Of a DNA stretch of 64,000 bases, positions 1 through 64,000 are shown one piece after another. The stretch comes from an uncultured Chloroflexales bacterium (GTDB taxonomy: Bacteria > Chloroflexota > Chloroflexia > Chloroflexales > Chloroflexaceae), in contig CAKZSI010000044.1 of the NCBI GenBank assembly GCA_937918935.1, positions 1-64,000 of the forward strand. Direction: 5' to 3'. The notes under the pieces are model-generated. The model did no database searches. It had not been told where the DNA came from and saw only the letters and a list, made by a program, of their open reading frames with translations. A program made the position numbers and the translations under genes. Positions within the stretch are counted from its first letter, which is position 1. The number at the start of each line of letters is the position of its first letter.

Positions 1-43
1 GAGGGATGCTCCCTCCCAGACCCTCCCATGCTGCAAGATGTCT

Positions 44-63
44 GGGCGAAGAATGTTTCGCCC
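44..63. repeat. Intergenic hairpin after tyrA
   Basis: Arms GGGCGAA (44-50) and TTCGCCC (57-63) pair perfectly around a 6-nt loop just beyond the tyrA stop. There is no T-tract on the minus strand, so its role as a terminator is uncertain. The adjacent bases 1-30 carry a copy of the CCCTCCC-type dispersed repeat described elsewhere. Confidence 0.45.
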
Positions 64-74
64 CTGCCTGCCCC

Positions 75-1043
75 CTACCCCTGCCGATTGGGCCGCCGAA
101 ACGTAAACAGATTGGGGCGCTGCACCTCGGGTTGCTGGAGGAAGGCCTCCTCTCCGGGGCGCAGGTTCGGACACGACTCGATCCAGGCGTCGCGTTGCGC
201 CTTCGCCCGGCGCAGCAGGTCCTCCAGCACCGCGGCATCGCCGGCCTCGATCTGGTCGCGCGTCTCGATCAGGAAGCTGATCATCTCGTTGAGCCAGCGT
301 GTGATACCCTGCGCGTTAGTCAGGCAGATGTCGCGGTGCATCTGCGGGTCGCCCGAGGCCAGCCGCGAAACATCGCGGAAACCGGTCGCGGCCAGTGGCG
401 CGAGTTCTTTCCACGCCGGGCTGCGTCCGGTCACCTCCACCAGTCCCACCGAGAGCAGCATCGGCAGGTGCGAGATGCCTGCCACATACGCGTCGTGTTC
501 CTCGGGATCGATGTAGTAGGGTTTCGCACCAACCGCGCGCGCCAGTGCCTCCACCGCCTCGACCGCGCTGCGGTTCGCCCGTGGCGACGCCGTCAGGCAG
601 TAGATCGCCCCCTTGAACAGGTCAGGATCGGCGGCTTCAACCCCGGCGCGTTCCTTGCCCGCCATAGGATGCCCCCCGACATACCCGACTCCCGCCGGCA
701 GCAACGTCGCGGCCCAGCGGCCCACCTCCGTCTTGGTGCTGGCGACGTCGGTCACCACGACCCCGGCTGGCAGCAATGGTCCCAGGTCGGTGAACACCTC
801 CCGCACGGCCAGCACCGGCGTGGCCACCACCACGATCTGCGCATCGCGCACTGCCTCGGCCAGTGAACCTGCCTCACGGTCAATCGCCAGGCGCCCGCGG
901 GCCGTTCGCATCGATCTGGCGTCGCGGTCGAAGCCCACCACTTCCACCGGGCCGAGGGGCGACTCGGCGGGGTCGGCGTTGCGCAGGGCCATCCCCAGCG
1001 ACGCGCCAATCAGTCCCAGACCGATAATGCTGACGCGAATCAT
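75..1043 (-). CDS. tyrA: Prephenate dehydrogenase (TyrA)
   Basis: Oxidatively decarboxylates prephenate to 4-hydroxyphenylpyruvate in tyrosine synthesis. The protein (322 aa) opens with a Rossmann nucleotide-binding site (IGLGLIGASLG, residues about 5-15) and carries the family signature GGHPMAG. The helical C-terminal half is as expected for a monofunctional cyclohexadienyl/prephenate dehydrogenase; no chorismate mutase or ACT domain is present. The ATG at 1043 is chosen because GGAGGAG lies 6-10 nt upstream and the Rossmann fold begins immediately; the frame stays open 29 codons further upstream. It is the last gene of a leftward run after aroC and a membrane protein, so the run joins chorismate production to tyrosine synthesis. 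NAD versus NADP preference cannot be read with confidence. Confidence 0.93.
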   Translation of the reverse strand: MIRVSIIGLGLIGASLGMALRNADPAESPLGPVEVVGFDRDARSMRTARGRLAIDREAGSLAEAVRDAQIVVVATPVLAVREVFTDLGPLLPAGVVVTDVASTKTEVGRWAATLLPAGVGYVGGHPMAGKERAGVEAADPDLFKGAIYCLTASPRANRSAVEAVEALARAVGAKPYYIDPEEHDAYVAGISHLPMLLSVGLVEVTGRSPAWKELAPLAATGFRDVSRLASGDPQMHRDICLTNAQGITRWLNEMISFLIETRDQIEAGDAAVLEDLLRRAKAQRDAWIESCPNLRPGEEAFLQQPEVQRPNLFTFRRPNRQG

Positions 1044-1394
1044 CCGGTTCTCCTCCATGGTTGGAAAGGCTGCGGGGAGACGATGCCTCGCATTCCCCAT
1101 TCGGGGTATTAGGAAGCCTGATGCTCTCATCTCCTGCGTGCGGGGGAGGGGGGCAGGTTCTCAGGTGTGGGGTTTTCCGGCACATCCTCATCCAGGGCAG
1201 TGGGGTGAGGGTTGCAGGCGCATTGGAATGCCGAAAACCCCTTCTCCCTCGAAAAACCCTGCGCCTGCGAGGCAGGGGGGTGAGGGTTGCCGGCGCATTG
1301 GAATGCCGAAGCCCTCTTCTTGCACGAAAAACCCCGGACCTGAAAGGGGCGTTGCTCTCCCGGTCCCTCTCACAGCAGGTATACGGGCAGGCTT
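1044..1394. other. Non-coding gap with degenerate repeats
   Basis: 351 bases between tyrA and the upstream membrane gene. No plausible gene was seen. It contains a 75-bp imperfect tandem repeat and G/C-rich runs related to the dispersed intergenic repeats. Confidence 0.6.
1206..1352. repeat. 75-bp imperfect tandem repeat (two units)
   Basis: Units start at 1206 and 1281. Both begin TGAGGGTTGC, continue with GGCGCATTGGAATGCCGA, and later share CGAAAAACCC. The second unit decays toward its end. No conserved short spacer pattern of a CRISPR array is present. Confidence 0.7.
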
Positions 1395-1985
1395 TTACCC
1401 CTCGCCCGTCTCGATCGGCACTTGCGAGAGGAACAGCAACTCGGCGATCACCAGGGCCAGGATGAGCAACAACAGGCTGACCCAGGTGAGCACCCGCAGC
1501 CCGGCCAGGGCCGCCACCACAGCCACGAGCAGTCCGACTTCATACGACTGGCGGCGTATCCGGCGGTGGTCGAAGGCGCGCGCGCGCGCTCGAAACAGCC
1601 GCGTGCTGATGGCGTGGATGAAAGGGCGACTGACCGCCGCGCCGCAGAGGAACAGCGCCATCAGTAACAGGGTGTACACCGGCAGTTCAGGCAGGGCCAG
1701 GAGCCAGGCCCGCGGCGCCGGCACGAAGGCCAGAATGTAGAGCAGCGCGAACGCGCCGATCACGCCCTCCACGGTCAGCCCAGGAAGATCAAGGCTCCGT
1801 TCGACCGGCGCGAAGGTGAGCAGTGGCGCGGTAAGAATGAGCACATAGAAGAGCAGCCGCTGGAGTGCGAGCGGCTCGCGCTCGGCAGCAAGGTTGCCGA
1901 AGAGCAGCAACGACAGGGCCGCCGCCCAGCATAGCCCGGCCACGGCCCCGAGGAGCAACGAGGTCTGACGCTGCGGGCTGAGCAT
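1395..1985 (-). CDS. Hypothetical polytopic membrane protein
   Basis: A 196-aa protein with about five hydrophobic segments (roughly residues 8-30, 43-60, 73-90, 96-116 and 149-190) separated by short Arg-rich loops, the longest being RARARAFDHRR near residue 135. No family is recognised. The start ATG lies 7 bases after the aroC stop and has GAGGGG just upstream, so it is almost certainly co-translated with aroC. It may be an uncharacterised inner-membrane protein conserved in Chloroflexota. Function unknown. Confidence 0.7.
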   Translation of the reverse strand: MLSPQRQTSLLLGAVAGLCWAAALSLLLFGNLAAEREPLALQRLLFYVLILTAPLLTFAPVERSLDLPGLTVEGVIGAFALLYILAFVPAPRAWLLALPELPVYTLLLMALFLCGAAVSRPFIHAISTRLFRARARAFDHRRIRRQSYEVGLLVAVVAALAGLRVLTWVSLLLLILALVIAELLFLSQVPIETGEG

Positions 1986-1991
1986 CGCCCC

Positions 1992-3062
1992 TCAAACGCG
2001 CGCCAGGCGCTGGCGCAGCCAGTGATCGGCGAGCACCAGCGCCAGCATCGCTTCGGCAATCGGCACCAGGCGTGGCAACACCGTGGGGTCGTGGCGTCCA
2101 TGCACCTCGATGGTCGCGGGGTTGCCCGCCCGGTCCACCGTGGTCTGGGGCCTGGCAATACTGGCCGGCGGTTTAGCGGCCAGCCGCACGACAATCTCCT
2201 CACCCGTGGAGATGCCGCCGAGAATGCCGCCATGGTGATTGCTCTGCGTGCCGATGCTGCCATCAGCGCGGCGCACGAAGGGGTCGTTATGCTGCGAGCC
2301 GCGCATACGCGCCACCTCGAAGCCTTCCCCGAACTCCACGCCCTTGATCGCCGGAATCGAAAACATGGCCTTGCCAATATCGGCCTGGAGCTTGTCAAAG
2401 ACCGGTTCGCCGAGACCGGGCGGGACCCCGCGGGCGCGCACCTCCACGATGCCTCCGAGCGAGTCCAGGTTACGGCGGGCCTGATCGACCCGTTCGACCA
2501 TCAAGGCCGCCACCTGGGGATCGGGACAGCGCATAATGTTCCGCTCGATCTCGTCCTCGTCGATTGTCTGCGCGCGCAGTTCCTCCAGTTGCAGGGTGTA
2601 GGCGAAGATGTGAACGCCGATCTGGGCCAGCAACTTCCGCGCCACCGCGCCCCCGGCGACGCGCCCGATTGTCTCGCGGGCACTGGAGCGCCCCCCGCCT
2701 CGCCAGTCGCGGAAGCCGTACTTGGCGTCCCACGTATAATCGGCGTGGCCAGGGCGGTACAGGTCCTTGATTGCCTCGTAGTGCCCCGGTTTGGCGTCGG
2801 TATTGAAAACCACCATACTGATCGGCGTCCCGGTGGTCTGGCCCTCAAAGACGCCGGAGAGGATCTGCACGCGGTCGGCCTCCTGGCGCTGCGAACTGAC
2901 CTTGCTCTGCCCCACGCGGCGGCGATCCAGTTCGCGCTGCACGTCCTCCTCGCCAAGCGGCAACCCCGCCGGACAGCCGTCAACCGTGCAGCCTACCGCC
3001 GGCCCGTGCGACTCGCCCCAGGTAGTGAGGCGAAATACATGTCCAAAACTGTTGCCTGGCAT
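1992..3062 (-). CDS. aroC: Chorismate synthase
   Basis: Converts 5-enolpyruvylshikimate-3-phosphate to chorismate with reduced FMN, the last common step of aromatic synthesis. Visible hallmarks are the N-terminal [10 protein letters not shown], the FMN-binding [15 protein letters not shown] and the C-terminal [13 protein letters not shown]. Length (356 aa) is normal. ATG at 3062 puts the conserved PGNSFG-type N-terminus at the start; an in-frame GTG five codons upstream is possible, and neither has a clear ribosome site. It is followed 6 bases later by a membrane protein gene and then tyrA, forming an aromatic amino acid operon. Confidence 0.95.
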
Positions 3063-3111
3063 ACAATTCTTGACCACATGCAGATATAAAGTAGTTTACC
3101 ACAGTGGAGGA

Positions 3112-3137
3112 CATCGGGAGACCTGATTCCCCCGATG
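3112..3137. repeat. Dispersed palindrome, module B copy
   Basis: CATCGGGAGACC and GATTCCCCCGATG pair around a single T. This is a diverged copy of the GGGGAAACC-N-GGTTTCCCC element, lying between aroC and the GT4 gene. Confidence 0.6.
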
Positions 3138-3185
3138 ATCCCCGCAGGGAGGGTGGGGAAGGACGCAGCCCTTCCCTGCCAGAAG

Positions 3186-4400
3186 CTACTCCCGGCGGGC
3201 TTCCTGCCCCCACTCGCTCTCTCGCCACGCCTCGATCACCCGCGTGTAGACCTGAACGGTGGCGGCGGCGATGCGCGGCCAGGTGTAGTATTCGCGGATC
3301 TCGCGCAGTGCAGCGGCGGCGCGGGCGCGGGCGATGTCGGGCCGGCTGAGGGCCGAGGTAATCGCGTCGGCCAGTTCCCCGGAATTGTCGGCGCGTACCA
3401 CCAGGCCGGTGATGCCATTCTGCACCACCTCGGCAAGGCCCCCGGCGTCGCTGACGATCAGCGGGCAGCCATTGGCCAGGGCCTCCAGTGCCACGATGCC
3501 GAACGGCTCGTAGAGCGAGGGGAAGATTGCCAGATCGGCGGCGTGATAGAGTTGATCCCGTTCCTCGTCAGAGACGAAGCCCACAAAGGTGACCTGATCG
3601 CTGATCCCCAGCGCCGCGGCCTGGGCCTTCAGTGCTTCGAGGTACCCGCCGGTGCCGGCGATCACCAGACGCGCCCGCACCCGGGCGGTGACCGCTGGCC
3701 AGGCGTTGAGCAACACGTGCAGACCCTTCTCGTACACGATGCGTCCTACGTGGAACACCATGCGCTCGTCGTCGGCGACGTAGCGCCGCCGGAAGCTCAG
3801 CCAGTGGTCGGCGTCGCGGAACGGCGAACCGCTGATGTACACGCCGTTGGGCACCACGTCGATCTTGTCGAGGGGCGTCTGGAAATAGTCGTGGATCTGG
3901 CCGGCCATAAAGTGCGAGCAGACGATCACCCGCCAGGCCTCGTAGGTCAGGCGCCACTCCAGGTCGTTGATGCGACGAGCGGCGTCGCTGTGCAGCCCTC
4001 CACGTCCGCGCCCGCGTTCCGTGGCGTGAATCGTGGCGATCAGCGGCACGCGCCACTGGTACTTGAGCCGCACACTCGCCTCGGTCGCCAGCCAGTCATG
4101 GGCGTGGACAAGATCAAAGCGCCCGTAGGTTTCCTGCAACTCCCTGGCCGCCTGCACCAGATCGTCGCTGACGTGCGCGACGAAGGTAGGGTAATCGGCG
4201 TCGGGGATGGGTGGCGCGGGCACGCGGCGCACCGCGACGCCATCAGTCAGTTCGGTCTCCGGCCCATCGCGCAGGCGTGGCGTCACCACAGCCGGGCGCA
4301 CTCCCTGGCTGGCCAGGGCCGGGAGCAGTTCGGCGACGTGGCGGCCCAGGCCGCCAACGATGTGCGGGGGGTATTCCCAGGCAATGTGCAGTACGTGCAT
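3186..4400 (-). CDS. GT4 glycosyltransferase, probable glycogen/maltoglucan synthase
   Basis: A 404-aa GT-B retaining glycosyltransferase. The N-terminal lobe starts HIAWEYPPHIVGGLGRH, the glycine-loop motif typical of GT4/GT5 glucan synthases. The C-terminal lobe has HVGRIVYEKG (phosphate-binding K/R region) and the E-x7-E motif around PFGIVALEALANG. Two glgC-type genes and an RlmI-like gene sit directly upstream in the same direction. An ADP-glucose-using glucan synthase (Corynebacterium-type GlgA/GlgM) is therefore the best inference, though donor specificity cannot be proven from sequence. The start is placed at the ATG preceding VLHIAWEYPP. A perfect TATAAT lies 10 bases upstream, implying a leaderless or near-leaderless mRNA. 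Confidence 0.82.
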   Translation of the reverse strand: MHVLHIAWEYPPHIVGGLGRHVAELLPALASQGVRPAVVTPRLRDGPETELTDGVAVRRVPAPPIPDADYPTFVAHVSDDLVQAARELQETYGRFDLVHAHDWLATEASVRLKYQWRVPLIATIHATERGRGRGGLHSDAARRINDLEWRLTYEAWRVIVCSHFMAGQIHDYFQTPLDKIDVVPNGVYISGSPFRDADHWLSFRRRYVADDERMVFHVGRIVYEKGLHVLLNAWPAVTARVRARLVIAGTGGYLEALKAQAAALGISDQVTFVGFVSDEERDQLYHAADLAIFPSLYEPFGIVALEALANGCPLIVSDAGGLAEVVQNGITGLVVRADNSGELADAITSALSRPDIARARAAAALREIREYYTWPRIAAATVQVYTRVIEAWRESEWGQEARRE

Positions 4401-4409
4401 GTCAGGCAG

Positions 4410-4415
4410 ATTATA
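4410..4415 (-). promoter_or_regulatory. -10 box (TATAAT) of the GT4 gene
   Basis: On the minus strand the sequence reads TGCTATAAT, an extended -10 with a consensus hexamer. The predicted start site is near 4403, only a few bases before the ATG at 4400. No good -35 is seen. Confidence 0.55.
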
Positions 4416-4455
4416 GCACGAAAGTTCCGGCCCTTCGACGACAGGGGAGGGTTTC

Positions 4456-4472
4456 GGAGGGTGCAGCCCTCC
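4456..4472. repeat. Dispersed palindrome, module A copy
   Basis: GGAGGG and CCCTCC arms around TGCAG, in the gap between the RlmI-like and GT4 genes. Confidence 0.55.
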
Positions 4473-4488
4473 CAACAACGCTCTCCGC

Positions 4489-5700
4489 TCATCCCTGCGT
4501 TAACGCCCGGGCTACCACAAACTTCAGGTAGCGTCCCTCGGGGAACCCCGCCGGCACGGGGTGGTCAACCGGTTGGCCTGCCTCGTGCACGATCTGCACC
4601 CGCGTCTGGGCCTGCACTCCCGCGTCGGCGAGCAGGGCCCGGAACTGCTCCGGCCCCACCTGGCTGGTACAACTTGCGGAGATGAGCAAGCCGCCGGGCT
4701 CCAGGCAGCGCAGGGCCAGGCTGTTGAGGCGTACATAGGCGCGCATGGCCCCGTGCAGGCTGCGTTTCTGCCGGGCGAAACTGGGCGGATCGAGGATGAC
4801 GGCCTGGAAGCGCCGTCCGGCTCTGGCATAGGCGTCGAGGATCGTGAAACAGTCTTCGGTAATGAACTGGTGGCGGCTGGCGTCAAGACGGTTCAGGGTC
4901 AGGTTTGCCGCCGTGGCCTCGGCAAGACCTTTGCCCAGATCAACGCTGATGACGCTCGCTGCCTGGCCCCGCAGGGCGTAGAGCGAAAAGGCCCCGGTGT
5001 AGGCAAAGCAGTTCAGCACGCTGCGCCCGCGCGCCAACCCTTCCACCGTGCGCCGGTTCTCACGGTGGTCGAGGAACAGGCCGGTTTTCTGGCCCCGGTA
5101 GAGATCGGCGTAAAAATACAGCCCGTGCTCCTGCACCACCAGGTCCGGCGGAGGCGCCTCACCCCACAACGTCCGCAGGGCGACGGGCGTTTCCTCGTCC
5201 CCCGTATCCCGCTCCTCGGCGGGGGTGTCGGCGGATGGGCGTTCGCGCAGCCCGATCCCGCGCAGGCTCGGGTCACAGGTTCGCAGGGCCGATGCTACCA
5301 CTGGCGCTATGACCCGCACGCTCTCGGCGTAGGTCTGGAGCACAGCGTAGTCGCCGTAGCGATCCACTACCAGGCCGGGGAGACCGTCGCCTTCGCCGTA
5401 GATCCAGCGGTAGGCGGTTGTCGTCGTCTCACGAATGGCGGCGCGACCTTCCCATGCTTCCCAGACCCGTTCGGCGATCCACTGCGCGTCGGGCGGGGCG
5501 CTCCGGCTGAAGAGGCGCACGGCGATTGCGCCATGCGCGTCCCAGAGACCGTAGCCGCTAAAGCTCCCGCAGCGCACCCGCACCCAGTTGCCCGAAGCCA
5601 GCCGCTGGCCTTCTCGAACGTGGTTACGGTAGATCCAGGGGTGCCCGGCGATAAGGCGGCTCTTCAACGCCGGGTCAAAGTTAACCTCAGGAATGGTCAT
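4489..5700 (-). CDS. Class I SAM-dependent 23S rRNA (cytosine-C5) methyltransferase, RlmI/YccW type
   Basis: A 403-aa protein with an N-terminal PUA-like domain (residues about 1-75, including SRLIAGHPWIYRNHV), a central insert and a C-terminal Rossmann methyltransferase. SAM-binding and catalytic features are visible: LNCFAYTGAFSL (motif I), DPPSFA (motif IV) and the ISASCTSQV cysteine near residue 340. The order and length match the RlmI/YccW family that methylates cytosine in 23S rRNA. It begins 9 bases after the upstream glgC-like stop, so it is probably co-transcribed with the glucan genes, although no functional link is evident. A short acidic insert around residue 165 (ADTPAEERDTGDEE) is unusual. 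Confidence 0.88.
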   Translation of the reverse strand: MTIPEVNFDPALKSRLIAGHPWIYRNHVREGQRLASGNWVRVRCGSFSGYGLWDAHGAIAVRLFSRSAPPDAQWIAERVWEAWEGRAAIRETTTTAYRWIYGEGDGLPGLVVDRYGDYAVLQTYAESVRVIAPVVASALRTCDPSLRGIGLRERPSADTPAEERDTGDEETPVALRTLWGEAPPPDLVVQEHGLYFYADLYRGQKTGLFLDHRENRRTVEGLARGRSVLNCFAYTGAFSLYALRGQAASVISVDLGKGLAEATAANLTLNRLDASRHQFITEDCFTILDAYARAGRRFQAVILDPPSFARQKRSLHGAMRAYVRLNSLALRCLEPGGLLISASCTSQVGPEQFRALLADAGVQAQTRVQIVHEAGQPVDHPVPAGFPEGRYLKFVVARALTQG

Positions 5701-5709
5701 GACGCATAG

Positions 5710-6948
5710 TCACACCGTGGCCCCGCTCGGCACCACGCCGCTCTTCGGGAAGGCGCCCTCAGGGGTGCGCGGGCGAATGGCCACATTGCGTCCCACCGTC
5801 GCGCCCTCGGGCACCTGCGCGCGCGTGCCCACCAGCGTCAGCCCGGTGTTCAGGCGGTCGGGGGTTGCCAGGTTGGGCGTGGCAATATCCCCTTCGCCCA
5901 CCACGGCCCCGCCGCCGATCCGCACCCCCTCGTCAATGATGCAGCGATCCACGACCGCCTCTGGACCGATCCACGCATCGCCCAGCACGATAGAATCACG
6001 GATCACCGCCCCTGGAGAAACATACACCCCTGGTGAGAGTACCGAGTGCGTCACCGTGCCGTAGACACGGCAGCCGTCGCTCAGCAGACAGTTCTCCACG
6101 CGGGCGTGCTCGCCAACCTCCACGCCGGGCAGATCCGCGCTGGTCGTGTGGATGACCCATTCCGGGTCGTAAAGGTCGAGCGCTGGCGTCTCGACCAGCA
6201 GGGCCAGGTTGGCTTCATAGTAGGCCTGCACCGTGCCCACATCGGCCCAGTAGCCCTGGAAATTGAAGGCGAAGGTGCGGGAGTTGGGAATGATCCGCGG
6301 CAAGAGATGGCGACCGAAATCGTGCTCAGTGCCGGAGAGGATATCGATCAGGAACTGCTTGCGAAAGACATAGATGCCCATCGAGGCCAGATTGGAGAGG
6401 GGACGGCGCGGTTTTTCCTCGAAGCGATCCACCTGGCCATCGCTGCCGATGGTCACGATCCCGAAGCGATGGGTATCGTGCGGGCTGACACTGTGCACGG
6501 CCAGGGTCATATCCGCATTGCGCTCGGCATGCAGTTCGAGCAGCGGGTTGTAGTTCATCTTATAGATGTGATCCCCGGCGAGCAGGAGCACGGCATCAAC
6601 CGGCTGGTCTTCAATGAGATCAAGGTTGTAGCGCACCGCGTCAGCGGTGCCCCGCTGCCAGCCTCCGCCATCGGGGGTGGGGGATGGATGCAACACCCGC
6701 AGACCGCCCTGGGCCCGGTCGAGGTCCCAGGGGCGGCCCACCCCCAGGTGGGCATGGAGCGAGCGGGGCTTGTACTGCGTGAGCACCGCGACGTTGTAGA
6801 GGCCCGAGTTGACGCAGTTGGAAAGGGGAAAATCAACGATCCGGAACTTACCGGCAAACGGAACCGCCGCCTCGGTGCGTTCAGCGGTGAGGACGGAGAG
6901 GGCAGGCGAGTCACCGCCCGCCAGGATCAGGGTCAGGGTGCGGAGCAT
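5710..6948 (-). CDS. Degenerate GlgC paralogue (GlgD-like ADP-glucose pyrophosphorylase subunit)
   Basis: A 412-aa homologue of the neighbouring GlgC: nucleotidyltransferase domain to about residue 250, then a left-handed beta-helix. The catalytic P-loop is eroded: AGGDSPALSVL replaces [11 protein letters not shown], and RTEAAVPF replaces RAKPSVPF. The Arg and Lys that contact the triphosphate are therefore Ala16 and Glu26. Other sites are kept (FPLSNCVNSG, AGDHIYKMNY, EEKPRRP, GYWADVGT). This mirrors non-catalytic regulatory subunits such as Firmicute GlgD and plant large subunits. It lies 60 bases downstream of the intact glgC and likely forms hetero-oligomers with it. Loss of activity is inferred, not shown. 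Confidence 0.85.
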   Translation of the reverse strand: MLRTLTLILAGGDSPALSVLTAERTEAAVPFAGKFRIVDFPLSNCVNSGLYNVAVLTQYKPRSLHAHLGVGRPWDLDRAQGGLRVLHPSPTPDGGGWQRGTADAVRYNLDLIEDQPVDAVLLLAGDHIYKMNYNPLLELHAERNADMTLAVHSVSPHDTHRFGIVTIGSDGQVDRFEEKPRRPLSNLASMGIYVFRKQFLIDILSGTEHDFGRHLLPRIIPNSRTFAFNFQGYWADVGTVQAYYEANLALLVETPALDLYDPEWVIHTTSADLPGVEVGEHARVENCLLSDGCRVYGTVTHSVLSPGVYVSPGAVIRDSIVLGDAWIGPEAVVDRCIIDEGVRIGGGAVVGEGDIATPNLATPDRLNTGLTLVGTRAQVPEGATVGRNVAIRPRTPEGAFPKSGVVPSGATV

Positions 6949-7008
6949 AGCTTTCAGGGGCGCCGACGGGAGCGCGACGGGCCGCGCCGTACCGCCGCCG
7001 CGTAAGGG

Positions 7009-8262
7009 TTACAGCGTCTCCCCCGACGGGATCTCGCGGCTCGGAAAATCTTCCGCATCACGATCGGCATTGATCACCACGTTCCGGCCAATGCTTGTGC
7101 CTGGAGGGATGTGGGCCGACTTGCCGATCACCGAAATGCCGGTGTTGAGTTTGTCCGGCTCGGCCTTGTTTGGCACCGTCAGCTCGTCGCCAACACCGAG
7201 GTGCGCTCCGGCGCCAATGACCACTTGCTTGTCCACGATCATCCGGTCAAGCACCGCACCAGGGCCGATCCAGGTGTCGTTCATGACCACGCTATCGCGC
7301 ACAATCGCCCCCGGCGAAACATACACCCCCGGCGAGAGTACCGAGCGCTCGACCGTGCCGCGAATGGTGCAGCCGTTGCAGATGATCGCCCGCGACACTC
7401 GCGCCTGCGGCCCGATCTTGGCCGATGGGCGTTCCTCGCTGCGGGTGCGGATGCGCCAGTTCGGGTCGAACAGGTCGAAGTCAAGCTGCGGATCGAGCAG
7501 TTGCATACTCGTTTCCCAGTACGACTGGATCGTGCCCACGTCAACCCAGTAGCCGCTGAAACGATGGGCATAGACGCGATCCTCGGCGACCATCGCCGGG
7601 ATTACGTGCTTGCCGAAGTCGATCCGTGGCCGCTCCTGGCTACCCTCCGATAACCGCCGGATCAGTACATCGGTGGTAAAGACGTAGATCCCCATCGAGG
7701 CCAGGGTGCCCTTGTCGCGATCTTTGGGCTTTTCGGTGAACTCGATGATCCGATCCTCCTCATCGGTGGTCATGATCCCGAAACGATGGGTCTCCTCCAG
7801 CGGCACCTCCATGACTCCCACGGTCAGGTCGGCCCGGTGGCGCCGGTGGGTGTCAATGATGGTGTTGTAATCCATCTTATAGATATGATCGCCCGAAAGG
7901 ATCAGTACCAGATCGGCGCGACGCTCCTGGATAAAATTGAGGTTCTGGTAGATCGCGTCGGCGGTGCCGCGGTACCACGACTGATCGCTGCGGCCCTGGT
8001 AGGGTTGCAACAGCCGCACGCCCCCCCGGGTACGGTCGAGATCCCAGGGCTTGCCGATGCCAATGTGATCGTTCAGGGAGTGGGGCCGGTACTGCGTCAG
8101 CACCCCAACATCGAAAATGCTCGAATTCACGCAATTCGACAGCGTAAAGTCAATGATCCGGTACTTCCCTGCGAACGGCACCGATGGCTTGGCGCGCTTC
8201 TCCGAGAGCACGCTCAGCCGGGTGCCTTCGCCTCCGGCCATAATCATTGCCACCACGCGCAT
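7009..8262 (-). CDS. glgC: Glucose-1-phosphate adenylyltransferase
   Basis: Makes ADP-glucose from ATP and glucose-1-phosphate, the committed step of bacterial glycogen synthesis. The 417-aa protein has an intact nucleotide site ([11 protein letters not shown], Arg15; RAKPSVPF, Lys25), [10 protein letters not shown], the catalytic [10 protein letters not shown], the glucose-1-phosphate region EFTEKPKD and a C-terminal beta-helix. The ATG at 8262 is preceded by AGGAGGAAG at ideal spacing; the reading frame remains open far upstream but without family similarity. It heads a cluster with a degenerate paralogue and a GT4 synthase. Allosteric control is expected for the family but effectors cannot be predicted. 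Confidence 0.95.
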
Positions 8263-8523
8263 GGCCGCTTCCTCCTGGGCCGGTCCTGCCTCGCTGGCAG
8301 GTGTGCTTCGCTCCGGATGGCTCGATTGTACCGCCAATCGGGGTGTCGCGCAAAGGGCCGTCGCGCCGGGATGGGGGTTAACGTGAACCTTGTACATAGA
8401 TACCGCAGGGGACACGGAAGAGCGCGGAGGGTTAAAAAAACCCGGCCTCTGCGCCCCCCTGCGTCATCCGTGGTAACCTCGAACACGCAGGTACGATTGC
8501 GCTACCATCGCGCCAGGATGTCG

Positions 8524-9234
8524 CTAGCACCCGGACGGCAACGTTCCATAGCGCAACGCATAAAAGCCCATTTTGCCCAACTCGGTGAGTACCGCTTCAC
8601 GTCCATACCCGTCGCGCCACCAGTTGTCGGGATGGATAGCGAGGTCGCGCGGGTAGTCGTAGAGCACCGTCACCTCGCTGCCTGCCAGATGCCGCCCGAT
8701 CACGCACAGCGCTCGCCGGCTATGGGCCCAGTCGGTCACGATCAGCACACTGCGCGTCTGCCGTTCACGGGCCAGGGCCGCGATTTGCTGGCCGTCGTCC
8801 CAGGTGCTGTACGACTCCAGCACGAAGTACGCCTCCTCTGGAACACCCTGCTCCCGCGCCAGTTGCCGCGCCCGCTGGACGAGCCGTCCGGCCGGGAGTT
8901 CCACCGGGCCGGTGCGCCAGATCTCCTGCCCCATGCCCTGCTGGTACAGATCAATGGCGTGCTGATCACGGTACGGGTAGCGTCCGCCCAGCACCACGAT
9001 GGCGTCAACCGGCGCTACCTGGGTAGGACGCGCCAGCCAGTGACCGATTGCCGGAAGCCACCAGTCTGAAGTTAACATAACAATGCAAGCAATGAGCGCC
9101 AGCAAGGCCAGCCAGCGCGTTAACCAGCCGTGCCAGAACCACTGCGCCGACTGCCCATTCGCTATCTCTCCCTGGCATGCTGACGTTGTGCGATTGAGCG
9201 GGTTGTAATCTGCGATACGTTTGAGAGGTTCCAT
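8524..9234 (-). CDS. YdcF/SanA-family (DUF218) membrane protein
   Basis: A 236-aa protein with one transmembrane helix (about residues 36-56) followed by a DUF218 domain: DAIVVLGGRYPYRDQHA, the YSTWDDGQQI segment and VTDWAHSRRAL, the pattern of ElyC/SanA/YdcF proteins. Relatives influence envelope integrity or vancomycin sensitivity, but the enzymatic role is not established. The ATG at 9234 has GGAG four bases upstream; a GTG six codons earlier is the alternative. It sits 260 bases upstream of glgC in the same direction, with no obvious operon link. Confidence 0.8.
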   Translation of the reverse strand: MEPLKRIADYNPLNRTTSACQGEIANGQSAQWFWHGWLTRWLALLALIACIVMLTSDWWLPAIGHWLARPTQVAPVDAIVVLGGRYPYRDQHAIDLYQQGMGQEIWRTGPVELPAGRLVQRARQLAREQGVPEEAYFVLESYSTWDDGQQIAALARERQTRSVLIVTDWAHSRRALCVIGRHLAGSEVTVLYDYPRDLAIHPDNWWRDGYGREAVLTELGKMGFYALRYGTLPSGC

Positions 9235-9575
9235 AAGCTCCAGGGTGAACACAGGCTTTGCACGGCATGGTGTGCCATAGTGAGTGTACCTGATCCACGC
9301 GGCGTAGGTCAGGGCATTCCTACCCGAAGGGTTTTTAGAATAGGAAGAACCCTCCTGTCAGGGGAGGGTCCGGGAGGGCGCAGCTTTGCGAGGAACATCT
9401 ATGATCCGGGTAGCGTGCGGCGCAGCCGCCTGGGCGCCTGGCCTGGGGTGAGAACGATCTCTCAGGTGCGGCAATCGCGGTGAAGGACTGTTGATTGGTA
9501 TGTCGTGTTGCCACACCTGACGGGTTGAGATGTGGCACTGATACAGGACGTTGCATCAGCCTTGCCTGGCGCGTT
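9235..9575. other. Non-coding gap
   Basis: 341 bases between two leftward genes. Contains a weak module A repeat near 9355-9392 (AACCCTCCTGTCAGGGGAGGG and GGGAGGGCGCAG). No gene or clear promoter recognised. Confidence 0.5.
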
Positions 9576-10814
9576 TCAGGAAGCCTGATGCACCAGACGC
9601 GCCTCGCTGCTGCTGGTGATGGCGCCGACCTGGCCAACCTCGGCGACGATGTCGCGCAGGCGGGGGCCGAGCACCCGCTCCCAGTCGAGGTGTCGCTCGG
9701 CGAACGTGCGTCCGTTGGCGCCGATCCGCCGTACCAGCCCCGGGTCGTTCAGAGCGCGAATGATCTGGTGGGCCATCTCTTCGGCATTGTGCGCCAGCAG
9801 GACGTTCTCTTCGTGGCGCAGCGGTAACCCGCGAATACCCGCGGGCAGCGATACCAGGCAGCGCCCCATCGCCAGGGCCTCGGAAACCTTCATCTTCGTC
9901 CCCGATGCATCCTCGTAGGGGCTGACGAAAATGGCGCTCTGGCGGTACACCGGACGGATGTCCGGGACGCGCCCGGTAAACTCGACCCCGGGAACGTCGG
10001 CGAATTCCTGGCGTGTCTCCTCGCTGAAGGCCCCGCCCAGAATAAAGCGTACATCGGGAACGGCGCTCCGCACCCGCCGGTATACCTGGTGCATAAAGAA
10101 GCGCAGGGCCTTCAGATTGCGCACATCGGAGGTGCCGGTGAAGAGTATCGTTCGCCCGGGATCAATTGACCAGTCAGGGGCGAAATACTCGCAATCCAGG
10201 CCATTCATCAGCACATCAACCTTCGCGGTCGGGCTGATCGCCAGGGTGAGCTGGCGGTCCTCTTCGCATACCGAGAGGATGCGCCCGAAGCGGGGATAGA
10301 CCCGGCGACAGAAGCGGTAGGTCTGGTTGCGATTGACCCGCGCCACCAGGCGTAGCAGCGGGTTGCTGAACTGCCGGGCATGCACGTCCCAGTAGTGCAC
10401 GTCGGCGTCCCACTGGTCAAGCACCCAGCGCGGTCCCGGCGCCTCAAGGATCGGCGCCGTCCACAGGCTCAGCGCGGCTACTACCCGGTCGCCTGGCTTC
10501 GGGCGCAGCGCTCGCAGTTGGGGGGTAGCGGCAAAGGAGTGTTCGGCCATGGCCGCATGGTATGACAGCCCGCGGGTGAGGGACCGCCGGGCGATCGCCA
10601 GTTGATCACGCAGGGTCGTGTCCCGGCGCGGGATCTGGTGGATCATCCGGGCGTAGGTTTGAACTTCCGCCAGTTGTTCAGCGGTCAACGGGTTACGCTG
10701 CATCAGGTAGAGGTCGATCGGGAAGCCGCGCGCCAGTTCTTTCAACAGGTAGTAGCCGCGTTGCGTCCCGCCGGTGAAGTTCAGTTCGAGCACAAAGAGC
10801 TTGAGGGGTTTCAT
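9576..10814 (-). CDS. GT4-type glycosyltransferase
   Basis: A 412-aa GT-B glycosyltransferase. The N-terminus (KLFVLELNFTGGTQRGYYL) keeps a glycine-rich acceptor loop. The C-terminal lobe shows LFTGTSDVRNLKAL (donor-site start), GVEFTGRVPDIRPVYRQS and the E-x7-E-like SGTKMKVSEALAMG. This arrangement resembles the PslF/stp2-like surface-polysaccharide glycosyltransferases whose donor site is preceded by a FTG-x-M-x-x-x-P/N-like segment. Acceptor and donor are unknown. ATG at 10814 follows GGGAG at good spacing. Isolated gene; the nearest upstream gene is 367 bases away. Confidence 0.82.
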   Translation of the reverse strand: MKPLKLFVLELNFTGGTQRGYYLLKELARGFPIDLYLMQRNPLTAEQLAEVQTYARMIHQIPRRDTTLRDQLAIARRSLTRGLSYHAAMAEHSFAATPQLRALRPKPGDRVVAALSLWTAPILEAPGPRWVLDQWDADVHYWDVHARQFSNPLLRLVARVNRNQTYRFCRRVYPRFGRILSVCEEDRQLTLAISPTAKVDVLMNGLDCEYFAPDWSIDPGRTILFTGTSDVRNLKALRFFMHQVYRRVRSAVPDVRFILGGAFSEETRQEFADVPGVEFTGRVPDIRPVYRQSAIFVSPYEDASGTKMKVSEALAMGRCLVSLPAGIRGLPLRHEENVLLAHNAEEMAHQIIRALNDPGLVRRIGANGRTFAERHLDWERVLGPRLRDIVAEVGQVGAITSSSEARLVHQAS

Positions 10815-11181
10815 GCCATCTCCCACGAAATTTGTCATTGGCATTTCTGTGTCCTGGTATGAACATGGGCCTCGTATGTCGCGAGGGCGCGGCTCTCCCT
10901 GGAAGTCTCTTTTCCCCCATGTTGCGGCGAAGCTACTACCAGGCGATAGTGGAGATCAGGCCAGGACCTGACGGGCAGGCACATGGGTCATCCCTGTGCA
11001 CGCCGCGGAGTCCAGGCGCCTGCCTGTCGGGTCGCCCATAGGATCTTTTTTCAATTGTCTGGTAGCATCGGCGCCAGTCGCTGCCCTGGCGCGGCGCATT
11101 CTGCGAATATGCTAACAAACGACCGCTGGTAGCGGGTGAGGCAGGAGTGACAAAATCGACAGCCTGATGATGAAACGGGAT
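10815..11181. other. Non-coding gap
   Basis: 367 bases between the GT4 gene and the BTAD regulator. No gene, strong hairpin or consensus promoter could be supported. Confidence 0.5.
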
Positions 11182-12204
11182 TCAGCGGCGTCCGTGGAGA
11201 TCGGCGTAGGTTGTGACCACCACGTCGTGCTGCCCATCCGAGCCGTGATCATCGAGGTCATTTGCCAGCAGGTAACGGCGGTAGGTGTGTTCGAGGAGTC
11301 CGGTCTGTCCAAGCTGGTGGTAGGCTCGCAGAAGCCAGGCTACCACCTCGTCGGCGCTTTCGTCGCTATCGAAGATCTGGCTGCACAGGGCGCCGCACTC
11401 TGCAAAGCGTCCGCCGGTATACATCGCTTCCGCCACGCGCTCCGCGGCGATGAGGAAATTGCCCCGGAGATGGTCGCGCCGGCTTTGCGCCCAGAGTGCG
11501 CCGTTGGGCAGATCAATCAGGTAGGGGCCGCCGTAGAGGTGGAGCGCCTGCGCGTACAGGGGCGCGGCGGCTTCCAGCCCTCCGGTTGCCTCGGTGTGGG
11601 TGGCGAGGGCAAAGGTCTGCTCAAAGGCCCGCACATCGCTCCGATAGGCTTCGGGGTTGAGCAGGCAGTGGTTATCGGCGACGATCAGGGCGTGGTCGGC
11701 AAACTCCGGGTCGCGCAGGCTCGCCAGCAGGTCGCGCAGGGTTTGCAGGGTCCGCCCGGTGGTGGCTGCGCGCCTGCTTCCCCAGACCGCCGTTTCGAGA
11801 GCGGCGATGGTGGTTCCTTGCCGGCCACAGTGTAGCAGGTACCCCAGCACTCCCTGGAGCTTCTGCCAGCCCACGCTGCCGTGCTCGCGGCGCACCCAGG
11901 CATCGAGGCGCACCTCCTGATGATCCACAAACAGGCGTAGCCGGCCCAGCGATTCGATGTAAACCCCCGTGAACGGTTCGGTGTGGATGGGCGCATCGGT
12001 AAGGAGCGCGATGTGCCGCAGAGCGAGCTGGGCCTGCTGGCGAACAAGAGCGTCGGGCGAGGAAAGGCAGCGGCGCAGCAGGGTCAGGGCGTGGTTGCCG
12101 TAGGCGCCGAGGAGGATGGCGCAGGCGTGCCGCTGAACCGTGATATCGGGGTGGGTCAGCAGGGGGAGGTAGGGCACGGCAGGATTGTAGTCGGGTGGCT
12201 GCAT
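11182..12204 (-). CDS. HEAT-repeat / winged-helix / BTAD transcriptional regulator
   Basis: A 340-aa protein of three parts. Residues about 8-75 form one or two HEAT-like repeats (LLTHPDITVQRHACAILLGA). Residues about 85-185 resemble the SARP winged helix, including ESLGRLRLFVDHQEV and a helix rich in ALETAVWGSRRAATTGR. Residues 190-320 are a bacterial transcriptional activator (BTAD) TPR-like domain ending with AYHQLGQTGLLEHTYRRY. SARP/BTAD proteins activate nearby genes, often in secondary metabolism or stress. The HEAT fusion is less common. It starts 15 bases after the GNAT gene stop and is likely co-transcribed with it. No ligand-binding or ATPase domain is attached. Confidence 0.75.
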   Translation of the reverse strand: MQPPDYNPAVPYLPLLTHPDITVQRHACAILLGAYGNHALTLLRRCLSSPDALVRQQAQLALRHIALLTDAPIHTEPFTGVYIESLGRLRLFVDHQEVRLDAWVRREHGSVGWQKLQGVLGYLLHCGRQGTTIAALETAVWGSRRAATTGRTLQTLRDLLASLRDPEFADHALIVADNHCLLNPEAYRSDVRAFEQTFALATHTEATGGLEAAAPLYAQALHLYGGPYLIDLPNGALWAQSRRDHLRGNFLIAAERVAEAMYTGGRFAECGALCSQIFDSDESADEVVAWLLRAYHQLGQTGLLEHTYRRYLLANDLDDHGSDGQHDVVVTTYADLHGRR

Positions 12205-12219
12205 AGATGGCGGTGGACG

Positions 12220-12819
12220 CTACCAGGACCGTTCGCGGAGCGCTTCGCGGCGCTCCCAGTCGGTGCGAAGAATGGCGTAGAGGTGTGTATCGCGGCGCGT
12301 GCCGGTGGCGTCAACGTTGTCGGAGCGAAAGGCGCCCTCACGGATGAGGCCGTTCTTTTCGGCCACGCGGGCGCTGGCGTGGTTGCGCGTGTCGCACTGC
12401 CAGAACAGCCGTTCCCAGGGCCAGGCGGTAAAGCCCCGGGCCAGGAGCGCCGCCAGGGCGCGGGTGCCCAGGCCGGCCCCGGCACGGGTGGCGCTGATCC
12501 ACATCCCGATTTCGGCGCTGCCTGCCGCCATGGAGCCATTGCGAAGGTGATAGCCCGTGCCGCCCACCAGTTCATCTTCGATCCACAGTCCCGGCACGAA
12601 ATCCTCACCCGGCAGGTAACGCCCGGCGAAGCGCCGGCAGATCGCCTCCGATTCTTCAACGCTCTGTTCGGCCTTCGCCCAGCGCATCCATGGGCGCAGG
12701 TGGTGATAGGAGGCGACCATCGCGCGCTGGAGGGCCAGACCATCACCGGGCCGGTAGGCGCGGATCACCAGGTCGCCGCAGCGATGTTCCAGGGGGGGCA
12801 GAAAAGGCTCTGACGGCAT
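12220..12819 (-). CDS. GNAT N-acetyltransferase (RimJ/RimL-like)
   Basis: A 199-aa GNAT protein. Motif A, the acetyl-CoA pyrophosphate loop, is visible as RAGAGLGTRAL, and the C-terminal N-H-A-S-A-R-V-A-E-K-N-G segment is the RimJ/RimL signature for the motif B region. Such enzymes acetylate N-terminal amines of ribosomal proteins or small molecules; the substrate is not predictable. ATG at 12819 is preferred to an in-frame TTG six codons upstream. It is the first gene of a probable two-gene unit with the BTAD regulator. Confidence 0.85.
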   Translation of the reverse strand: MPSEPFLPPLEHRCGDLVIRAYRPGDGLALQRAMVASYHHLRPWMRWAKAEQSVEESEAICRRFAGRYLPGEDFVPGLWIEDELVGGTGYHLRNGSMAAGSAEIGMWISATRAGAGLGTRALAALLARGFTAWPWERLFWQCDTRNHASARVAEKNGLIREGAFRSDNVDATGTRRDTHLYAILRTDWERREALRERSW

Positions 12820-12897
12820 CGGGCAGGCTCCAGACAATAGCGGCGCCCCCGACGACTTCGGTCGAAGGGGGCGCGCTTCTCATAGGACAAACTTCTG

Positions 12898-12971
12898 CGA
12901 CTCCGAGTGGGCTCGAACCACCAACCTACAGCTCCGGAGGCTGTCGCTCTATCCAATTGAGCTACGGAGTC
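12898..12971 (-). tRNA. tRNA-Arg (anticodon CCG)
   Basis: Cloverleaf read on the minus strand. The acceptor arms are GACTCCG (12971-12965) and CGGAGTC, fully paired, with discriminator G. The D arm is GCTC...GAGC. The anticodon stem ACAGC/GCTGT encloses loop CTCCGGA, anticodon CCG. The T arm contains GGTTCGAGC. CCA is not encoded. It decodes CGG, a common Arg codon in this GC-rich DNA. A near-consensus promoter lies just upstream. Confidence 0.95.
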
Positions 12972-12984
12972 TCATCGCGACTAG

Positions 12985-13013
12985 AGTATAGCGTAGGAGT
13001 TGACGGCTGTCAA
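12985..13013 (-). promoter_or_regulatory. Consensus housekeeping promoter of tRNA-Arg
   Basis: On the minus strand TTGACA (13013-13008), a 17-bp spacer, then TATACT (12990-12985). The predicted transcript begins about 7 bases before the tRNA 5' end. This shows that the host uses a classical sigma-70-type promoter. Confidence 0.88.
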
Positions 13014-13164
13014 CGGCTATGCCGGTGGAAGGCAGGATTGATACGCAGCCCTGCTTCGGACCGTCGAAACCTGTCAGATGCGGCAACGTGGCGCGACAGG
13101 TCTCTGGTGCTCACCGCAATCACCGCTCCTGGCAAGTACGGTGCGCCAGGACTGTGGCGCGGAG

Positions 13165-13356
13165 TCAGTCACCGGAAACACGCTCCGCCAGATCGCCCCG
13201 CGGCCCGGGACGATGCCCACAGGCAACTGGCTTCGCCAGGACGGAAAGGCACTGCAGGCCACGGCGCGCGCGTATCGAGGCCATGAGCGGTATCAGGGCC
13301 ATCCATCCCGCGACCAGGGCCAGGGCGATCTGTGCAAAAGCGATCCAGGTTCCCAT
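13165..13356 (-). CDS. Putative small membrane protein
   Basis: A 63-aa frame from ATG 13356, or 66 aa from GTG 13365, beginning MGTWIAFAQIALALVAGWMA. One hydrophobic helix is followed by a basic tail (SIRARRG) and a low-complexity C-terminus. No family is recognised. Support comes mainly from context: a good minus-strand promoter (13461-13489) and palindromic operator-like sites (13431-13453) point directly at it, with no other gene between it and the tRNA. The ribosome site (AAAGAG) is weak. It could equally be a non-coding RNA region. Confidence 0.4.
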   Translation of the reverse strand: MGTWIAFAQIALALVAGWMALIPLMASIRARRGLQCLSVLAKPVACGHRPGPRGDLAERVSGD

Positions 13357-13408
13357 CTCTTTCACCCCCCGTCACCAGAGGCGCCGCTGACAGTCGGTTG
13401 GAGGAGGC

Positions 13409-13427
13409 GGGGAAACCTGGTTTCCCC
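13409..13427. repeat. Dispersed palindrome, module B (perfect copy)
   Basis: GGGGAAACC-T-GGTTTCCCC, a perfect 9-bp inverted repeat around one base. It lies in the predicted leader upstream of the small membrane ORF. Confidence 0.8.
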
Positions 13428-13430
13428 ACC

Positions 13431-13453
13431 CATGCTTAGCATGTACTCAGTAC
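13431..13453. promoter_or_regulatory. Back-to-back operator-like palindromes
   Basis: CATGCTTAGCATG (13431-13443) and GTACTCAGTAC (13443-13453) are two perfect dyads sharing one base. They cover +1 to about +24 of the predicted minus-strand transcript from the adjacent promoter, a classic position for a repressor site. Confidence 0.55.
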
Positions 13454-13460
13454 TGCCATT

Positions 13461-13489
13461 AGTATAGACGCTGGGGGGCGTTTTGTCTA
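13461..13489 (-). promoter_or_regulatory. Near-consensus promoter upstream of the small membrane ORF
   Basis: On the minus strand TAGACA (13489-13484), a 17-bp spacer and TATACT (13466-13461). Start site predicted near 13454, inside the palindrome pair. Confidence 0.7.
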
Positions 13490-13570
13490 GTCGTTGCCGG
13501 GTGAACTACCAGCGTTCCGCCTGAGGGGAGGATTTTGGGGAGGGCGCAGCTCTCCCCGAATCTCCTCAAC

Positions 13571-14998
13571 TCAGAACCGGCTCCAGAGGTACTGGTTGGT
13601 CACCTCGTGGTGGAACTGCACCTCGGCGCGTTTGATCAGCGTGCCCAGTTTGCGTGGGCAGCGATCAGCGACGGTCTGCTTCAGGTCGGCGTACTTGTCG
13701 CGCACATCCACGCCGAGCAGACTGGCCATCAGGGCGCTCTCACGGAAGCGGGTGATGGCGTCATAAATGTTGTCGGGCAGGTGTTCACCCCCGGCGCGCA
13801 GGTGGCTCGAGGGGGTGTGACCTTCGAGACCGGTGCGGAGCAGGGTGTAGATCGCCAGGTAGGGATTGGCGTCAGGGGCGATGGCGCGCACCTCAACACG
13901 CGCCGAACGGGCGTTGCCGATCGGGATGCGGATCATCGCCCCGCGATCCACCGCCGAGGCCTTGATCTCGTTGGGGGCCTCGAAGTGGGGATCGAGGCGC
14001 CGGTAGGCGTTGACGCTGGAGTTCAACACCAGGCAGAGATCCTGGGCGCTGTGCAGGATGCGGTCAACGAAGCTCCAGGCAAAGGCCGAGAGTTGCTCCT
14101 CGCCCTGCGGGTCGTAGAACAGGTTTTCATCACCGCGGGCCACGGAGAGGTTCGTGTGCATACCATTGCCATTGATGCCCGTCACTGGTTTGGGGAGGAA
14201 GCTGGCGGTCATATCGAGGCGGCTGGCCACCTGCCGACAGATCAACTTGTAGAGCAAAATCTGGTCGGCGGCGACGCTCGCCTCGGTGTAGTTGTAGTTC
14301 ATCTCGAACTGCGAGGGGGCGACCTCGGGGTGATCCTTCTCGTTGGAAAAGCCCATGGCACGCTGTGCCTCCGCGCAGCTATCGATGAAGATGCGCAGCG
14401 GGTCGCCCGGAAGCGAGTGGTAGTACCCGCCGGTGCTGACAAACTTGAACTCACCGGTATCGCGGTAGTGCTGTTCGGCGTTGCGTCCCTGGAATAGAAA
14501 GCCCTCGATCTCATTCGCCACGTTACAGGTCAGCCCTTCGCGCTCGAAGAGGTCGTCGGTGTAGCTTCGCAGGCGGGTGCGCAAATCGGCCTCATAGGGC
14601 GAGCCGTCGTGCGCCCGCACCTCGCCGAAGACCAGCACCTTGCCGGGGCCGAAAATATCGGCGGGCAGCCAGTAGAAGGCCGGCCAGTCAATCGCCAGCC
14701 GCAGATCCGACTCGGATTGCACCGAGAAGCCGCGGATGGACGAGCCGTCGAAGGTCATGTTATCGGCCGACTTGAGCAGAAACTTCTTGTCGTAATCCAG
14801 CATGTGCAGCCGGCCCTCGAGGTCGGCGAAGCAGACGGTCACCGCCTTGATGCGCTTCTCGTCGCTGAGGTAGCGCATCCGTTCTTCGCGAATGGTGTCA
14901 ATCGGGGCGCGGCTCAGGCGCTGCGCCTTTGCCTCCAGGTTGAGTTCTTCCAGTTGATCGTAGGGGATCTCCAGGAAGTCGCGCAGTTGAGTGGACAT
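13571..14998 (-). CDS. glnA: Glutamine synthetase (GlnA family)
   Basis: ATP-dependent ligation of ammonia to glutamate. The 475-aa protein has the N-terminal beta-grasp, NMTFDGSSIRGF, the metal/glutamate site NEIEGFLF, EVAPSQFEMNYNY, the GINGNGMHTNLS loop and NPYLAIYTLLRTG. A tyrosine in DNIYDAI sits where the adenylylated Tyr of type I-beta enzymes occurs, so GlnE-type modification is conceivable but not shown. The start ATG follows GGAAGG and lies 8 bases after the stop of the SH3b protein gene, suggesting co-transcription. Exact subtype (GSI versus a GlnA-like variant) is uncertain because several loops differ from enterobacterial GlnA. Confidence 0.92.
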   Translation of the reverse strand: MSTQLRDFLEIPYDQLEELNLEAKAQRLSRAPIDTIREERMRYLSDEKRIKAVTVCFADLEGRLHMLDYDKKFLLKSADNMTFDGSSIRGFSVQSESDLRLAIDWPAFYWLPADIFGPGKVLVFGEVRAHDGSPYEADLRTRLRSYTDDLFEREGLTCNVANEIEGFLFQGRNAEQHYRDTGEFKFVSTGGYYHSLPGDPLRIFIDSCAEAQRAMGFSNEKDHPEVAPSQFEMNYNYTEASVAADQILLYKLICRQVASRLDMTASFLPKPVTGINGNGMHTNLSVARGDENLFYDPQGEEQLSAFAWSFVDRILHSAQDLCLVLNSSVNAYRRLDPHFEAPNEIKASAVDRGAMIRIPIGNARSARVEVRAIAPDANPYLAIYTLLRTGLEGHTPSSHLRAGGEHLPDNIYDAITRFRESALMASLLGVDVRDKYADLKQTVADRCPRKLGTLIKRAEVQFHHEVTNQYLWSRF

Positions 14999-15006
14999 AC
15001 ACCTTC

Positions 15007-16236
15007 CTATTCTTCTACCGGCACCGCGTTGGCCACTTCGGGCGGAATGCCGAGCAGTTCGGCAGGCGCCCAGCCCGGCACATCGCGCAGGTTCACAATC
15101 GCGTACCAGTCGCCCGCGGCGGTGCGGCGAGTCAGTTCCACTACCTCGCCCTGGTTCACCCGGTCGAGTTCGGTACTGGCGCGATCGGGACGTTCGAACA
15201 CCGGGCCGGTCACGAAGACCGTGACCACGGGGGCCACGGGCACGTTGACCCCCGGCGGGATTTGTAATAGCGTTGCCGAGACCCAGCCGATCTCATCGCG
15301 AACCGTGCGTACCCGGTACCAGGCGGCATTGGGGGTGCGGCTGAGGAGTTGCACCTCCTCGCCGGCGTTGACCCCCGCCACCACGTTGTTGGCCACCACG
15401 ATCGGTTGCCGACGCACGTTGCCGCCGTTGCCTACACTGGCGACCGGACCGGTGGGCAGTTCGGGTGCGGGGGTGGGCGCGGGGGTGGGAGTCGCGGCGG
15501 GGGTGGGGGTGGGCGCGCTGGTAGGCGTTGGCGGCGGTGTGGTGGGAGCTTCGGCCACTGTCTTTTCAAAGAAGGCCTCGGCGATCCCGGCGATGGATGG
15601 CACGCTCAGTTCCAACGGGGCGCTGCTTGTACCATCGGGTCCGCGGGCGATGACCGTGTAGCTGCGACCCTCGGTGGGGGTGGGCGCGCCATCGGCCCGC
15701 TGAACCTGCAACTCGGCCCGATTGTTGCGCACGGTAGCCTGGGCCTGGTCGGGGTTCATCCAGGGAAACGGCGCCCCGTCTTCGAGCAGTTCGGTGGTGA
15801 CAACCGCGCCGTTGGCCAGGCCGGTTGTCTCAATGGTAATACCGATGGTCGGCGGATCAGCGCGAATCACCGCCGCGTCGCGCACGCGCAGGGTGACGGG
15901 CACGGGTGTGGGTGCGACGGCGCTCTCGTTGCCGCCTGGGAGCAGCGTGAGCACCAGCGCGAGCGCCCCGAGCAGCACCAGAATGGGGACCAGGATAACC
16001 AGAATCTTCCCCGCAAGGGAGAGACCCGCGAAACGCTGGGCCATACTGGTCGGTTCTTCATCGATGGGCAGCGAGGTATAGTCGATCGGCTCGCTGACCG
16101 ACGGCTGGCTCGCCGGGGGAGTCTGAGCCTGGCGGGCGCGCCGGGCGAGCAGCACAACCACCACCAGAATGATCAGCACCAGAATGATTAACCCGATGAT
16201 GATCGGCAGATCGAGCTGACTGAGCAGATCTTGCAT
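15007..16236 (-). CDS. Membrane-anchored double SH3b-domain protein
   Basis: A 409-aa protein with two hydrophobic helices (about 11-30 and 77-99). They are followed by an extracytoplasmic beta-rich region (about 105-250), a Pro/Thr/Ala-rich linker of PTP-type repeats (about 255-295), and two bacterial SH3 (SH3b) modules recognisable by EEVQLLSRTPNAAWYRVRT and GEVVELTRRTAAGDWYAIV. SH3b domains usually bind cell-wall peptides. ATG at 16236 is chosen because transmembrane segment 1 starts directly after it; the frame stays open far upstream, but only antisense to metG. It lies immediately upstream of glnA. Function unknown; an envelope sensor or anchor is plausible. Confidence 0.8.
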   Translation of the reverse strand: MQDLLSQLDLPIIIGLIILVLIILVVVVLLARRARQAQTPPASQPSVSEPIDYTSLPIDEEPTSMAQRFAGLSLAGKILVILVPILVLLGALALVLTLLPGGNESAVAPTPVPVTLRVRDAAVIRADPPTIGITIETTGLANGAVVTTELLEDGAPFPWMNPDQAQATVRNNRAELQVQRADGAPTPTEGRSYTVIARGPDGTSSAPLELSVPSIAGIAEAFFEKTVAEAPTTPPPTPTSAPTPTPAATPTPAPTPAPELPTGPVASVGNGGNVRRQPIVVANNVVAGVNAGEEVQLLSRTPNAAWYRVRTVRDEIGWVSATLLQIPPGVNVPVAPVVTVFVTGPVFERPDRASTELDRVNQGEVVELTRRTAAGDWYAIVNLRDVPGWAPAELLGIPPEVANAVPVEE

Positions 16237-16307
16237 AGCAACGCTGTCCTTTATTAGTGACACATCCCCACTATGATATGACAAGGGGGGCCGTTCTGCA
16301 AACATGG

Positions 16308-16313
16308 TATAAT
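16308..16313 (+). promoter_or_regulatory. Extended -10 (TGGTATAAT) of metG
   Basis: Consensus TATAAT with a TG one base upstream. The predicted start is near 16320, giving a roughly 130-nt leader that carries module A and B repeats before the metG start. No good -35 seen. Confidence 0.6.
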
Positions 16314-16362
16314 CGCATGCAGGTACCTGCGCGCTGCGCGCAAACTGCCAGATAAGGTGTTC

Positions 16363-16430
16363 CTGGAAGGGTCGTTCCCTCCCGGACCCTCCCATCAGGC
16401 AGGGGCCTGGGGAAACCGGGTTTCCGCAGG
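16363..16430. repeat. Dispersed repeat, modules A and B joined
   Basis: GGGTCGTTCCCTCCCGGACC followed by AGGCAGGGGCCTGGGGAAACC and GGGTTTCCGCAGG. This is one of the fullest copies in the window, within the metG leader. Confidence 0.7.
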
Positions 16431-16449
16431 CACGACGCGGAGAGGATGT

Positions 16450-18252
16450 ATGCCACAGCATATTCTGGTTGCCGTCGCCTGGCCCTATGCCAACGGGCCG
16501 CGCCATATCGGCCACGTGGCCGGCTTCGGCGTCCCGGCGGATATTTTTGCCCGCTACCACCGCCTGGCGGGCAATCGTGTGCTGATGGTCTCGGGAACCG
16601 ACGAGCATGGCACGCCGATCACCATCGTCGCCGAAAGAGAGGGTCTGACGCCCCGCGAAGTGGCCGATCGCTACAACCGGGTCATCGCCGATGATCTGCA
16701 CAACCTGGGTCTGAGCTACGATCTGTTTACGCGCACCACCACGCTCAATCACTACCAGGTCACGCAGGACGTGTTCAGGACCCTGTTCAGCAAAGGCTAC
16801 ATTCTGCGCCAGGAGACGCTGGGGGCCTTCTCGGCCACGACCGGTCGCACCCTGCCCGACCGCTACATCGAGGGCACATGCCCTATCTGCGGGTACACCG
16901 AGGCGCGTGGCGATCAGTGTGATAACTGTGGCAGCCAGCTTGATCCGACCGACCTGATCAATCCCCGTTCCAAGATCGACGGCAGCCCCCCGGTGTTCAA
17001 GACTACTGAACACTTCTTTCTGGACCTGCCCGCATTTGCCGATCGCCTGCAGCAGTGGATCGCGAAACAGGAGCACTGGCGGCCCAATGTCCGCAGCTTC
17101 TCGCTCAATTTTATCAAGGATCTGAAGCCACGGCCGATCACTCGCGATCTGGACTGGGGAGTGCCCATTCCGCTGCCGGAGTACGAGCACCGTGACGACA
17201 AGCGGATCTACGTCTGGTTCGACGCAGTGATTGGCTACCTCTCGGCCAGTATCGAGTGGGCCCACAACCGCGGCACGCCCGATGCCTGGCGCGACTGGTG
17301 GCAGAACCGCTACGCGCGCCACTTCTACTTCATGGGCAAGGATAACATCGTTTTTCACACGATTATCTGGCCCGCCCAGTTGATGGGGGTGTCCAGCGAC
17401 GGGTACTATGCGGGCAGCGCCGCAGGGGCCTTCGCCGAGGTGTCGTTGCAGTTGCCCTACAACGTCGTCAGCAGCGAGTTTCTGACGATGGAAGGTAAGA
17501 AGTTTTCGAGCAGTCGCGGCGTGGTGATCTATGTGAAAGACTTCTTGAGCCGCTACGATGCTGACGCGCTGCGCTACTACCTTACCATCGCCGGCCCCGA
17601 GAACCAGGACACCGATTTTACCTGGGCCGAGTTTGTGCGCCGCAACAACGACGAACTGGTGGCTACCTGGGGCAACCTGGTGAACCGCACCCTCACGAAT
17701 GTGCACCGCACCTTCGGGGCGGTGCCGCGACCCGGGGCTCTGCAAGAGGGCGATCAGCGCCTGCTCGATGAAGTCGAGGGCGGTTTCGCCGGCATTGGCG
17801 CAATGATCGAAGATGTGCGCTTCAAGGCCGCGCTGACGGAAGCCATGCGCCTGGCGGCCCAGGTCAATACCTATTTGAGCGAGCAAGAGCCCTGGAAGGT
17901 GATCAAGGACGATCCGGAGCGTGCCGCGACGATCTGGTACGTGGCCCTGCGCTGCGTGAACAGTTTGAAGATCATGTTTACGCCCTTTTTGCCCTTCAGC
18001 AGCCAGCGCCTGCACGAGTACCTGGGGTTTGATGGGTACATCGCCGGGCCGCTGGAGTTCAAAGAGTACACCGAAGATGATGGGCGTAGCCATCGCGTGT
18101 TGACGGGCAACTATGGCTGTTGGATCGGCCGGTGGGAACCGCCGCGTCTGCCTGTTGGCCAGACCCTGCGCCAGCCAGAGCCCCTGTTTAAGAAACTCGA
18201 TGAGAAGATCGTCGAAGAAGAACTCGAACGCATGCGCGCAGGATTGAAATAG
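16450..18252 (+). CDS. metG: Methionyl-tRNA synthetase
   Basis: Charges tRNA-Met. The 600-aa class I synthetase shows the HIGH motif as PRHIGHV, a single-knuckle zinc site (CPICGY and CDNCGS), and the KMSKS loop as KKFSSSRG. The helical anticodon-binding domain follows (residues about 395-560). There is no C-terminal tRNA-binding EMAP domain. ATG at 16450 is preceded by GGAGAGGATGT. The gene is followed by a hairpin terminator and stands alone, divergent from the SH3b-glnA pair. Confidence 0.95.
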
Positions 18253-18288
18253 GGCCCGCTGCCGTATCGTGCCGTATCCACAGGGGGT

Positions 18289-18330
18289 AGTAGAGGGGAA
18301 ATTCGCCTTCTCCTCTACTGCTCCCTTTTC
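18289..18330 (+). terminator. Terminator of metG
   Basis: AGTAGAGGGGAA (18289-18300) pairs with TTCTCCTCTACT (18308-18319) with one G-T wobble, followed by CTCCCTTTTC. Located 37 bases after the metG stop. Confidence 0.75.
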
Positions 18331-18662
18331 ATGTCCCCATTTATCGTTATCAGGGCCTGTGGGATCGCTGTGGGGCAAGCCCCAAACCCCGGTTTTTTCG
18401 GAGGTCATAGTGGCGTGGCTGCCAAAATCCCTTAAAAAACAACCCCCCGGGGCGGCGCAGCCGCCCCGTAGCCTGCCAGGGGAGGCCCACGTTGCATAAG
18501 CTCTGTTGATCGTAGTATGCCTATCTGTACAAATGCCAAAACTCCTGCTATACTCTTTTCTACACATAAAACCTATCGTTGTGGCAACACCTGCCAATTT
18601 ACAGCGAGACTTGTTTCTGTAGGTGCGTCCCGGAGCGACGACGTCCCTCCAAAAACCTCTTT

Positions 18663-18747
18663 CCGATACGGCGAAACCGTGCCGCATCGGAACGGAAATG
18701 TTGTGGGGGCCACAGGCCTTTGTAACCCCCGCCGAGACGCAGTCTCG
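18663..18747 (+). ncRNA. Candidate structured 5' leader
   Basis: Three successive helices: CCGAT/ATCGG (18663-18690) enclosing ACGG/CCGT; GGGGG/CCCCC (18705-18730); and a perfect CGAGAC-GCA-GTCTCG hairpin (18733-18747). It ends 66 bases before the start of the YscW-like gene. No known riboswitch signature was matched. It may be regulatory, or simply GC-rich folding. Confidence 0.3.
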
Positions 18748-18813
18748 TTGTACTGCTGGCAACTGACCGTATGTCCTGGCGGGAAATCGTTGATTGCCTT
18801 GCAGGAGGTAGTT

Positions 18814-19350
18814 ATGAAGGCCCTTCGTCTGGCGTTCGTCTCGCTGTTCGCCGTCGCGCTCATGGCCATACCCGGGCTTGCCACGGCCCAGACCACGCCC
18901 GCCGCAGTTTCCGGGACGCTCTCGTTGCGCGAACGGGTCGCCTTGCCGGGGAACGCAGTGGTAACAGTGCAGATCGCCGAGGTGGCCGCCGCCGGTCGAA
19001 CCGGCGCGCTGATTGCCGAGCAGCGCTTTACGACCAACAACGCGCAGCCCCCCTTCCGCTACACCGTGACCTATGATCCGGCGCGGATCGATCCCAACCG
19101 GCTGTATACGGTGCAGGCCAATATCAGTGTTGGTGGTCAGATCCGCTATTCGACCAACCAGGTGTACCGGGTGATCACCGGCGGCGCACCGGTGAGCGAT
19201 GTGAACATTACGCTGGTTGGTGTCCGCCTGCCGAACGGGAACACCGGCGCCCTGCCGCTGCTGATTGCCGGTCTGGCCCTGCTGGGCGCCCTGGCGGCGT
19301 TTGCCACCCGGCGCTTGCTCGCGCCTCGCGGCGAACGGGTCCCCGCATAA
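18814..19350 (+). CDS. Secreted YscW/YbaY-like protein with sorting-signal-like tail
   Basis: A 178-aa exported protein with signal peptide 1-26 (cleavage after ATA-Q). Its domain (about 32-136: SGTLSLRERVALPGNAVVTVQI ... Y-T-V-Q-A-N-I-S) matches the YbaY/YscW family of beta-sandwich lipoprotein domains. The C-terminus reads LPNGNTG (139-145), a hydrophobic helix (147-164), then RR and a charged tail. This is the architecture of a sortase-processed cell-wall sorting signal, though LPNGNTG is not a canonical LPxTG. A sortase gene follows immediately. Start ATG has GCAGGAGG at ideal spacing. The family role is unclear; surface display is inferred. Confidence 0.75.
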   Translation: MKALRLAFVSLFAVALMAIPGLATAQTTPAAVSGTLSLRERVALPGNAVVTVQIAEVAAAGRTGALIAEQRFTTNNAQPPFRYTVTYDPARIDPNRLYTVQANISVGGQIRYSTNQVYRVITGGAPVSDVNITLVGVRLPNGNTGALPLLIAGLALLGALAAFATRRLLAPRGERVPA

Positions 19351-19388
19351 GACGCTGTTCAGGGTCAGCAATGCCCGCGTTGGCGGTA

Positions 19389-19435
19389 CTCCGCAGTTCC
19401 ACACCTCCACATAACCTGGCTGTGGGGCTGCGGAG
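19389..19435 (+). other. Nested hairpin between YscW-like gene and sortase
   Basis: Outer stem CTCCGCAG/CTGCGGAG (19389-19396 and 19428-19435) encloses CCACA/TGTGG (19407-19411 and 19421-19425). Perfect arms in non-coding DNA; may be part of the 3' end or a leader. Confidence 0.45.
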
Positions 19436-19490
19436 GTGATGTCCGCAACGGTAAGCAGTTTTGAACCACGTCCAGAGGTACATAGTTGCG

Positions 19491-19535
19491 GCCCCGCCGT
19501 CCTGCCTGTGCCAGGTTGGACCGGCGGGGCTTTCT
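19491..19535 (+). terminator. Intrinsic terminator before the sortase gene
   Basis: GCCCCGCCG (19491-19499) pairs with CGGCGGGGC (19522-19530), inner CCTG/CAGG, followed by TTTCT. It is placed 40 bases before the sortase start, so it could end the YscW-like transcript or attenuate sortase expression. Confidence 0.7.
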
Positions 19536-19575
19536 GGTGGTCACGTGCTGTGACCTGCTGCACACTGGTCGCGTC

Positions 19576-20787
19576 ATGATCATTGTGAAACGAGTCGTAT
19601 CCATGAGCGCGTTGTCGCCGCTGCTGGTCCTGGCGGTGTGGTGGATCGCCACGAGTGTCGGGAGAGCGGCCCCGCTTCCTCAAGCTATGGCGCCAGCCTG
19701 TTTCACCGAAACTGGCTACTGCATTGACGGCCGCATCCGCGAACTCTGGGAACGCGGCGGCGGTTTGATGGTATTCGGATTTCCCATCACCGGGCTTCAG
19801 CCGGAGGTTATTGAAGGTCGCACGGTGATGCTACAGTGGTTTGAACGGGCGCGCATCGAGTTGCACCCCGAGTTGCCCTACCCCTACGATGCGCTGATCG
19901 GTCGCGTGGGCGCCGAGGCCCTGGCCCGTCGCGCCCCTATGCGAGCGGTGGCCAGCACGGCGATGGTGGGCGAGTGCCGCGCCTTTGCCGAGACGGGGTT
20001 GAGCGTCTGTGGCGAGTTCCTCGCGGCCTGGCTCGCCGGCGGTGCGAATCTGGACGGTGATGGCGCGCTGCGCGAAGGCGAGAGCCTGGCTCTGTACGGT
20101 CTGCCGCTCACGCCGCCCCGCACCGAGCAACTGTCCGATGGGTCCACTTACGTCGTACAGTGGTTCGAGCGCGCGCGCTTCGAGTTGCACCCGGAGATTG
20201 CCGAGGCGCTGGTGCTGCGCGGGCTCCTCGGACGCGAAGCCGAGCCGGTAGCCATTGACCCGCCTGGCGCTGCGCTGGCCGCGCTCGCGCCCGCGCCGGC
20301 GCCAGCACCGGCCCCCGCGCCCGTGGTTGACCTGAGCCCGCCGGTGCGCCTGGTGATCCCGGCGATCGGGTTGGAGGCTGCCACCGTGCCGGTGGGCGCC
20401 GATGAGACCGGCGCATTTGTGGTTCCCGATCACGATGTAGGCTGGTTCAGCGGGAGCGCGAGGCCCGGCGAGGGCGAGAACATCGTGCTGTGGGGGCACG
20501 TGCTGCCGTTTATGGCGCGGCCGCACATCCCGGCGCCGTTTGCGCGTCTGCGTGAGGTGGGCGCGGGGGCGCAGGTGGTGCTCTACGATGCCTCCGGGCA
20601 GCGCCATGAGTACGTGGTGACGCAGCAACTGCGCGTCGCTCCCGAACAGATCGACTTGCTCTTTCCGCAGGGTCGCGAAGTGGTGACGATCATCTCCTGC
20701 AGCGGTGACAGCATCGTTGTTGGCGGCGCTGTGGTTGATTTCACCGAGCGCCTGGTGGTCATTGCGGAGCCGAGGCGGTCGTCGTAG
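19576..20787 (+). CDS. Sortase with N-terminal tandem FERAR repeats
   Basis: A 403-aa exported transpeptidase. The signal/anchor is at about 1-32. Two repeats follow (about 65-118 and 172-222) sharing FGFP/YGLP, QWFERARxELHPE and a Gly-rich end, a module frequent in Chloroflexota extracellular proteins. After an Ala-Pro linker (238-250) comes the sortase domain with His308 (LWGH), Cys375 (IISCSG) and Arg392, the catalytic triad. The short barrel and TIISC motif suggest class E/F. Start ATG 19576 is favoured over 19603 because it gives the basic n-region; neither has a good ribosome site. The gene directly upstream encodes a probable substrate. Confidence 0.85.
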   Translation: MIIVKRVVSMSALSPLLVLAVWWIATSVGRAAPLPQAMAPACFTETGYCIDGRIRELWERGGGLMVFGFPITGLQPEVIEGRTVMLQWFERARIELHPELPYPYDALIGRVGAEALARRAPMRAVASTAMVGECRAFAETGLSVCGEFLAAWLAGGANLDGDGALREGESLALYGLPLTPPRTEQLSDGSTYVVQWFERARFELHPEIAEALVLRGLLGREAEPVAIDPPGAALAALAPAPAPAPAPAPVVDLSPPVRLVIPAIGLEAATVPVGADETGAFVVPDHDVGWFSGSARPGEGENIVLWGHVLPFMARPHIPAPFARLREVGAGAQVVLYDASGQRHEYVVTQQLRVAPEQIDLLFPQGREVVTIISCSGDSIVVGGAVVDFTERLVVIAEPRRSS

Positions 20788-20873
20788 CTTCACTGTCCGG
20801 GAGGGTGTAGCCCTCGCGGGCATACCTCACTGGTCTGTAACGTAAGTTGCCTTGCATTGCTGCCCCCCTTCGA

Positions 20874-20895
20874 GCCTCCCCCAACGGGGGGAGGC
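20874..20895. terminator. GC hairpin after the sortase gene
   Basis: GCCTCCCCC and GGGGGAGGC around a short loop, 87 bases after the sortase stop, followed by more C/G-rich palindromic DNA but no T-tract. Possible transcript end. Confidence 0.4.
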
Positions 20896-21053
20896 GCCGG
20901 GCGCTCTCCCCAGCCCGGGGTGGGGGTTTAGCGAAAAACGCAGTTCATAGACCACTCACGTCCCCGCCGGAAGGATGTTGAGCAAGCTTTGCCCGCACAT
21001 TTTGCAGGTCCGCAGTTGGATCGCCGGACCATGCACAGCCATGGAGTAGAGCT

Positions 21054-21929
21054 ATGAATCAGACTGATCATCGAAAAGGACGCATTGGCAGGGTCGCCCT
21101 GCTCGTGGCGCTGCTGGCAGCACTGCTGGGAGCGCTGCCGGTCGTAGCTCAGGAAGGGCCGACCGCGGGGCCGGTGGGCGATGAAGCGCTCCCCGAACAG
21201 GGCGGGGGACTGGTGGTGTTTCTTCCGGTGGTTGGCCGCGCGAGGGCCAATGTTCAGCTAACCCTGCGCCCGGTGCCGCTCGAGCGCGTGCAGCGGGGGA
21301 CCGTTCTGTCAGTCGAATTTCGTCTGACGAACGTCGATCAGGTCGCTGCTCCCTCAACCCTGATCAACCTCTCCTACGCCTCGCGCCTGCTGATCTTTAC
21401 CGAAACTGCGCTTGATCCTCGAGATGCGCAGGTTAGCTTTGACGATACGCGGGTGACGGTACGGGTCAACAACCTGGCGCCGGGCGAAACCCGTACCGGG
21501 CGGATCAACTTCTTCGTGCGCCGCGACGCGCCGATCGGCGACCGTATCCCGCTCTACGCGACCTTCCAGTGCCCGGTGCGCACCTGCCGCACTCCCCTGG
21601 TGCAGGTGGAGGTCATTCGCAATGAAGAAGAGGGCGTCGGAGGGACCTTCAGTCTCAGCGTGTCTCCCGACCGGGGGCCGCCCGGTACCGCCCATGTCTT
21701 CACCGGCGCTTTCTTCGCGCCTGGCGAAGAGATCGTGACCTGGTTGAACACGGAAACTGACGTCGTGCCGCTTGACATCATCACCACTGCTGATGGGGCG
21801 GGGCGCATCCGCATCGTGTTCGGGACGGGGGAACTGGTCCCTGGCTTCTACAGCCTGGTTGCCCACGGCGAACGCAGCGACATTACCGGGGTCGGAGCCT
21901 TCATCGTGACCGGGCCGGGGGTGCCGTAG
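21054..21929 (+). CDS. Secreted protein of unknown function
   Basis: A 291-aa protein with a basic n-region and hydrophobic helix (signal peptide about 1-32, VVAQ end). It carries LVVFLPVVG near residue 52, a motif shared with other Chloroflexota exported proteins. A beta-sandwich-like region (about 65-185: VEFRLTNVDQ ... NNLAPGETRTGRINFFV) resembles DUF11/CARDB-type domains of secreted structural proteins. A second beta domain follows (195-287: SPDRGPPGTAHVFTGAFF), similar to Ig-like 'PGT' folds. Start ATG has GGAG eight bases upstream. Two cysteines (QCPVRTC) could form a disulfide. It follows the sortase gene by 266 bases; it lacks a sorting tail, so it is probably fully secreted. Confidence 0.7.
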   Translation: MNQTDHRKGRIGRVALLVALLAALLGALPVVAQEGPTAGPVGDEALPEQGGGLVVFLPVVGRARANVQLTLRPVPLERVQRGTVLSVEFRLTNVDQVAAPSTLINLSYASRLLIFTETALDPRDAQVSFDDTRVTVRVNNLAPGETRTGRINFFVRRDAPIGDRIPLYATFQCPVRTCRTPLVQVEVIRNEEEGVGGTFSLSVSPDRGPPGTAHVFTGAFFAPGEEIVTWLNTETDVVPLDIITTADGAGRIRIVFGTGELVPGFYSLVAHGERSDITGVGAFIVTGPGVP

Positions 21930-21939
21930 GTTCCATCGA

Positions 21940-22049
21940 GCAGGGGTAGGGCCAGACCAGGTTTCCCCTGACCCCTGCCAAACTGGCGAGGCGACCACCG
22001 GCGCCCGCCTCGCAAGCAGGAGCGTGGCGAACCCGGGGTTCCCCACGCT
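21940..22049. repeat. Two module B palindromes in tandem
   Basis: 21940-21978 (GCAGGGGT ... GACC-A-GGTTTCCCC ... ACCCCTGC) and 22021-22049 (AGCGTGG ... CCCACGCT). They lie between convergent genes and may act as a bidirectional transcript end. Confidence 0.65.
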
Positions 22050-22078
22050 CCTCCCAATCCTCCCCCGTGGCGCTCGTG

Positions 22079-22984
22079 TCATATCGGCGCTGTGGCGTTC
22101 CGCCGGAGGAGCCGCGCGGCGAAGGCGCTGAGGCCGCGCTGCCCGAAGAGCCGCACGTAGTCCTCCGTCGCCACAAGTGGCCCTGGATCGGCGCCGCCGT
22201 TGCGCTCGCGCAGGTGCCAGCGGTGCTGCATGATCCAGCAGTAGAGATCGGCCTCGGTGCGCCCCGGAAAAGCCTCCAGCGCCCGGGTCTCGCGAATAAC
22301 CTGCACCACCGGCAGGTAAACCCGGTTGTACCACGAAACAACCGCTTCCTGAAGTGTAATCTCGCGGCCCGCCTCCTGACCCATGAAGTAGCGATGGGCA
22401 TTAATGTGGGCGATCAGGTCTAGATACCCGCCCGGTTCGCTGAACTCAATACGCTGGTCGGGGCGCAGATCGGCCAGGCCGGTCCACTCCAGGAAGTCGC
22501 TGTACTCCTCCTTACGCAGCAGGTCGCGTATGCTCAGATCGGGCGCGAGGGGCACGTCAACCACCAGTTCGGTGACCAGGGCCTCAATCTCGCGCTGGCC
22601 CTGCAGGCGCGCCACCGAGATGCGGTGGTGGCCGTCTTTGACAAAGAAGACATCGCCGAGTTTGTACAACTCGACGGGGGGCAGGCCACGCGCCTCGCGG
22701 TAGGCGCGATCCACCGACAACCAGCGCTGTCTGGTGATTTCGTTGCGGGGGGCGAACTGCCGGTCGAAGTCGGCATACCGCCCCTCGCTGCCAATAATAC
22801 GTTCGAGGGGCGCCATCTGGAGACCGAGGTGGTGCTGACCGCGCACATTGAGACGGGCGCGAACGTCATCAAAGGAAAGCAAGTCGTTGGGCGTGCGGGT
22901 CAGCAGGGCCAGCACCTGGCCGAGGAAGGCCTTGCGCCGCGCCCGGTCAAAGTTATCGCGGGTGATCTGACCGATCCAGGACAT
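22079..22984 (-). CDS. ParB-like DGHHR-domain protein
   Basis: A 301-aa protein with no close named family recognised. Residues about 85-145 contain YKLGDVFFVKDGHHRISVAR, a ParB/sulfiredoxin-like fold signature (D-G-H-H-R) used for nucleotide binding or hydrolysis. The rest is helical, with WIMQHRWHLRERNGG near the C-terminus. ParB-like CTPase or nuclease activity is possible but unproven. ATG at 22984 has AGGAG at good spacing; a short upstream extension is possible. Stand-alone leftward gene. Confidence 0.6.
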   Translation of the reverse strand: MSWIGQITRDNFDRARRKAFLGQVLALLTRTPNDLLSFDDVRARLNVRGQHHLGLQMAPLERIIGSEGRYADFDRQFAPRNEITRQRWLSVDRAYREARGLPPVELYKLGDVFFVKDGHHRISVARLQGQREIEALVTELVVDVPLAPDLSIRDLLRKEEYSDFLEWTGLADLRPDQRIEFSEPGGYLDLIAHINAHRYFMGQEAGREITLQEAVVSWYNRVYLPVVQVIRETRALEAFPGRTEADLYCWIMQHRWHLRERNGGADPGPLVATEDYVRLFGQRGLSAFAARLLRRNATAPI

Positions 22985-23306
22985 AGGTATGCTCCTGCCA
23001 CGTCGCACCACGCTGTGGACCGGTTGGTCGAACGGTGACGAACCTCCGTAGCCGTTCCGGTCTCAGCCCAGGGGTAGCACAGGGCGTCAATCTTTGCAAG
23101 GTTCATTGTTGCGCTGTCAACTTTCATGCGGCTGTGCCGTGAGACCATGGGCAATGAAGGAGAATTGTCCTGGGATGGCGCCGCCTTCCCAACGCCTCCC
23201 GCAGGATGGCCAGCACGGGAGGCGCGGCCCTCCGCACCTCCCAGAACGTAATCTGGTAGGAGAGCCGCGCCCTCCCAGACCCTTGCGAAGAGGGTCTGTT
23301 TTCACA
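22985..23306. other. Non-coding gap with module A repeats and a hairpin
   Basis: 322 bases. Two CCCTCC-type repeats at about 23214-23280. A CAGACCC/GGGTCTG hairpin (23276-23298) followed by TTTTC has intrinsic-terminator form on the plus strand, facing into the 3' end of the phosphoesterase gene. Confidence 0.55.
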
Positions 23307-23948
23307 TCAGGTGGGTTCCGCGGCGATTTCCAGCACGCGGTAGCCAGCCGTATTGATGACCCTGGTCTGCCGGTAGACCGTTTCAACCGCATCGTGGTAG
23401 CCATAGGAGAGGTGGATGTGCCCGTGGATCAGGTAGCGCGGGCGGAAGCGGTCCATCAACCAGAGGAAGGCGTGGAAGCCCTGGTGGGCATAATCGGGGC
23501 CGTTGTGAATGCCGAAGGGCGGGGCGTGGGTGATCAGGATGTCGAGGTAGCGCCCGAAGCGCGCGTGGTTGAGCAGCATCCAGGGAACCAGGCGCCAGAC
23601 GCGGCGCATCATTTCGGCCTCAGTGTACATATGGGCGCCCTCGGGCTTGTAGCGGAGCGAGCCGCCCAACCCGGCAATCAGCAGTCCCGCGTGGTGTACG
23701 CCGCGCCCCTCCAGGTTAACCGCGCCGCGTGCTTCGTGGAGCAGAGCGCCGTTGGATTGCAACTCGGGCGCGTCGTGGTTGCCGTGGACGTAGAAGCAGG
23801 GCACGCTTAGCATGGTTACGATGAACTCGACATAATAATAGGGTAAATCGCCGCAGCCGAGCACCATCGCGATCGCGCCAAAGCGCTGTTTGATGTTCAA
23901 ACTGTAGATTGAGGGAACGACCTCATCGCTGACGGTGAGAATTTGCAT
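23307..23948 (-). CDS. Calcineurin-like metallophosphoesterase (variant first motif)
   Basis: A 213-aa metallophosphoesterase. Four of the five family motifs are clear: GCGDLPYY (GD), YVHGNHDAPE (GNHD), ITHAPPFG and HGHIHLSYG. The first motif, normally D-x-H, reads SDEV: Asp8 is present but the His ligand is replaced by Val10, so the binuclear site may be altered. Substrate unknown; small members of this group act on nucleotides or phosphodiesters. ATG 23948 begins directly at the first strand. It lies 24 bases after the histidine kinase stop, so the two may be co-transcribed. Confidence 0.82.
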   Translation of the reverse strand: MQILTVSDEVVPSIYSLNIKQRFGAIAMVLGCGDLPYYYVEFIVTMLSVPCFYVHGNHDAPELQSNGALLHEARGAVNLEGRGVHHAGLLIAGLGGSLRYKPEGAHMYTEAEMMRRVWRLVPWMLLNHARFGRYLDILITHAPPFGIHNGPDYAHQGFHAFLWLMDRFRPRYLIHGHIHLSYGYHDAVETVYRQTRVINTAGYRVLEIAAEPT

Positions 23949-23972
23949 CGGGTGTGATGGTGTTCCTGCGCT

Positions 23973-25472
23973 TCACCGTGATGCGGGCAGGGGTGCTCCA
24001 TCGTTCGCCTCCACCTCCAGGGTGGGCTGTTGGAGGGGCTCGACGGGTGCGGGGTGTGGGGGGAGCGGCAGCCAGATGGCGAAGGTGCTGCCCCGGCCAG
24101 GGGCGCTGGCGACGGTCGCGTAGCCGTGGTGCGCCTCGGCGACCCGTTTGACGATGGACAAGCCCAGGCCAGCGCCGCCGCTGTAGCGCGATCGGGAGCG
24201 ATCGGCGCGGTAGAAGCGGTCGAAGATGTGCGGGAGATCTTCTTCGTTGATGCCCACACCGGTATCGGAGACAGTCAGCAGGGCGAAGCCATCGCGCTGC
24301 TCCAACCCGAGGGTCACCGTGCCGCCCGGCGGGGTGTACTGGAGGCCGTTTACGCCGAGGTTAAGCAGGGCCTGCTTCAGCCGATCGCGGTCACCCGGCA
24401 CGGTGACCTGATCCTCCGCGCCGATCCGCAGGGTCACACCGACGGCAAGGGGGCGCAATTCGCGATAGACCTCGAGCAGCAGGGTATCGAGTTCGACCGG
24501 CTCGAAGCGCACCTGTACCCGCGCGTCGCTCTGCGCCAGCAGCAGCAGGTCGTTCACCATGCGGATGAGACGTCCGGTTTCACGGCGCATATCGGCCAGG
24601 GCCTCGCGGGCGAGTTCGGGGTTGTTCAACCCGCCGCGCTCCAGTACCTCGAGGTTGCCCTGCATGGCGGCCAGGGGGGTGCGCAACTCATGGCTGACAT
24701 CGGCGACGAAGCGCCGTTGAGCGTTAAACAGCTTCTCCAGGCGCTCCAGCAGTTCATTCATCGTCACTGCCAGGCGATGGAGTTCATCCTGCTGCGGCGG
24801 CACCGGCACGCGCTGGGCCAGGTCCTCGGCTCGAACGATGCTCTGCGCAGTGCGGGTAATCTCGTCAATCGGCGACAGGGCCCGCCGGGAGAGGAGCGCC
24901 GTGCCGACAGCGGTCATCAGCAGGGCGATGGCCCCGCCGCCGAGCAAGATCCCGGTCAGCATGCGCAGGGTCGTTTCCACGTCGCGCAGGGGGCGCCAGA
25001 CCTGCAGGTAGCCGACCACCCGATTGTTGCTCTGTAGCACCAGCGGAGTGACCAGGGAGACCAGGTTAATGCCGTCTATTTCGTGCGTAGTGGTCAGACC
25101 GGTGGCCACACTCTCGGCGCCGAGGGTCAGGGCTTCGGGGGCGAGCGGCAAGTTGTGCCCGTCGAGGTTTGGTGTGCTGTTGAGCAATCTGCCGTTGCGG
25201 TCGAAGACCTGTGCGCCGAGGTTGGGGTTATTGAAGATCTGGATGAACTCGCTGCGCAGGTAGGGGTCAAGTTCGCCGGTAGGGGTGCGTACCGGTTCCA
25301 GCCCGCCGGCGTTGAAGATGGCGCGTACCTGGCGCGTGGCCGCCCACAGATCGCGCTGCACGCCAGCTAGCAGCGCCTGGCGCACCGAGAAGTAGATCCC
25401 GCAGCCCAGCAGCAGCAGGGCCAGGGCGAAGAAACCGGTATAGGCAAGTGTCAGGCGGGTGCGAAACGGCAT
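23973..25472 (-). CDS. Sensor histidine kinase (orphan)
   Basis: A 499-aa membrane kinase. Transmembrane helix 1 (about 10-30) and helix 2 (about 163-185) flank a periplasmic sensor. These are followed by HAMP (SRRALSPIDEITRTAQ), HisKA (FVADVSHELRTPLAAM, phosphoacceptor His), and HATPase_c with N-box NLGVNGLQYT, G1 DTGVG, F-box FDRFYR and G2 GAGLGLSIVK. The layout is that of EnvZ/BaeS-type kinases. No response regulator gene is adjacent, so its partner is elsewhere. The start ATG 25472 precedes the first transmembrane helix; upstream in-frame sequence is non-coding repeat DNA. No strong ribosome site. Confidence 0.92.
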   Translation of the reverse strand: MPFRTRLTLAYTGFFALALLLLGCGIYFSVRQALLAGVQRDLWAATRQVRAIFNAGGLEPVRTPTGELDPYLRSEFIQIFNNPNLGAQVFDRNGRLLNSTPNLDGHNLPLAPEALTLGAESVATGLTTTHEIDGINLVSLVTPLVLQSNNRVVGYLQVWRPLRDVETTLRMLTGILLGGGAIALLMTAVGTALLSRRALSPIDEITRTAQSIVRAEDLAQRVPVPPQQDELHRLAVTMNELLERLEKLFNAQRRFVADVSHELRTPLAAMQGNLEVLERGGLNNPELAREALADMRRETGRLIRMVNDLLLLAQSDARVQVRFEPVELDTLLLEVYRELRPLAVGVTLRIGAEDQVTVPGDRDRLKQALLNLGVNGLQYTPPGGTVTLGLEQRDGFALLTVSDTGVGINEEDLPHIFDRFYRADRSRSRYSGGAGLGLSIVKRVAEAHHGYATVASAPGRGSTFAIWLPLPPHPAPVEPLQQPTLEVEANDGAPLPASR

Positions 25473-25577
25473 CGGCGGGTCCACAAAAGAATACCCCTGA
25501 ATCCACGACGCGCCGTGTATGGCGCTATGGTGAGTGTAGCGCGAATCGCTCGTCCAGCGCAAGTGCAATACGTTGGA

Positions 25578-25682
25578 GGGGCGTGGGGCAACCCGGTTGC
25601 TCCACGCCCCTGCTCGAGGGGAGGGGTTGGGCAGGCAGTGCTCTCGGTCGCCGGATGAAGTTGGGGAAGCCAGGTTGCCCCA
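25578..25682. repeat. Two module B palindromes
   Basis: 25578-25610: GGGGCGTGGGGCAACC-C-GGTTGCTCCACGCCCC, 16-bp arms with one wobble. 25662-25682: TGGGGAAGCC-A-GGTTGCCCCA. Both are in the gap between meaB and the histidine kinase. Confidence 0.75.
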
Positions 25683-25752
25683 CGACCCTGCCCGAGGGGG
25701 ACGGGCAGCGCCCTTCCAGGAAAAGCTACGCCGGTGGTGCGCGGCGCTGCTT

Positions 25753-26691
25753 CTAGCCGTGGAACAGGGCGTTAAACAACTCCTCGGCGCTGCCATACGG
25801 ATCGCGCTCGCGACTGGCGATGCGGGCCACCAGGTCGTGCCAGGCCTGACCGCGCAGCCGTTCGAGGGCCAGTTCCTGTACCGCCGCGGCCAGTTCGCGT
25901 TCGGCGGCGTGGCGCGCGCGCGCGTCGGCCAGCCCCGTCTCGCGCAGGTATGCCAGGTGGCGCGTGGCGGCGTCCACAATTGCCGCGCTCCCGGTGGAGG
26001 TGGTAGCTACCGCAGTGAGCACAGGCGGTTCCCATTCGCCGGGTTGCCGGTCGGCCAGATGGAGCATGGCCCGCAACTGGCGCACGGTCTTATCGGCGCC
26101 CTCGCGGTCGGCTTTATTGACTACGAACACGTCGGCGATTTCGAGCACGCCGGCCTTGATACTCTGCACATCATCGCCCATACCGGGCACTTCGACCACC
26201 AGGGTGGTGTGGGCGGCGCGGGCGATGTCCACCTCCCCCTGGCCGGCGCCGACCGTCTCGATCAGCACCACCTGGAAGCCGGCGGCGTCGAGCATAGCCA
26301 CGGCATCGGCGGTGGCGCGGGCCAGCCCGCCGAGGCGACCGCGGCTGGCCATCGAGCGAATGAACACCCCGGGATCGCCGCCCAGGGCCTGCATGCGGAT
26401 CCGATCCCCCAGCACCGCCCCGCCGGTGAACGGTGAGGTCGGATCCACGGCCACAACGCCAACAGTGACCCCCCGGCTGCGCCACTCCAGCGCCAGCGCG
26501 GTGACCAGCGTGCTCTTCCCCGCGCCCGGCGGCCCGGTGATCCCGACCACGTGGGCGTTGCCGGCGTAGGGATAGGCGGCGGCCAGCAGTTCGCGGGCCT
26601 GGGGGCCGCCGGTCTCCACCATGCTGATCGCCCGGGCCAGGGAGCGCCGGTCACCTACGCGCAATCGCGCAACAAGATCCTGACTATTCAC
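25753..26691 (-). CDS. meaB: Methylmalonyl-CoA mutase-associated GTPase MeaB (ArgK family)
   Basis: G3E GTPase that loads and protects the adenosylcobalamin mutase. The 312-aa protein has the P-loop GPPGAGKST, switch D-P-T-S-P-F-T-G, ETVGAGQGE, the base-specific NKAD and the C-terminal dimerisation arm (ERELAAAVQEL). The GTG start at 26691 is chosen because AGGAG precedes it at proper spacing and the typical N-terminus (VARLRVGDRRSLARAIS) follows. The frame is open 13 codons further, overlapping the upstream gene. It lies just downstream of the B12-binding subunit, consistent with mutase maturation. The catalytic large subunit is not in this window. Confidence 0.93.
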   Translation of the reverse strand: MNSQDLVARLRVGDRRSLARAISMVETGGPQARELLAAAYPYAGNAHVVGITGPPGAGKSTLVTALALEWRSRGVTVGVVAVDPTSPFTGGAVLGDRIRMQALGGDPGVFIRSMASRGRLGGLARATADAVAMLDAAGFQVVLIETVGAGQGEVDIARAAHTTLVVEVPGMGDDVQSIKAGVLEIADVFVVNKADREGADKTVRQLRAMLHLADRQPGEWEPPVLTAVATTSTGSAAIVDAATRHLAYLRETGLADARARHAAERELAAAVQELALERLRGQAWHDLVARIASRERDPYGSAEELFNALFHG

Positions 26692-26713
26692 ACCACTCCT
26701 GCGCAACGCCGTC

Positions 26714-27121
26714 TCATTCGCGGGAGACACTCACGTGATCCTGGATGAACCTGACAATGTCCTGGGTGGAAGCGCCCGGCCCGAAGACCTCGGCGATCCC
26801 GTGCTGCGCCTTGAGGATGGCCGCGTCCGCGTCCGAGATGATGCCTCCTGCCACGACGAGCACATCGTCCATCTGCTGCTCTTTAAGCAACTGGGTGACC
26901 TTCGGCAGAAGGGTCATGTGGGCGCCGGATAGGATGGACAAACCGATGACATCAACATCCTCCTGCAACGCCGCCTCGACGATCATCTGGGGGGTCTGTT
27001 GCAACCCGGTGTAGATCACCTCCATGCCCGCATCACGCAGGGCGCGCGCGATCACCTTTGCCCCGCGGTCGTGGCCATCGAGGCCGGGCTTGGCGACGAG
27101 CACGCGGATTTTTCGCTCCAT
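26714..27121 (-). CDS. Cobalamin-binding subunit of methylmalonyl-CoA mutase type
   Basis: A 135-aa stand-alone B12-binding domain. DGHDRG (D-x-H-x-x-G) supplies the lower axial His ligand. [10 protein letters not shown] (S-x-L) and [10 protein letters not shown] (GG) complete the corrin-binding signature. It matches the C-terminal domain of methylmalonyl-CoA or related mutases such as ethylmalonyl-CoA mutase, encoded separately from the catalytic TIM barrel as in some archaea and Chloroflexota. Partnered with meaB 22 bases downstream. In Chloroflexia such mutases serve the 3-hydroxypropionate bicycle or propionate metabolism; which one applies here is unknown. The ATG has CAGGAGGT upstream. 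Confidence 0.93.
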
Positions 27122-27198
27122 CGGGGTGACCTCCTGGCAGTGCGGCGCGGGCCGGGGCCCGTCCGGCGCAGTTTTGAACGCTCCTTACGATGGGCTGA

Positions 27199-27204
27199 AT
27201 TATA
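27199..27204 (-). promoter_or_regulatory. Extended -10 (TGTTATAAT) of the B12 subunit-meaB pair
   Basis: Consensus TATAAT preceded by TG on the minus strand, giving a leader of about 70 nt to the ATG at 27121. Confidence 0.55.
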
Positions 27205-27360
27205 ACATGCCCGCGATGGACGGCGGATCTGCCGCAAGGTTGGTGCAACGTTCCAGGGGCGCGTCTGACACCCCACCGGGGCCGCGAACCATGCACGAGC
27301 CCTGTGAAGGCTGATGACCCGCATTGACGCGCCAGCGCCTTTGTGTTACGTTGAAAAACG

Positions 27361-27377
27361 GGAGGGCGAAGCCCTCC
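27361..27377. repeat. Module A palindrome
   Basis: GGAGGGC-GAA-GCCCTCC, perfect arms, within the ferredoxin leader 31 bases before its start codon. Confidence 0.7.
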
Positions 27378-27407
27378 ATAAACCTTGATAAAAATGGAGT
27401 TATAGCT

Positions 27408-27779
27408 ATGCCGAAGCTGACCGTAGCAGGGAAAACGCTGGAAGCGCCGTCCGGGCAGCGTCTGGTGCTGGCGATCGAGGAAGCCGGTGTGGAAATCGGG
27501 CACCGTTGCGGTGGCTATGCGCGCTGCACGACCTGCCGGGTGACCTTTGCGGAGGGTGAACCGGCCACGATGACCCGCGCCGAGTACGAGAAGCTCACCG
27601 AGCGCGACCTCTTTGGCCACTACCGTCTGGCCTGCCAGATCGTCTGCGACCACGATATGGTGATTGATGAGGTCAGTATGACCCGGGAAAATCAGGGCTG
27701 GACCGACACCGGTCCCGCTCCTGAGCCCACGGTCACTCCCGAGGCGGTGTTTTACCCCATCGATGAACTGAGGTCCTGA
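27408..27779 (+). CDS. 2Fe-2S ferredoxin, adrenodoxin-like spacing
   Basis: A 123-aa electron carrier. The cluster cysteines are arranged C-x5-C-x2-C (CGGYARCTTC) with the fourth in LACQI. The spacing is that of adrenodoxin/Isc-type ferredoxins, not plant-type C-x4-C-x2-C, although the short N-terminal strand pair (KLTVAGKTLEAPSG) is typical of both. About 25 extra Pro/Glu-rich residues follow the domain. It is divergent from the B12 subunit gene. Start ATG is the only one fitting the fold; GGAG lies somewhat distant. Redox partner unknown. Confidence 0.88.
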   Translation: MPKLTVAGKTLEAPSGQRLVLAIEEAGVEIGHRCGGYARCTTCRVTFAEGEPATMTRAEYEKLTERDLFGHYRLACQIVCDHDMVIDEVSMTRENQGWTDTGPAPEPTVTPEAVFYPIDELRS

Positions 27780-27811
27780 GAGCTGGCAGCGGGTCGCGTC
27801 GCGATCGTTTT

Positions 27812-27880
27812 TGGGAGGGCAAGGCCCCTCCCAGACCCTTTCGCAGGCAGGGGCATGGTGCAACCTGGCTTCCCCCTTTC
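27812..27880. repeat. Dispersed repeat, modules A and B joined
   Basis: GGGAGGGCAAGGCCCCTCCC with AGACCCTTTCGCAGG, then AGGCAGGGGCATGG ... AACCTGGCTTCCCCC. It lies in the gap after the ferredoxin and before the convergent lipoprotein gene. Confidence 0.65.
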
Positions 27881-28066
27881 CCAGGTGCGTCTATCTCTAC
27901 GCTGTCACTTTGCCCGTGGTGAGCGGCCGCAGGCCCCCGAAGATCTTCCCTTCCTGGCGCGGCGAAGTCGCGCCAGGAAGTGGAAAGCGCGGAGGGGGAT
28001 AGCCCTCGGAACCTCCTCGCGGGGGAAACTGCGGCAAGGAACAACGGATCGTTATCGCCTCAATCG

Positions 28067-28819
28067 CTACTCCAGCGCCTGCTGAATCACATCCTCAAAC
28101 ACCCGGAAGGGCAGCGCGCCGCGCAGCAACTGGCCATTGACCAGAAAGTTGGGCGTGGAGTTGACTCCAAAGCGTGCCGCGGCGCCCTGTTCGTCGTCAA
28201 TGCGACGCAGTGTGGCCGGGTCGTCGAGGCAGGCGCCGAAGGCGGCGCCGTCGAGCCCCAGGTCACCGGCGAACTCCATGAACACCTCACGGTCGCGTTT
28301 GGGCACGCCGCCCCACTCTTCCTGATGGGTGGCGAAGAGGCGCTCATACATGGGCCAGAACTGCCCCTGCTCGGCGGCGCACTGGCCCGCGGCGGCCGCC
28401 AGGGTGGCCGAGGGGTGAATGTCGGCCAGGGGAAAGTCGCGCGCCACGAAGCGGACCGCCCCGGTTTGCACGTAGGACTCGATGATCTGCGGGCGCGTGT
28501 CGCGGAAGAACTGCTGACAGAACGGGCACTCGTAGTCGGTGAACTCGATGAGCAGCACCGGCGCGTCGGGCTCGCCGAGGGCGCGCGGGTCATCGGGGCG
28601 CAGTTGCAGAGCCTCGGCAATGTCGGGCAGCGGAGGGCGAGGCGCGGGTGTGGGTATTCGCTCTGGATCAATCGGGGCAAGGGTGGGGCGCGCCTGGAGG
28701 GCAACGCTGGTCTGCATCTCCTCCAGCGCCGAGCGGGTAGGTGCGGGCGGCGCATAGGCGCCGCAGGCGGCGAGGAGCAGCCCGGTGGCGACGAGCAGCA
28801 TGCGGGTGAACAGGCGCAC
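28067..28819 (-). CDS. DsbA-like thioredoxin-fold lipoprotein
   Basis: A 250-aa exported oxidoreductase. The N-terminus is a lipoprotein signal with lipobox LLLAAC (Cys19). A Pro-rich linker (to about residue 80) leads to a DsbA-type thioredoxin domain: FTDYECPFCQQFF carries the CPFC active site, and the cis-Pro loop is NSTPNFLVNG. This suits a membrane-tethered thiol oxidase or disulfide exchange protein outside the cytoplasmic membrane. It starts with GTG, with AAGGAG at 9 nt; a minus-strand extended -10 (TGATATAAT) is 34 bases upstream. Three further Cys are present. Stand-alone gene. Confidence 0.9.
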   Translation of the reverse strand: MRLFTRMLLVATGLLLAACGAYAPPAPTRSALEEMQTSVALQARPTLAPIDPERIPTPAPRPPLPDIAEALQLRPDDPRALGEPDAPVLLIEFTDYECPFCQQFFRDTRPQIIESYVQTGAVRFVARDFPLADIHPSATLAAAAGQCAAEQGQFWPMYERLFATHQEEWGGVPKRDREVFMEFAGDLGLDGAAFGACLDDPATLRRIDDEQGAAARFGVNSTPNFLVNGQLLRGALPFRVFEDVIQQALE

Positions 28820-29151
28820 ACGTAGCTCCTTCTGACGATATGCGTTTCGGGTATTATATCAGACCCATCCGCGGGGTGCGAGCCGGTCTATCAGGCTCTC
28901 AGGGTTCGTGCCACGTCCGCCTCCCACGGTAGGGTGTAGGGCGATGTAGTTGCCAGACAGGATCGAAAAACCTGGGGTTTGAGGTAAGACGCAAAGACGT
29001 TGCAACAGCCCTGGCCGGACTCTACGCTTTTCCTCAACGATCTGCCCATAGAGGGCATCCACATACGCTGAAGATACGTAGTAATGACACACAAGGTGGC
29101 TGCATGCTGAGATGCACAAATGCGCCACAATTTGGAAGCAAAGGAGCCTGT
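28820..29151. other. Divergent intergenic region
   Basis: 332 bases between the leftward lipoprotein gene and the rightward DUF4397 gene. A minus-strand promoter is recognised at its left edge; no hairpin or gene could be supported in the remainder. Confidence 0.5.
28853..28858 (-). promoter_or_regulatory. Extended -10 (TGATATAAT) of the DsbA-like gene
   Basis: Consensus TATAAT with TG one base upstream on the minus strand; predicted leader of about 27 nt. Confidence 0.6.
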
Positions 29152-30579
29152 ATGCGTCGGATCGTGTTGGTACGGATCGCCCTGGTTATGGCGATCGTTC
29201 TGTCCACCGCCCTGTTCGCGGTCACCCGGTCCACAGCGTTGTTTGCGCAGGAGGCCGAACCTGAACAGGTCATTCCCGCCCGGGTGGCTCTCGTACACGC
29301 TGCGCCCTTTGCCGCGGGCAGCGCCACGGTTTCCGTGTTTCTCGATGATTTGCTGGTTAGTGACTCGTTCGCCTTCGGCGATGTGATCAGCTACCTGAAC
29401 GTACCGCCGGGCACGTACCGGGTGCGCATCTTCGTCGGCTCGTTTTCCAGCGTTCCCACAGGTGTGACGCCGGCCCTCGATGTGCCGGGCGTGACTCTGG
29501 ATGCAAGCACTGATTATACGGTGGCGGCAATCGGCGGCAGTAACGGCTTTCCGCTCGAACTCCTGCCCCTCGTGGATCGCACTCCCGCCACGCCGCCACC
29601 CGGTTCGGCTGAGGGGCAGGTGCGGGTGGTGCATGCCGCGCCCTTCGCCTCCGGCCTGCCGGCGACGGCAGTTGACGTCGTTCCCGACGCGGGCGGTGCG
29701 CCGATCGCCACGAATGTGCGCTACCGTGATAGCACTCCGTTCCTCACCTTGCCCGGTGGCACGCCGATTGATGTGGAAGTGCGCCTGGCCGGTACGAATG
29801 TGGTGCTGATTGACCCGGACGCCTTCTCACTCACGCCGGGGCAGCGGCTTTCGGTCTTCGCTATTGGCGACGGCACACATCAGCCCGTGCGACCGCTGGT
29901 CGTCCCGGCCGCGGCCTCCAGTGCCAGGGTGCGCCTGGCGCATGCCGCGCCCTTCGCCACCGGCACGGCGACAGCCACGGTGACCCTCAATGGCGCCGTG
30001 GTGACCAACGCCCTGAACTTCGGTGAGGCCACTGCCTACAGCAACGTTCCGGCTGGCGTCTATCAGGCGCGCATCTATGCCGGCACGTCGGCGACCGGTA
30101 CGCCGGTCTTCGACGGGGTGGTGGTGTTTTTGCCGAATACAAACTACACCGCGGTGGCGATTGGCCGGAACACGGCTACGTATCCGATCGATGTGCTTCT
30201 GCTGACCGATGACCCGACGCGGCCCCCGCCGGGCCAGGCGCGCCTCCGCATCGTCCACGCCGCGCCCTTCGCGCCTACCGTTGCAGAAAACCAGGTGCAT
30301 ATCGTGTCCACCACCGGCGGCCCGCCGCTGGTCACGGGGCTTGACTACGCCGAGGTTGCTGGCTACCTGACGGCGCCTGCCGCGACGCCGTTCAATCTAC
30401 GTCTGGTGTCGGCGCTCGCGCCGGGTACGACCATCCTCGATCTGCCGCCGCTGATCTTCGCCGATGGCCAGGTCATCACGGCCATTGCCGTGGGTGATGC
30501 CACGAACCAGCAGCCCGCTCTGCTGCCCCTGGAGGATCTGATGCTCACACAGATTTTCCTGCCCTTTGCGGTGCGTTAA
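29152..30579 (+). CDS. Secreted four-repeat DUF4397 protein
   Basis: A 475-aa exported protein with a signal peptide (about 1-32). Four DUF4397 domains follow, each opening with an HAAPF motif (VALVHAAPFAAG, RVVHAAPFASG, RLAHAAPFATG, RIVHAAPFAPT) and each about 100 residues of beta-sandwich. The C-terminus ends in TQIFLPFAVR, matching the terminal (Y/F)LPxxx(K/R) of the next gene's product. DUF4397 proteins are extracellular and of unknown function; adhesion or envelope roles are guessed. The start has AAAGGAG. The sequence around the start codon is nearly identical to that of the downstream paralogue. No membrane anchor seen. Confidence 0.88.
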   Translation: MRRIVLVRIALVMAIVLSTALFAVTRSTALFAQEAEPEQVIPARVALVHAAPFAAGSATVSVFLDDLLVSDSFAFGDVISYLNVPPGTYRVRIFVGSFSSVPTGVTPALDVPGVTLDASTDYTVAAIGGSNGFPLELLPLVDRTPATPPPGSAEGQVRVVHAAPFASGLPATAVDVVPDAGGAPIATNVRYRDSTPFLTLPGGTPIDVEVRLAGTNVVLIDPDAFSLTPGQRLSVFAIGDGTHQPVRPLVVPAAASSARVRLAHAAPFATGTATATVTLNGAVVTNALNFGEATAYSNVPAGVYQARIYAGTSATGTPVFDGVVVFLPNTNYTAVAIGRNTATYPIDVLLLTDDPTRPPPGQARLRIVHAAPFAPTVAENQVHIVSTTGGPPLVTGLDYAEVAGYLTAPAATPFNLRLVSALAPGTTILDLPPLIFADGQVITAIAVGDATNQQPALLPLEDLMLTQIFLPFAVR

Positions 30580-30607
30580 GTAAGTGGCAAGTCGGCCCTT
30601 GACTCGT

Positions 30608-30644
30608 AAGGCCGAAGCACCGGCTGTGCCGCTGCTTCGGCCTT
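30608..30644. terminator. Hairpin between the DUF4397 genes (GGCCGAAGCA element)
   Basis: AAGGCCGAAGCA and TGCTTCGGCCTT are perfect 12-nt arms; the inner part has one mismatch. No long T-tract. The same arm sequence recurs at 42269-42304, so this is a dispersed palindrome that may also stop transcription. Confidence 0.65.
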
Positions 30645-30782
30645 ATTCGTGCCCCCCTCGACAGAACACGCTCCTGATCGTACCATAGAACGCGCCACGT
30701 GACTCGCCCTCAGGTACGGGCAGGGCCGGGCGCCCCGGCAGCGCCTGACTCCCGCGCCGACCTGGCAGCAAAGGAGCAGCGT

Positions 30783-32189
30783 ATGCGTCTGATGCCCGTT
30801 CCCCGCTTTCTACGCCTTGTCGGGAGCCTGGTGGCTCTGCTGCTGCTGGCGGGCGTTCTGCCCGCCGGGCGCGCGGCGCCGCTGGCGGTAGCGCCCGCCC
30901 GTGTTGCCGTACTGCACGCCGCGCCGCCAGGTGTCGCTGCGCTGGTCACCGTCGCGCTGCAGATCGCCGGGGTTAATACTGTTATTGGCAGCGGCCTCCA
31001 ATTTGGTGAGCGGTTGCCCTACCGCGACTTGCCCGCGGGCGCCTACCCCGTGCTGGTCTTCGCCGGCGCGTTGACCCAGGAGCAACTGTCTGGCGCGACG
31101 CCGCTGCTGACCGCCACGGCCACGCTGCAAGCCGCCCGGGATCAAACCTTGCTGATCGGCGGCGGGGCTAATGGCTTTCCCCTTGCCCTCATCACCGTCG
31201 CTGACAGCGCCGCACCCCCCGCGTCCGGGATGGCGAGCCTGCGGGTGCTGCATGCGGCGCCGTTCGCTGCCGGCGCCGCAGCAACGGTGGATGTGGTTTT
31301 TGAGAACGGTCAGGCCTTTCCGGGCTTGCTGAACATCGCCTTCGGGCAGGCGCCAGGGCCGCTCCCCGTGCCGGTGGGCCAGGCGATTGATGTGAAGATC
31401 GTCCCCACGGGCCAGCCCGTCGCCCCGCCGCTCCTCGATCTGCCGCCGCGGGTGTTTGCCGCGGGTGAGGAGCTGGTGCTGGCGGTGGTCGGCGGGGCTG
31501 GAGGGCAACCGCTTCGTATCATCGAGATCCCCCGCGAGCGGCGTGCGCCGGCGCGCATTCGTGTGTTGCACGTCGCGCCCTTCGCTGGCGGGACTGCCCC
31601 GGTGCATGTGCGGGTGAACACGACGCGGGTGCTGGAGAATCTGGCGTACTCCGCCTTGAGTGAGGAGCTGCCCCTGGAAGAAGGCGCTTACCGGCTGGCC
31701 ATTGACCGTCCGGGGACGCCACCCGCGGAACTGACCAGTCTGGAGGTGGAACTGGAGCGGGGCCGTGGCTACACCGTGGCGGCGATTGGCGGGGCCAACG
31801 GCGCGCCGCTACGGCTGGTCCTGCTCCCGGACATGACCGAGCCCCCGCCCTTCAGCGCGCAGTTGCGTGTGCTGCACGCAGCGCCCCTCGGGACGGGCGT
31901 GAGCGGGCAACTTGATCTGCGCGACGAGCGCAACTTTATCTTTGGCGGTCAGGCGGAGATGCCCTTTGGCAGCGAGGCGCTGCTGACCATTGACGGCGGC
32001 GTGTACCATCTGCGCTTTACCGGTCGTAACGGGGGCGAGCCAATCATCCTGGCACCGTCGCTGGTGCTTCCCGCGGGGCGCGGAACGACCCTCTTTGTCA
32101 CTGGCGATGGCGTCAATCAGTCTCTGCGCACCCTGGTCGTGCCGGAGCTTTTCAACCAGCAGGTCTATCTTCCGCTGGTGCTGAAATAG
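30783..32189 (+). CDS. Secreted four-repeat DUF4397 protein (paralogue)
   Basis: A 468-aa exported protein: signal peptide (about 1-31) and four DUF4397 repeats beginning VAVLHAAPPG, RVLHAAPFAAG, RVLHVAPFAGG and RVLHAAPLGTG. It ends with NQQVYLPLVLK. Same architecture as the preceding gene but the repeats are strongly diverged, so the duplication is old. The start is supported by AAAGGAG nine bases upstream. A palindromic terminator separates it from the first paralogue, so the two can be expressed separately. A long perfect hairpin follows. Confidence 0.87.
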   Translation: MRLMPVPRFLRLVGSLVALLLLAGVLPAGRAAPLAVAPARVAVLHAAPPGVAALVTVALQIAGVNTVIGSGLQFGERLPYRDLPAGAYPVLVFAGALTQEQLSGATPLLTATATLQAARDQTLLIGGGANGFPLALITVADSAAPPASGMASLRVLHAAPFAAGAAATVDVVFENGQAFPGLLNIAFGQAPGPLPVPVGQAIDVKIVPTGQPVAPPLLDLPPRVFAAGEELVLAVVGGAGGQPLRIIEIPRERRAPARIRVLHVAPFAGGTAPVHVRVNTTRVLENLAYSALSEELPLEEGAYRLAIDRPGTPPAELTSLEVELERGRGYTVAAIGGANGAPLRLVLLPDMTEPPPFSAQLRVLHAAPLGTGVSGQLDLRDERNFIFGGQAEMPFGSEALLTIDGGVYHLRFTGRNGGEPIILAPSLVLPAGRGTTLFVTGDGVNQSLRTLVVPELFNQQVYLPLVLK

Positions 32190-32255
32190 CGCAGGCGCCT
32201 TCTTCTTGCTGCCGGCAAGCGTTGCTCCTCACCCTCCACTGCCTCAATGCTCAAC

Positions 32256-32293
32256 GCCCTCTCCCTCTCCACCTCGGTGGAGAGGGAGAGGGC
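32256..32293. terminator. Bidirectional hairpin between DUF4397 and phoX genes
   Basis: GCCCTCTCCCTCTCCACC (32256-32273) and its exact complement (32276-32293) form an 18-bp stem between two convergent genes. No T-tract, but the position is that of a shared terminator. Confidence 0.7.
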
Positions 32294-32311
32294 AGGGGAA
32301 GAGGGAGGACC

Positions 32312-34240
32312 TTAGCTCCCAATGGGGCGGTTGTCGAACGCCTGGATGGTGATCACGCTCGGCCGGGGCAGGCCCACGCGATCCGGCCAGGTGCTGATCG
32401 GCTTCTCGAAGGTGCCGCCCTCGCCGGGGTGCTGGATGGCCAGGAAGAGCGTGCGGTTGTCGGGCGTGAACTCGGGGCCGCAGACCTCCGAACCGGCAAC
32501 GCTGGAGAAGAACTGCTGGAGGTTGCCCCGCTGCGGTCCCTGCACCGGCACTGCGAAGAGGCCGTCGTTGTACTTGATCGCCCGGGGGGCGCCATCGGTG
32601 GCGATCCACAGGTTGCCGGCATTGTCAAAGGCCACGTTATCGGGGGCGCCAATCGGGCTGACCTTGCTCTTGTCGAAGCCAGCGAAGTAGGTCGTGGGGT
32701 CGCTGGGCAGGCCGGCGATGATGAACATCTCCCAGCGGAAGGTGGTGCTGGCGTAGTCGTTATTGGTCTCGGTAATTTCGATGACGTGACCGGCCTGGTT
32801 CTTTGCCCGGGGGTTGGCCTTGTCGGTGCCTGGCTGGCCCTCAGTACCGCGGCGGGTATTGTTGGTCAGCGCCACGTAGATCTTCTTGTTCACCGGGTTC
32901 GGCTCGACATCCTCGGGGCGGTCCATCTTGGTGGCCCCCACCAGATCGGCAGCGCGACGGGCGTTGATCACCACCTCGGCCTGGGAGTTGAAGCCGTTCT
33001 CCGCGGTCAGCGGCCCTTGCCCGAAGACCAGGGGCAGCCAATCGCCGCTGCCGTCGTCGTTGAAGCGAGCCGCGTAGAGCGTGCCCTCGTCGAGCAGGTT
33101 CATGTTCGCGGCCCGGTCACTGGGATTGTACTTGCCCTTGGTGACAAACTTGTAGACGTACTCGAAAACGGCATCATCACCCATGTAAGCGACCACGCGC
33201 CCATCGGGGGCAATGCCGATCGTTGCCGCCTCGTGGCGGAAACGCCCCAGGGCGGTGCGCTTCACCGGGGTCATGTTTGGGTCGTAGGGATCAACTTCCA
33301 CCATCCAGCCGTGGCGGAAGCCCTCATTAGGCTCCCTGGCCACGTCGAAGCGGCTGTGGTACAGCTCCCAGCCGCGCTCGCTCTGCTCAGCAGGCATGCC
33401 GTAGCGGCGATGAATGGCGTAGCGCGGGTCATTCTTATCGAACTTGCCAAAATTGCCGAAGTACTGGTGGAAGTTCTCCTCGGCGGTCAGCACGGTGCCC
33501 CACGGGGTCTTGCCGCCGGCACAGTTATTGAGTGTGCCGCGCACCACGGTGCCGGTCGGGTCCTCGCTGGTCTGCATGAGCGGATGGCCGGCAGCAGGGC
33601 CGCTAATGCGTATCGGCGTCTCGCCGGTGATGCGGCGGTTGAAGGGCGAGTTGCGCACGTAGCTCCACGTGCCGTCGGGGGCGCGCTGGATCTCCACCAC
33701 CGATACGCCGTGGGCGGCGATGCCCACGTCCACCTGGTTACGGGTGGGTTTCTTCGGGTCGTAGTTGGGGAACATCAACTCTTCGTTGGTATACTCGTGG
33801 TTTACCACGAGGAGACCGCGAGTTGAGGAGTTGGCGCCGAGCGGCAGCGGAAGGTAGCCGAGGAAGTCGCAGTTGTAACCGAACTGCTGGCTCTGGGCCT
33901 CGGGGGTCTGTTCCCAGACGTTGTGCACCGGGGCGCTGGCCGATAGCGGCTCACCCCAGCGGATCAGAGTGCGGGTGTAGTAGCCCTCAGGCACCTTGAT
34001 ATCGTCAAACTCCGGAGGCGTCGGTTCGACGCGGGCGAACTGCGGCGTAGAGATGCGCTGAGCGGAGGCCGTCTCGGCGCCGAGGGCGACCGAACCGATC
34101 ACCGCAACCGAAGAGGCGATAGTGGCGCTCTTCAGCACCTCACGGCGACTCAGACGGCGCTCCAGAATGGCGTCAAAGGTGTCGCCAACTCCCTCTTCAG
34201 AGCGAACGATCCATTTGTCCTTCTCGTCGTGACCACCCAT
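32312..34240 (-). CDS. PhoX-family alkaline phosphatase (DUF839), Tat-exported
   Basis: A 642-aa protein of the PhoX family, calcium/iron-dependent phosphomonoesterases that release phosphate from organic esters outside the cell. A twin-arginine signal (RRLSRREVLKS then a hydrophobic stretch ending ETASA) implies folding in the cytoplasm and Tat export. Family landmarks include LLVVNHEYTNEE, NNCAGGKTPWGTVLTAEEN, GRFRHEAA, YMGDDAVFEYVYKFV, RPEDVEPNP and PDNVAFDNAGNLWIATDG. The start has AAGGAG upstream. Phosphate-starvation control is expected; paired TTGATCTT repeats lie upstream. Confidence 0.92.
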   Translation of the reverse strand: MGGHDEKDKWIVRSEEGVGDTFDAILERRLSRREVLKSATIASSVAVIGSVALGAETASAQRISTPQFARVEPTPPEFDDIKVPEGYYTRTLIRWGEPLSASAPVHNVWEQTPEAQSQQFGYNCDFLGYLPLPLGANSSTRGLLVVNHEYTNEELMFPNYDPKKPTRNQVDVGIAAHGVSVVEIQRAPDGTWSYVRNSPFNRRITGETPIRISGPAAGHPLMQTSEDPTGTVVRGTLNNCAGGKTPWGTVLTAEENFHQYFGNFGKFDKNDPRYAIHRRYGMPAEQSERGWELYHSRFDVAREPNEGFRHGWMVEVDPYDPNMTPVKRTALGRFRHEAATIGIAPDGRVVAYMGDDAVFEYVYKFVTKGKYNPSDRAANMNLLDEGTLYAARFNDDGSGDWLPLVFGQGPLTAENGFNSQAEVVINARRAADLVGATKMDRPEDVEPNPVNKKIYVALTNNTRRGTEGQPGTDKANPRAKNQAGHVIEITETNNDYASTTFRWEMFIIAGLPSDPTTYFAGFDKSKVSPIGAPDNVAFDNAGNLWIATDGAPRAIKYNDGLFAVPVQGPQRGNLQQFFSSVAGSEVCGPEFTPDNRTLFLAIQHPGEGGTFEKPISTWPDRVGLPRPSVITIQAFDNRPIGS

Positions 34241-34542
34241 GACCAGGGGCTCCTTCTAGTGTCTGTCTTGCTCCATGGAACGCACGAACAGGCGTCGCCA
34301 GCCCGGGCCAGCAACGCTCGAGGTTCTGGCAACAGGGCCATGATGTGTCGTGCGCGGGTACAATGGACGCGATGATGATAAGGGGTAGAGGTGAAATCCG
34401 TGTTATTGATCTTTTAGGAGATGATTAAGGGATGACTTGATCTTCACCAGGGCTGATGGGTCAACCTTCGGGGCTGCCCCATTGTCTACCGGTAAGGACT
34501 CGGAGAAGCCTGATTTCTCCGGGTCATATCAGGAGAAAACCT
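34241..34542. other. Divergent regulatory gap phoX / pfkB-type gene
   Basis: 302 bases. Contains two TTGATCTT direct repeats (34406-34413 and 34437-34444, 31 bp apart) and a degenerate module B palindrome (34501-34521). Promoters are expected here but none is convincing. Confidence 0.45.
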
Positions 34543-35490
34543 GTGCTGCTGATCATCACGCCTAATCCGGCCCTGGATCGCACCATGGTCTTCCAGGGGC
34601 TGCGCCTCGGCGGGGTCTTCCGCACCGATGAGGTCATCGTGGCAGCGGGAGGCAAGGGGCTGAACGTGGCTCGTGCGGCGCGTACTCTGGGCCAGCCGGC
34701 GCTGGTCTGCGCGCCCCTTGGCGGGTTGACCGGCGATCTGGTAGCTCACCTGGCTGCCGCCGAGGGGCTGCCGGGTCGCTGGACGCGCCACCGGGCCGGG
34801 GAGACCCGCACCTGCGTGCTGGTGGTTGACCGCCAGGCCAGTGACGCCACCGCGCTGAACGAGTCCGGGCCGATCTTCGACTCCAGCGACTGGCATGCCT
34901 TTGCCGGCGATGTGCTGGCGGCCGCCTCCGGGGCCGCGCTCGCCGTGGTGTCTGGCAGCCTGCCCCGCGGGGTCGAGCCGGGGGCCCTGGGCGCATTGCT
35001 GGCCGATCTGGCCTCGTGCGGGCTGCGGGTGCTGGTGGATACGAGCGGGCCGGCGCTGGAAGCGTCCCTGGCGACGCGGCCCTGGGGGGTCAAGGTGAAT
35101 GGGCACGAAGCCGGGGCAGTGCTCAACCGCTCGGTGAGCGATGTTCCGGCGGCGCTGGCGGCCCTGGCGGCGCTGCGCGCGCGGGGTGTCATACTGGCGG
35201 CGATCAGCCTGGGGGCGCTGGGCTGCGTGGCCGCCGACGCGAGCGGCGCCTGGTGGGCGCGCCCGCCCCAGATACGCATCGTAAGCAGTGTGGGCAGCGG
35301 CGACTCGCTGCTGGCGGGCCTGGCCACCGGCCTGTTGCGTGGTCTCGCCCTGCCCGAGGCCCTGCGCCTGGGGGTGGCCTGCGGCACCGCCGATGCATTG
35401 ACCATCGGCGGCGGCCGCTTTGATCTGGAGGTAGTGGAGCGTCTGCAAGTGGCGGTGCAGGTGGAGAAAGGGGCGATTGCAGATGTTTGA
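34543..35490 (+). CDS. 1-phosphofructokinase/tagatose-6-phosphate kinase-like PfkB sugar kinase
   Basis: A 315-aa ribokinase-family enzyme. The N-terminal TPNPALDRT is the hallmark of the 1-phosphofructokinase / tagatose-6-phosphate kinase / PfkB subgroup. GGKGLNVARA forms the sugar site. The C-terminal GSGDSLLAG replaces the usual GAGD anion hole, with the catalytic Asp kept. It uses ATP to phosphorylate a sugar phosphate, most likely to fructose- or tagatose-1,6-bisphosphate; the LacD-type aldolase in this window could cleave the product. The GTG start is chosen for CAGGAG at 8 nt. Its 3' end is overlapped antisense by a membrane protein frame. Confidence 0.87.
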   Translation: MLLIITPNPALDRTMVFQGLRLGGVFRTDEVIVAAGGKGLNVARAARTLGQPALVCAPLGGLTGDLVAHLAAAEGLPGRWTRHRAGETRTCVLVVDRQASDATALNESGPIFDSSDWHAFAGDVLAAASGAALAVVSGSLPRGVEPGALGALLADLASCGLRVLVDTSGPALEASLATRPWGVKVNGHEAGAVLNRSVSDVPAALAALAALRARGVILAAISLGALGCVAADASGAWWARPPQIRIVSSVGSGDSLLAGLATGLLRGLALPEALRLGVACGTADALTIGGGRFDLEVVERLQVAVQVEKGAIADV

Positions 35491-37738
35491 TGTTGGATTT
35501 TTGACTGAGCATAGCATATTGGGAAGCATCGTGCTGATGCCAGGACCAGGTCAGCGGGAACCGCGCCGTCGAGGAAGAAGCATCTGGAGAGAACGCCAGG
35601 GACGCCTCCAGGGCGCGCACATGGATTGTGGCTACACTGATGCTTATTAAACGTCCGCCCCTATCGCTGGTGACCTGCTCGGATGTAAAGTCGAGGCGTG
35701 TCGCGCCCGGAGGCGGGTTCAGGACGATGTGGTACACGCGGGCGCTGCGGGCGATGGGCACGGTGGCCAGGCGCTTTCCGGCGTGGTCCATGTGGAGCGT
35801 TGTGGTTTGTCCGGCATCGGGTGGACCGTAACCTTCGGTGCGCAGGGTGAGCAACACGGGGCCCGGAACCGGGTTCACAACCCAGATCTCGCCACGTTCA
35901 CCCATCCAGCGCCAGATGCGCTCGTCAGCCTGTTCGAGGCCGTGCCACCCTGCGCCGAGATAGCTGAAGGCCGGGCACGGCGGCGCGGGAACAGGCAGTT
36001 CGTAGGCCACGAAACGACCATCGTCGTACCAGGGGACTGGCGCCCCTAGCCGCGCCATGAGTGGGGCCAGCCAGCTCCGGGACTCACTCGCGACCAGTGG
36101 TCGCTCAACGACCACGTGGCGGAAGCGATAGAAGCACTGCATCCCCTCCAGCGCCACATTGTCGAGGGCCACGATGTCGCGCGTGGGAAGCGGCTCCAGC
36201 AGCGCCAGAGACCGTACCAGCGGATTGTGCTCCAGCGTTGGATAATCGGGTGGGCGTGCAAGGTAGCCGCGCAGGATGGGCTGTCCGTGGGCCATCTGGT
36301 GAAGCAGGGTCCGCGCCTCGATGTCGCTGCCCACCGGCACGTCCACTACTGGCCCCGGACGGCTGGCAATGGCAGCGTAGATCGTGGGCGCCTCGATGAC
36401 CGCGGGCTGGCGAGGCGGCGGCCAGAGTTCAACGCCAGCTACGAGCACGACACCAGCCAGCAGCACATAACGCCAGCGTCCTGAGCGTTCAAGCAACCAG
36501 CGCAGGCCCTGGGCGGCGAACATGGCCGCGACCAGGATGCAGATCAGGGCGAAGAGGTTGGGGCGGCGCCCGCCTTCGAGGAGTGGCAGTTGCTGCAGTA
36601 AGGCGTAGGGCATGGGTATACCGGTCTGTACGCCAGCAATGCGCATCTCCGGTCCCAGCGAGAAGAGCCAGCCAACTGCAGCGACGATGAGGAGGCGCCA
36701 CCGGGCGTACCCGTACCGCCAGACGCCCACCGCCGCCAGCCCCAGCAATGTCCAGCCTGCGGCGATGTACCAGCCCTCGATCACCGGCACGCTGGCCACC
36801 AGAGGCGCAGTGAGCGCTTCGGCGACGCCACGCCAGTGCGGTTGGAGGAGTGAGGGGAAGAACAACCCCACCGCATCTGCCGAATACCCCTCGACCCCGA
36901 CCTGCCACGAGGCGCGCTGGCTCGGGCTGAAGGGGGCGTAGCGCTTCCGGGTCATCCATAGCCCGAGGAGCAGTGGCGCGATGCCCAGGAACGCCAGCAA
37001 CCCCATACGTGTATAGCTACGCACGAGGCTCAGGGGGCGAGGAGTGCGCCAGAGACTGACAGCCACCCATGAGAGCAGCAAGCAACCGGCACAGAGGGCC
37101 AGGTACCAGTCGGTGTAGGCGACGCCGGCCAGACTCACGGCGCCGAGCAGGGCATAGCGTCCCTCGCGGGTTTCGGCAAGACGCAGCGCGGCGAAGAGGA
37201 GCAGGGCCAGCCAGCCTACGTAGAGCAGGTTGAGGTGGGAGACCTGTAGCTTCATCGCCAGAAACGGACTGGCGGCCACCAGGGCCCCGGCGATCCAGGC
37301 GCACATGTCATGACCGGCGCCATACCTGGCGAGCAGAAACACGGCATAGCCAGCGGATGCGACACCGAGCAGGAGGGCGAGATTATAGGCGGCTACTGGC
37401 CCGGCGAAAGCAGTGATCGGCGCCAGCGACAAGGTAAGCGCCGGGCCAAGGGTGTGGCGATAGAGCGGGGCGCCTTCAGGATAATAGAGCAATTCGGTTG
37501 CGAACGGAAGGCGCCCACTGGACAGAGCGCGCTGGGTCCACCAGAAGTTCCAGGTATGCTGGATGGCGTCGTTGATCCCCGAGTACGCAAAACGCCCGCC
37601 ATCTCCTACGGCGATGTGGGTGGTCAGACAGGCCGCCGTTGGCCAGGTGAGGAGCACCGCCAGCAAGGCATACCCGCTGGCGGCGAGGGCGTGTACGATG
37701 TAGCGGTGCAACCGGCGGCGAGGCGAGGGCGTTGACAT
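35204..37738 (-). CDS. Large polytopic membrane protein, GT-C-like
   Basis: An 844-aa frame. Residues about 15-470 form some ten hydrophobic helices with an early luminal loop containing NDAIQHTWNFWW, as in GT-C-type or YfhO-like membrane glycosyltransferases of Chloroflexota. Residues 480-735 are a soluble exported domain. The last 95 or so residues run antisense over the 3' end of the PfkB-type gene and become Arg/Pro-rich, so the natural end may have been near 35490 and the stop lost by mutation or sequence error. It is the third gene of a leftward unit (SDR-like, 101-aa protein, this; gaps of 18 and 15 bases). Sugar-lipid glycosylation is only a guess. Confidence 0.65.
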   Translation of the reverse strand: MSTPSPRRRLHRYIVHALAASGYALLAVLLTWPTAACLTTHIAVGDGGRFAYSGINDAIQHTWNFWWTQRALSSGRLPFATELLYYPEGAPLYRHTLGPALTLSLAPITAFAGPVAAYNLALLLGVASAGYAVFLLARYGAGHDMCAWIAGALVAASPFLAMKLQVSHLNLLYVGWLALLLFAALRLAETREGRYALLGAVSLAGVAYTDWYLALCAGCLLLSWVAVSLWRTPRPLSLVRSYTRMGLLAFLGIAPLLLGLWMTRKRYAPFSPSQRASWQVGVEGYSADAVGLFFPSLLQPHWRGVAEALTAPLVASVPVIEGWYIAAGWTLLGLAAVGVWRYGYARWRLLIVAAVGWLFSLGPEMRIAGVQTGIPMPYALLQQLPLLEGGRRPNLFALICILVAAMFAAQGLRWLLERSGRWRYVLLAGVVLVAGVELWPPPRQPAVIEAPTIYAAIASRPGPVVDVPVGSDIEARTLLHQMAHGQPILRGYLARPPDYPTLEHNPLVRSLALLEPLPTRDIVALDNVALEGMQCFYRFRHVVVERPLVASESRSWLAPLMARLGAPVPWYDDGRFVAYELPVPAPPCPAFSYLGAGWHGLEQADERIWRWMGERGEIWVVNPVPGPVLLTLRTEGYGPPDAGQTTTLHMDHAGKRLATVPIARSARVYHIVLNPPPGATRLDFTSEQVTSDRGGRLISISVATIHVRALEASLAFSPDASSSTARFPLTWSWHQHDASQYAMLSQKSNIKHLQSPLSPPAPPLADAPLPPDQSGRRRWSMHRRCRRPPPGAGPRAGRDHATGRWPGPPAASRRCPHCLRCVSGAGAPTRRRSRRRPRSPAPPG

Positions 37739-37753
37739 AGACCCGGCTGCCGG

Positions 37754-38059
37754 CTACCCTCGGGCGGTCATGCCAATCAGCGCTGCGAGCCGCGCGGTCT
37801 GCTCGGCATTAAGGTAGACGGTGCGTTGATTGGTGGCGGTGTAGAGGGTCATATCGCCGCCAGATCCAAATATCACTTGATAATTAGCCAGGTTGCGGAT
37901 GCGTTTTTGTTGTATAGAAAGCATATCACGCAGTGCCGCCACGGCGGCTGCGTCGAGGACGGCGGCATCGTAGCCGCGCACCACGTGGTGGATGACCAGG
38001 GCCGGCTCGTGGTTGGGGGTGTAGGTTATTTCGTATTCACCAACAACAGCGATCTCCAT
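37754..38059 (-). CDS. Hypothetical 101-aa protein
   Basis: A small soluble protein starting MEIAVVGEYEITYTPNHEPA, with alternating short strands and a helix (AAVAALRDMLSIQQ) and a C-terminal LYTATNQRTVYLNAEQTARLAALIG. No family recognised. Position between the SDR-like and membrane protein genes, with 18- and 15-base gaps, makes it a real operon member. The ribosome site is weak (GGGGG). Function unknown. Confidence 0.65.
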   Translation of the reverse strand: MEIAVVGEYEITYTPNHEPALVIHHVVRGYDAAVLDAAAVAALRDMLSIQQKRIRNLANYQVIFGSGGDMTLYTATNQRTVYLNAEQTARLAALIGMTARG

Positions 38060-38077
38060 TCGTTACCCCCAGGAGGA

Positions 38078-38797
38078 TCACAGATCCACGTGGCGGGGCA
38101 TGATCGGCAACTCGTCCACCCGCAGGCTGGGAGGCAGGGTGCAGACCCAGAGCAGGGCCTGGGCCACGTCTTCGGTAGTGAGCAGGCGCCGGCGCAGCGA
38201 CTCATCGGGGTTGAGGGGCGCCAGATCGGCGTTGATCATGCCCGCGACCACATTGGTCACAAAAATGTTGTAAGGGCGCAACTCCTGGGCCAGCGACTGT
38301 GAAAGGCCGGCCAGGGCAAACTTCGCCGCGCTGAAGGGGCTGATATTGGCGATCCCCATTTTGCCCACGCGCGAGCCGAGGTTCACGATCGTGCCGCTGT
38401 GCTGGCGCTTCATATACGGAACGACAGCACGGGTCGCGTAGAAGACCCCGGTCAGATTAGTGTCGATGATCGCGCGCCACTCGGTGTCGCTGAACTGCTC
38501 CACGGGCGAGATCTTCATCACCCCACCAGCGCAGTTGATCAGAATATCGATCCGTCCAAGCAGCGCAATGGTCTGGTCAGCAAGATGCTGAACCTGTGCT
38601 GAGTCGGTCACATCGGCGGGAATGCTCAGCCCCTGATGCCCCTCATAAGCGATCTCGGCGATCAAATGCTCCAGCAGTTCACGGCGGCGCGCCGCCGCGA
38701 CAATGGTCGCGCCCTCGCGCGCGAACAGACGTGCAGTGGCGTAGCCAACGCCACTGGAGGCCCCGGTGATAATGGCGACGCGTCCTTTGAGCTTCAT
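38078..38797 (-). CDS. SDR-family oxidoreductase with Tyr-to-Phe in the active site
   Basis: A 239-aa classical short-chain dehydrogenase fold. The cofactor loop TGASSGVG, NCAGG and Ser142 are present, and the active-site lysine is Lys159. However, the catalytic tyrosine of Y-x3-K is Phe155 (SPFSAAK). Residue 37 region AAARRRE suggests NADP preference. Without the Tyr acid/base the protein may be catalytically dead or use another residue; it could serve as a binding or regulatory protein. First gene of a three-gene leftward unit. A minus-strand TATAAT lies about 95 bases upstream. Confidence 0.85.
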   Translation of the reverse strand: MKLKGRVAIITGASSGVGYATARLFAREGATIVAAARRRELLEHLIAEIAYEGHQGLSIPADVTDSAQVQHLADQTIALLGRIDILINCAGGVMKISPVEQFSDTEWRAIIDTNLTGVFYATRAVVPYMKRQHSGTIVNLGSRVGKMGIANISPFSAAKFALAGLSQSLAQELRPYNIFVTNVVAGMINADLAPLNPDESLRRRLLTTEDVAQALLWVCTLPPSLRVDELPIMPRHVDL

Positions 38798-38891
38798 AGC
38801 TTCCTCGGCGACGGACCCTCAGGCAGTGAGCAGCGTAGGGCAAAACCTGCTGACTGCTTCCCCCTCTCCCTTCAACCGGCTCTTCTCGCAG

Positions 38892-38897
38892 ATTATA
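38892..38897 (-). promoter_or_regulatory. -10 box (TATAAT) of the SDR-like operon
   Basis: GGCTATAAT on the minus strand, with a TTGCAA 19 bp upstream (38917-38922) as a possible -35. The same palindromic TTGCAA also faces the divergent sortase gene. Confidence 0.5.
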
Positions 38898-38944
38898 GCC
38901 TATCTCACGCGGCCCGTTGCAATGGCGCCGTGACAGGAATGTGT

Positions 38945-38950
38945 TATAGT
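38945..38950 (+). promoter_or_regulatory. Extended -10 (TGTTATAGT) of the second sortase
   Basis: TATAGT with TG one base upstream; predicted leader of about 110 nt to the ATG at 39066. Confidence 0.45.
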
Positions 38951-39065
38951 GACAGTGAAAGGTTGTTGCGGCGCCAACTAGAAGCAACTATCTCCGAACG
39001 ATTAACAGCCAGTCGGAGAAAGCGGGGCAACGTTGATGGCGCCACGCTCCTGCCGGAGGTTTTCT

Positions 39066-39731
39066 ATGCGCCTGTGCGTCTTCGTTCTCCTGGCGCTGCT
39101 GGCCGGTTGCGGTCTTGTTCCTCCGGCCACCCTGATGCGTTCCGCCGCCACCTCCCCCGCGCCAGTGACGGCTATCCCCGTGCCCGCGACGGCCACCCCC
39201 AGGCCAGTGACGGCTACCCCCGTGCCCGCGACGGTCACCCCTGTGCCAGTGACGGCTACTCCAGCGCCGGCGGCGCGGCGTGATGGGGAGGCGCCGGTAC
39301 GGCTGATGATCCCGGTGATCGAGCTTGATCAGAAGTTGGTACCCGTTGGATTGGACCGCAACGGTGTACCTGTCGTGCCGAAGCACGATGTTGGCTGGTA
39401 CAACCTGAGCGCAACTCCCGGTCAGGGTGAAAACGTGGTGCTCTGGGGCCATGTGCTGCGCTTCCGCAACGCCCCGCATATCCCGGCGCCCTTCGCGCGC
39501 CTGAACGAGGCGCCCGTAGGCGCGCGCATCACCCTGTACACTGCCGATGGCGCCGAGCATGCCTATGTAGTCACGCAACAGGTCTGGGTGACGCCTGATC
39601 AGGTCGAATACATCTTGCCCACTGGCCGGGAGCAGGTGACCATGGTGTCATGCATTGGCGACAAGGTGATTGTAAACGGTGCCACGGTTGATATGACCCA
39701 CCGCCTGATCACCATCGCGGAGCCACGTTAA
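39066..39731 (+). CDS. Lipoprotein sortase
   Basis: A 221-aa exported sortase. The N-terminus is a lipoprotein signal with lipobox LLAGC (Cys15), which is unusual because sortases are normally held by a transmembrane helix. A Pro/Thr/Val/Ala linker of hexapeptide-like repeats (about 30-70) precedes the catalytic barrel: His129 (LWGH), Cys196 (VSCIG) and Arg213. The domain is closely similar to that of the sortase at 19.6-20.8 kb (shared LWGHVL, HIPAPFARL, IAEPR). Start ATG has GGAGG seven bases upstream. No substrate gene is adjacent. Confidence 0.85.
   Translation: MRLCVFVLLALLAGCGLVPPATLMRSAATSPAPVTAIPVPATATPRPVTATPVPATVTPVPVTATPAPAARRDGEAPVRLMIPVIELDQKLVPVGLDRNGVPVVPKHDVGWYNLSATPGQGENVVLWGHVLRFRNAPHIPAPFARLNEAPVGARITLYTADGAEHAYVVTQQVWVTPDQVEYILPTGREQVTMVSCIGDKVIVNGATVDMTHRLITIAEPR
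39164..39262 (+). repeat. Tandem coding repeats in the sortase linker
   Basis: A roughly 36-bp unit containing GTGACGGCTA and CCCGTGCCCGCGACGG recurs nearly three times, encoding the P-V-T-A-x-P-V-P-A-T pattern. Slippage-prone DNA that could vary linker length. Confidence 0.75.
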
Positions 39732-39805
39732 GAGCCTGTCCGGATAATCAGGTTGTATGATTACGTTCTGGGTGGGTGCCGCCTTCCCGGCCCCTTCCCC
39801 GAGGC

Positions 39806-39885
39806 AGGGGCGTGGGGAAACCCGGTTTCCCCATCTCTTCCAGACGACCCGGGAACGAGGGTAAAGGAGGGTAAAGCCCTCCCAT
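39806..39885. repeat. Dispersed repeat, module B (perfect) and module A
   Basis: GGGGAAACC-C-GGTTTCCCC at 39814-39832 is perfect. GGAGGGTAAAGCCCTCC follows at about 39865-39882. Both lie between the sortase and pfk genes. Confidence 0.8.
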
Positions 39886-39921
39886 ATCCTCCCGCAGGAA
39901 CTATCCTGAGCAGAAGGAGTG

Positions 39922-39983
39922 AGCGTCCATCCACTGCGCATGGCCGCTGGTCACGGTTGGGTGCAGCACGCCGATGGACGCTC
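39922..39983 (+). other. Long inverted repeat upstream of pfkA
   Basis: GAGCGTCCATC (39922-39932) pairs exactly with GATGGACGCTC (39973-39983). Inner CTGC/GCAG can continue the stem. It sits 22 bases before the PFK start codon and could be a leader structure. Confidence 0.45.
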
Positions 39984-40005
39984 GGACTGAGGGGAGAGAG
40001 GAACA

Positions 40006-41124
40006 ATGGCACACGCACATGTTGAACCCTTTCGCATCGCGTTGAGCACCGGCGGCGGTGACGCGCCGGGGCTTAACGCCGTGATCCGCGCCGCGGTGCT
40101 CTCGGCGCTGCATCGGGGTTGGGAATGTTACGGGATTCGTGATGGGTTCGCTGGCATTCTGTCACCGAAGGAGTACCACCATGGAGGGGTGATCCCGCTT
40201 ACCCGTGACAGTGTGCGCGGGATCACCAGTCTGGGCGGTACGATTATCGGCACAACCAACCGTGGGCATCCCATGCGCTACCCGACCCAGCGGCCCGACG
40301 GCACCGTCTACGAGCGGGATCGCACCGATGAGTTGGTCAACGGCCTGGCAGCCTATGGGATTGACGCTCTGATCTCCATCGGTGGCGACGGCTCGATGGA
40401 AATCGCCGCGGCGCTGGCCCGCAAGGGCGTGCGGGTGATCGGGGTGCCCAAAACGATTGACAACGATCTCGACGGTACCGTGTCAACCTTCGGCTTTGAC
40501 ACCGCCGTCGCCTTCGCCACGGAATGTCTGGACCGGCTGACCGCCACGGCTCATGCCCACCAGCGGGTGCTGGTGGTGGAAGTGATGGGTCGCTACGCCG
40601 GCTGGATCGCCCTGCATGCCGGGATAGCCGGATCGGCCCATGCCATACTTATTCCGGAGATTCCCTACAATCTGGAACTGGTGGCCGAGAAGATCCGCCA
40701 GCGTGAGGAAGCCGGGCGCTACTTCTCCATCGTCGTCGTGGCCGAAGGCGCCCGTCCCAAAGGGGGGGATTTTTCGGTCGTGGCGCGCGAACCAGGACGG
40801 GCCGATCGTCTTGGCGGTGTTGGCGAAAAGGTTGCCCACGCCCTGGAGGAGTTGACCGGTCGCGAGACGCGGCTGGTGGTGCTTGGCCATCTATTGCGCG
40901 GCGGTTCGCCTACCACCTTTGATCGCCTGCTGGCGCTGCGCTTTGGCGCAGCGGCGGTGCGGGCCATCGCCGAGGGCCAGTCGGGGATCATGGTCGCGCT
41001 TGATCCGCCGACGGTGAAGTATGTACCGCTAGAGGTGGCAACCAGCCGCATGAAGACCGTGCCGCTCGACAGTGACACCATGCTGACGGCGCGCGATATG
41101 GGGATTTGTTTTGGGGATGAATAA
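40006..41124 (+). CDS. pfkA: 6-phosphofructokinase, ATP-type signature
   Basis: A 372-aa group A phosphofructokinase: STGGGDAPGLNAVIR (nucleotide site), SIGGDGSMEIA, PKTIDNDLDGT (catalytic Asp152), MGRYAGWIA and LGHLLRGGSPT. At the donor-determining position (E. coli residue 104) it has Gly129, the ATP-type residue, but Lys149 occupies the position (E. coli 124) where PPi enzymes carry Lys. This G/K pairing is found in group III enzymes, and true donor choice needs assay. Commits fructose-6-phosphate to glycolysis. A TGAGGGGAGAGAGG run precedes the ATG. A perfect bidirectional hairpin follows. Confidence 0.92.
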   Translation: MAHAHVEPFRIALSTGGGDAPGLNAVIRAAVLSALHRGWECYGIRDGFAGILSPKEYHHGGVIPLTRDSVRGITSLGGTIIGTTNRGHPMRYPTQRPDGTVYERDRTDELVNGLAAYGIDALISIGGDGSMEIAAALARKGVRVIGVPKTIDNDLDGTVSTFGFDTAVAFATECLDRLTATAHAHQRVLVVEVMGRYAGWIALHAGIAGSAHAILIPEIPYNLELVAEKIRQREEAGRYFSIVVVAEGARPKGGDFSVVAREPGRADRLGGVGEKVAHALEELTGRETRLVVLGHLLRGGSPTTFDRLLALRFGAAAVRAIAEGQSGIMVALDPPTVKYVPLEVATSRMKTVPLDSDTMLTARDMGICFGDE

Positions 41125-41153
41125 GATGGGGGAAAGCCTTAGACGACGGATGT

Positions 41154-41194
41154 TTTCATTGGTTTTGGCGGCATAGCCGCCAAAACCAATGAAA
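41154..41194. terminator. Bidirectional terminator hairpin between pfkA and gap
   Basis: TTTCATTGGTTTTGGCGGC (41154-41172), loop ATA, and the exact complement (41176-41194): a perfect 19-bp stem between convergent genes. The A/T-rich outer stem gives short T-runs on both strands. Confidence 0.85.
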
Positions 41195-41202
41195 CAATCA
41201 TC

Positions 41203-42201
41203 TTAATGCTGGCTCAAGAACCCTGCCGTTTCGGCCAGACGGCTCGCGTAGCCCCATTCGTTGTCGTACCAGGCGGCGACAGAGAGCAGATCGCCCTGCA
41301 TCTGAGTGAGGGGCAGGTCAACGATCGAGGAGTGCGGATCGCCGACGATGCGCGACGAGGCCCACTCCTCTTCCAGCACGTCCATAATGCCTTTGAGCGG
41401 GGCCTCGCTGGCGGCCTTGCGGAAGGCGTCGTTCACCGCCTCGACGGTCACCGGCTTTTCGGTGAGCACGTTCAGTTCCACGATCGAGCCGGTGCTGACC
41501 GGCACGCGGTAGGCCTTGCCGGTGATCTTCAGGCCGCTCCAGATGAAGCCCAGCGCCTTGGCCGCGCCTGAGGAGGAGGGGATGAGGTTCTCGGTAGCGG
41601 CCCAGGAGTCGCGCCGGTCGTCCATAGGCTGGTCGGTGAGCGACTGGGTGTTGGTGTAGGCGTGGACGGTCGAGAAGAGGCCGTACTTGATGCCGAAGTT
41701 CTCCAGCACGACCTTGACCACGGGTGCGAGGGCGTTGGTAGTGCAGGAGGCCATGCTGATGATGCGGTGCTTGTCCGGGTCGAAGCTCTCCATGTTAATG
41801 CCGGGCAGCAAGAAGGCATCGGCGTCCTCGCGCGACTTGCTGGGCGCCGAGATGAGCACGCGCTTCGCGCCGCGGTCGAGGTGCGCCTGGGCGCCGGGGC
41901 GGCGCGTGGCGCGCCCGGTGCAGTCAATGACTAGATCCACGCCGAGGGCCTTCCAGTCGGGCAGTTCGTTCTTTGAGTTGAAGAACAGCACCTCACGCCC
42001 GCCGATGGTCATTCCCGATTCGGTGGCCGACACCGGTTCGTGCCAGCGCCCGTAGTTGGTGTCGACTTCGAAGAGCGCAGCGAGGGTCTTAGGATCCTTG
42101 ATGTCCGAAACCGAGACCGGCGACCAGAGGTTCTGCTGAAGCGCGACGCGGAGCAACGAACGCCCGATGCGCCCGAAGCCGTGGATGGCGACCTTGCCCA
42201 T
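41203..42201 (-). CDS. gap: Glyceraldehyde-3-phosphate dehydrogenase
   Basis: A 332-aa enzyme that oxidises glyceraldehyde-3-phosphate with phosphate and NAD. GFGRIGRS binds the cofactor, with Asp33 (VSDIKD) suggesting NAD preference. ASCTTNALAP holds catalytic Cys153. STVHAYTNTQ supplies the His, and WYDNEWGYASRL closes the C-terminus. It is the third gene of a leftward glycolysis set (PFK, aldolase, gap). A palindromic element separates it from the aldolase gene. Confidence 0.96.
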   Translation of the reverse strand: MGKVAIHGFGRIGRSLLRVALQQNLWSPVSVSDIKDPKTLAALFEVDTNYGRWHEPVSATESGMTIGGREVLFFNSKNELPDWKALGVDLVIDCTGRATRRPGAQAHLDRGAKRVLISAPSKSREDADAFLLPGINMESFDPDKHRIISMASCTTNALAPVVKVVLENFGIKYGLFSTVHAYTNTQSLTDQPMDDRRDSWAATENLIPSSSGAAKALGFIWSGLKITGKAYRVPVSTGSIVELNVLTEKPVTVEAVNDAFRKAASEAPLKGIMDVLEEEWASSRIVGDPHSSIVDLPLTQMQGDLLSVAAWYDNEWGYASRLAETAGFLSQH

Positions 42202-42268
42202 ACTGGTGAACTCCTTTCACATGCGTGAATGCCTGGACGGTTGTGGCGGTGGGGAAACCATGCTCTGT

Positions 42269-42304
42269 TGGGCCGAAGCAGTGGCTACGCCACTGCTTCG
42301 GCCC
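42269..42304. repeat. GGCCGAAGCA palindrome, second copy
   Basis: GGGCCGAAGCAGTGGC-TAC-GCCACTGCTTCGGCCC: arms fully paired, between the aldolase and gap genes. It shares the 10-nt arm ends with the hairpin at 30608-30644. Confidence 0.8.
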
Positions 42305-42341
42305 TGCCGGATGAGGGCAGACCATATGCCTGGACGCGGTA

Positions 42342-43403
42342 CTAGCGTCCGGGCGGGTACTGCCAGCTCGGCAGGTCGATCACCTCGATGTTCTCCTTGC
42401 CCCCGTAGACCGTCCACCACGGAACGGCGCCCCTGGCGAGCACCTGGTTCAGGGCCTCGATATTCTGCACGCCGCGGTCGCTCAACCAGGCCTCGAGGGC
42501 CTCGACGCCGCCCTGGGCATAGATGGGGATGCCGTCCTGCCAGGTGGCGCGGCCACAGAGCACGCCGGCGAAGGGCGTGCCGGCCTCGGCGGCCAGTTCG
42601 AGCGTCTCGCGGAAGATCTCGTCGGTGACGCCAGCGCTGAGGTAGATGAAGGGCTTGGTGGCCGCAGCCGCGGCATCCCGGAAGAGTTGCATCGCCTCCT
42701 GGCGGGTATAGGCCTCTTCGCCGGTGAAGGCGCGCGTGCCCGAGACGAACTTCATGTTCACGGGCACCTCGACCTTGAGCACGTCAACCCCGTAGCGTGG
42801 CTTGGAGAACTCCTCCATGTAGGCGGTGACGTACTTTGGTTTCACCCTGGCAAAGGCGAAACTCTTCTCATCGCCGACCTCGTCATCATAGGCCAGCGGC
42901 TCGAGGAAGAAGGGAATGTCCAGCGCGGCGCACTCTGCGCCAATACGCTCGATGAAGGCGTACTTGACCGAGTTGATCTTGGGGTCGTCGAAAGGATTAA
43001 TGTAGAGCAGGATCTTCACTGCGTCGGCCCCGGCCTCGACGATCCGGCGCACGCTCCACTCGGACAGAAGGTCTGGCAGGCGGCCCTTAACGCTGGCGTC
43101 GTAGCCGGTCTTCTCATAGGCCATCAGCACGCCCGTGCCCGGGGCGCGCTGCTTGAGCGCTTCCAGACCGTACTCGGGGTCCATCAGAATGGCGCTCGCG
43201 TGGCGGGTGAGGATCTTGGTGACTGCCGTCTTGAACGCGACCATATCCTCGAAGGTGGCCTGCCCGCCCTCGCCACGGGCCTTGGCGATCGCCTTCTTCA
43301 ACGAGCCCCGCTGGTCCATCGCGGCGGCGGCGATGATCCCGCGCTCATCGGCGCATGCCGAGATGCCCTGGAACTTTCCGCGGGTCAACCGTACCTTAGC
43401 CAT
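42342..43403 (-). CDS. Class I tagatose/fructose-bisphosphate aldolase (LacD type)
   Basis: A 353-aa TIM-barrel aldolase of the LacD family, which cleaves tagatose-1,6-bisphosphate and, more slowly, fructose-1,6-bisphosphate. Recognisable segments are AAAMDQRGSLKKAI near the N-terminus, ILMDPEYG, VKILLYINP, FFLEPLAYD, DVLKVEVPVN (the presumed Schiff-base Lys) and IYLSAGVTDE. Placement between PFK (18-base gap) and gap genes argues it is the working glycolytic aldolase here. No other aldolase is in the window. Confidence 0.92.
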   Translation of the reverse strand: MAKVRLTRGKFQGISACADERGIIAAAAMDQRGSLKKAIAKARGEGGQATFEDMVAFKTAVTKILTRHASAILMDPEYGLEALKQRAPGTGVLMAYEKTGYDASVKGRLPDLLSEWSVRRIVEAGADAVKILLYINPFDDPKINSVKYAFIERIGAECAALDIPFFLEPLAYDDEVGDEKSFAFARVKPKYVTAYMEEFSKPRYGVDVLKVEVPVNMKFVSGTRAFTGEEAYTRQEAMQLFRDAAAAATKPFIYLSAGVTDEIFRETLELAAEAGTPFAGVLCGRATWQDGIPIYAQGGVEALEAWLSDRGVQNIEALNQVLARGAVPWWTVYGGKENIEVIDLPSWQYPPGR

Positions 43404-43421
43404 AGCGGTTCTCCTCTCTGC

Positions 43422-44579
43422 CTAGTACAGGAACATCGGTTTGCCGACCAGGTGGGTGATGTGCGGCTTGTACTGCTCAGTGTCGTACAATTCGGGCACA
43501 TCCACGCGCTTGACGCCCTGGATGCAGGTGTCTACCAGCACAGTGGTGTAGACGCCGTTCTGCAGTGCCACCATCACCCCGTTGTGGCCCTTCTCGAGTT
43601 GTTGCACGGCCAGGTTGCCATACGAGATGGCCACCATGCGGTCGAGCGAGTCAGGCGCGCCAGCGCGCATCAGGTAAGCGAGTTGCTGGTTGACGATTTC
43701 GATGCCGGTGATCTGCTTGATGGCCTCACCGACGATCTGGCCGATGCCCCCGAGTTTGCGGTGGCCGTAGGCGTCTTCCTGGCCGTACTCGACCACCTGA
43801 CCGCCGATCATGCTGGCCCCTTCGGAGATCACCAGCACCGCATAGTTGCTCGGGTTGTTCTTACGATCCTCGACCAGGAACTTCGCCACCTTCTCAACGT
43901 CGAAGGGCACCTCACTGATCAGGGCGCGATCCACATCGGCCAGGTAGGCGGAGATCAGCGCGGTTTCGCCGGAATTGCGCCCGAAGAGTTCGACCACCGC
44001 GATGCGCTCGTGGCTGCCGGCCGGTGTCCGCAGCGCATTAATGAACTCGACGCTGCGGGTGACGGCGGTGCTGAAGCCGATGCAGTAATCAGTGCCGAAG
44101 ACGTCGTTGTCCATAGTCTTCGGAATGGCAATCACCCGCACGCCCTCCTGGTGCATGCGCACCCCGTAGCTGAGGGTGTCATCACCCCCGATGGGGATCA
44201 GCGTGTCAATGCCCAGGTGCTCGAGTACCCGCAAGACGTGGGGCGTGGCATCGGCAACCTTCTTCTCACCCTTGAATTCAAACCGGCCCTTCAAGAACTC
44301 GGGCATGGCCGACTCCTTGACCTTGGCCGGATTGGTGCGGGAAGTATGAAGATGGGTGCCGCCATAGCGGTCGATCGTGCGCACGCTTGCGGGAGTAAGC
44401 GGTTCGATCCATTCCGCGCTGCCCTCCGGGTCGTCGGGGTTGTAGTTGAGCAGACCGGCCCAACCTCTACGGATGCCCACGACTTCCCAGCCATTGGCGG
44501 CCGCCCGATTCACCACCGCCTTGATGGCGGGGTTCAGGCCGGGCACATCACCGCCGCCGGTGAGGATCCCGATACGCAT
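43422..44579 (-). CDS. 6-phosphofructokinase, PPi-type signature
   Basis: A 385-aa group A phosphofructokinase. [14 protein letters not shown] opens the protein. The donor site reads [11 protein letters not shown] with Asp134 where ATP enzymes have Gly, and PKTMDNDV with Lys154. This D/K pair defines pyrophosphate-dependent PFKs, which are reversible and spare ATP. Catalytic Asp157, the E-L-F-G-R-N-S-G segment and [10 protein letters not shown] complete the active site. The ATG at 44579 has AAAGGAG at good spacing. Heads the PFK-aldolase-gap unit. PPi use is inferred from these residues. Confidence 0.9.
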
Positions 44580-45032
44580 GGTGACTCCTTTCGCTACGCT
44601 TCTACGCGCTGCTCCTGGGGGCGCCATTCGCTGCATCGCTTTGTTGCGCCCCCTGGTGCGCCACTCATATGTGAGGCGCTCTGAGTATCGTTACGACCGG
44701 TCGCGGGCCACGCCGGCATGCGCCGGGAGGCTCACGGCCCGGGATTATGCCGCTTCGGGGTGCACGCACACTGCCATACCGGCCAGCATGTGCGCCGGTC
44801 TCCACAGTTGTGCTTCTGTACCAGGCGATTGCGCAACCGCCGGCCACCGACAGGGGTGGAGGAGGGGTGACAGCATCGGCACCATATTCGGCGAGCAGGT
44901 TAACGCCCTCATTCTAGGACACGTGTCAATAGTCGCGGTTAAGAAAAGTTTCCTTGTGATTGATATCCGTGCATTGGCTTGCCTATGCCGGATACCTGCG
45001 GCCGCGCACGTTGGGAAAGGTTGCGCCCACAA
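44580..45032. other. Non-coding gap upstream of the glycolytic operon
   Basis: 453 bases between the light-repair operon and the PFK gene. It holds a perfect GACACGTGTC palindrome (44918-44927) as a possible regulator site. A promoter for the glycolytic operon must lie here, but no convincing pair was found. Confidence 0.45.
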
Positions 45033-45476
45033 TTATAGCGCATTATCGGAAGAATCGGAAAGGGCCTCGACCTGAATTGCCTGCCAGTAGCGTGAAAAGC
45101 GCGCCAGATCCAGCCGCTGCCGCGCGCGCACGAAGGGTTCCACCGGCATGACCCGCACCGGCAGCGCGGTTTCCAGGCGCTCGCGGATGCGCCGGAAGCG
45201 CGGGCTGGGGCTGTCGCTGGTGACGATGCCGTCGGCGCCCCGCTCGTCGGCGAAGGTGAGCACCTCGGTGGCCACGTCACCGCGGCGAATGGTCACCGGC
45301 AGTTCCAGCAGGCACTCGTACATAAAAACAATCCGCTTCAGGCTGACGCGCAGCGCGGCAAGCAGTTCCTCGTCCCACACGAAGAGCGCCGGTGCGCCCG
45401 GGTAGGCGGCCAGCGCCGGGTGGCGCGGACTCAGACAATCACCGTGTACCCAGATGATCGGGTTTTGCATGCTCAT
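45033..45476 (-). CDS. Stand-alone photolyase antenna-type (alpha/beta) domain
   Basis: A 147-aa protein resembling only the N-terminal alpha/beta domain of photolyases: WVHGDCLSPRHPAL (the dinucleotide-fold start W-x-R-D-L-R-x-x-D-N-P-A-L in relatives), APALFVWDEE, then LPVTIRRGDVATEV and GADGIVTSDSPSPRFRRIRE. No FAD-binding helices follow. Its ATG overlaps the stop of the upstream FAD-domain gene by the ATGA arrangement, so the two are translationally coupled and likely assemble into one photolyase. It could bind an antenna pigment or be structural. A second in-frame ATG is two codons in. Confidence 0.75.
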   Translation of the reverse strand: MSMQNPIIWVHGDCLSPRHPALAAYPGAPALFVWDEELLAALRVSLKRIVFMYECLLELPVTIRRGDVATEVLTFADERGADGIVTSDSPSPRFRRIRERLETALPVRVMPVEPFVRARQRLDLARFSRYWQAIQVEALSDSSDNAL

Positions 45477-46300
45477 CGGCGCCTCCGGGGGGCCGCCGGT
45501 GGCGGCGCGTCGGGGAACAGGCGCGCCTGGAGCGTCTCGTAGCTCGCGTCGAAGGGGCAGTTGCTCCGCAGCGGGCATTCGCGGCAGTAAACACCGTCGC
45601 TGTAGCGCTCCAGGTTTTCGCGGTTGAAGATGTAGGGCCTGTGGCTGAAGGTGCTCGCGACCCATTGCCACGAGAGGTTGTTACTGGCCGGGTCGCCGTC
45701 GAGCAGATGACTGAGGAACCAGCGCGCCCCGGCCTGCCAGGCGACGCGCCGCCAGTGGACCACGTAAGCCGCCAGCCACATTCGCGCGTGGTTGTGCAGG
45801 TAGCCGGTGCTGATCAGGTCGTGGCTGAAGGCGTCCATACAGGCCAGGCCCGTCGTTCCCGTCGCGATGTCAGCGGGCAGTTCAGGGGCGTAGTCGCTGG
45901 CGCTGAGGCCGGTTTTGTAGGCTTCGCGGTTCTCCCAGACGCCTTCGCCGATCTCGGCGTACACCCGCTGCCAGTAGTCGCGCCAGGCCAGTTCGTTGAT
46001 CAGTTTCGCCGCCTCTTCGGGGCGTGTTACGGCTTGCAGGGCCGCCCGGCGCACCTCGGCCAGGCTCAGCACCCCGTGGCGGATATAGGCCGACAGGCGG
46101 GTGACCGCGCCGCTGAGGAAGTTCCGCGTGGCAGCGTAGGGGGCGGGGCGCATCGCCGCCAGGCGTGCCTCAGCGGCCTGACGCCCGCCAATAGTGGCGC
46201 TCACGGCGTCGCTCTCGGCGGCGGCGGCGGGAAACTCCGCCGCCAGGTAGGCGATCAGCTCCTCGCGATCGCTGAAGTCGCGGCGCATATCTCCAGGCAC
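45473..46300 (-). CDS. Photolyase/cryptochrome FAD-binding domain protein with four cysteines
   Basis: A 275-aa protein corresponding to the helical FAD-binding half of a photolyase: AATRNFLSGAVTRLSAYIRHG, LINELAWRDYWQRV, then STGYLHNHARMWLAAY and LDGDPASNNLSWQWVAST (the flavin-binding N/D region). It has exactly four Cys (154, 239, 242, 248). Their contexts (LACMDAF and YCRECPLRSNCPF) align with the 4Fe-4S ligands of the FeS photolyase encoded two genes upstream. GTG start at 46300 is chosen for the exceptional AGGAGGTGA before it. Probably repairs UV lesions in light; its antenna half is the next gene. The exact class is unknown. Confidence 0.82.
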   Translation of the reverse strand: MPGDMRRDFSDREELIAYLAAEFPAAAAESDAVSATIGGRQAAEARLAAMRPAPYAATRNFLSGAVTRLSAYIRHGVLSLAEVRRAALQAVTRPEEAAKLINELAWRDYWQRVYAEIGEGVWENREAYKTGLSASDYAPELPADIATGTTGLACMDAFSHDLISTGYLHNHARMWLAAYVVHWRRVAWQAGARWFLSHLLDGDPASNNLSWQWVASTFSHRPYIFNRENLERYSDGVYCRECPLRSNCPFDASYETLQARLFPDAPPPAAPRRRR

Positions 46301-46303
46301 GGA

Positions 46304-46471
46304 TCACCTCCTCCGGGGCGGCTTGCCGCCACTGGCCCTGTAGCGCCGGCAGGCGTCGCTGCAATACCTGACCTCGTCCCAGGTCTTTGCCAGGCTCTTG
46401 CGCCAGCGAAAGGGCCGGCCGCAGGCCGCGCAGGTTTTCTCGGGCAGATGTTGTTTTTTCACTCCCCGCAT
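46304..46471 (-). CDS. DUF2256 small zinc-ribbon-like protein
   Basis: A 55-aa protein with paired cysteines KTCAACGRPF and RYCSDACRR around WRKSLAKTWDEV, the DUF2256 pattern. Members commonly sit next to cryptochrome/photolyase genes; their role is unknown, possibly nucleic-acid or partner binding. It overlaps the end of the FeS photolyase gene by 13 bases, with GGAG before its ATG, and ends 3 bases before the GTG of the FAD-domain gene. It is thus firmly inside the operon. Confidence 0.88.
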   Translation of the reverse strand: MRGVKKQHLPEKTCAACGRPFRWRKSLAKTWDEVRYCSDACRRYRASGGKPPRRR

Positions 46472-47985
46472 ATGTGCTCCAGAAAGGCCGCCGCCTCGCG
46501 GGGGATGCTCGCCCGTTCGTCGGGCGCCAGGCGCCCCAGGCCCAGCACCGCCGGCCCGAGGCGTGGCTTGGCCCGCAATGCGGCTTCGTGTTCGATCAGA
46601 AAGTTCCAGTACAGCAGGTTGAACGGGCAGGCGTTCGGGCCAGTGCGTTGTTTTGGATGGTAGCGGCATCCGCCGCAGTAGTCGCTCATGGTGTTGATGT
46701 AGTTGGCCGAGGCGATGTAGGGCCTGGTCGCAACCCCGTCGTCGGCGTTGAGGCCCATGCCGATGACGTTGGGCAGCATAACCCACTCGTAGGCGTCCAC
46801 ATAGGCGGCCAGGAACCAGGCGTTGACCGCCTGTGGCTCGATGCCCGCCAGCAGGCAGAAGTTGCAGAGCACCATCAGCCGCTCGATGTGGTGCGTGTAA
46901 CCGGTGTTCAGGGCGCCCTGGAGCACGTGCCGCAGGCAGGCCATGTCGGTGTCCCCGGTCCAGAACCAGGCCGGCAGGGGCCGGGTGGCGTTCCAGCGGT
47001 TGGCGCTCCGCAGGATGGGTAGTCGCCGCCAGTACTGCCAGTAGATGTACTCGCGCCAGCCGAGCACCTGGCGGATGAAGCCCTCCACCGAGTTGAGTGG
47101 CGCCCGGCCGGCGGTGTAAGCCGCCTCGGCGGCGCGCACCAGTTGCAAGGGGGTGAGCAGGCCCAGGTTGAGGTAGGGCGAGAGGCCGGAGTGGTAGATC
47201 AGTGCCGAGCGCCGGCTCATCGCATCCTCGTAGGCGCCGAAATCGGGCAGTCGCTCGGCAATGAAGCTCTCCAGGGCCAGTTCGGCTTCTTCGGCAGTGA
47301 CCGCCAGGTCGAAGCCTTCGACGCTGCCAACGCCGTCAGGGAACGTTGCGACTTCGTCCATCACGGCGCGGGTAATGGCGTCGGGCGGGAAGCGCGGCGG
47401 CGGCGGGGGTTGCGCGCCGCGGGGCAACGGTTTGCGATTCTCGGCATCGTAGCTCCAACGGCCCCCCACGGGCGCGCCGTCACGCTCGAGCAACACGTCG
47501 AAGTGGCGGCGCATGGCCCTGTAGAAGGTGGCCATGATGATTGTGCGCTCCGGCGGGGCGTTGGGGAAGGGATCGAACTGGCCCGTCAGGAACTGGGTGT
47601 TGGGCAGCACCTCGACCGGCGTGTTCAGGGCGGGGCCGGCTTCGTCCTGCTGGAAACGCCGGGTGGGTTCCTCGGCGGCGGCCATGGTCAGCACCCGCGT
47701 CGGGCCATAGGCGGCCTGGTGCGCGCGCAACCCGCTGAGAAAATCGGGGGCCTGGCGGTAGTCTACCTGGTAGCCCATGGTGGTCAACGTGGCGGCGTAA
47801 TGGCGCATGGCGCTGAGGAGCAGCACCAGCTTCTTGCGCTGGTAGGGCTGCTGGCGCAGGCGCGCGGCGCTTTCGATCAGCAGCACGCGCACGCCGGCCC
47901 GCCCGGCGGCGGCCTCGGCGCTGGTCAGGGCCGGGTGCGCGCGCAGCAACTGATCGCCGAGGATCCAGACGGTGATGGGCGCCAT
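46459..47985 (-). CDS. Iron-sulfur photolyase (FeS-BCP / PhrB family)
   Basis: A 508-aa photolyase-related protein of the family that includes Agrobacterium PhrB, a (6-4) photolyase with FAD, a lumazine-type antenna and a 4Fe-4S cluster. The N-terminal alpha/beta domain (VWILGDQLLRAHPAL) is followed by a helical FAD domain with GYTHHIERLMVL and PYIASANYINTMSD. Cysteines 350, 437, 440 and 453 (MACLRHV, YCGGCRY, ACPFN) match the four cluster ligands of PhrB almost residue for residue. First gene of a four-gene light-repair operon. Lesion specificity is inferred from family only. Confidence 0.92.
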   Translation of the reverse strand: MAPITVWILGDQLLRAHPALTSAEAAAGRAGVRVLLIESAARLRQQPYQRKKLVLLLSAMRHYAATLTTMGYQVDYRQAPDFLSGLRAHQAAYGPTRVLTMAAAEEPTRRFQQDEAGPALNTPVEVLPNTQFLTGQFDPFPNAPPERTIIMATFYRAMRRHFDVLLERDGAPVGGRWSYDAENRKPLPRGAQPPPPPRFPPDAITRAVMDEVATFPDGVGSVEGFDLAVTAEEAELALESFIAERLPDFGAYEDAMSRRSALIYHSGLSPYLNLGLLTPLQLVRAAEAAYTAGRAPLNSVEGFIRQVLGWREYIYWQYWRRLPILRSANRWNATRPLPAWFWTGDTDMACLRHVLQGALNTGYTHHIERLMVLCNFCLLAGIEPQAVNAWFLAAYVDAYEWVMLPNVIGMGLNADDGVATRPYIASANYINTMSDYCGGCRYHPKQRTGPNACPFNLLYWNFLIEHEAALRAKPRLGPAVLGLGRLAPDERASIPREAAAFLEHICGE

Positions 47986-48005
47986 CTAAACCTTCCCATC
48001 AGGCA

Positions 48006-48038
48006 GGGGAATGGGGAGACCTGGTTTCTCCATTCCCC
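48006..48038. repeat. Module B palindrome, extended copy
   Basis: GGGGAATGGGGAGACC-T-GGTTTCTCCATTCCCC: 16-nt arms with two G-T wobbles, followed at about 48066-48082 by a module A copy (GAGAGGGTTTCGCCCTCC). It lies between the photolyase operon and the MBL gene. Confidence 0.8.
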
Positions 48039-48107
48039 GGCGGGATGAAAGAGAGTTTTTCCTGAGAGGGTTTCGCCCTCCCAGACCTTCCCCTGCGGAG
48101 CCTCTGT

Positions 48108-48791
48108 TTACCCCAGTCCCAGGCGCTTCGCCCGGGCGCGGATGTGTTCGACGGCGAGGGGCCCGCCGTGGCCGATGTGCCAGGTGTGGGCCGGCAGACT
48201 CAGGGCCACTTGCAGGCTGGCCGCCTGCTGTGCCGCGTCGGTGACGAAGTATGGCGGGTTGGGCAGGCGCCCCCGCAACCGTCCGCCCAGGAAGCCGCCG
48301 CGCAACAGATCGCCGGCGATGAGGTTGCCGTCGGGCAACGGCACCACGCTGTGCCCGGCGCTGTGACCGGGGGTGTGGATGGTGCGGGTCGGAATCCCAA
48401 ACGGTGTGAGGTCGAAGGAGTCCTCAACGGTGATGTCGGGTTCCAGGGGCGTGGTGCGCCAGGGCAGGAAGGGCCGTAAAAGTTGGCCTTCCAGACCGGT
48501 GCTGCGCAGGGAGGAGGGGTTGCGGCCCTCGCGCAGCAAGAGCAGATCGGCCTGGTGAACAGCAATCGGGGCGCCGGTGCTCGCGCGCAACTCCGCGGCG
48601 CCGCCGAAGTGGTCAATATGGCCATGTGTGAGCAGGATCAGCCCGATGTCGGTGGGGGCGATCCCGTGGCGGGCGGCAGCGCGCAGAATGGCGGGGCCGT
48701 CGCCGGGGGCGCCGCTGTCTACGATGATCCAGCGTTCCCCGCGCACCAGAAAGACGTTGGCGAGGGATAGTTTGATAGTGATGATGTGCAT
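48108..48791 (-). CDS. Metallo-beta-lactamase-fold hydrolase
   Basis: A 227-aa MBL-fold enzyme. The metal site LTHGHIDHFGG (HxHxDH), HTPGHSAGH and AGDLLRGG are all present, as expected for a binuclear zinc/iron hydrolase. This group includes glyoxalase II-like thioesterases, lactonases and other hydrolases, and the substrate cannot be told. ATG 48791 begins at the first strand (HIITIKLS). It is 82 bases downstream of the MFS gene and may be part of the msrB-MFS unit. Two non-canonical loops (GGFLGGRLRGRL) line the presumed substrate side. Confidence 0.85.
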   Translation of the reverse strand: MHIITIKLSLANVFLVRGERWIIVDSGAPGDGPAILRAAARHGIAPTDIGLILLTHGHIDHFGGAAELRASTGAPIAVHQADLLLLREGRNPSSLRSTGLEGQLLRPFLPWRTTPLEPDITVEDSFDLTPFGIPTRTIHTPGHSAGHSVVPLPDGNLIAGDLLRGGFLGGRLRGRLPNPPYFVTDAAQQAASLQVALSLPAHTWHIGHGGPLAVEHIRARAKRLGLG

Positions 48792-48873
48792 TGTTTCCCT
48801 GTTCGGCTGCGTGGCGCAGCAACGGGTGGAATGCGGGTTTTCTCGGGCGGGCGAAGGCGTCCCGCGTTAGCTG

Positions 48874-50070
48874 TTAACTGCCCACGCGGTCGCTCTTCCC
48901 GCAGCAGAGCGTCAGATTGGCGAGCAAGGCGATCCCGAAGGCGGCCACGCAGGTCGCGATGACGCCGGCCCAGCCCAGCGATTGCCAGGCCACACCGGGC
49001 ACAACCGCCCCCAGGGCGCCACCGATGTAGTAGCTCATCAGATAGAGAGCGCTCGCGCCACCCTTTGCTTCCTGGGCCGTGGCCGCCACATGGGCCGGGG
49101 CAACCGCCTGGGCGGTGAACATGCCCGCGCAGAGCACCACCAGGCTCAACCCGATGCTGCCCGCGACGGGGAGCAACGTGCCTGCTACGCCGATCATCGC
49201 CACCACCAGGCCCGCGCCAATCAGCGTTGGGCGCGTGAGCCGTGTTGAAAGGCGGCCCGCCAGGGGTGATACCACGACACCGGCGAGGTAGCTGAGATAG
49301 GCCATCGAGACCATGGTCGGCGAAAGGTGAAAGGGCGCGGCGGTCAGATAGTACGGCAGGTAGGTAAAGACGCCGATGAAGCCAAAAAACAACGCGCCGC
49401 CGATCAGATAGGCCCCGGCCAGGCGCGGGTTGAGCAGATGGACCGTCATACTGCGAAAGGCGCTGATCCATCCCGAGGGGGGGCGGGCCGGATCGCGCGG
49501 CAGTAGCGCCGCCATTCCCAGCCCGCAGAACATGGTCAGCGCGGCGAAGCTGGCAAAGGCCGCGCGCCAGCCAGACAGGTTGGTGATCAACCCGCTGAGC
49601 ACCCGCCCTGCCAGTCCGCCGGTCACGGTCGCGGCGATCCAGCCGCCGACCAGCGCCCCAAGATCGCTGGCGGGAAAACGATCGCTGAGGTAAACGACGG
49701 CGACCGTGGTCAGGCCCGGGATGCACACGCCTTGCAGCGCGCGGGCGGCGAGCAGCCATTCGAAGGATGGGGCCAGGGTGCATAACAGGAGCGGCAGGGC
49801 CAGCAGCATGCAACTCCAGACCATCACACGCTTGCGCCCCAGGACATCGCTGAGCGGGCCGCTGCCGCCGGAGGCAAGGGCGGTCGCCAGCACAACCGCC
49901 GAGACGCTCATCCCGGCGGTGGCGGGGGCAACCCCGAATTCCGCCGAGAGCACGGGGAGAATGGGTTGGGTGATGTACATGCCAGCGTAGACCGCCACCG
50001 TTGCCGCATACAGCGCGGCAACGGCCGGTGCACGTCGCGCCTCGGGACGGGCGATGCTCGGGTGGATCAC
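48874..50070 (-). CDS. MFS efflux transporter (YnfM-like)
   Basis: A 398-aa major facilitator protein with twelve hydrophobic helices. The loop 2-3 signature is GPLSDVLGRKRVMVW, and a repeat of it occurs in the second half (SPLAGRLSTRLTRP). The N-terminal MYITQPILPVLS segment resembles YnfM/AraJ-type drug or sugar exporters. A GTG start at 50070 is used, one base after the msrB stop, so translation is coupled. Substrate unknown. Likely co-transcribed with msrB, suggesting a link to oxidant or toxic-compound stress. Confidence 0.88.
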   Translation of the reverse strand: MIHPSIARPEARRAPAVAALYAATVAVYAGMYITQPILPVLSAEFGVAPATAGMSVSAVVLATALASGGSGPLSDVLGRKRVMVWSCMLLALPLLLCTLAPSFEWLLAARALQGVCIPGLTTVAVVYLSDRFPASDLGALVGGWIAATVTGGLAGRVLSGLITNLSGWRAAFASFAALTMFCGLGMAALLPRDPARPPSGWISAFRSMTVHLLNPRLAGAYLIGGALFFGFIGVFTYLPYYLTAAPFHLSPTMVSMAYLSYLAGVVVSPLAGRLSTRLTRPTLIGAGLVVAMIGVAGTLLPVAGSIGLSLVVLCAGMFTAQAVAPAHVAATAQEAKGGASALYLMSYYIGGALGAVVPGVAWQSLGWAGVIATCVAAFGIALLANLTLCCGKSDRVGS

Positions 50071-50071
50071 G

Positions 50072-50515
50072 TCAGCGGAAGAGGGCCAGATACTCGGCGT
50101 AGCCCTCCCGTTCGAGATCTTCGACCGGGATGAAGCGCAGGGCAGCGGAGTTGATGCAGTAGCGCAGCCCGGTGGGGGCGGGGCCATCGTCGAACACGTG
50201 GCCGAGATGCGAATCGGCGTGCTTCGAGCGCACCTCGGTGCGTTCCATGCCCAGTTGATAATCGGCGCGCGTAACCACGTTCTCGGGCGCCAGAGGGCGC
50301 GTAAAACTTGGCCAGCCCGTGCCCGAGTCGTACTTGTCGTGGGAACTGAAGAGCGGCTCACCCGAGACGACGTCAACGTAGATCCCTTCGCGCTTATTGT
50401 TGCAGAACTCGTTCGCGAAGGGCGGCTCGGTGCCCTCGTGCTGGGTCACCCGGTATTGCAGGGGCGTGAGCCTGCGGCGCAGTTCTTCGTCTGAGGGCTT
50501 CTTGAAGGGTTTCAT
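50072..50515 (-). CDS. msrB: Peptide-methionine (R)-S-oxide reductase MsrB
   Basis: A 147-aa enzyme reducing methionine-R-sulfoxide. [25 protein letters not shown] and [11 protein letters not shown] carry the substrate-binding Trp/His residues and the catalytic Cys (RYC). The two CxxC zinc motifs found in many MsrBs are absent, so this is the zinc-free form; FCNNK holds the probable resolving Cys. First gene of a leftward unit with an MFS exporter. An extended -10 (TGTTATGAT) is about 80 bases upstream. Confidence 0.95.
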
Positions 50516-50592
50516 ACCTCGGCTTCCTCTCTGCCATATGGAAGGGTTGGGGCGGGTGTAGCCCTCCCAGGCGCATTATGCTTATCTCTTCT

Positions 50593-50598
50593 ATCATA
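50593..50598 (-). promoter_or_regulatory. Extended -10 (TGTTATGAT) of msrB
   Basis: TATGAT with TG one base upstream on the minus strand; predicted leader of about 70 nt. A module A repeat lies at about 50536-50559 within it. Confidence 0.5.
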
Positions 50599-50792
50599 AC
50601 AGATGTCCGCTTACACCGCTCGCGTACCGGGGTGAGGCCAGAGACGCTGCGCATTCGCCTCCAGCAGGGGGCAGAGCGGTGTAGCCGCCGGAACCAGATA
50701 CAAACCTGGAGTCTGGGGTCTGCCCCACATCTTTACCGCAGCCCTGGGGGTGAGGTGCAAGACATCCGCCTCCGGCGGTAGGGGTTGGCGGG

Positions 50793-51758
50793 CTATGCTC
50801 CCAGAGACGTTGCGGCAGTGCTGGGGGTAAGGCGCATGATCCGCTCGGCGATGGTATCGGCGGTCACATCGAGGTAGCTGCGCCCATCCTCGACGTAGCG
50901 TGTCGCGTCGAGGTAACTGCCGCGGCCGGTATGGACCATGGGGCCGAGGCAGACCTTTTCGATTTTGCCCATTGCCAGGGCTTGATTCCACTGCGTGCCG
51001 CGGAAGATCGGCCAGCGGGCGGGGAAAATCAGGTCGCTCAGGTGGTGCCATCGGTCCCTGGTTCCATACAGATGGGTCAGAGCGCTGATCCGGCTGAGGC
51101 TGTCGCTGGAGTTCATGATGCCACCCAGTGAGAACACCTGAACGGGCGCGCGCAGGGTGGCCTGGATGTAGCCCGACGTTCCCAGGGCGATCTGGGCGCC
51201 GCCGCTGTAGCCGAGGAGGGCGACCTGCGAACCGCTGCCCAGGACGTAGCCATGGCGCAGCAACGCCTGAATGATCATTTCCGCCACGCCGTAGTTGTAC
51301 ATCGGTCCGTAGCGCCGGTCGGCGGAAACGGCGACGTGGAGCATGTTGCGCAGGTTGATCAGGCGCCCCACGCGCCGCAAGGGGCTTTTCTTGTTGAGTC
51401 GCAGCGAGTTGAGCCAGGCCCAGAACCAGGCCAGGTTGCCCTCGCTGGTGATACCCACATTGGCAAATGAATAGGCGAAGACATCGGTGACGATGACCAG
51501 GCCGGGGATGCGTTCGGCGATGGCATCCAGGAGCGCATCCTCGAAGGGAGTCGAGAACTCGCCGGAGATGTCATCAACGCCCGAGAGGTACACCAGGAAC
51601 GGCCCGGCAGCAGGCGGGCCGGGTGGCTGCAAGCGGTTTTGCGGTGTAGCCTTGCGCCACCCTGCCCACCAGATCAAGACCGAGAGTGGAATAGCAATCG
51701 CGAAGAGGATGAACAGGATCAGCAGCGCCCAACCCAGCCAGGACAATGCTGTAATCAT
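50793..51758 (-). CDS. Membrane-anchored alpha/beta hydrolase-like protein
   Basis: A 321-aa protein with an N-terminal transmembrane helix (about 5-29, then KATPQN). The soluble region carries an alpha/beta-hydrolase nucleophile elbow GYSGGAQIA (Ser about 203), preceded by LVYLSGVDDISGEF and followed by HLYGTRDRWHHLSD. A C-terminal His (MVHTGRGSY) may complete the triad. Lipase, esterase or peptidase activity is plausible; the substrate is unknown. The start overlaps the YIP1-like stop by ATGA, so the pair is translationally coupled. Confidence 0.72.
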   Translation of the reverse strand: MITALSWLGWALLILFILFAIAIPLSVLIWWAGWRKATPQNRLQPPGPPAAGPFLVYLSGVDDISGEFSTPFEDALLDAIAERIPGLVIVTDVFAYSFANVGITSEGNLAWFWAWLNSLRLNKKSPLRRVGRLINLRNMLHVAVSADRRYGPMYNYGVAEMIIQALLRHGYVLGSGSQVALLGYSGGAQIALGTSGYIQATLRAPVQVFSLGGIMNSSDSLSRISALTHLYGTRDRWHHLSDLIFPARWPIFRGTQWNQALAMGKIEKVCLGPMVHTGRGSYLDATRYVEDGRSYLDVTADTIAERIMRLTPSTAATSLGA

Positions 51759-52363
51759 CGTTCGCCTTTGACCACCGGCTCATAACCGGGAATCACCTGC
51801 GGAAGCTCCTCGCGCCGAACGAGGTGCGGCTTGCCGGTAGTGAGCGCCCAGATGCGACGGGCGACCGCCTCGGCTGGCTCGCTCAACAACCAGCGGGCGC
51901 CCTCCATCAGCAGGGTGCCTGCCAGGGCGCCCACGGCGGCCTGCCAGTGCGTCAGACCGGTAACGGCTACAATTGATGCCAGTGCAATGCTGAAGCTCCA
52001 CAGCCGCAGCCCCCAGCGAATGGCCGGGCCTACCAGTGGGAGCAGCGCCAGCGCGCCCAGCAGTAATGGACCGTAGGCGGTGCTCACGGTGACGAAGAAC
52101 AGGCGCAGGGGCACCTCGACGCCGAACAGCGCGCGCATCGCCAGCCAGAGCGTCCACATCCAGATGACGGCGCTCAGGACATACAACAGGGCCGAGGCGA
52201 GTAGGCCCATCGCGAAGCGCAGAGGTGTGATGCGGCTCATCAGCAGCGTCACGCCCTGTGTGCCAACGCCCTCGGAAAGTCCGGCGAGGAAGATCAACAG
52301 GGTCGCTGCGGCGATAGCCTGAGGCGAGAGGAGGACGTTCAGCCACTCGATCGGTAGCGTCAT
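51755..52363 (-). CDS. YIP1-family-like membrane protein
   Basis: A 202-aa protein with about five hydrophobic helices, an early S-E-G-V-G-T-Q motif and a long charged C-terminal tail. The layout of repeated helices with Gly/Pro-rich turns resembles YIP1/Yip-domain or DUF1282 proteins, which is a weak assignment. ATG is preceded by AAGGAG, and a TATAAT lies 30 bases upstream. Coupled to the alpha/beta hydrolase gene downstream, suggesting joint function in the membrane. Confidence 0.6.
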   Translation of the reverse strand: MTLPIEWLNVLLSPQAIAAATLLIFLAGLSEGVGTQGVTLLMSRITPLRFAMGLLASALLYVLSAVIWMWTLWLAMRALFGVEVPLRLFFVTVSTAYGPLLLGALALLPLVGPAIRWGLRLWSFSIALASIVAVTGLTHWQAAVGALAGTLLMEGARWLLSEPAEAVARRIWALTTGKPHLVRREELPQVIPGYEPVVKGER

Positions 52364-52392
52364 CGTGCTTCTCCTTCGATCCTTCGTCGTTT

Positions 52393-52398
52393 ATTATA
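52393..52398 (-). promoter_or_regulatory. -10 box (GGTTATAAT) of the YIP1-like/hydrolase unit
   Basis: Consensus TATAAT on the minus strand; predicted start near 52386, a 23-nt leader with a good ribosome site. Confidence 0.6.
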
Positions 52399-52526
52399 AC
52401 CTACGGCGGCGCGCGCGGCGTATGGATAGGTGAAGCAGGGAGAGGGTGAGGAGCAGCGCCCCGCCAATCGGTGGCAGGCGCAGGGAAAGCAGGATTGCCC
52501 ATACGTATAGAACGAAAGGAAGCTCT

Positions 52527-54230
52527 ATGCTGCTCGACCTTCCCGCATCCGCACAAACGACCCTCGACTGGTCCTGGGAACACTGGCAGCCCTTCTACGC
52601 TGCGCTGGAGGCGGCGCCGATCGCCGATCCCGCTGCCTGGCTCGCGGCCTGGTCGCAGGTGGCCGATTTGCTGGCCGAGACCTCCTCGCGCCTCGCGGTG
52701 GCGACGACTCGCGATACCACCGACAGCGACGCCGAGGCGCGTTACCGCGCCTTTCTCGGCCATGTGTACCCCCGCGCCCTGGCCGCCGATCAGGTGTTGA
52801 AGCGCAAGTTTCTCGATGCGAGGGTCGAACCGGAGGGTTTTGCCGTGCCGTTGCGCAATCTGCGCGCCGAGGTCGAGTTGTTTCGCGAGGCGAGCCTGCC
52901 GTTGTTGGCGGAGGAGCGCCGCCTGGGGAACGAGTATAACCGCATCATCGGCGGGCAGACAATCGAATGGGCGGGGCGTGAGTTGACCATCCCGCAGACC
53001 GAGCCGTTGCTCAAAGAGCCTGATCGCGCCGTCCGCGAGGAGGTGTGGCGGCGGGCCGCCGCGCGGCAACTGGCCGATCGCGAGGCGATCAACCAGCTCT
53101 GGCGGCAACTCCTGGCCCTGCGGCGGCAACTGGCGGCCAATGCCGGTCTGCCCGACTACCGGGCCTACGCCTGGCGCCTGTTGCGGCGCTTCGATTACAC
53201 TCCCGACGACTGCCTGCATTTCCACGAGGCCATCGAGGCCGTCGCCGTCCCCGCGGCTCGGCGGGTTTATGCCCGGCGCGCGGCGCGCCTGGGGCTTGAC
53301 CGGTTGCGTCCCTGGGATACGCACGCCCGCGCTCTACACGAGGCGCCGCTACGCCCCTTTCGCGACGGCGCGGAGCTGGCCGAGCGGGGCGAGGCGGTGC
53401 TCATGCGGGTAGATCCGGAGCTGGGGGGCTATTTCGCCACCATGCGCCGCGAGGGATTCCTTGACCTCGACAATCGCAAGGGCAAGGCGCCCGGCGGCTA
53501 CTGCGCCTACTTCCCCGTTGTGCGTCGGCCTTTCATCTTCATGAACGCCGTGGGCATGCCCGGCGATGTGCGCACCCTGCTGCACGAAGCCGGGCATGCC
53601 TTCCATGACTTCGAGATGGCCCATCTCCCCTACCACCAGCAGCGCGATGCGCCCATCGAGTTCGCCGAAGTCGCCTCCATGGCCATGGAACTGCTCGCTG
53701 CTCCCTATCTGCGCCGATCTGACGGCGGGTACTACGACCAGGCGGAATATGCCCGTGCGCGGATCGAGCATCTGGAGGGCATCCTCACCTTCTGGCCCTA
53801 CATGGCCGTGGTAGACGGCTTCCAGCACTGGGCCTACACCAACCCCGAGGCCGCCGATGATCCCGCCGCCTGCGACGTGGCCTGGGATCGGCTCTGGCGG
53901 CGGTTCATGGACGGAGTGGACTGGAGCGGTCTCGACGCCGAGCGGATGACCGGCTGGCACCGCAAGCAGCACATCTATCGTTACCCGTTCTACTATGTGG
54001 AGTATGGGCTGGCCCAACTGGGGGCGGTGCAGGTGTGGCGCAATGCCCTGAGCGACCAGCCCGGCGCAGTGGCGGCCTATCGCCGCGCCCTGGCCCTCGG
54101 TGGCGCCGTCACGTTGCCCGATCTCTTCCGGGCGGCGGGGGCACGCTTTGCCTTCGACACCGGCGCGCTATGGGAGGCGGTGGAGTTGATCGAAGGGACG
54201 ATTGACGTGTTGGAGCAGGCGGCAGTGTAG
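52527..54230 (+). CDS. M3-family oligoendopeptidase (PepF-like)
   Basis: A 567-aa thimet-type zinc peptidase. The catalytic motif LLHEAGHAFHDFE (HExxH) is present with a downstream Glu-containing helix (PIEFAEVASMAMELL) as third ligand. Family segments include QTIEWAGRELTIPQTE, FLDLDNRKGKAPGGYCAYF and HWAYTNPEA. Cleaves short peptides in the cytoplasm. Start ATG has AAAGGA; about 27 codons of open frame upstream lie in repeat-like DNA and are excluded. Stand-alone. Confidence 0.93.
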   Translation: MLLDLPASAQTTLDWSWEHWQPFYAALEAAPIADPAAWLAAWSQVADLLAETSSRLAVATTRDTTDSDAEARYRAFLGHVYPRALAADQVLKRKFLDARVEPEGFAVPLRNLRAEVELFREASLPLLAEERRLGNEYNRIIGGQTIEWAGRELTIPQTEPLLKEPDRAVREEVWRRAAARQLADREAINQLWRQLLALRRQLAANAGLPDYRAYAWRLLRRFDYTPDDCLHFHEAIEAVAVPAARRVYARRAARLGLDRLRPWDTHARALHEAPLRPFRDGAELAERGEAVLMRVDPELGGYFATMRREGFLDLDNRKGKAPGGYCAYFPVVRRPFIFMNAVGMPGDVRTLLHEAGHAFHDFEMAHLPYHQQRDAPIEFAEVASMAMELLAAPYLRRSDGGYYDQAEYARARIEHLEGILTFWPYMAVVDGFQHWAYTNPEAADDPAACDVAWDRLWRRFMDGVDWSGLDAERMTGWHRKQHIYRYPFYYVEYGLAQLGAVQVWRNALSDQPGAVAAYRRALALGGAVTLPDLFRAAGARFAFDTGALWEAVELIEGTIDVLEQAAV

Positions 54231-54299
54231 GATGATCGCTCGCCGAAGGAGGAGGTCGCTCCTCCCTTAACCCTTCAGAGGGCACTGCATGTCCAGGAG

Positions 54300-55229
54300 T
54301 CACAAACCTTCGCGGCATGCAGCGCAGGGGTAGCGCGGGTCGCCCTGTTCGAGTTGCACGGTCACATGTTCAATCCCGAAGCGCTGGTGCAGTTCGGCGC
54401 GCACCTGGGCGAGCAGCGCGTCGCATCCCTCCAGAGTTGCCAGCACCAGATGGGTGGTCAGGGCCGGCTCGGTGGTGCTGAGCGCCCAGATGTGCAGATC
54501 GTGGACCTCGCGCACGCTCGTCAGGCCGGTCAAAAAGGCCCGCACGGCCAGCGGGTCAACCGCGGCGGGCACGGCATCGAGGGCCAGGTCAATCGACTCG
54601 CGGGCCAGGTTCCAGGCGCCCCGGCCGACCATGGCGACAATCACCAGGCTGAGGAGCGGGTCAATCCATGACCAGCCGGTGAGCAGAATGAGCGCGCCGG
54701 CGACAATCACCCCCAGGGAAATGACCGCGTCGGCGGCCATGTGCAGAAAGGCGCCGCGGATGTTGAGGTCATTTGCCCGGCCCCGGGCGAAGAGCCAGGC
54801 AGTGAAGGCGTTGATCGCCACGCCTGCGCCGGCCACGGCGATCAGGGTCATGCCGGGCACCTCGGCGGGGGCGAAGAGGCGTTGACCGGCTTCCCAGGCG
54901 ATCCCGCCGATGGCGATGAACAGCAACGCGGCGTTGGCCAGAGCCGCCAGGATGGTAGCGCGGCGCATGCCGTAGGTGCGGCGCACTGTCGAGGGTCGCC
55001 GCGCGAGCAGTGTGGCGCCCCAGGCCAGCAGCAGGCCCAGCACGTCGCTCAGGTTGTGGCCGGCATCGGCTACCAGGGCCAGGGAGCCAACCATCACCCC
55101 GACGGTGAACTCGACGATCACAAAGCTGAGGTTCAGAGCGATGCCGATGGCGAAGGCGCGATCAAAGCGGGTGGTCATGTGGTGGTGATGGTGCGCGTGA
55201 TGTTCGCTGTGGTGGTGCTGGTCGGACAT
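54300..55229 (-). CDS. CDF-family cation (zinc/cobalt/cadmium) exporter, CzcD type
   Basis: A 309-aa cation diffusion facilitator with six transmembrane helices. The N-terminus is His-rich (DQHHHSEHHAHHHHH), a likely metal-binding tail. Helix 2 has ADAGHNLSDVLGL and helix 5 HMAADAVISLG, the H/D residues forming the transport site of Zn2+/Cd2+ exporters. A cytoplasmic domain follows (VREVHDLHIWALS, H-V-T-V-Q-L-E). It acts as a proton-coupled metal exporter. ATG with AGGAG ten bases upstream; very long open frame upstream is antisense to the GAF-array kinase and not real. Confidence 0.93.
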   Translation of the reverse strand: MSDQHHHSEHHAHHHHHMTTRFDRAFAIGIALNLSFVIVEFTVGVMVGSLALVADAGHNLSDVLGLLLAWGATLLARRPSTVRRTYGMRRATILAALANAALLFIAIGGIAWEAGQRLFAPAEVPGMTLIAVAGAGVAINAFTAWLFARGRANDLNIRGAFLHMAADAVISLGVIVAGALILLTGWSWIDPLLSLVIVAMVGRGAWNLARESIDLALDAVPAAVDPLAVRAFLTGLTSVREVHDLHIWALSTTEPALTTHLVLATLEGCDALLAQVRAELHQRFGIEHVTVQLEQGDPRYPCAACREGL

Positions 55230-55333
55230 GCAGGCGCTCCTGGTAAGGCTAGTGATTGGCGCTGATCCTACCACAGATTGGCGGGATCTCGCCAGCAACT
55301 CGGAGGGTTGCAACACAGCGTGCTCTCTGGCAG

Positions 55334-55357
55334 GGGGACGGGGAAATCCGGTTTCCG
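55334..55357. repeat. Module B copy, diverged
   Basis: GGGGACGGGGAAATCCGGTTTCCGC, in the divergent gap between the cation exporter and the large kinase. Confidence 0.55.
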
Positions 55358-55481
55358 CATACACATCAGAAACGCCAGGCACTTGCAGGGCCTTTGCCCG
55401 TTTATCGCCATTCAGATGCCCGCCTGGCGAGCCGGCCGTCGCGTACAATACCTGGTGGCGCATCACGTGAAAGGACGGCCC

Positions 55482-58400
55482 ATGACCGAAAACCCGACCG
55501 GGCAGCCAGGAACGCCGGTCTTCCGGAGTCCCCTGCACGTGCTGATCATTGACGCCGATCCCGAGCGAAGAGTTCATGTGGCGGCGACCCTGGGGCGCTG
55601 CGAAGGACAGGTCTTCCAGTGGACGTTGTGCGCCGCGGCGGATGAGGCGTTGGCCGTGCTGGAGCAGGCGCTGACGCCGGTTGACGTGCTGCTGATCGAC
55701 CAGCACCTGGCGCCTGGCGCCGATGGCATCGCCCTCCTGCCACAACTGTTGCGCCTCAGCCCCGAGAGCAGCGCGGTCGTCTTTACCGAGGCCGGCGATG
55801 AGGAGGCCGGGCGCCGTGCGCGAGCGGCCGGGGCCTACAGTTATCTTCCCCGGCCCTTCAGCACCGAGGCGCTCCTGCACCTGCTCATCAATCTGAGCGC
55901 CTGGCGCCAGACGCGCGATCAGTTGACCTGGTTCGAAGTGATCAACCGTTTCGCCGAGGATGCGCAGCATTTGTACGCCGCCAGGGCGCTCGAGGGCGTG
56001 ATCGTGCAACGCGGGCTGGAACTGGGCTTTGACCGGGTGCGGCTGTGGGTCAGTTCCGATGGCGGGCAGACGCTCGTCGCCACCGCCTGCGCGGGGCGCG
56101 AACCGCTGGAGCAGTTTCGCGGCCTGCGTCTGCGCGCGTCCGAGTCGCCCTACCTGATGCGTGTGGTACAGAGCCGCGTGCCGGTGATCTTCCGTGAGCT
56201 GGAGCACGGCAAGACCTGGCTGATGCAGCAGCGCTCCTGTCGGGGCTACGCGCCGCCGGCGGGCGAGTGGGTTGGATTGCCGCTCAGGGCCGGCGACGTG
56301 TTTCGGGGCGCCTTGATGCTCGACCGGCGCCGGGCGACCCCGCTGCGGCAGGATCAGTTGCTGCAACAGGCGTTGATCCTGTTTGCCCGGCAGGTTGGCG
56401 CCGCACTTGAGCGCACCGCGCTGCAGACCGAAACCGAGATCCTCAGCCAGATCGGGCGCCTGGCGGGGGCCGATCCGGCCGAACGCAGCGACCAGGCCTT
56501 GCTCGAAGCGGTGCGCCAGGCCCTCAGCCCGCGGATTGACGTCGAGAACTTTATCGTGGCCATGCGCAGCGAAACCTCGGGCTGGATCGAGTTGCTGCTG
56601 GATGTGAGCGAAGGGGTGCACGGCGAGCGCCGTTCCCTGCCGCCGGGGCGGGGCATGATTCACCAGCATCTGGTTCGCGGCCAGCCCGTGCTCCTGCGAA
56701 CGCCGCAAGAGATCCGCGCCTTTCGCTGGCGGCACGGCGTGGTGCGGCTGGAACGGCGCCTGGTCGCACGAAGCTGGCTGGGGGTGCCTCTGCTCGTCGC
56801 CGGGCGCGCGGTCGGGGCCCTGGTGCTCTTCAGCACGCGGCACGCCGAATGGTTCTCTGAAAACGACCAGCGTTTTTTGGAGGCGGTGGCGGCGCAGATC
56901 GCCGGGCCGCTGCACAACCGGCGCCTGCGTGAAGCGGCGGAATTGACCAACCGTCGCCTGATCTTGATGCAACAGGCCGCGGCGGCGCTGATCGCCATGG
57001 GTGACGATCCTCAGGATGACGATCGTCTCTGGCATGCCGCGCTGACGGTGATCACTGCCGGCTACGGTCTGTGCTACAACCTGGCCGCGTACTTCTCGCT
57101 TCACCGGGGGCGCACCCTGCTGCGCGGGCGCCTCGCCATCGGGCAGGTGACCCTGACCCAGGCCCGGCGCGCCTGGGCCGCCGACGAAGAGCGCGGCCAG
57201 ACTTTTGAGCATTACCTGGAGCAGTTGCGCCAGGGCGCCATCAGGCCCACGGTGCTCGACGGTCTGGTGCGCGGGCTGGAGATCCCTGTCCAGGATGGGA
57301 CAGGCGCCCTCGGGGAGGCGGTGCTCAACCTGGCCTGCGTGCGGGTGCCCGAGAGTGAACTGACGCAGCGTTTTCCTCCGCAGCTCGCTGCCTGCCTGCC
57401 CCCGGCTGACTACGAGGTCGCGCCGGTGATGGTTGCGCGCCGGCGCATTGGTATAGTGATCGTTGCCAATCCCCATTTGCGCCGCCCCCTCGACGATATG
57501 CCTCGCGATCTGCTGACCACCTGGCTCGCCCAGGTGGCGCTGATCTTCGAGACCCGGCGCCAGCGTCGTGCCGGTGAGCAACTGGCCGAGATCAGCCGTG
57601 CCGTCCTGGCGCGCGCCGCCGATCGCCCGCTGCGTGAGACCCTGGAGGAACTGAGCCGTTCGACGCGGGTGTTGATGAGCGCCAGTTGCGCGGCGATCCT
57701 GCCGCTCGAGCCGGGTTCTTCCCTCCGTCAGCCACACGTTGCCGCCAGGCACGCCGCCGGTGATGGCCTCCGCGATCCAGCCTTGCTACAATCCGCATGG
57801 TCTCCCGGTCCAGAGCCATTCATTACCCAGATCCTCGAGGCGCCCGGCCCGTTCGCCGTCGAAAACGCCTACGAACCGCCCTGGACCGTCGCGGACGATC
57901 CCGAACCGGGTTTCGTGGCACGTGAATGGCTCCGCTCGTTCATTGCTGCGCCGATTCTCGATCACCTGAGCGGCGATCCCCGGGGCGTGCTGGTCATCGG
58001 CTATCGCAGTCAGCGGAGTATTGACGAACGTGACCGCAGACTGTCTGGCTCGTTTGCCGAACTGGCCGGACAGGCCATGCGGAACTATGATGAGCGCGCC
58101 TTGTTGGAGCGTGAGCAGGAGGTCTTCGCGACCCTGCTCCAGGACACGCTGCGCCTCAAGCTGGACGCGCCTGACGCTGAGCGCGTCCTCTTCACCCGCA
58201 TTCTCCAGGCGGCCACCAGGCTGCTCAACCGGCCCGATGCGCGTCCCGGTCTAATTCTACGAGGCTGGCAACGACCCGACCGGCCTGGGCAGGCCCGTGC
58301 CATTCGCCAGGAGTATTTTTTGCTTGATGATGAGTTGAAATATGTTCAGGATCTTGACCTCTACCGTGGCATCACCGGACGGGCCTTCGAGACAGGCGAG

Positions 58401-60443
58401 CCGCAACTGGTCCACGATGTCAACGAACCGCCGTGGAACGCGATCTTCTTCGACCGCTTCTCACGCGGGACGCGGGCCGAGCTTGATGTGCTCATCCGCC
58501 TGGAGGACCAGGTGCTCGGGCTGATCAACGTCGAGTCACCGCAGGTCGGCGCGTTCACATCGGCCCACTGCGAGGCCCTCAAGCGGCTTGCCAACATCGT
58601 GGCCCTGGCGATTGACGTCAGCCAGACCCAGCGACAACTGCGCGAGTTGTACAAGGCCGTCGCGCCGATGATCGTCGCCGGCACGCTGCGAACCACTCTC
58701 CAGGCCGTGCTGGAGCAGATCCTGATCCTGGCGCCCAACCTGTCGGCTGTGACCATCTGGTATTGGGATGAGCAGCGGCGGGCGTTGGCACCCGGCGTGA
58801 CCCACGGCGTGCGTCACGAGGCGCACCTGGTGGAGGACCCCCACTTCTCTGAGGAGACGGTGCTGGGCCGGGTGGTGCGCCGGCTCGATCCGCTCTGGGC
58901 GGAAGACGCCCGCGCCGAGCCGATGCTCGATGGCCGGTTCGTGCATGAAGAGGACGTGGCTGCCTGTGTCGCCTTTCCCTTGCAAATTGGAGAAACCCCC
59001 AGTGATGATGAGCCGGTGGGTATGCCGATCTGGCTGCCGCCGTTTCCTGATGGGCGGCAACGCCGGGTGATCGGCGTACTCTTTCTGGTCTACCGGCAAC
59101 CCCATCGCTTCACTCGCCGAGAGCGGGTCATTCTGCCGATTGTGGCCAGCGTCGTTGCGGCGTGCATTCGTGATGCCTTCCACGTTGAGCGGCTCGCTGC
59201 GCGCCAGAGGCAGTTGCAGGCCGCCACCGATCTGGCCAGGGCCGTGCTCGAAGCTACCCTCGACCTCGATGAGACCCTGCGGCGCATGCTTGCTATCTTG
59301 CGCGATCTGATCCAGAACGAGCATCGCCGTCTGGGTCTGAGCGTGCTGCTGGCCGACGAAACCGAGCAGCACCTTAGTTTTACCCCCGCCTCGCGCGAGT
59401 TTTACCACTGGGAGTTTGTGGTCGAACGGCAAATCTTTCCCATTTACCCACCGCCCAATGGCGCCGATCCCCAGCCGGGCACGATTGCTGCGCGAGTGGC
59501 CCGCAAGGCCAGGGAGCAGCGCAGGGCCATCCTTGAGACCGTCAACGATGTGCGGGACGACCCGGACTACGTGCAGGCCAACCCGCGCACCCTGGCCCAG
59601 TTGACGATGGCATTGCTCAATCCTGAACACGATCATTCCGAACCCAGGTTGTTGGGTGTGCTGGTCATCGAAACCGATCGCACGAACGCCTTCTCGTTTG
59701 CCGATGAGCAGTTGATCGAGCGGCTGGCGCCAACGATCAGTCTCGCGATTGCCCGGGCGCGCGAGAACCGGGAGCGTCGTTTCAGCGAGTCGGTGGCCGC
59801 GATGACTGCCTGGGCCAGTCAGATCGCCCACGACATTGACCATGTGATCAGTGGGGCCAACAACGCGATCTACTGGCTGACCAAGACGGCCGAGCCCGAG
59901 CAGATGATGCACATCACGCGCATCAGCCAGAGCCTCGGCGAGATCAGGCGCCTGGCCCGCGCCTCCGACCAGCCTTCCTGTGAGCCGCCCTACGACATTG
60001 GCGCCTGGCTGCGGGAGCATGTGCCGCAGATCATCAAGCGGCGCGCCGGCGCCCCGGTGATGGTAACGTACATGCTGTCAGCCGAAGTGCTGCTGGTGCG
60101 GGCGAATGAAATCCTCCTCGAACGTGTGATGGAACACCTTATTCGCAACGCGCGACAGGCCAGACCGCGCGATTGCAGTATTGCCGTCACCACGGCGCGC
60201 GAGGGGGCCTTTGTCCGCATCACGGTCGCCAACGATGGCCCGTCGATCCCTCCCGAGGTGCAACAGCGCCTCTTCGTGGAGCCCATCCGGCGCGAGCAGC
60301 GTGTCACCGAAGGCGGGCGTGGCCTGCTTCTGGCCCGTTCAATGATGAAGACCCTGGGCGGCGAGATGGCCCTGGTCAGTCCGATTTCGCCGGTGACGTT
60401 CGCCCTCCGGCTCCCCCTGGCGAAACCGGATGATCCGCAGTGA
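55482..60443 (+). CDS. Giant REC / multi-GAF / HATPase signalling protein
   Basis: A 1653-aa cytosolic sensor. Residues about 19-135 form a receiver domain: acceptor Asp73 is kept, but the invariant Lys is Arg124 (LPRPF). Next comes an array of some seven GAF-like modules to about 1440. Segments such as SWLGVPLLVAGRAVGALVLFS, GVLVIGYRS, QVLGLINVESPQVGAFTS and RLLGVLVIETDRTNAFSF mark module ends. A short HisKA-like helix has His1450 (QIAHDID), and a C-terminal HATPase has N-box N1556 (RNARQA), NDGPSI and GGRGLLLAR. No transmembrane helix, so signals are soluble. ATG has AAAGGA. The receiver-kinase gene follows. Phosphoryl flow is not evident from sequence. Confidence 0.85.
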   Translation: MTENPTGQPGTPVFRSPLHVLIIDADPERRVHVAATLGRCEGQVFQWTLCAAADEALAVLEQALTPVDVLLIDQHLAPGADGIALLPQLLRLSPESSAVVFTEAGDEEAGRRARAAGAYSYLPRPFSTEALLHLLINLSAWRQTRDQLTWFEVINRFAEDAQHLYAARALEGVIVQRGLELGFDRVRLWVSSDGGQTLVATACAGREPLEQFRGLRLRASESPYLMRVVQSRVPVIFRELEHGKTWLMQQRSCRGYAPPAGEWVGLPLRAGDVFRGALMLDRRRATPLRQDQLLQQALILFARQVGAALERTALQTETEILSQIGRLAGADPAERSDQALLEAVRQALSPRIDVENFIVAMRSETSGWIELLLDVSEGVHGERRSLPPGRGMIHQHLVRGQPVLLRTPQEIRAFRWRHGVVRLERRLVARSWLGVPLLVAGRAVGALVLFSTRHAEWFSENDQRFLEAVAAQIAGPLHNRRLREAAELTNRRLILMQQAAAALIAMGDDPQDDDRLWHAALTVITAGYGLCYNLAAYFSLHRGRTLLRGRLAIGQVTLTQARRAWAADEERGQTFEHYLEQLRQGAIRPTVLDGLVRGLEIPVQDGTGALGEAVLNLACVRVPESELTQRFPPQLAACLPPADYEVAPVMVARRRIGIVIVANPHLRRPLDDMPRDLLTTWLAQVALIFETRRQRRAGEQLAEISRAVLARAADRPLRETLEELSRSTRVLMSASCAAILPLEPGSSLRQPHVAARHAAGDGLRDPALLQSAWSPGPEPFITQILEAPGPFAVENAYEPPWTVADDPEPGFVAREWLRSFIAAPILDHLSGDPRGVLVIGYRSQRSIDERDRRLSGSFAELAGQAMRNYDERALLEREQEVFATLLQDTLRLKLDAPDAERVLFTRILQAATRLLNRPDARPGLILRGWQRPDRPGQARAIRQEYFLLDDELKYVQDLDLYRGITGRAFETGEPQLVHDVNEPPWNAIFFDRFSRGTRAELDVLIRLEDQVLGLINVESPQVGAFTSAHCEALKRLANIVALAIDVSQTQRQLRELYKAVAPMIVAGTLRTTLQAVLEQILILAPNLSAVTIWYWDEQRRALAPGVTHGVRHEAHLVEDPHFSEETVLGRVVRRLDPLWAEDARAEPMLDGRFVHEEDVAACVAFPLQIGETPSDDEPVGMPIWLPPFPDGRQRRVIGVLFLVYRQPHRFTRRERVILPIVASVVAACIRDAFHVERLAARQRQLQAATDLARAVLEATLDLDETLRRMLAILRDLIQNEHRRLGLSVLLADETEQHLSFTPASREFYHWEFVVERQIFPIYPPPNGADPQPGTIAARVARKAREQRRAILETVNDVRDDPDYVQANPRTLAQLTMALLNPEHDHSEPRLLGVLVIETDRTNAFSFADEQLIERLAPTISLAIARARENRERRFSESVAAMTAWASQIAHDIDHVISGANNAIYWLTKTAEPEQMMHITRISQSLGEIRRLARASDQPSCEPPYDIGAWLREHVPQIIKRRAGAPVMVTYMLSAEVLLVRANEILLERVMEHLIRNARQARPRDCSIAVTTAREGAFVRITVANDGPSIPPEVQQRLFVEPIRREQRVTEGGRGLLLARSMMKTLGGEMALVSPISPVTFALRLPLAKPDDPQ

Positions 60444-60466
60444 GAGTAAAAGCGCCGCGGGCAAAA

Positions 60467-60576
60467 GCCCTCACAGACTGGTAAGCAGGAGCAGCAACTC
60501 ATGACCCTCGTAGGGCGGAATTCATACCGCCTTCCCGCCCTCACAGACTGGTAAGCAGGAGCAGCAACTCATGACC
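60467..60576 (+). repeat. 40-bp perfect direct repeat carrying a ribosome site and start codon
   Basis: GCCCTCACAGACTGGTAAGC continuing to ATGACC occurs at 60467-60506 and again at 60537-60576, 70 bases apart, with no mismatch. The second copy contains the true start region of the receiver-phosphotransferase gene; the first contains an identical start with a short frame. Confidence 0.95.
60501..60554 (+). CDS. 17-aa upstream ORF (decoy or leader peptide)
   Basis: ATG 60501, with the same GCAGGAGCAGCAACTC ribosome site as the main gene, encodes MTLVGRNSYRLPALTDW then TAA, ending 16 bases before the main ATG. Probably created by the 70-bp duplication. It may modulate translation by ribosome loading or re-initiation. 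Not necessarily a functional peptide. Confidence 0.45.
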   Translation: MTLVGRNSYRLPALTDW

Positions 60577-62259
60577 AGTGCGCCGATTCGGGTGCTGATC
60601 GTTGACAACCTTCCCGAGTTTCGCGCGCAGTACGCCGAGCTGGTGCGCGACTGGGGCTACGAACCGGTGGTGGTAGAAGTTGATGGTGCGGAATTGCCCG
60701 ACCAGGCCCTGCGCCTGGCCGCCGAGCAGCGTTGCCCGATCGCTCTGGTCGATCTGCGTCTGGTCGAAGACCACGACCGAAGCGACATCAGCGGATTGGA
60801 GCTGGTGCGCCGGTTGCCGTACACGAAGGCGATCGTGATCACCGGCTACGACAGCACCCCGATGGTCCGCCTGGCGATCCAGCAGTATGGCGCAGCCTCG
60901 TTCGTGGGGAAGGGCGAGGCGCCGGAGGCGCTTCGCGCGGAACTCAACGCTGTCGCCGATAGCCTGTGCCTGCGCGGGAACGGTCCGGAGGTGCAGTGGC
61001 AGAGCAGTCTTTCCTCAGCGGCGGTGCGCGATGAGATGTTTCCCGATCAGCCGGCTATTCCCGCCGATGAACCCGAGGCGCTCATTCGCTTGCTGTTCAA
61101 GGATAAGCCCTGGGTGCGGCTGACCATGATCACCGCGGGCAACGGCGACTCTGGCACGGAATCGGTCAGCCCATCGGTGAACGCCTCGCTGCGACGCAAA
61201 TCGCGCGTATTCGTCGCCGAAATCGCTGCCGAGCGGGCGCTCCAGGTGGTCAAACTCGCGCGCACCCAGAAAATCGAACGTGAGCGAGAAAACTACCGAC
61301 GCTATGTGGAGGCCGGCAGCGATGCCCTGCGCCGCCCCGAGTTGACCGGCGCCGCGCTGCTCTGGGACATGGGCGCGATCGCCTACCGTCTGGTCGGTTT
61401 CGAGCATCTGGCCGAGGGGAAAGGGCAGGTCTTTGCGCGTTTCTACCGTCGCACCGCCGATCCGGCGACAATAATCGCTCCGCTACGCGATTTTTTCTCC
61501 TATGCCGCCTGGGGCGACTGGTACCGCGGATCGCACGTGCAGGCGTTGCAGGGGACGCTGGTAGATGCCTATGACCGGAGTTGGGATCAGGCGCTCTCGC
61601 GGCTCGAACCGGTCTGGCGCGCCGAACCCCTTGATTGGCGCCTGGATGCGCTTGCCGTAGACCTGCCCCATCCCCGCCGCTGGTTCGTGGAGCATTGGCG
61701 ACGCTGCGAGCAACTCCGCTGGCTACGCCAGGTCATTACCCACGGCGATCTGCACGGCGACAATCTGTTTGTCGATCGGCACACCGCCTGGCCGATCGAC
61801 TTCGAGCGCACCGGCTACGGCCCGCTGCTGCGCGATTTCGTTGAACTGGTGCAGGATGTGACCACTCGTATCGCCGTGCTGCACGCCGAGGAACTGCCGC
61901 TGGTCTACGAACTGGCGGTGGCGCTGTGCGGGCCGCAGGCCCCGCACGAGCCGATGCGGGCGACTCGCGCCATTCTGGCCCACAGCGAGGCGCGTAAATG
62001 CTTCCTGGTGGTGCAGGCGTTGCAAGAGCTTGCCGCGGCGCGTGCGGCTTACGACGACCGGCGCGAGTACCTGTGGGGGCTGCTCTGCAACCATCTGTTT
62101 GTCTCCAGCAAGCTGATGCCGGAGAGCGCCCGCTGGCAGCGCACCATGCTCTTCGCAGCAGTTATCTGCCAGCGCCTTGATCAGTGGGAGGCCGAGGTCT
62201 GGCCGCCCCCCGCCTGGCCGCAGGTGGAGTGGGCCGCGCCCCACCGCGTGGATGGGTAA
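60571..62259 (+). CDS. Receiver domain fused to an APH/protein-kinase-like phosphotransferase
   Basis: A 562-aa two-part protein. Residues 5-130 are a response-regulator receiver: Asp12, acceptor Asp61, Thr91 and Lys114 are in the expected places. Residues about 150-520 form an aminoglycoside-phosphotransferase/protein-kinase-like fold: N-lobe RALQVVKLA with Lys228, helix-C E-N-Y, catalytic loop THGDLHGDN (His391-Asn398) and metal-binding DFE (Asp410). A phosphorylation-controlled kinase output is a rare design for a two-component system. It is preceded by the giant GAF kinase and converges (7-base gap) on a STAND-wHTH gene. Target unknown. The start is set by GCAGGAG. Confidence 0.83.
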   Translation: MTSAPIRVLIVDNLPEFRAQYAELVRDWGYEPVVVEVDGAELPDQALRLAAEQRCPIALVDLRLVEDHDRSDISGLELVRRLPYTKAIVITGYDSTPMVRLAIQQYGAASFVGKGEAPEALRAELNAVADSLCLRGNGPEVQWQSSLSSAAVRDEMFPDQPAIPADEPEALIRLLFKDKPWVRLTMITAGNGDSGTESVSPSVNASLRRKSRVFVAEIAAERALQVVKLARTQKIERERENYRRYVEAGSDALRRPELTGAALLWDMGAIAYRLVGFEHLAEGKGQVFARFYRRTADPATIIAPLRDFFSYAAWGDWYRGSHVQALQGTLVDAYDRSWDQALSRLEPVWRAEPLDWRLDALAVDLPHPRRWFVEHWRRCEQLRWLRQVITHGDLHGDNLFVDRHTAWPIDFERTGYGPLLRDFVELVQDVTTRIAVLHAEELPLVYELAVALCGPQAPHEPMRATRAILAHSEARKCFLVVQALQELAAARAAYDDRREYLWGLLCNHLFVSSKLMPESARWQRTMLFAAVICQRLDQWEAEVWPPPAWPQVEWAAPHRVDG

Positions 62260-62266
62260 GGTTGTG

Positions 62267-63634
62267 CTACCCTTCTTCCAACCGGCCGCGGGCCAGGCGC
62301 ACCCCGACGCCCCGGTGGGTGATCAGGTGGCGTGGGTTGCGCCCGTCATCGCCGATCGAGTCGCGCAGGCGCTTGAGCAGGGTGTCAATCCGTTCGTCGT
62401 TTGCCTCCAGCCGTTCCTCGGGATAGAGTGCGCTCAGGATCTCCTCGCGCGGGCAGACCGCCCCGGCTCGTTCCGCCAGGTAGGCCAGCAGGTTGAACTC
62501 CAGCGGCGGTAACTGTCCTGGCAACAGACGCCCGTCAACCCAGACCCGCCGCTGGCGCCGGCCTACCACGACCCCGTCACTGCTCGCGCCGGGCTGGTTG
62601 CGTACATAGGCGGCGAACACCGCCGAGAAGAGTTGGGGCGGCTCGTCGCGCACCAGTTCGATCAGGCGTAAGTCCGCCAGGGTCTCCTGATCACCGTCGC
62701 TCATGTCCAGCCCGGCGGCCAGATGTCTGACAACCCGCTGTTCATCGGGCGTCAAATCGTTCCAGAGTTTGGCGCATTCCTGAGCCACTTCGGACAGGGT
62801 GGCGATTCGCTCGGACGTCTCGTCGTGCCGCTGTTCGTCCAGCGTCCAGGCAAGCGCCCGGATGAGGGCGGGGTAGCCACCGCTGGCATCAATGACTGCC
62901 CGCGCTAACTCCGGTGTGGGCGTGATGCCGCGGCGTCGGGCGATGCGTTCGAGTATCTCGCGGGCGTCATTCTCGTCGTGCATGCCCAGGCCGAAGGTAT
63001 GCGGCTCGAAGAGCTCCCAGAACGACTCAACGGCGGCCAGGTCGCCCCGGGCCCGCTGGCGCGCGCGGGACAACCGTTCGCGGGTGATTGTCAGGTAGAT
63101 CAGGCGATACTTGAACTCGTCGCGCAGGTAGCGCAAATTGCGAAAGAGGCCCGCGTCAAGCTCGCGCCAGATGTCCTCGAACTGGTCGAAGAGGAGTATG
63201 AGACGTAGCCCCTGGTCCTCGATCAGGCGCCCGCAGATGCGCTCGAGGTAGCGCAGGGCCAGCAGGAGGTTGCCCTCGTTGAGCAGGGTCACGTGGAGCC
63301 GGTCGAGCGGGGCGATCACGTTCTCGGGGAGGTTGCGGCGCTCGGCCTCGCGGATCAGCCGGTGGGCGATCAGTTCAAACACCGCGAACTCGCGTGAGCC
63401 GTCCTGGGCCGCCAGAGCGTTACAATCGATCAGCGCCACCCAGGTGGGCGCGTCGGCGAAGTACTGCCCCTGCACATCCTGGCGCTGCAGAAAGCGGCTG
63501 AGATTGGTCTTGCCGACGCCGCCGGGGCCGACGATCGAACAACACTCACCCGCTCGCAGGCGCGCGGCAACCCGCTGGAGCAAGCTGGCGCGGAAGGTGA
63601 GCGGCTGCGGGGGTATAGCATGCTCGGGAAGCAT
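62267..63634 (-). CDS. STAND-type P-loop ATPase with OmpR-like winged helix
   Basis: A 455-aa protein: N-terminal P-loop NTPase (GPGGVGKTNLS Walker A; LILLFDQFEDI Walker B) with sensor arginines (LTITRERL) and a helical arm resembling STAND/AAA switches (to about residue 320), then a C-terminal OmpR-like winged helix (RVWVDGRLLPG ... FNLLAYLAERAGAVCPREEI ... THRGVGVRL). It is probably an ATP-switched transcription factor. Its ATG overlaps the Nudix stop (TAATG), so the two are coupled. Convergent with the receiver-phosphotransferase gene. Ligand unknown; no repeat sensor domain of the usual TPR type seen. Confidence 0.82.
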   Translation of the reverse strand: MLPEHAIPPQPLTFRASLLQRVAARLRAGECCSIVGPGGVGKTNLSRFLQRQDVQGQYFADAPTWVALIDCNALAAQDGSREFAVFELIAHRLIREAERRNLPENVIAPLDRLHVTLLNEGNLLLALRYLERICGRLIEDQGLRLILLFDQFEDIWRELDAGLFRNLRYLRDEFKYRLIYLTITRERLSRARQRARGDLAAVESFWELFEPHTFGLGMHDENDAREILERIARRRGITPTPELARAVIDASGGYPALIRALAWTLDEQRHDETSERIATLSEVAQECAKLWNDLTPDEQRVVRHLAAGLDMSDGDQETLADLRLIELVRDEPPQLFSAVFAAYVRNQPGASSDGVVVGRRQRRVWVDGRLLPGQLPPLEFNLLAYLAERAGAVCPREEILSALYPEERLEANDERIDTLLKRLRDSIGDDGRNPRHLITHRGVGVRLARGRLEEG

Positions 63635-64000
63635 TATTTCACCTCAAGGAGGGCCGAAGCACTGGCGTGCGGAGCGGGAGCCGGCACATCACAGCCGCGT
63701 CCTGCCAGATCAAGATCAGGACGTTCCAGCAAGGAAAGCAGCGGGCCGGCATCGATCCGCTGGCCATCGGAACCGCGCCCGGCGCGTAGTTCCGCTTCGC
63801 TGAACCAGCGCACGCCCTCGCCGACCGGCGGTTCGTGATGGAGCGTGACGACGAATGGGTAGAAGCGAGTGCGGGTACGCACGCCATAGGTTGGCGAGTC
63901 GCGCACGGCGATCAGCGGGGGCAGGGGGCGCAGGGTGAGATCATTGGGAACGCGGATCCGGCGCAGGCCCAGTTCTTCCTGCAACTCGCGTAGCAGGGTG
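63634..64000 (-). CDS. Nudix hydrolase (truncated by window end)
   Basis: The last 121 or so residues of a Nudix protein; the N-terminus lies beyond position 64000. The end of the Nudix box is visible right at the edge as RELQEELG, which matches R-E-x-x-E-E-x-G. The rest, RIRVPNDLTLRPLPPLIAVR and YPFVVTLHHEPP, gives the second half of the fold, followed by a Pro/Ala tail. Hydrolyses nucleoside diphosphate derivatives. It is translationally coupled to the STAND ATPase (overlap TAATG). The substrate-determining N-terminus is not in this window. Confidence 0.8.
   Translation of the reverse strand, partial: TLLRELQEELGLRRIRVPNDLTLRPLPPLIAVRDSPTYGVRTRTRFYPFVVTLHHEPPVGEGVRWFSEAELRAGRGSDGQRIDAGPLLSLLERPDLDLAGRGCDVPAPAPHASASALLEVK

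Follow-up and report, generated by a model that had tools for sequence, protein, structure and literature searches.

A GAF-array histidine kinase linked to receiver-TCAD9/APH and STAND-winged-helix genes in Chloroflexota

Nearest described systems

The described systems closest to the locus are orthodox two-component systems, STAND transcription regulators of the MalT and AfsR/SARP type, and conflict systems containing the Ternary Complex-Associated Domain 9 (TCAD9, Pfam PF19974). The latter domain is tied to vWA-MoxR-VMAP conflict systems in a figure legend (PMC10910872), and parts of two eLife papers (PMC7159879, PMC8195603) describe ternary conflict systems with receivers but without histidine kinases.

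The locus resides in a stretch of 64,000 nucleotides from an uncultured Chloroflexales bacterium, hereafter the window. It shares with orthodox two-component systems the H-box His, the HATPase domain, the receiver residues Asp, Thr/Ser and Lys, a terminal OmpR-type winged helix (wHTH) and the adjacency of histidine kinase (HK) and receiver genes, but its receiver and wHTH are located on separate proteins, with a TCAD9/APH domain and a STAND ATPase between them. Its TCAD9 belongs to the same domain family as that of the vWA-MoxR-VMAP systems (65.9 bits, curated cut-off 40). Unlike in these systems, as far as the cited parts describe them, it is placed directly under a histidine kinase, and no vWA, MoxR or VMAP domain was found among the scanned neighbours (peptidase M3, the genes at 50793-51758 and 51755-52363, Nudix, DtxR-type, CobO and CbiM genes of this locus; a CDF gene and a few small ORFs lay outside the scan). 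As far as these scanned neighbours are concerned, a vWA-MoxR-VMAP ternary system was therefore rejected. As in the MalT and AfsR/SARP regulators, a STAND ATPase is joined to a DNA-binding domain; the window's protein differs in its C-terminal OmpR-type wHTH, the lack of a TPR region detectable by Pfam, the linkage of its gene to a REC-kinase gene and its best fold match, the archaeal Walker-type ATPase 2qen (Z 18.4 for the predicted model). A preliminary description of this DNA had stated that the combination could not be named. The kinase-like domain does have a name, TCAD9; for receiver-APH outputs or for the HK/REC-TCAD9/STAND trio, no description was found in a literature search outside of which most subscription papers lay.

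Domain architecture and conserved residues

The window's genes are arranged in the order GAF-HK, REC-TCAD9/APH, STAND-wHTH and Nudix, the last two on the reverse strand. The following features were recorded:

55482..60443, forward: GAF-HK, sensor histidine kinase of 1653 aa (receiver, seven GAF-like modules, H-box, HATPase; Pfam), ATG at 55482
55539..55883, forward: N-terminal receiver of GAF-HK (Pfam REC, residues 20-134), phospho-Asp73, Arg124 replacing the usual Lys in this genus
55893..59958, forward: array of seven GAF-like modules, the first and third under the Pfam cut-off
59811..59981, forward: H-box/dimerisation region with His1450
60105..60419, forward: HATPase_c (Pfam, residues 1542-1646), N-box Asn1556, G1 box NDGPS
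60467..60576, forward: two perfect 40-bp copies of the REC-TCAD9 leader/start-codon region (60467-60506 and 60537-60576)
60571..62259, forward: REC-TCAD9/APH, response regulator with phosphotransferase-like output, 562 aa
60592..60945, forward: receiver of REC-TCAD9 (Pfam REC, residues 8-125), Asp12, Asp61, Thr91, Lys114
61225..62076, forward: TCAD9 (APH superfamily) domain, Lys228, Glu236, HGDLHGDN, DFE
62267..63634, reverse: STAND ATPase with C-terminal OmpR/PhoB-type winged helix, 455 aa
62597..63613, reverse: STAND NTPase part, Walker A residues 36-43, Walker B Asp150
62288..62587, reverse: OmpR-type DNA-binding winged helix, residues 350-449
63634..64000, reverse: Nudix hydrolase, C-terminal part within the window, optional accessory

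The coordinates bear out the convergent arrangement of the REC-TCAD9 and STAND genes across a 7-base gap (62260-62266) as well as the start-overlap of Nudix with STAND, where the two genes have one base of TAATG in common. The two 40-bp copies are separated by 30 bp containing the palindrome-like GTAGGGCGGAATTCATACCGCC. Promoter or terminator signals exceeding shuffled expectation were not detected at the locus.

All parts assigned earlier to the 1653-aa protein, i.e., a receiver, about seven GAF-like modules and a HATPase, were matched by profiles. Pfam called GAF in six stretches of the whole protein; after cutting the array into seven pieces, all seven matched a GAF profile at E<=0.05, with five passing the Pfam cut-off; the two pieces below it were the first, at E 0.038, and the third, at E 0.0027. 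HATPase_c reached 45.1 bits (cut-off 26.4), and HisKA was not detected in this protein by Pfam. The phosphoacceptor, left unnamed previously, is His1450 in the H-box; it is kept in 12 of 12 aligned HKs, as is Asn1556 of the HATPase domain. GAF-HK is likely, though not proven, to be soluble; its top hydropathy window (1.89) falls within the second GAF module, at residues 433-451. Judged from its residues, HK activity in this genus is not certain, since the G1 box reads NDGPS and the GAF-HK receiver carries Arg in place of Lys.

Pfam and alignment likewise corroborated the fusion of a receiver to an APH/kinase-like domain with intact Lys228, HGDLHGDN and DFE. Besides TCAD9, Pfam APH was matched (32.5 bits, cut-off 23.2). 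Across ten aligned REC-TCAD9 sequences including the window's, Lys228, Glu236, Asp393 and Asn398 of HGDLHGDN, and Asp410 of DFE were invariant; in the receiver, Asp61 and Lys114 were invariant and position 91 was Thr or Ser. The predicted ATP pocket and catalytic residues of the TCAD9/APH domain thus appear to be present. An AlphaFold2 run on four REC-TCAD9 sequences yielded a low-confidence model (mean pLDDT only 48.2).

The core of the locus is a histidine kinase-response regulator pair, because the H-box and the receiver Asp, Thr/Ser and Lys are kept. The earlier view that the genes do not fit a standard two-component system consequently holds for the output, in which TCAD9/APH is accompanied by a separately encoded STAND-wHTH protein, and not for this core: an orthodox histidine kinase-receiver core is combined with an unorthodox output.

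The assignment of a STAND ATPase with a winged helix was upheld by Pfam, conserved residues and the fold match of the model. NB-ARC and nSTAND1 exceeded their Pfam cut-offs, and G36, G41, K42, D150 and R185 were invariant in 13 aligned sequences. In the model comparison, Z values of 16-17 were shared by plant NLRs, archaeal Cdc6/Orc1 and CED-4. Trans_reg_C was found at residues 374-446 (58.2 bits, cut-off 26.2); the wHTH matches VicR, WalR and PhoB, and its model aligned to the RstA DNA-binding domain with Z 14.1 over 97 residues at 1.9 A.

The Nudix gene continues past the window (319 aa, contig 63634-64593), and the whole gene product matched NUDIX with 38.0 bits (cut-off 21.1, E 2e-9). By eye, its Nudix box carries Asp instead of the first Glu of the consensus.

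Linkage of the genes across Chloroflexota genomes

Co-occurrence was evaluated for 17 receiver-TCAD9 loci with assembled flanks, the window's subtype being defined by membership in profile A1 or a score of >350 bits with it. STAND adjoins REC-TCAD9 in 10 of the 17 loci overall, and in all ten subtype loci whose contig reaches far enough; three further subtype members with cut-off contigs (G003 and two ends of G015:C147) were kept outside the count. The loci combining HK, REC-TCAD9 and STAND are G000 (the window), G002, G004, G016, G032, G011:C287, G005, the Anaerolineae MAG HOT.MB2.30, G337 and G132, with a STAND protein lacking the wHTH in G132. The seven loci missing an adjoining STAND comprise six in family f24 and G011:C635, where a REC-CHAT gene follows instead. 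In 18 of 20 loci, the gene directly upstream of REC-TCAD9 encodes an HK; in G391, the HK and REC-TCAD9 genes are separated by a pair of called ORFs, of which one is on the opposite strand.

Adjacency of HK and response regulator genes is common in bacteria, and a simple two-component system that has an unusual output and lies by chance next to an unrelated STAND regulator would agree with the convergent STAND orientation in the window's genus and with the absence of STAND from 7 of 17 loci. Such a chance neighbourhood is very improbable given the retention of STAND in 10/10 testable subtype loci and the co-directional genes of G005, G011, HOT.MB2.30, G337 and G132, five divergent loci sharing 26-37% identity with the window's proteins and starting with an S1-REC-HK gene that is absent from the window. 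Moreover, the proteins diverge congruently, the pairwise identities of the three correlating with r 0.95-0.97 over the ten loci. Upstream of the trio, peptidase M3 and CDF have counterparts of 87-91% identity in G002, G003 and G004 and none in the stretches retrieved for nine other loci compared (those of G032 and G015 being short on that side). GAF-HK, REC-TCAD9 and STAND are a real unit.

The Nudix gene behaves differently, a relative being found in just 3 of 17 stretches searched (G000, G002, G015; the contig ends first in G003 and G016). It was therefore ruled out as a core member and is an accessory in the window's branch. The proposal that four neighbouring genes form one circuit is thus supported by long-range synteny for the trio and weak for Nudix; rare co-occurrence, named beforehand as the refuting observation, was seen for the latter gene and not for the trio.

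The STAND-wHTH family extends beyond these loci: of the 22 matches that 400 genomes yielded at E<=1e-60, 12 do not adjoin a REC-TCAD9 match, and the top rank of the linked STAND proteins is biased, as the profile was built from REC-TCAD9-linked members. At 16 STAND loci without a nearby TCAD9, no neighbouring gene matched the REC-TCAD9 profile (in L148, the frame of the STAND protein itself was overlooked in gene calling). Receiver-less TCAD9 adjoins STAND in G008, is one ORF off in G017 and lies near it in G350, i.e., in 3 of 10 such stretches.

REC-TCAD9 was encountered in 12 of 400 Chloroflexota genomes. Neither the congener G001, whose contig stops next to the flank, nor plasmids contained a match to the window's protein; the L105 homologue returned 74 plasmid records, all of which cover less than 80% of the query, and the 15 of 74 listed cover 20-36% within the first 197 residues, mainly the receiver. 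Viral contigs and 14 control genomes outside Chloroflexota gave no match. Restriction to Chloroflexota is not claimed, because these plasmids, viral contigs and control genomes were the only sequences searched beyond the phylum.

Such a patchy distribution would also suit an HK-controlled TCAD9 module of NTP-dependent conflict systems with proteolysis or dormancy, not routine transcription, as output. The C-terminal caspase domain of the G005 REC-TCAD9 protein (Peptidase_C14, E 8.9e-20), the REC-CHAT gene in G011:C635, the association of TCAD9 with vWA-MoxR-VMAP in the above-mentioned figure legend and the modelled resemblance of the STAND part to NLRs and CED-4 point in the same direction. 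This explanation is nevertheless considered rather improbable: caspase, CHAT, vWA and MoxR are missing among the scanned window neighbours, the four proteins matched no PADLOC defence family except for a chance-level hit of mad8 to 30 residues of STAND-wHTH (E 0.014), and the OmpR-type wHTH favours transcription as output in the window's branch.

Fused relatives and the proposed pathway

In 4 of 61 genomes (G003, G007, G022, G029), a receiver, a degenerate TCAD9-like domain and an OmpR-type wHTH are encoded in one polypeptide next to a GAF-HK. These fusions resemble the window's system in the order of the three domains and in the GAF-array HK upstream, and differ from it in being single polypeptides that have lost the kinase residues and contain no STAND ATPase. 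Their middle domain was missed by Pfam TCAD9 and was recognized by profile comparison only. Based on this arrangement, the window's REC-TCAD9/STAND-wHTH pair is read as a split response regulator. The likeness is an analogy of layout and not proven descent, since the window's STAND wHTH shares 41% identity with an ordinary OmpR-type regulator encoded in the same genome, against 32% with the fusion wHTH. A whole fusion paralogue was not found in the window's own genome, which yielded separate REC and wHTH matches only.

The fusions also bear on the possibility that TCAD9 is a metabolite or nucleotide kinase whose product binds STAND and is cleared by Nudix, a reading near the idea voiced in the preliminary description. 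For the nucleotide signal to which that description had Nudix and STAND respond, the data spoke neither for nor against. Enzymes of the APH superfamily act mostly on small molecules. Among the matches listed for the kinase part, solved structures are limited to 2olc, a methylthioribose kinase, and 2pyw, labelled uncharacterised, and the Nudix and STAND genes overlap in the window. Furthermore, low-molecular-weight substrates were suggested for APH kinases of ternary systems in part of an eLife paper from 2020. A small-molecule branch is still judged unlikely in view of the scarcity of Nudix relatives and of the fused TCAD9-like domain, where catalysis is unlikely because Lys, HGD and DFE are lost, yet which is kept between receiver and wHTH.

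With modest confidence, we favour a two-component pathway that runs from the kinase through REC-TCAD9 and STAND-wHTH to transcription and whose output is split and depends on ATP. The GAF-array kinase would autophosphorylate on His1450 and donate its phosphoryl group to the REC-TCAD9 receiver at Asp61, and this phosphorylation would switch the TCAD9/APH domain. The latter may then act on its presumed target, STAND-wHTH, by phosphorylation or binding. ATP-loaded STAND protein would oligomerise, and the OmpR-type winged helices of the oligomer would bind putative target promoters. More tentatively, and with some doubt, a receiver-switched APH-fold kinase may phosphorylate or dock on an NLR-like STAND protein carrying the OmpR-type half of the regulator, giving a thresholded, oligomeric, ATP-driven transcription output, while the fused form with its degenerate kinase domain would perform the same relay by conformation alone.

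If true, this pathway would join histidine kinase phosphorelay and NLR/STAND switches, which are usually treated apart, via a phosphotransferase-like domain. TCAD9, which the consulted parts of the literature present only as a component of conflict systems, would gain an input and a partner that can be tested, in the receiver and STAND-wHTH respectively, and its natural intact and degenerate versions are open to comparison. STAND-wHTH is built like plant immune switches, and the trio travels together in some Chloroflexota.

Genes, domains and conserved residues

Open reading frames called on the window, which sits in contig CAKZSI010000044.1 of a 4.6-Mb assembly (99.99% complete), bore out the four genes of the preliminary description:

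55482–60443, plus strand: GAF-HK, histidine kinase of 1653 aa (Pfam REC, GAFs, HATPase)
60571–62259, plus strand: REC-APH, receiver-TCAD9 protein of 562 aa (Pfam REC, TCAD9, APH)
62267–63634, minus strand: STAND-wHTH, 455 aa (Pfam NB-ARC/nSTAND1, Trans_reg_C)
63634–64593, minus strand, running past the window end: Nudix protein (Pfam NUDIX)

The count of about seven GAF-like modules also held: 7/7 pieces of the protein matched a GAF profile, five of them over a Pfam cut-off. REC-APH and STAND-wHTH are indeed convergent with a gap of 7 bases, and the proposed Nudix/STAND start overlap consists of one base common to both genes (TAATG).

In GAF-HK, His1450 and Asn1556 as well as Asp73 and Thr102 of its receiver were kept in 12 of 12 members, and the receiver Lys is replaced by Arg only in the four members of the window's genus. 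The G1 box reads NDGPS in this genus, NNGPE, NNGPP and NSGPD in genomes G016, G032 and G015, respectively, and DSGPG or DDGPG in the five divergent members. Furthermore, Asp61, Lys114, Lys228, Glu236, His391-Gly-Asp393, Asn398 and Asp410 of REC-APH (10 sequences) and G36, G41, K42, D150 and R185 of STAND (13 sequences) were invariant.

The AlphaFold2 model of STAND-wHTH was usable (pLDDT 78.2). Its top match was 2qen, a Walker-type ATPase from archaea (Z 18.4, 310 residues); next, level with one another at about 16–17, came plant resistosomes, CED-4 and archaeal Cdc6/Orc1. For residues 350–449 the match was the DNA-binding domain of RstA (Z 14.1, 1.9 A). Since Foldseek's own ranking placed archaeal Orc/Cdc6 first, STAND and Orc are not separable by fold alone. 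As judged from profile matches, it is NB-ARC and nSTAND1, not the fold, that do separate the third protein from Orc.

At the start of REC-APH (60467–60576), a perfect 40-bp duplication of its leader and start codon flanks a 30-bp spacer holding a palindrome-like element, with 3 further genome sites within 3 mismatches. By eye, the duplication introduces an additional, decoy ATG that opens a frame of 17 codons. Apart from its last few dozen bases, this intergenic region differs in G002, G003 and G004, each of which carries other insert-like sequence.

A putative split response regulator and its linkage

We read the window, from its sequence, as a probable split response regulator, in which GAF-HK would signal to the receiver, the receiver to TCAD9, and TCAD9 to STAND, by phosphorylating the STAND protein, phosphorylating a metabolite or binding only; STAND would then act on DNA. 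The first step is proposed on the basis of known two-component chemistry and the conserved residues, the later ones on the basis of linkage and fusions.

A profile of REC-APH (A1) detected members in 12/400 Chloroflexota genomes (E<=1e-15); the window's protein alone matched 18/61 relatives (E<=1e-5), many matches being receiver only. Twenty loci with a receiver joined to TCAD9 were examined (G000, the window's genome; G002, G003, G004, G016, G032, G005, G132, G337, G369, G375, G385 and G391; two each in G011 and G301; two ends of one G015 contig; Anaerolineae MAG HOT.MB2.30). A GAF-type histidine kinase lies directly upstream in 18 of them. In G391 the kinase and REC-TCAD9 are separated by two called ORFs, of which one is on the opposite strand; no kinase adjoins L051_3, which is a TCAD9-REC-TCAD9 protein encoded where its contig ends.

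STAND adjoins REC-TCAD9 in 10/17 loci with assembled flanks, G003 and both G015:C147 ends being left out because the contig stops too early. For the window's subtype (A1 members or >350 bits with A1) this holds in 10/10 testable loci, and outside it in 0/7 (one in G011 and six of family f24, whose available scores with A1 are <=155 bits). The window's layout recurs on a different contig of G015, where a Nudix-STAND pair is convergent to a piece matching REC-APH residues 496–558; among 17 stretches searched, a Nudix relative stands beside STAND only in G000, G002 and G015. Against the proposed chain, however, count the seven loci lacking STAND, the G132 STAND without wHTH, and the fact that, of 22 strong matches to STAND, 12 do not lie beside REC-APH.

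The upstream peptidase M3 and CDF transporter genes have counterparts of 87–91% identity at the corresponding position in G002, G003 and G004, and had no match in the compared stretches of 9 other loci (those of G032 and G015 being short on that side). At these nine loci the trio of kinase, REC-TCAD9 and STAND is kept at 25–63% identity, as far as contigs allow. Across 10 loci, pairwise identities of one protein track those of the others, with correlations of 0.974, 0.950 and 0.956 among the three; as the loci are related by descent, this shows joint inheritance, not interaction by itself.

Fusions, other TCAD9 arrangements and known systems

In 4/61 relatives (G003, and G007, G022 and G029 of another genus), receiver, TCAD9-like domain and OmpR-type wHTH are joined in one protein adjoining a GAF-HK (2193–2199 aa in the latter three). 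The G003 fusion aligned with the REC-APH profile over receiver and TCAD9 (hhalign probability 98.9), though Pfam TCAD9 gave no match in the two members scanned. In the fusions the Lys region is deleted, LNGAFDSD or VNGAVDLE replaces HGDLHGDN, and EFE or EFA replaces DFE, which shows that the TCAD9 domain can be retained without catalytic residues.

Receiver-less TCAD9 occurs at or near a STAND gene in 3/10 such stretches (seven with TCAD9 over cut-off): adjoining STAND-wHTH in G008, as a TCAD9-AAA-TPR protein one ORF away in G017, and, in G350, in the vicinity of a STAND gene of shorter length. Moreover, the G005 REC-TCAD9 carries a caspase domain (L053:8559-11087), making it a receiver-linked caspase-like protein, and G011:C635 encodes GAF-HK, REC-TCAD9 and REC-CHAT in a row (L054:3-4530). 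Separately, in one G015 run (L051:1399-10623) a TCAD9-AAA-TPR protein of 1411 aa is found together with an AAA-like protein and the TCAD9-REC-TCAD9 protein, and in G278 TCAD9 is fused to a Clp N-terminal domain (L101:9011-10936).

The eLife 2020 paper (PMC7159879) counts receivers and active kinases of the APH superfamily among effectors, and the eLife 2021 paper (PMC8195603) predicts HK-independent receivers. In contrast to the vWA-associated effectors, for which the 2020 paper reports no histidine kinase domains, the window's TCAD9 would be under a dedicated histidine kinase. The literature searched, most subscription papers being outside its reach, contained no description of TCAD9 under such a kinase with a paired STAND-wHTH.

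Divergent loci and the S1 kinase

In G005, G011, HOT.MB2.30, G337 and G132 the genes are co-directional in the order S1-REC-HK (N-terminal S1 RNA-binding domain, receiver, HATPase), GAF-HK, REC-TCAD9 and STAND; in HOT.MB2.30 and G337 the STAND gene occurs twice and a Band_7/SPFH gene closes the run. Near the G337 locus, the DNA polymerase III alpha subunit encoded by L108:3-5132 carries an intein, as judged from its matches to Intein_splicing and LAGLIDADG. Coordinates on the locus stretches are:

L042:14398-15285 and L108:5405-6268: Band_7/SPFH genes, ~58% identical
L042:2783-5080, L108:14578-16824, L107:14049-16232, L052:14873-17146, L053:15894-18230 and L050:6136-8355: S1-REC-HK

Two more genomes have S1-REC-HK beside GAF-HK, namely G015 and G032, the G032 copy being truncated where its contig stops. 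At E<=1e-40, 4/37 relatives had S1-REC-HK: in three it lies at the trio locus, and in G006 only a partial copy is present, next to the end of its contig; none was found in the window genome. In the branch of the window, we infer, the S1 kinase has been lost and the STAND gene inverted. S1-REC-HK is tied to the trio locus; an input linked to RNA or to ribosomes would be out of the ordinary.
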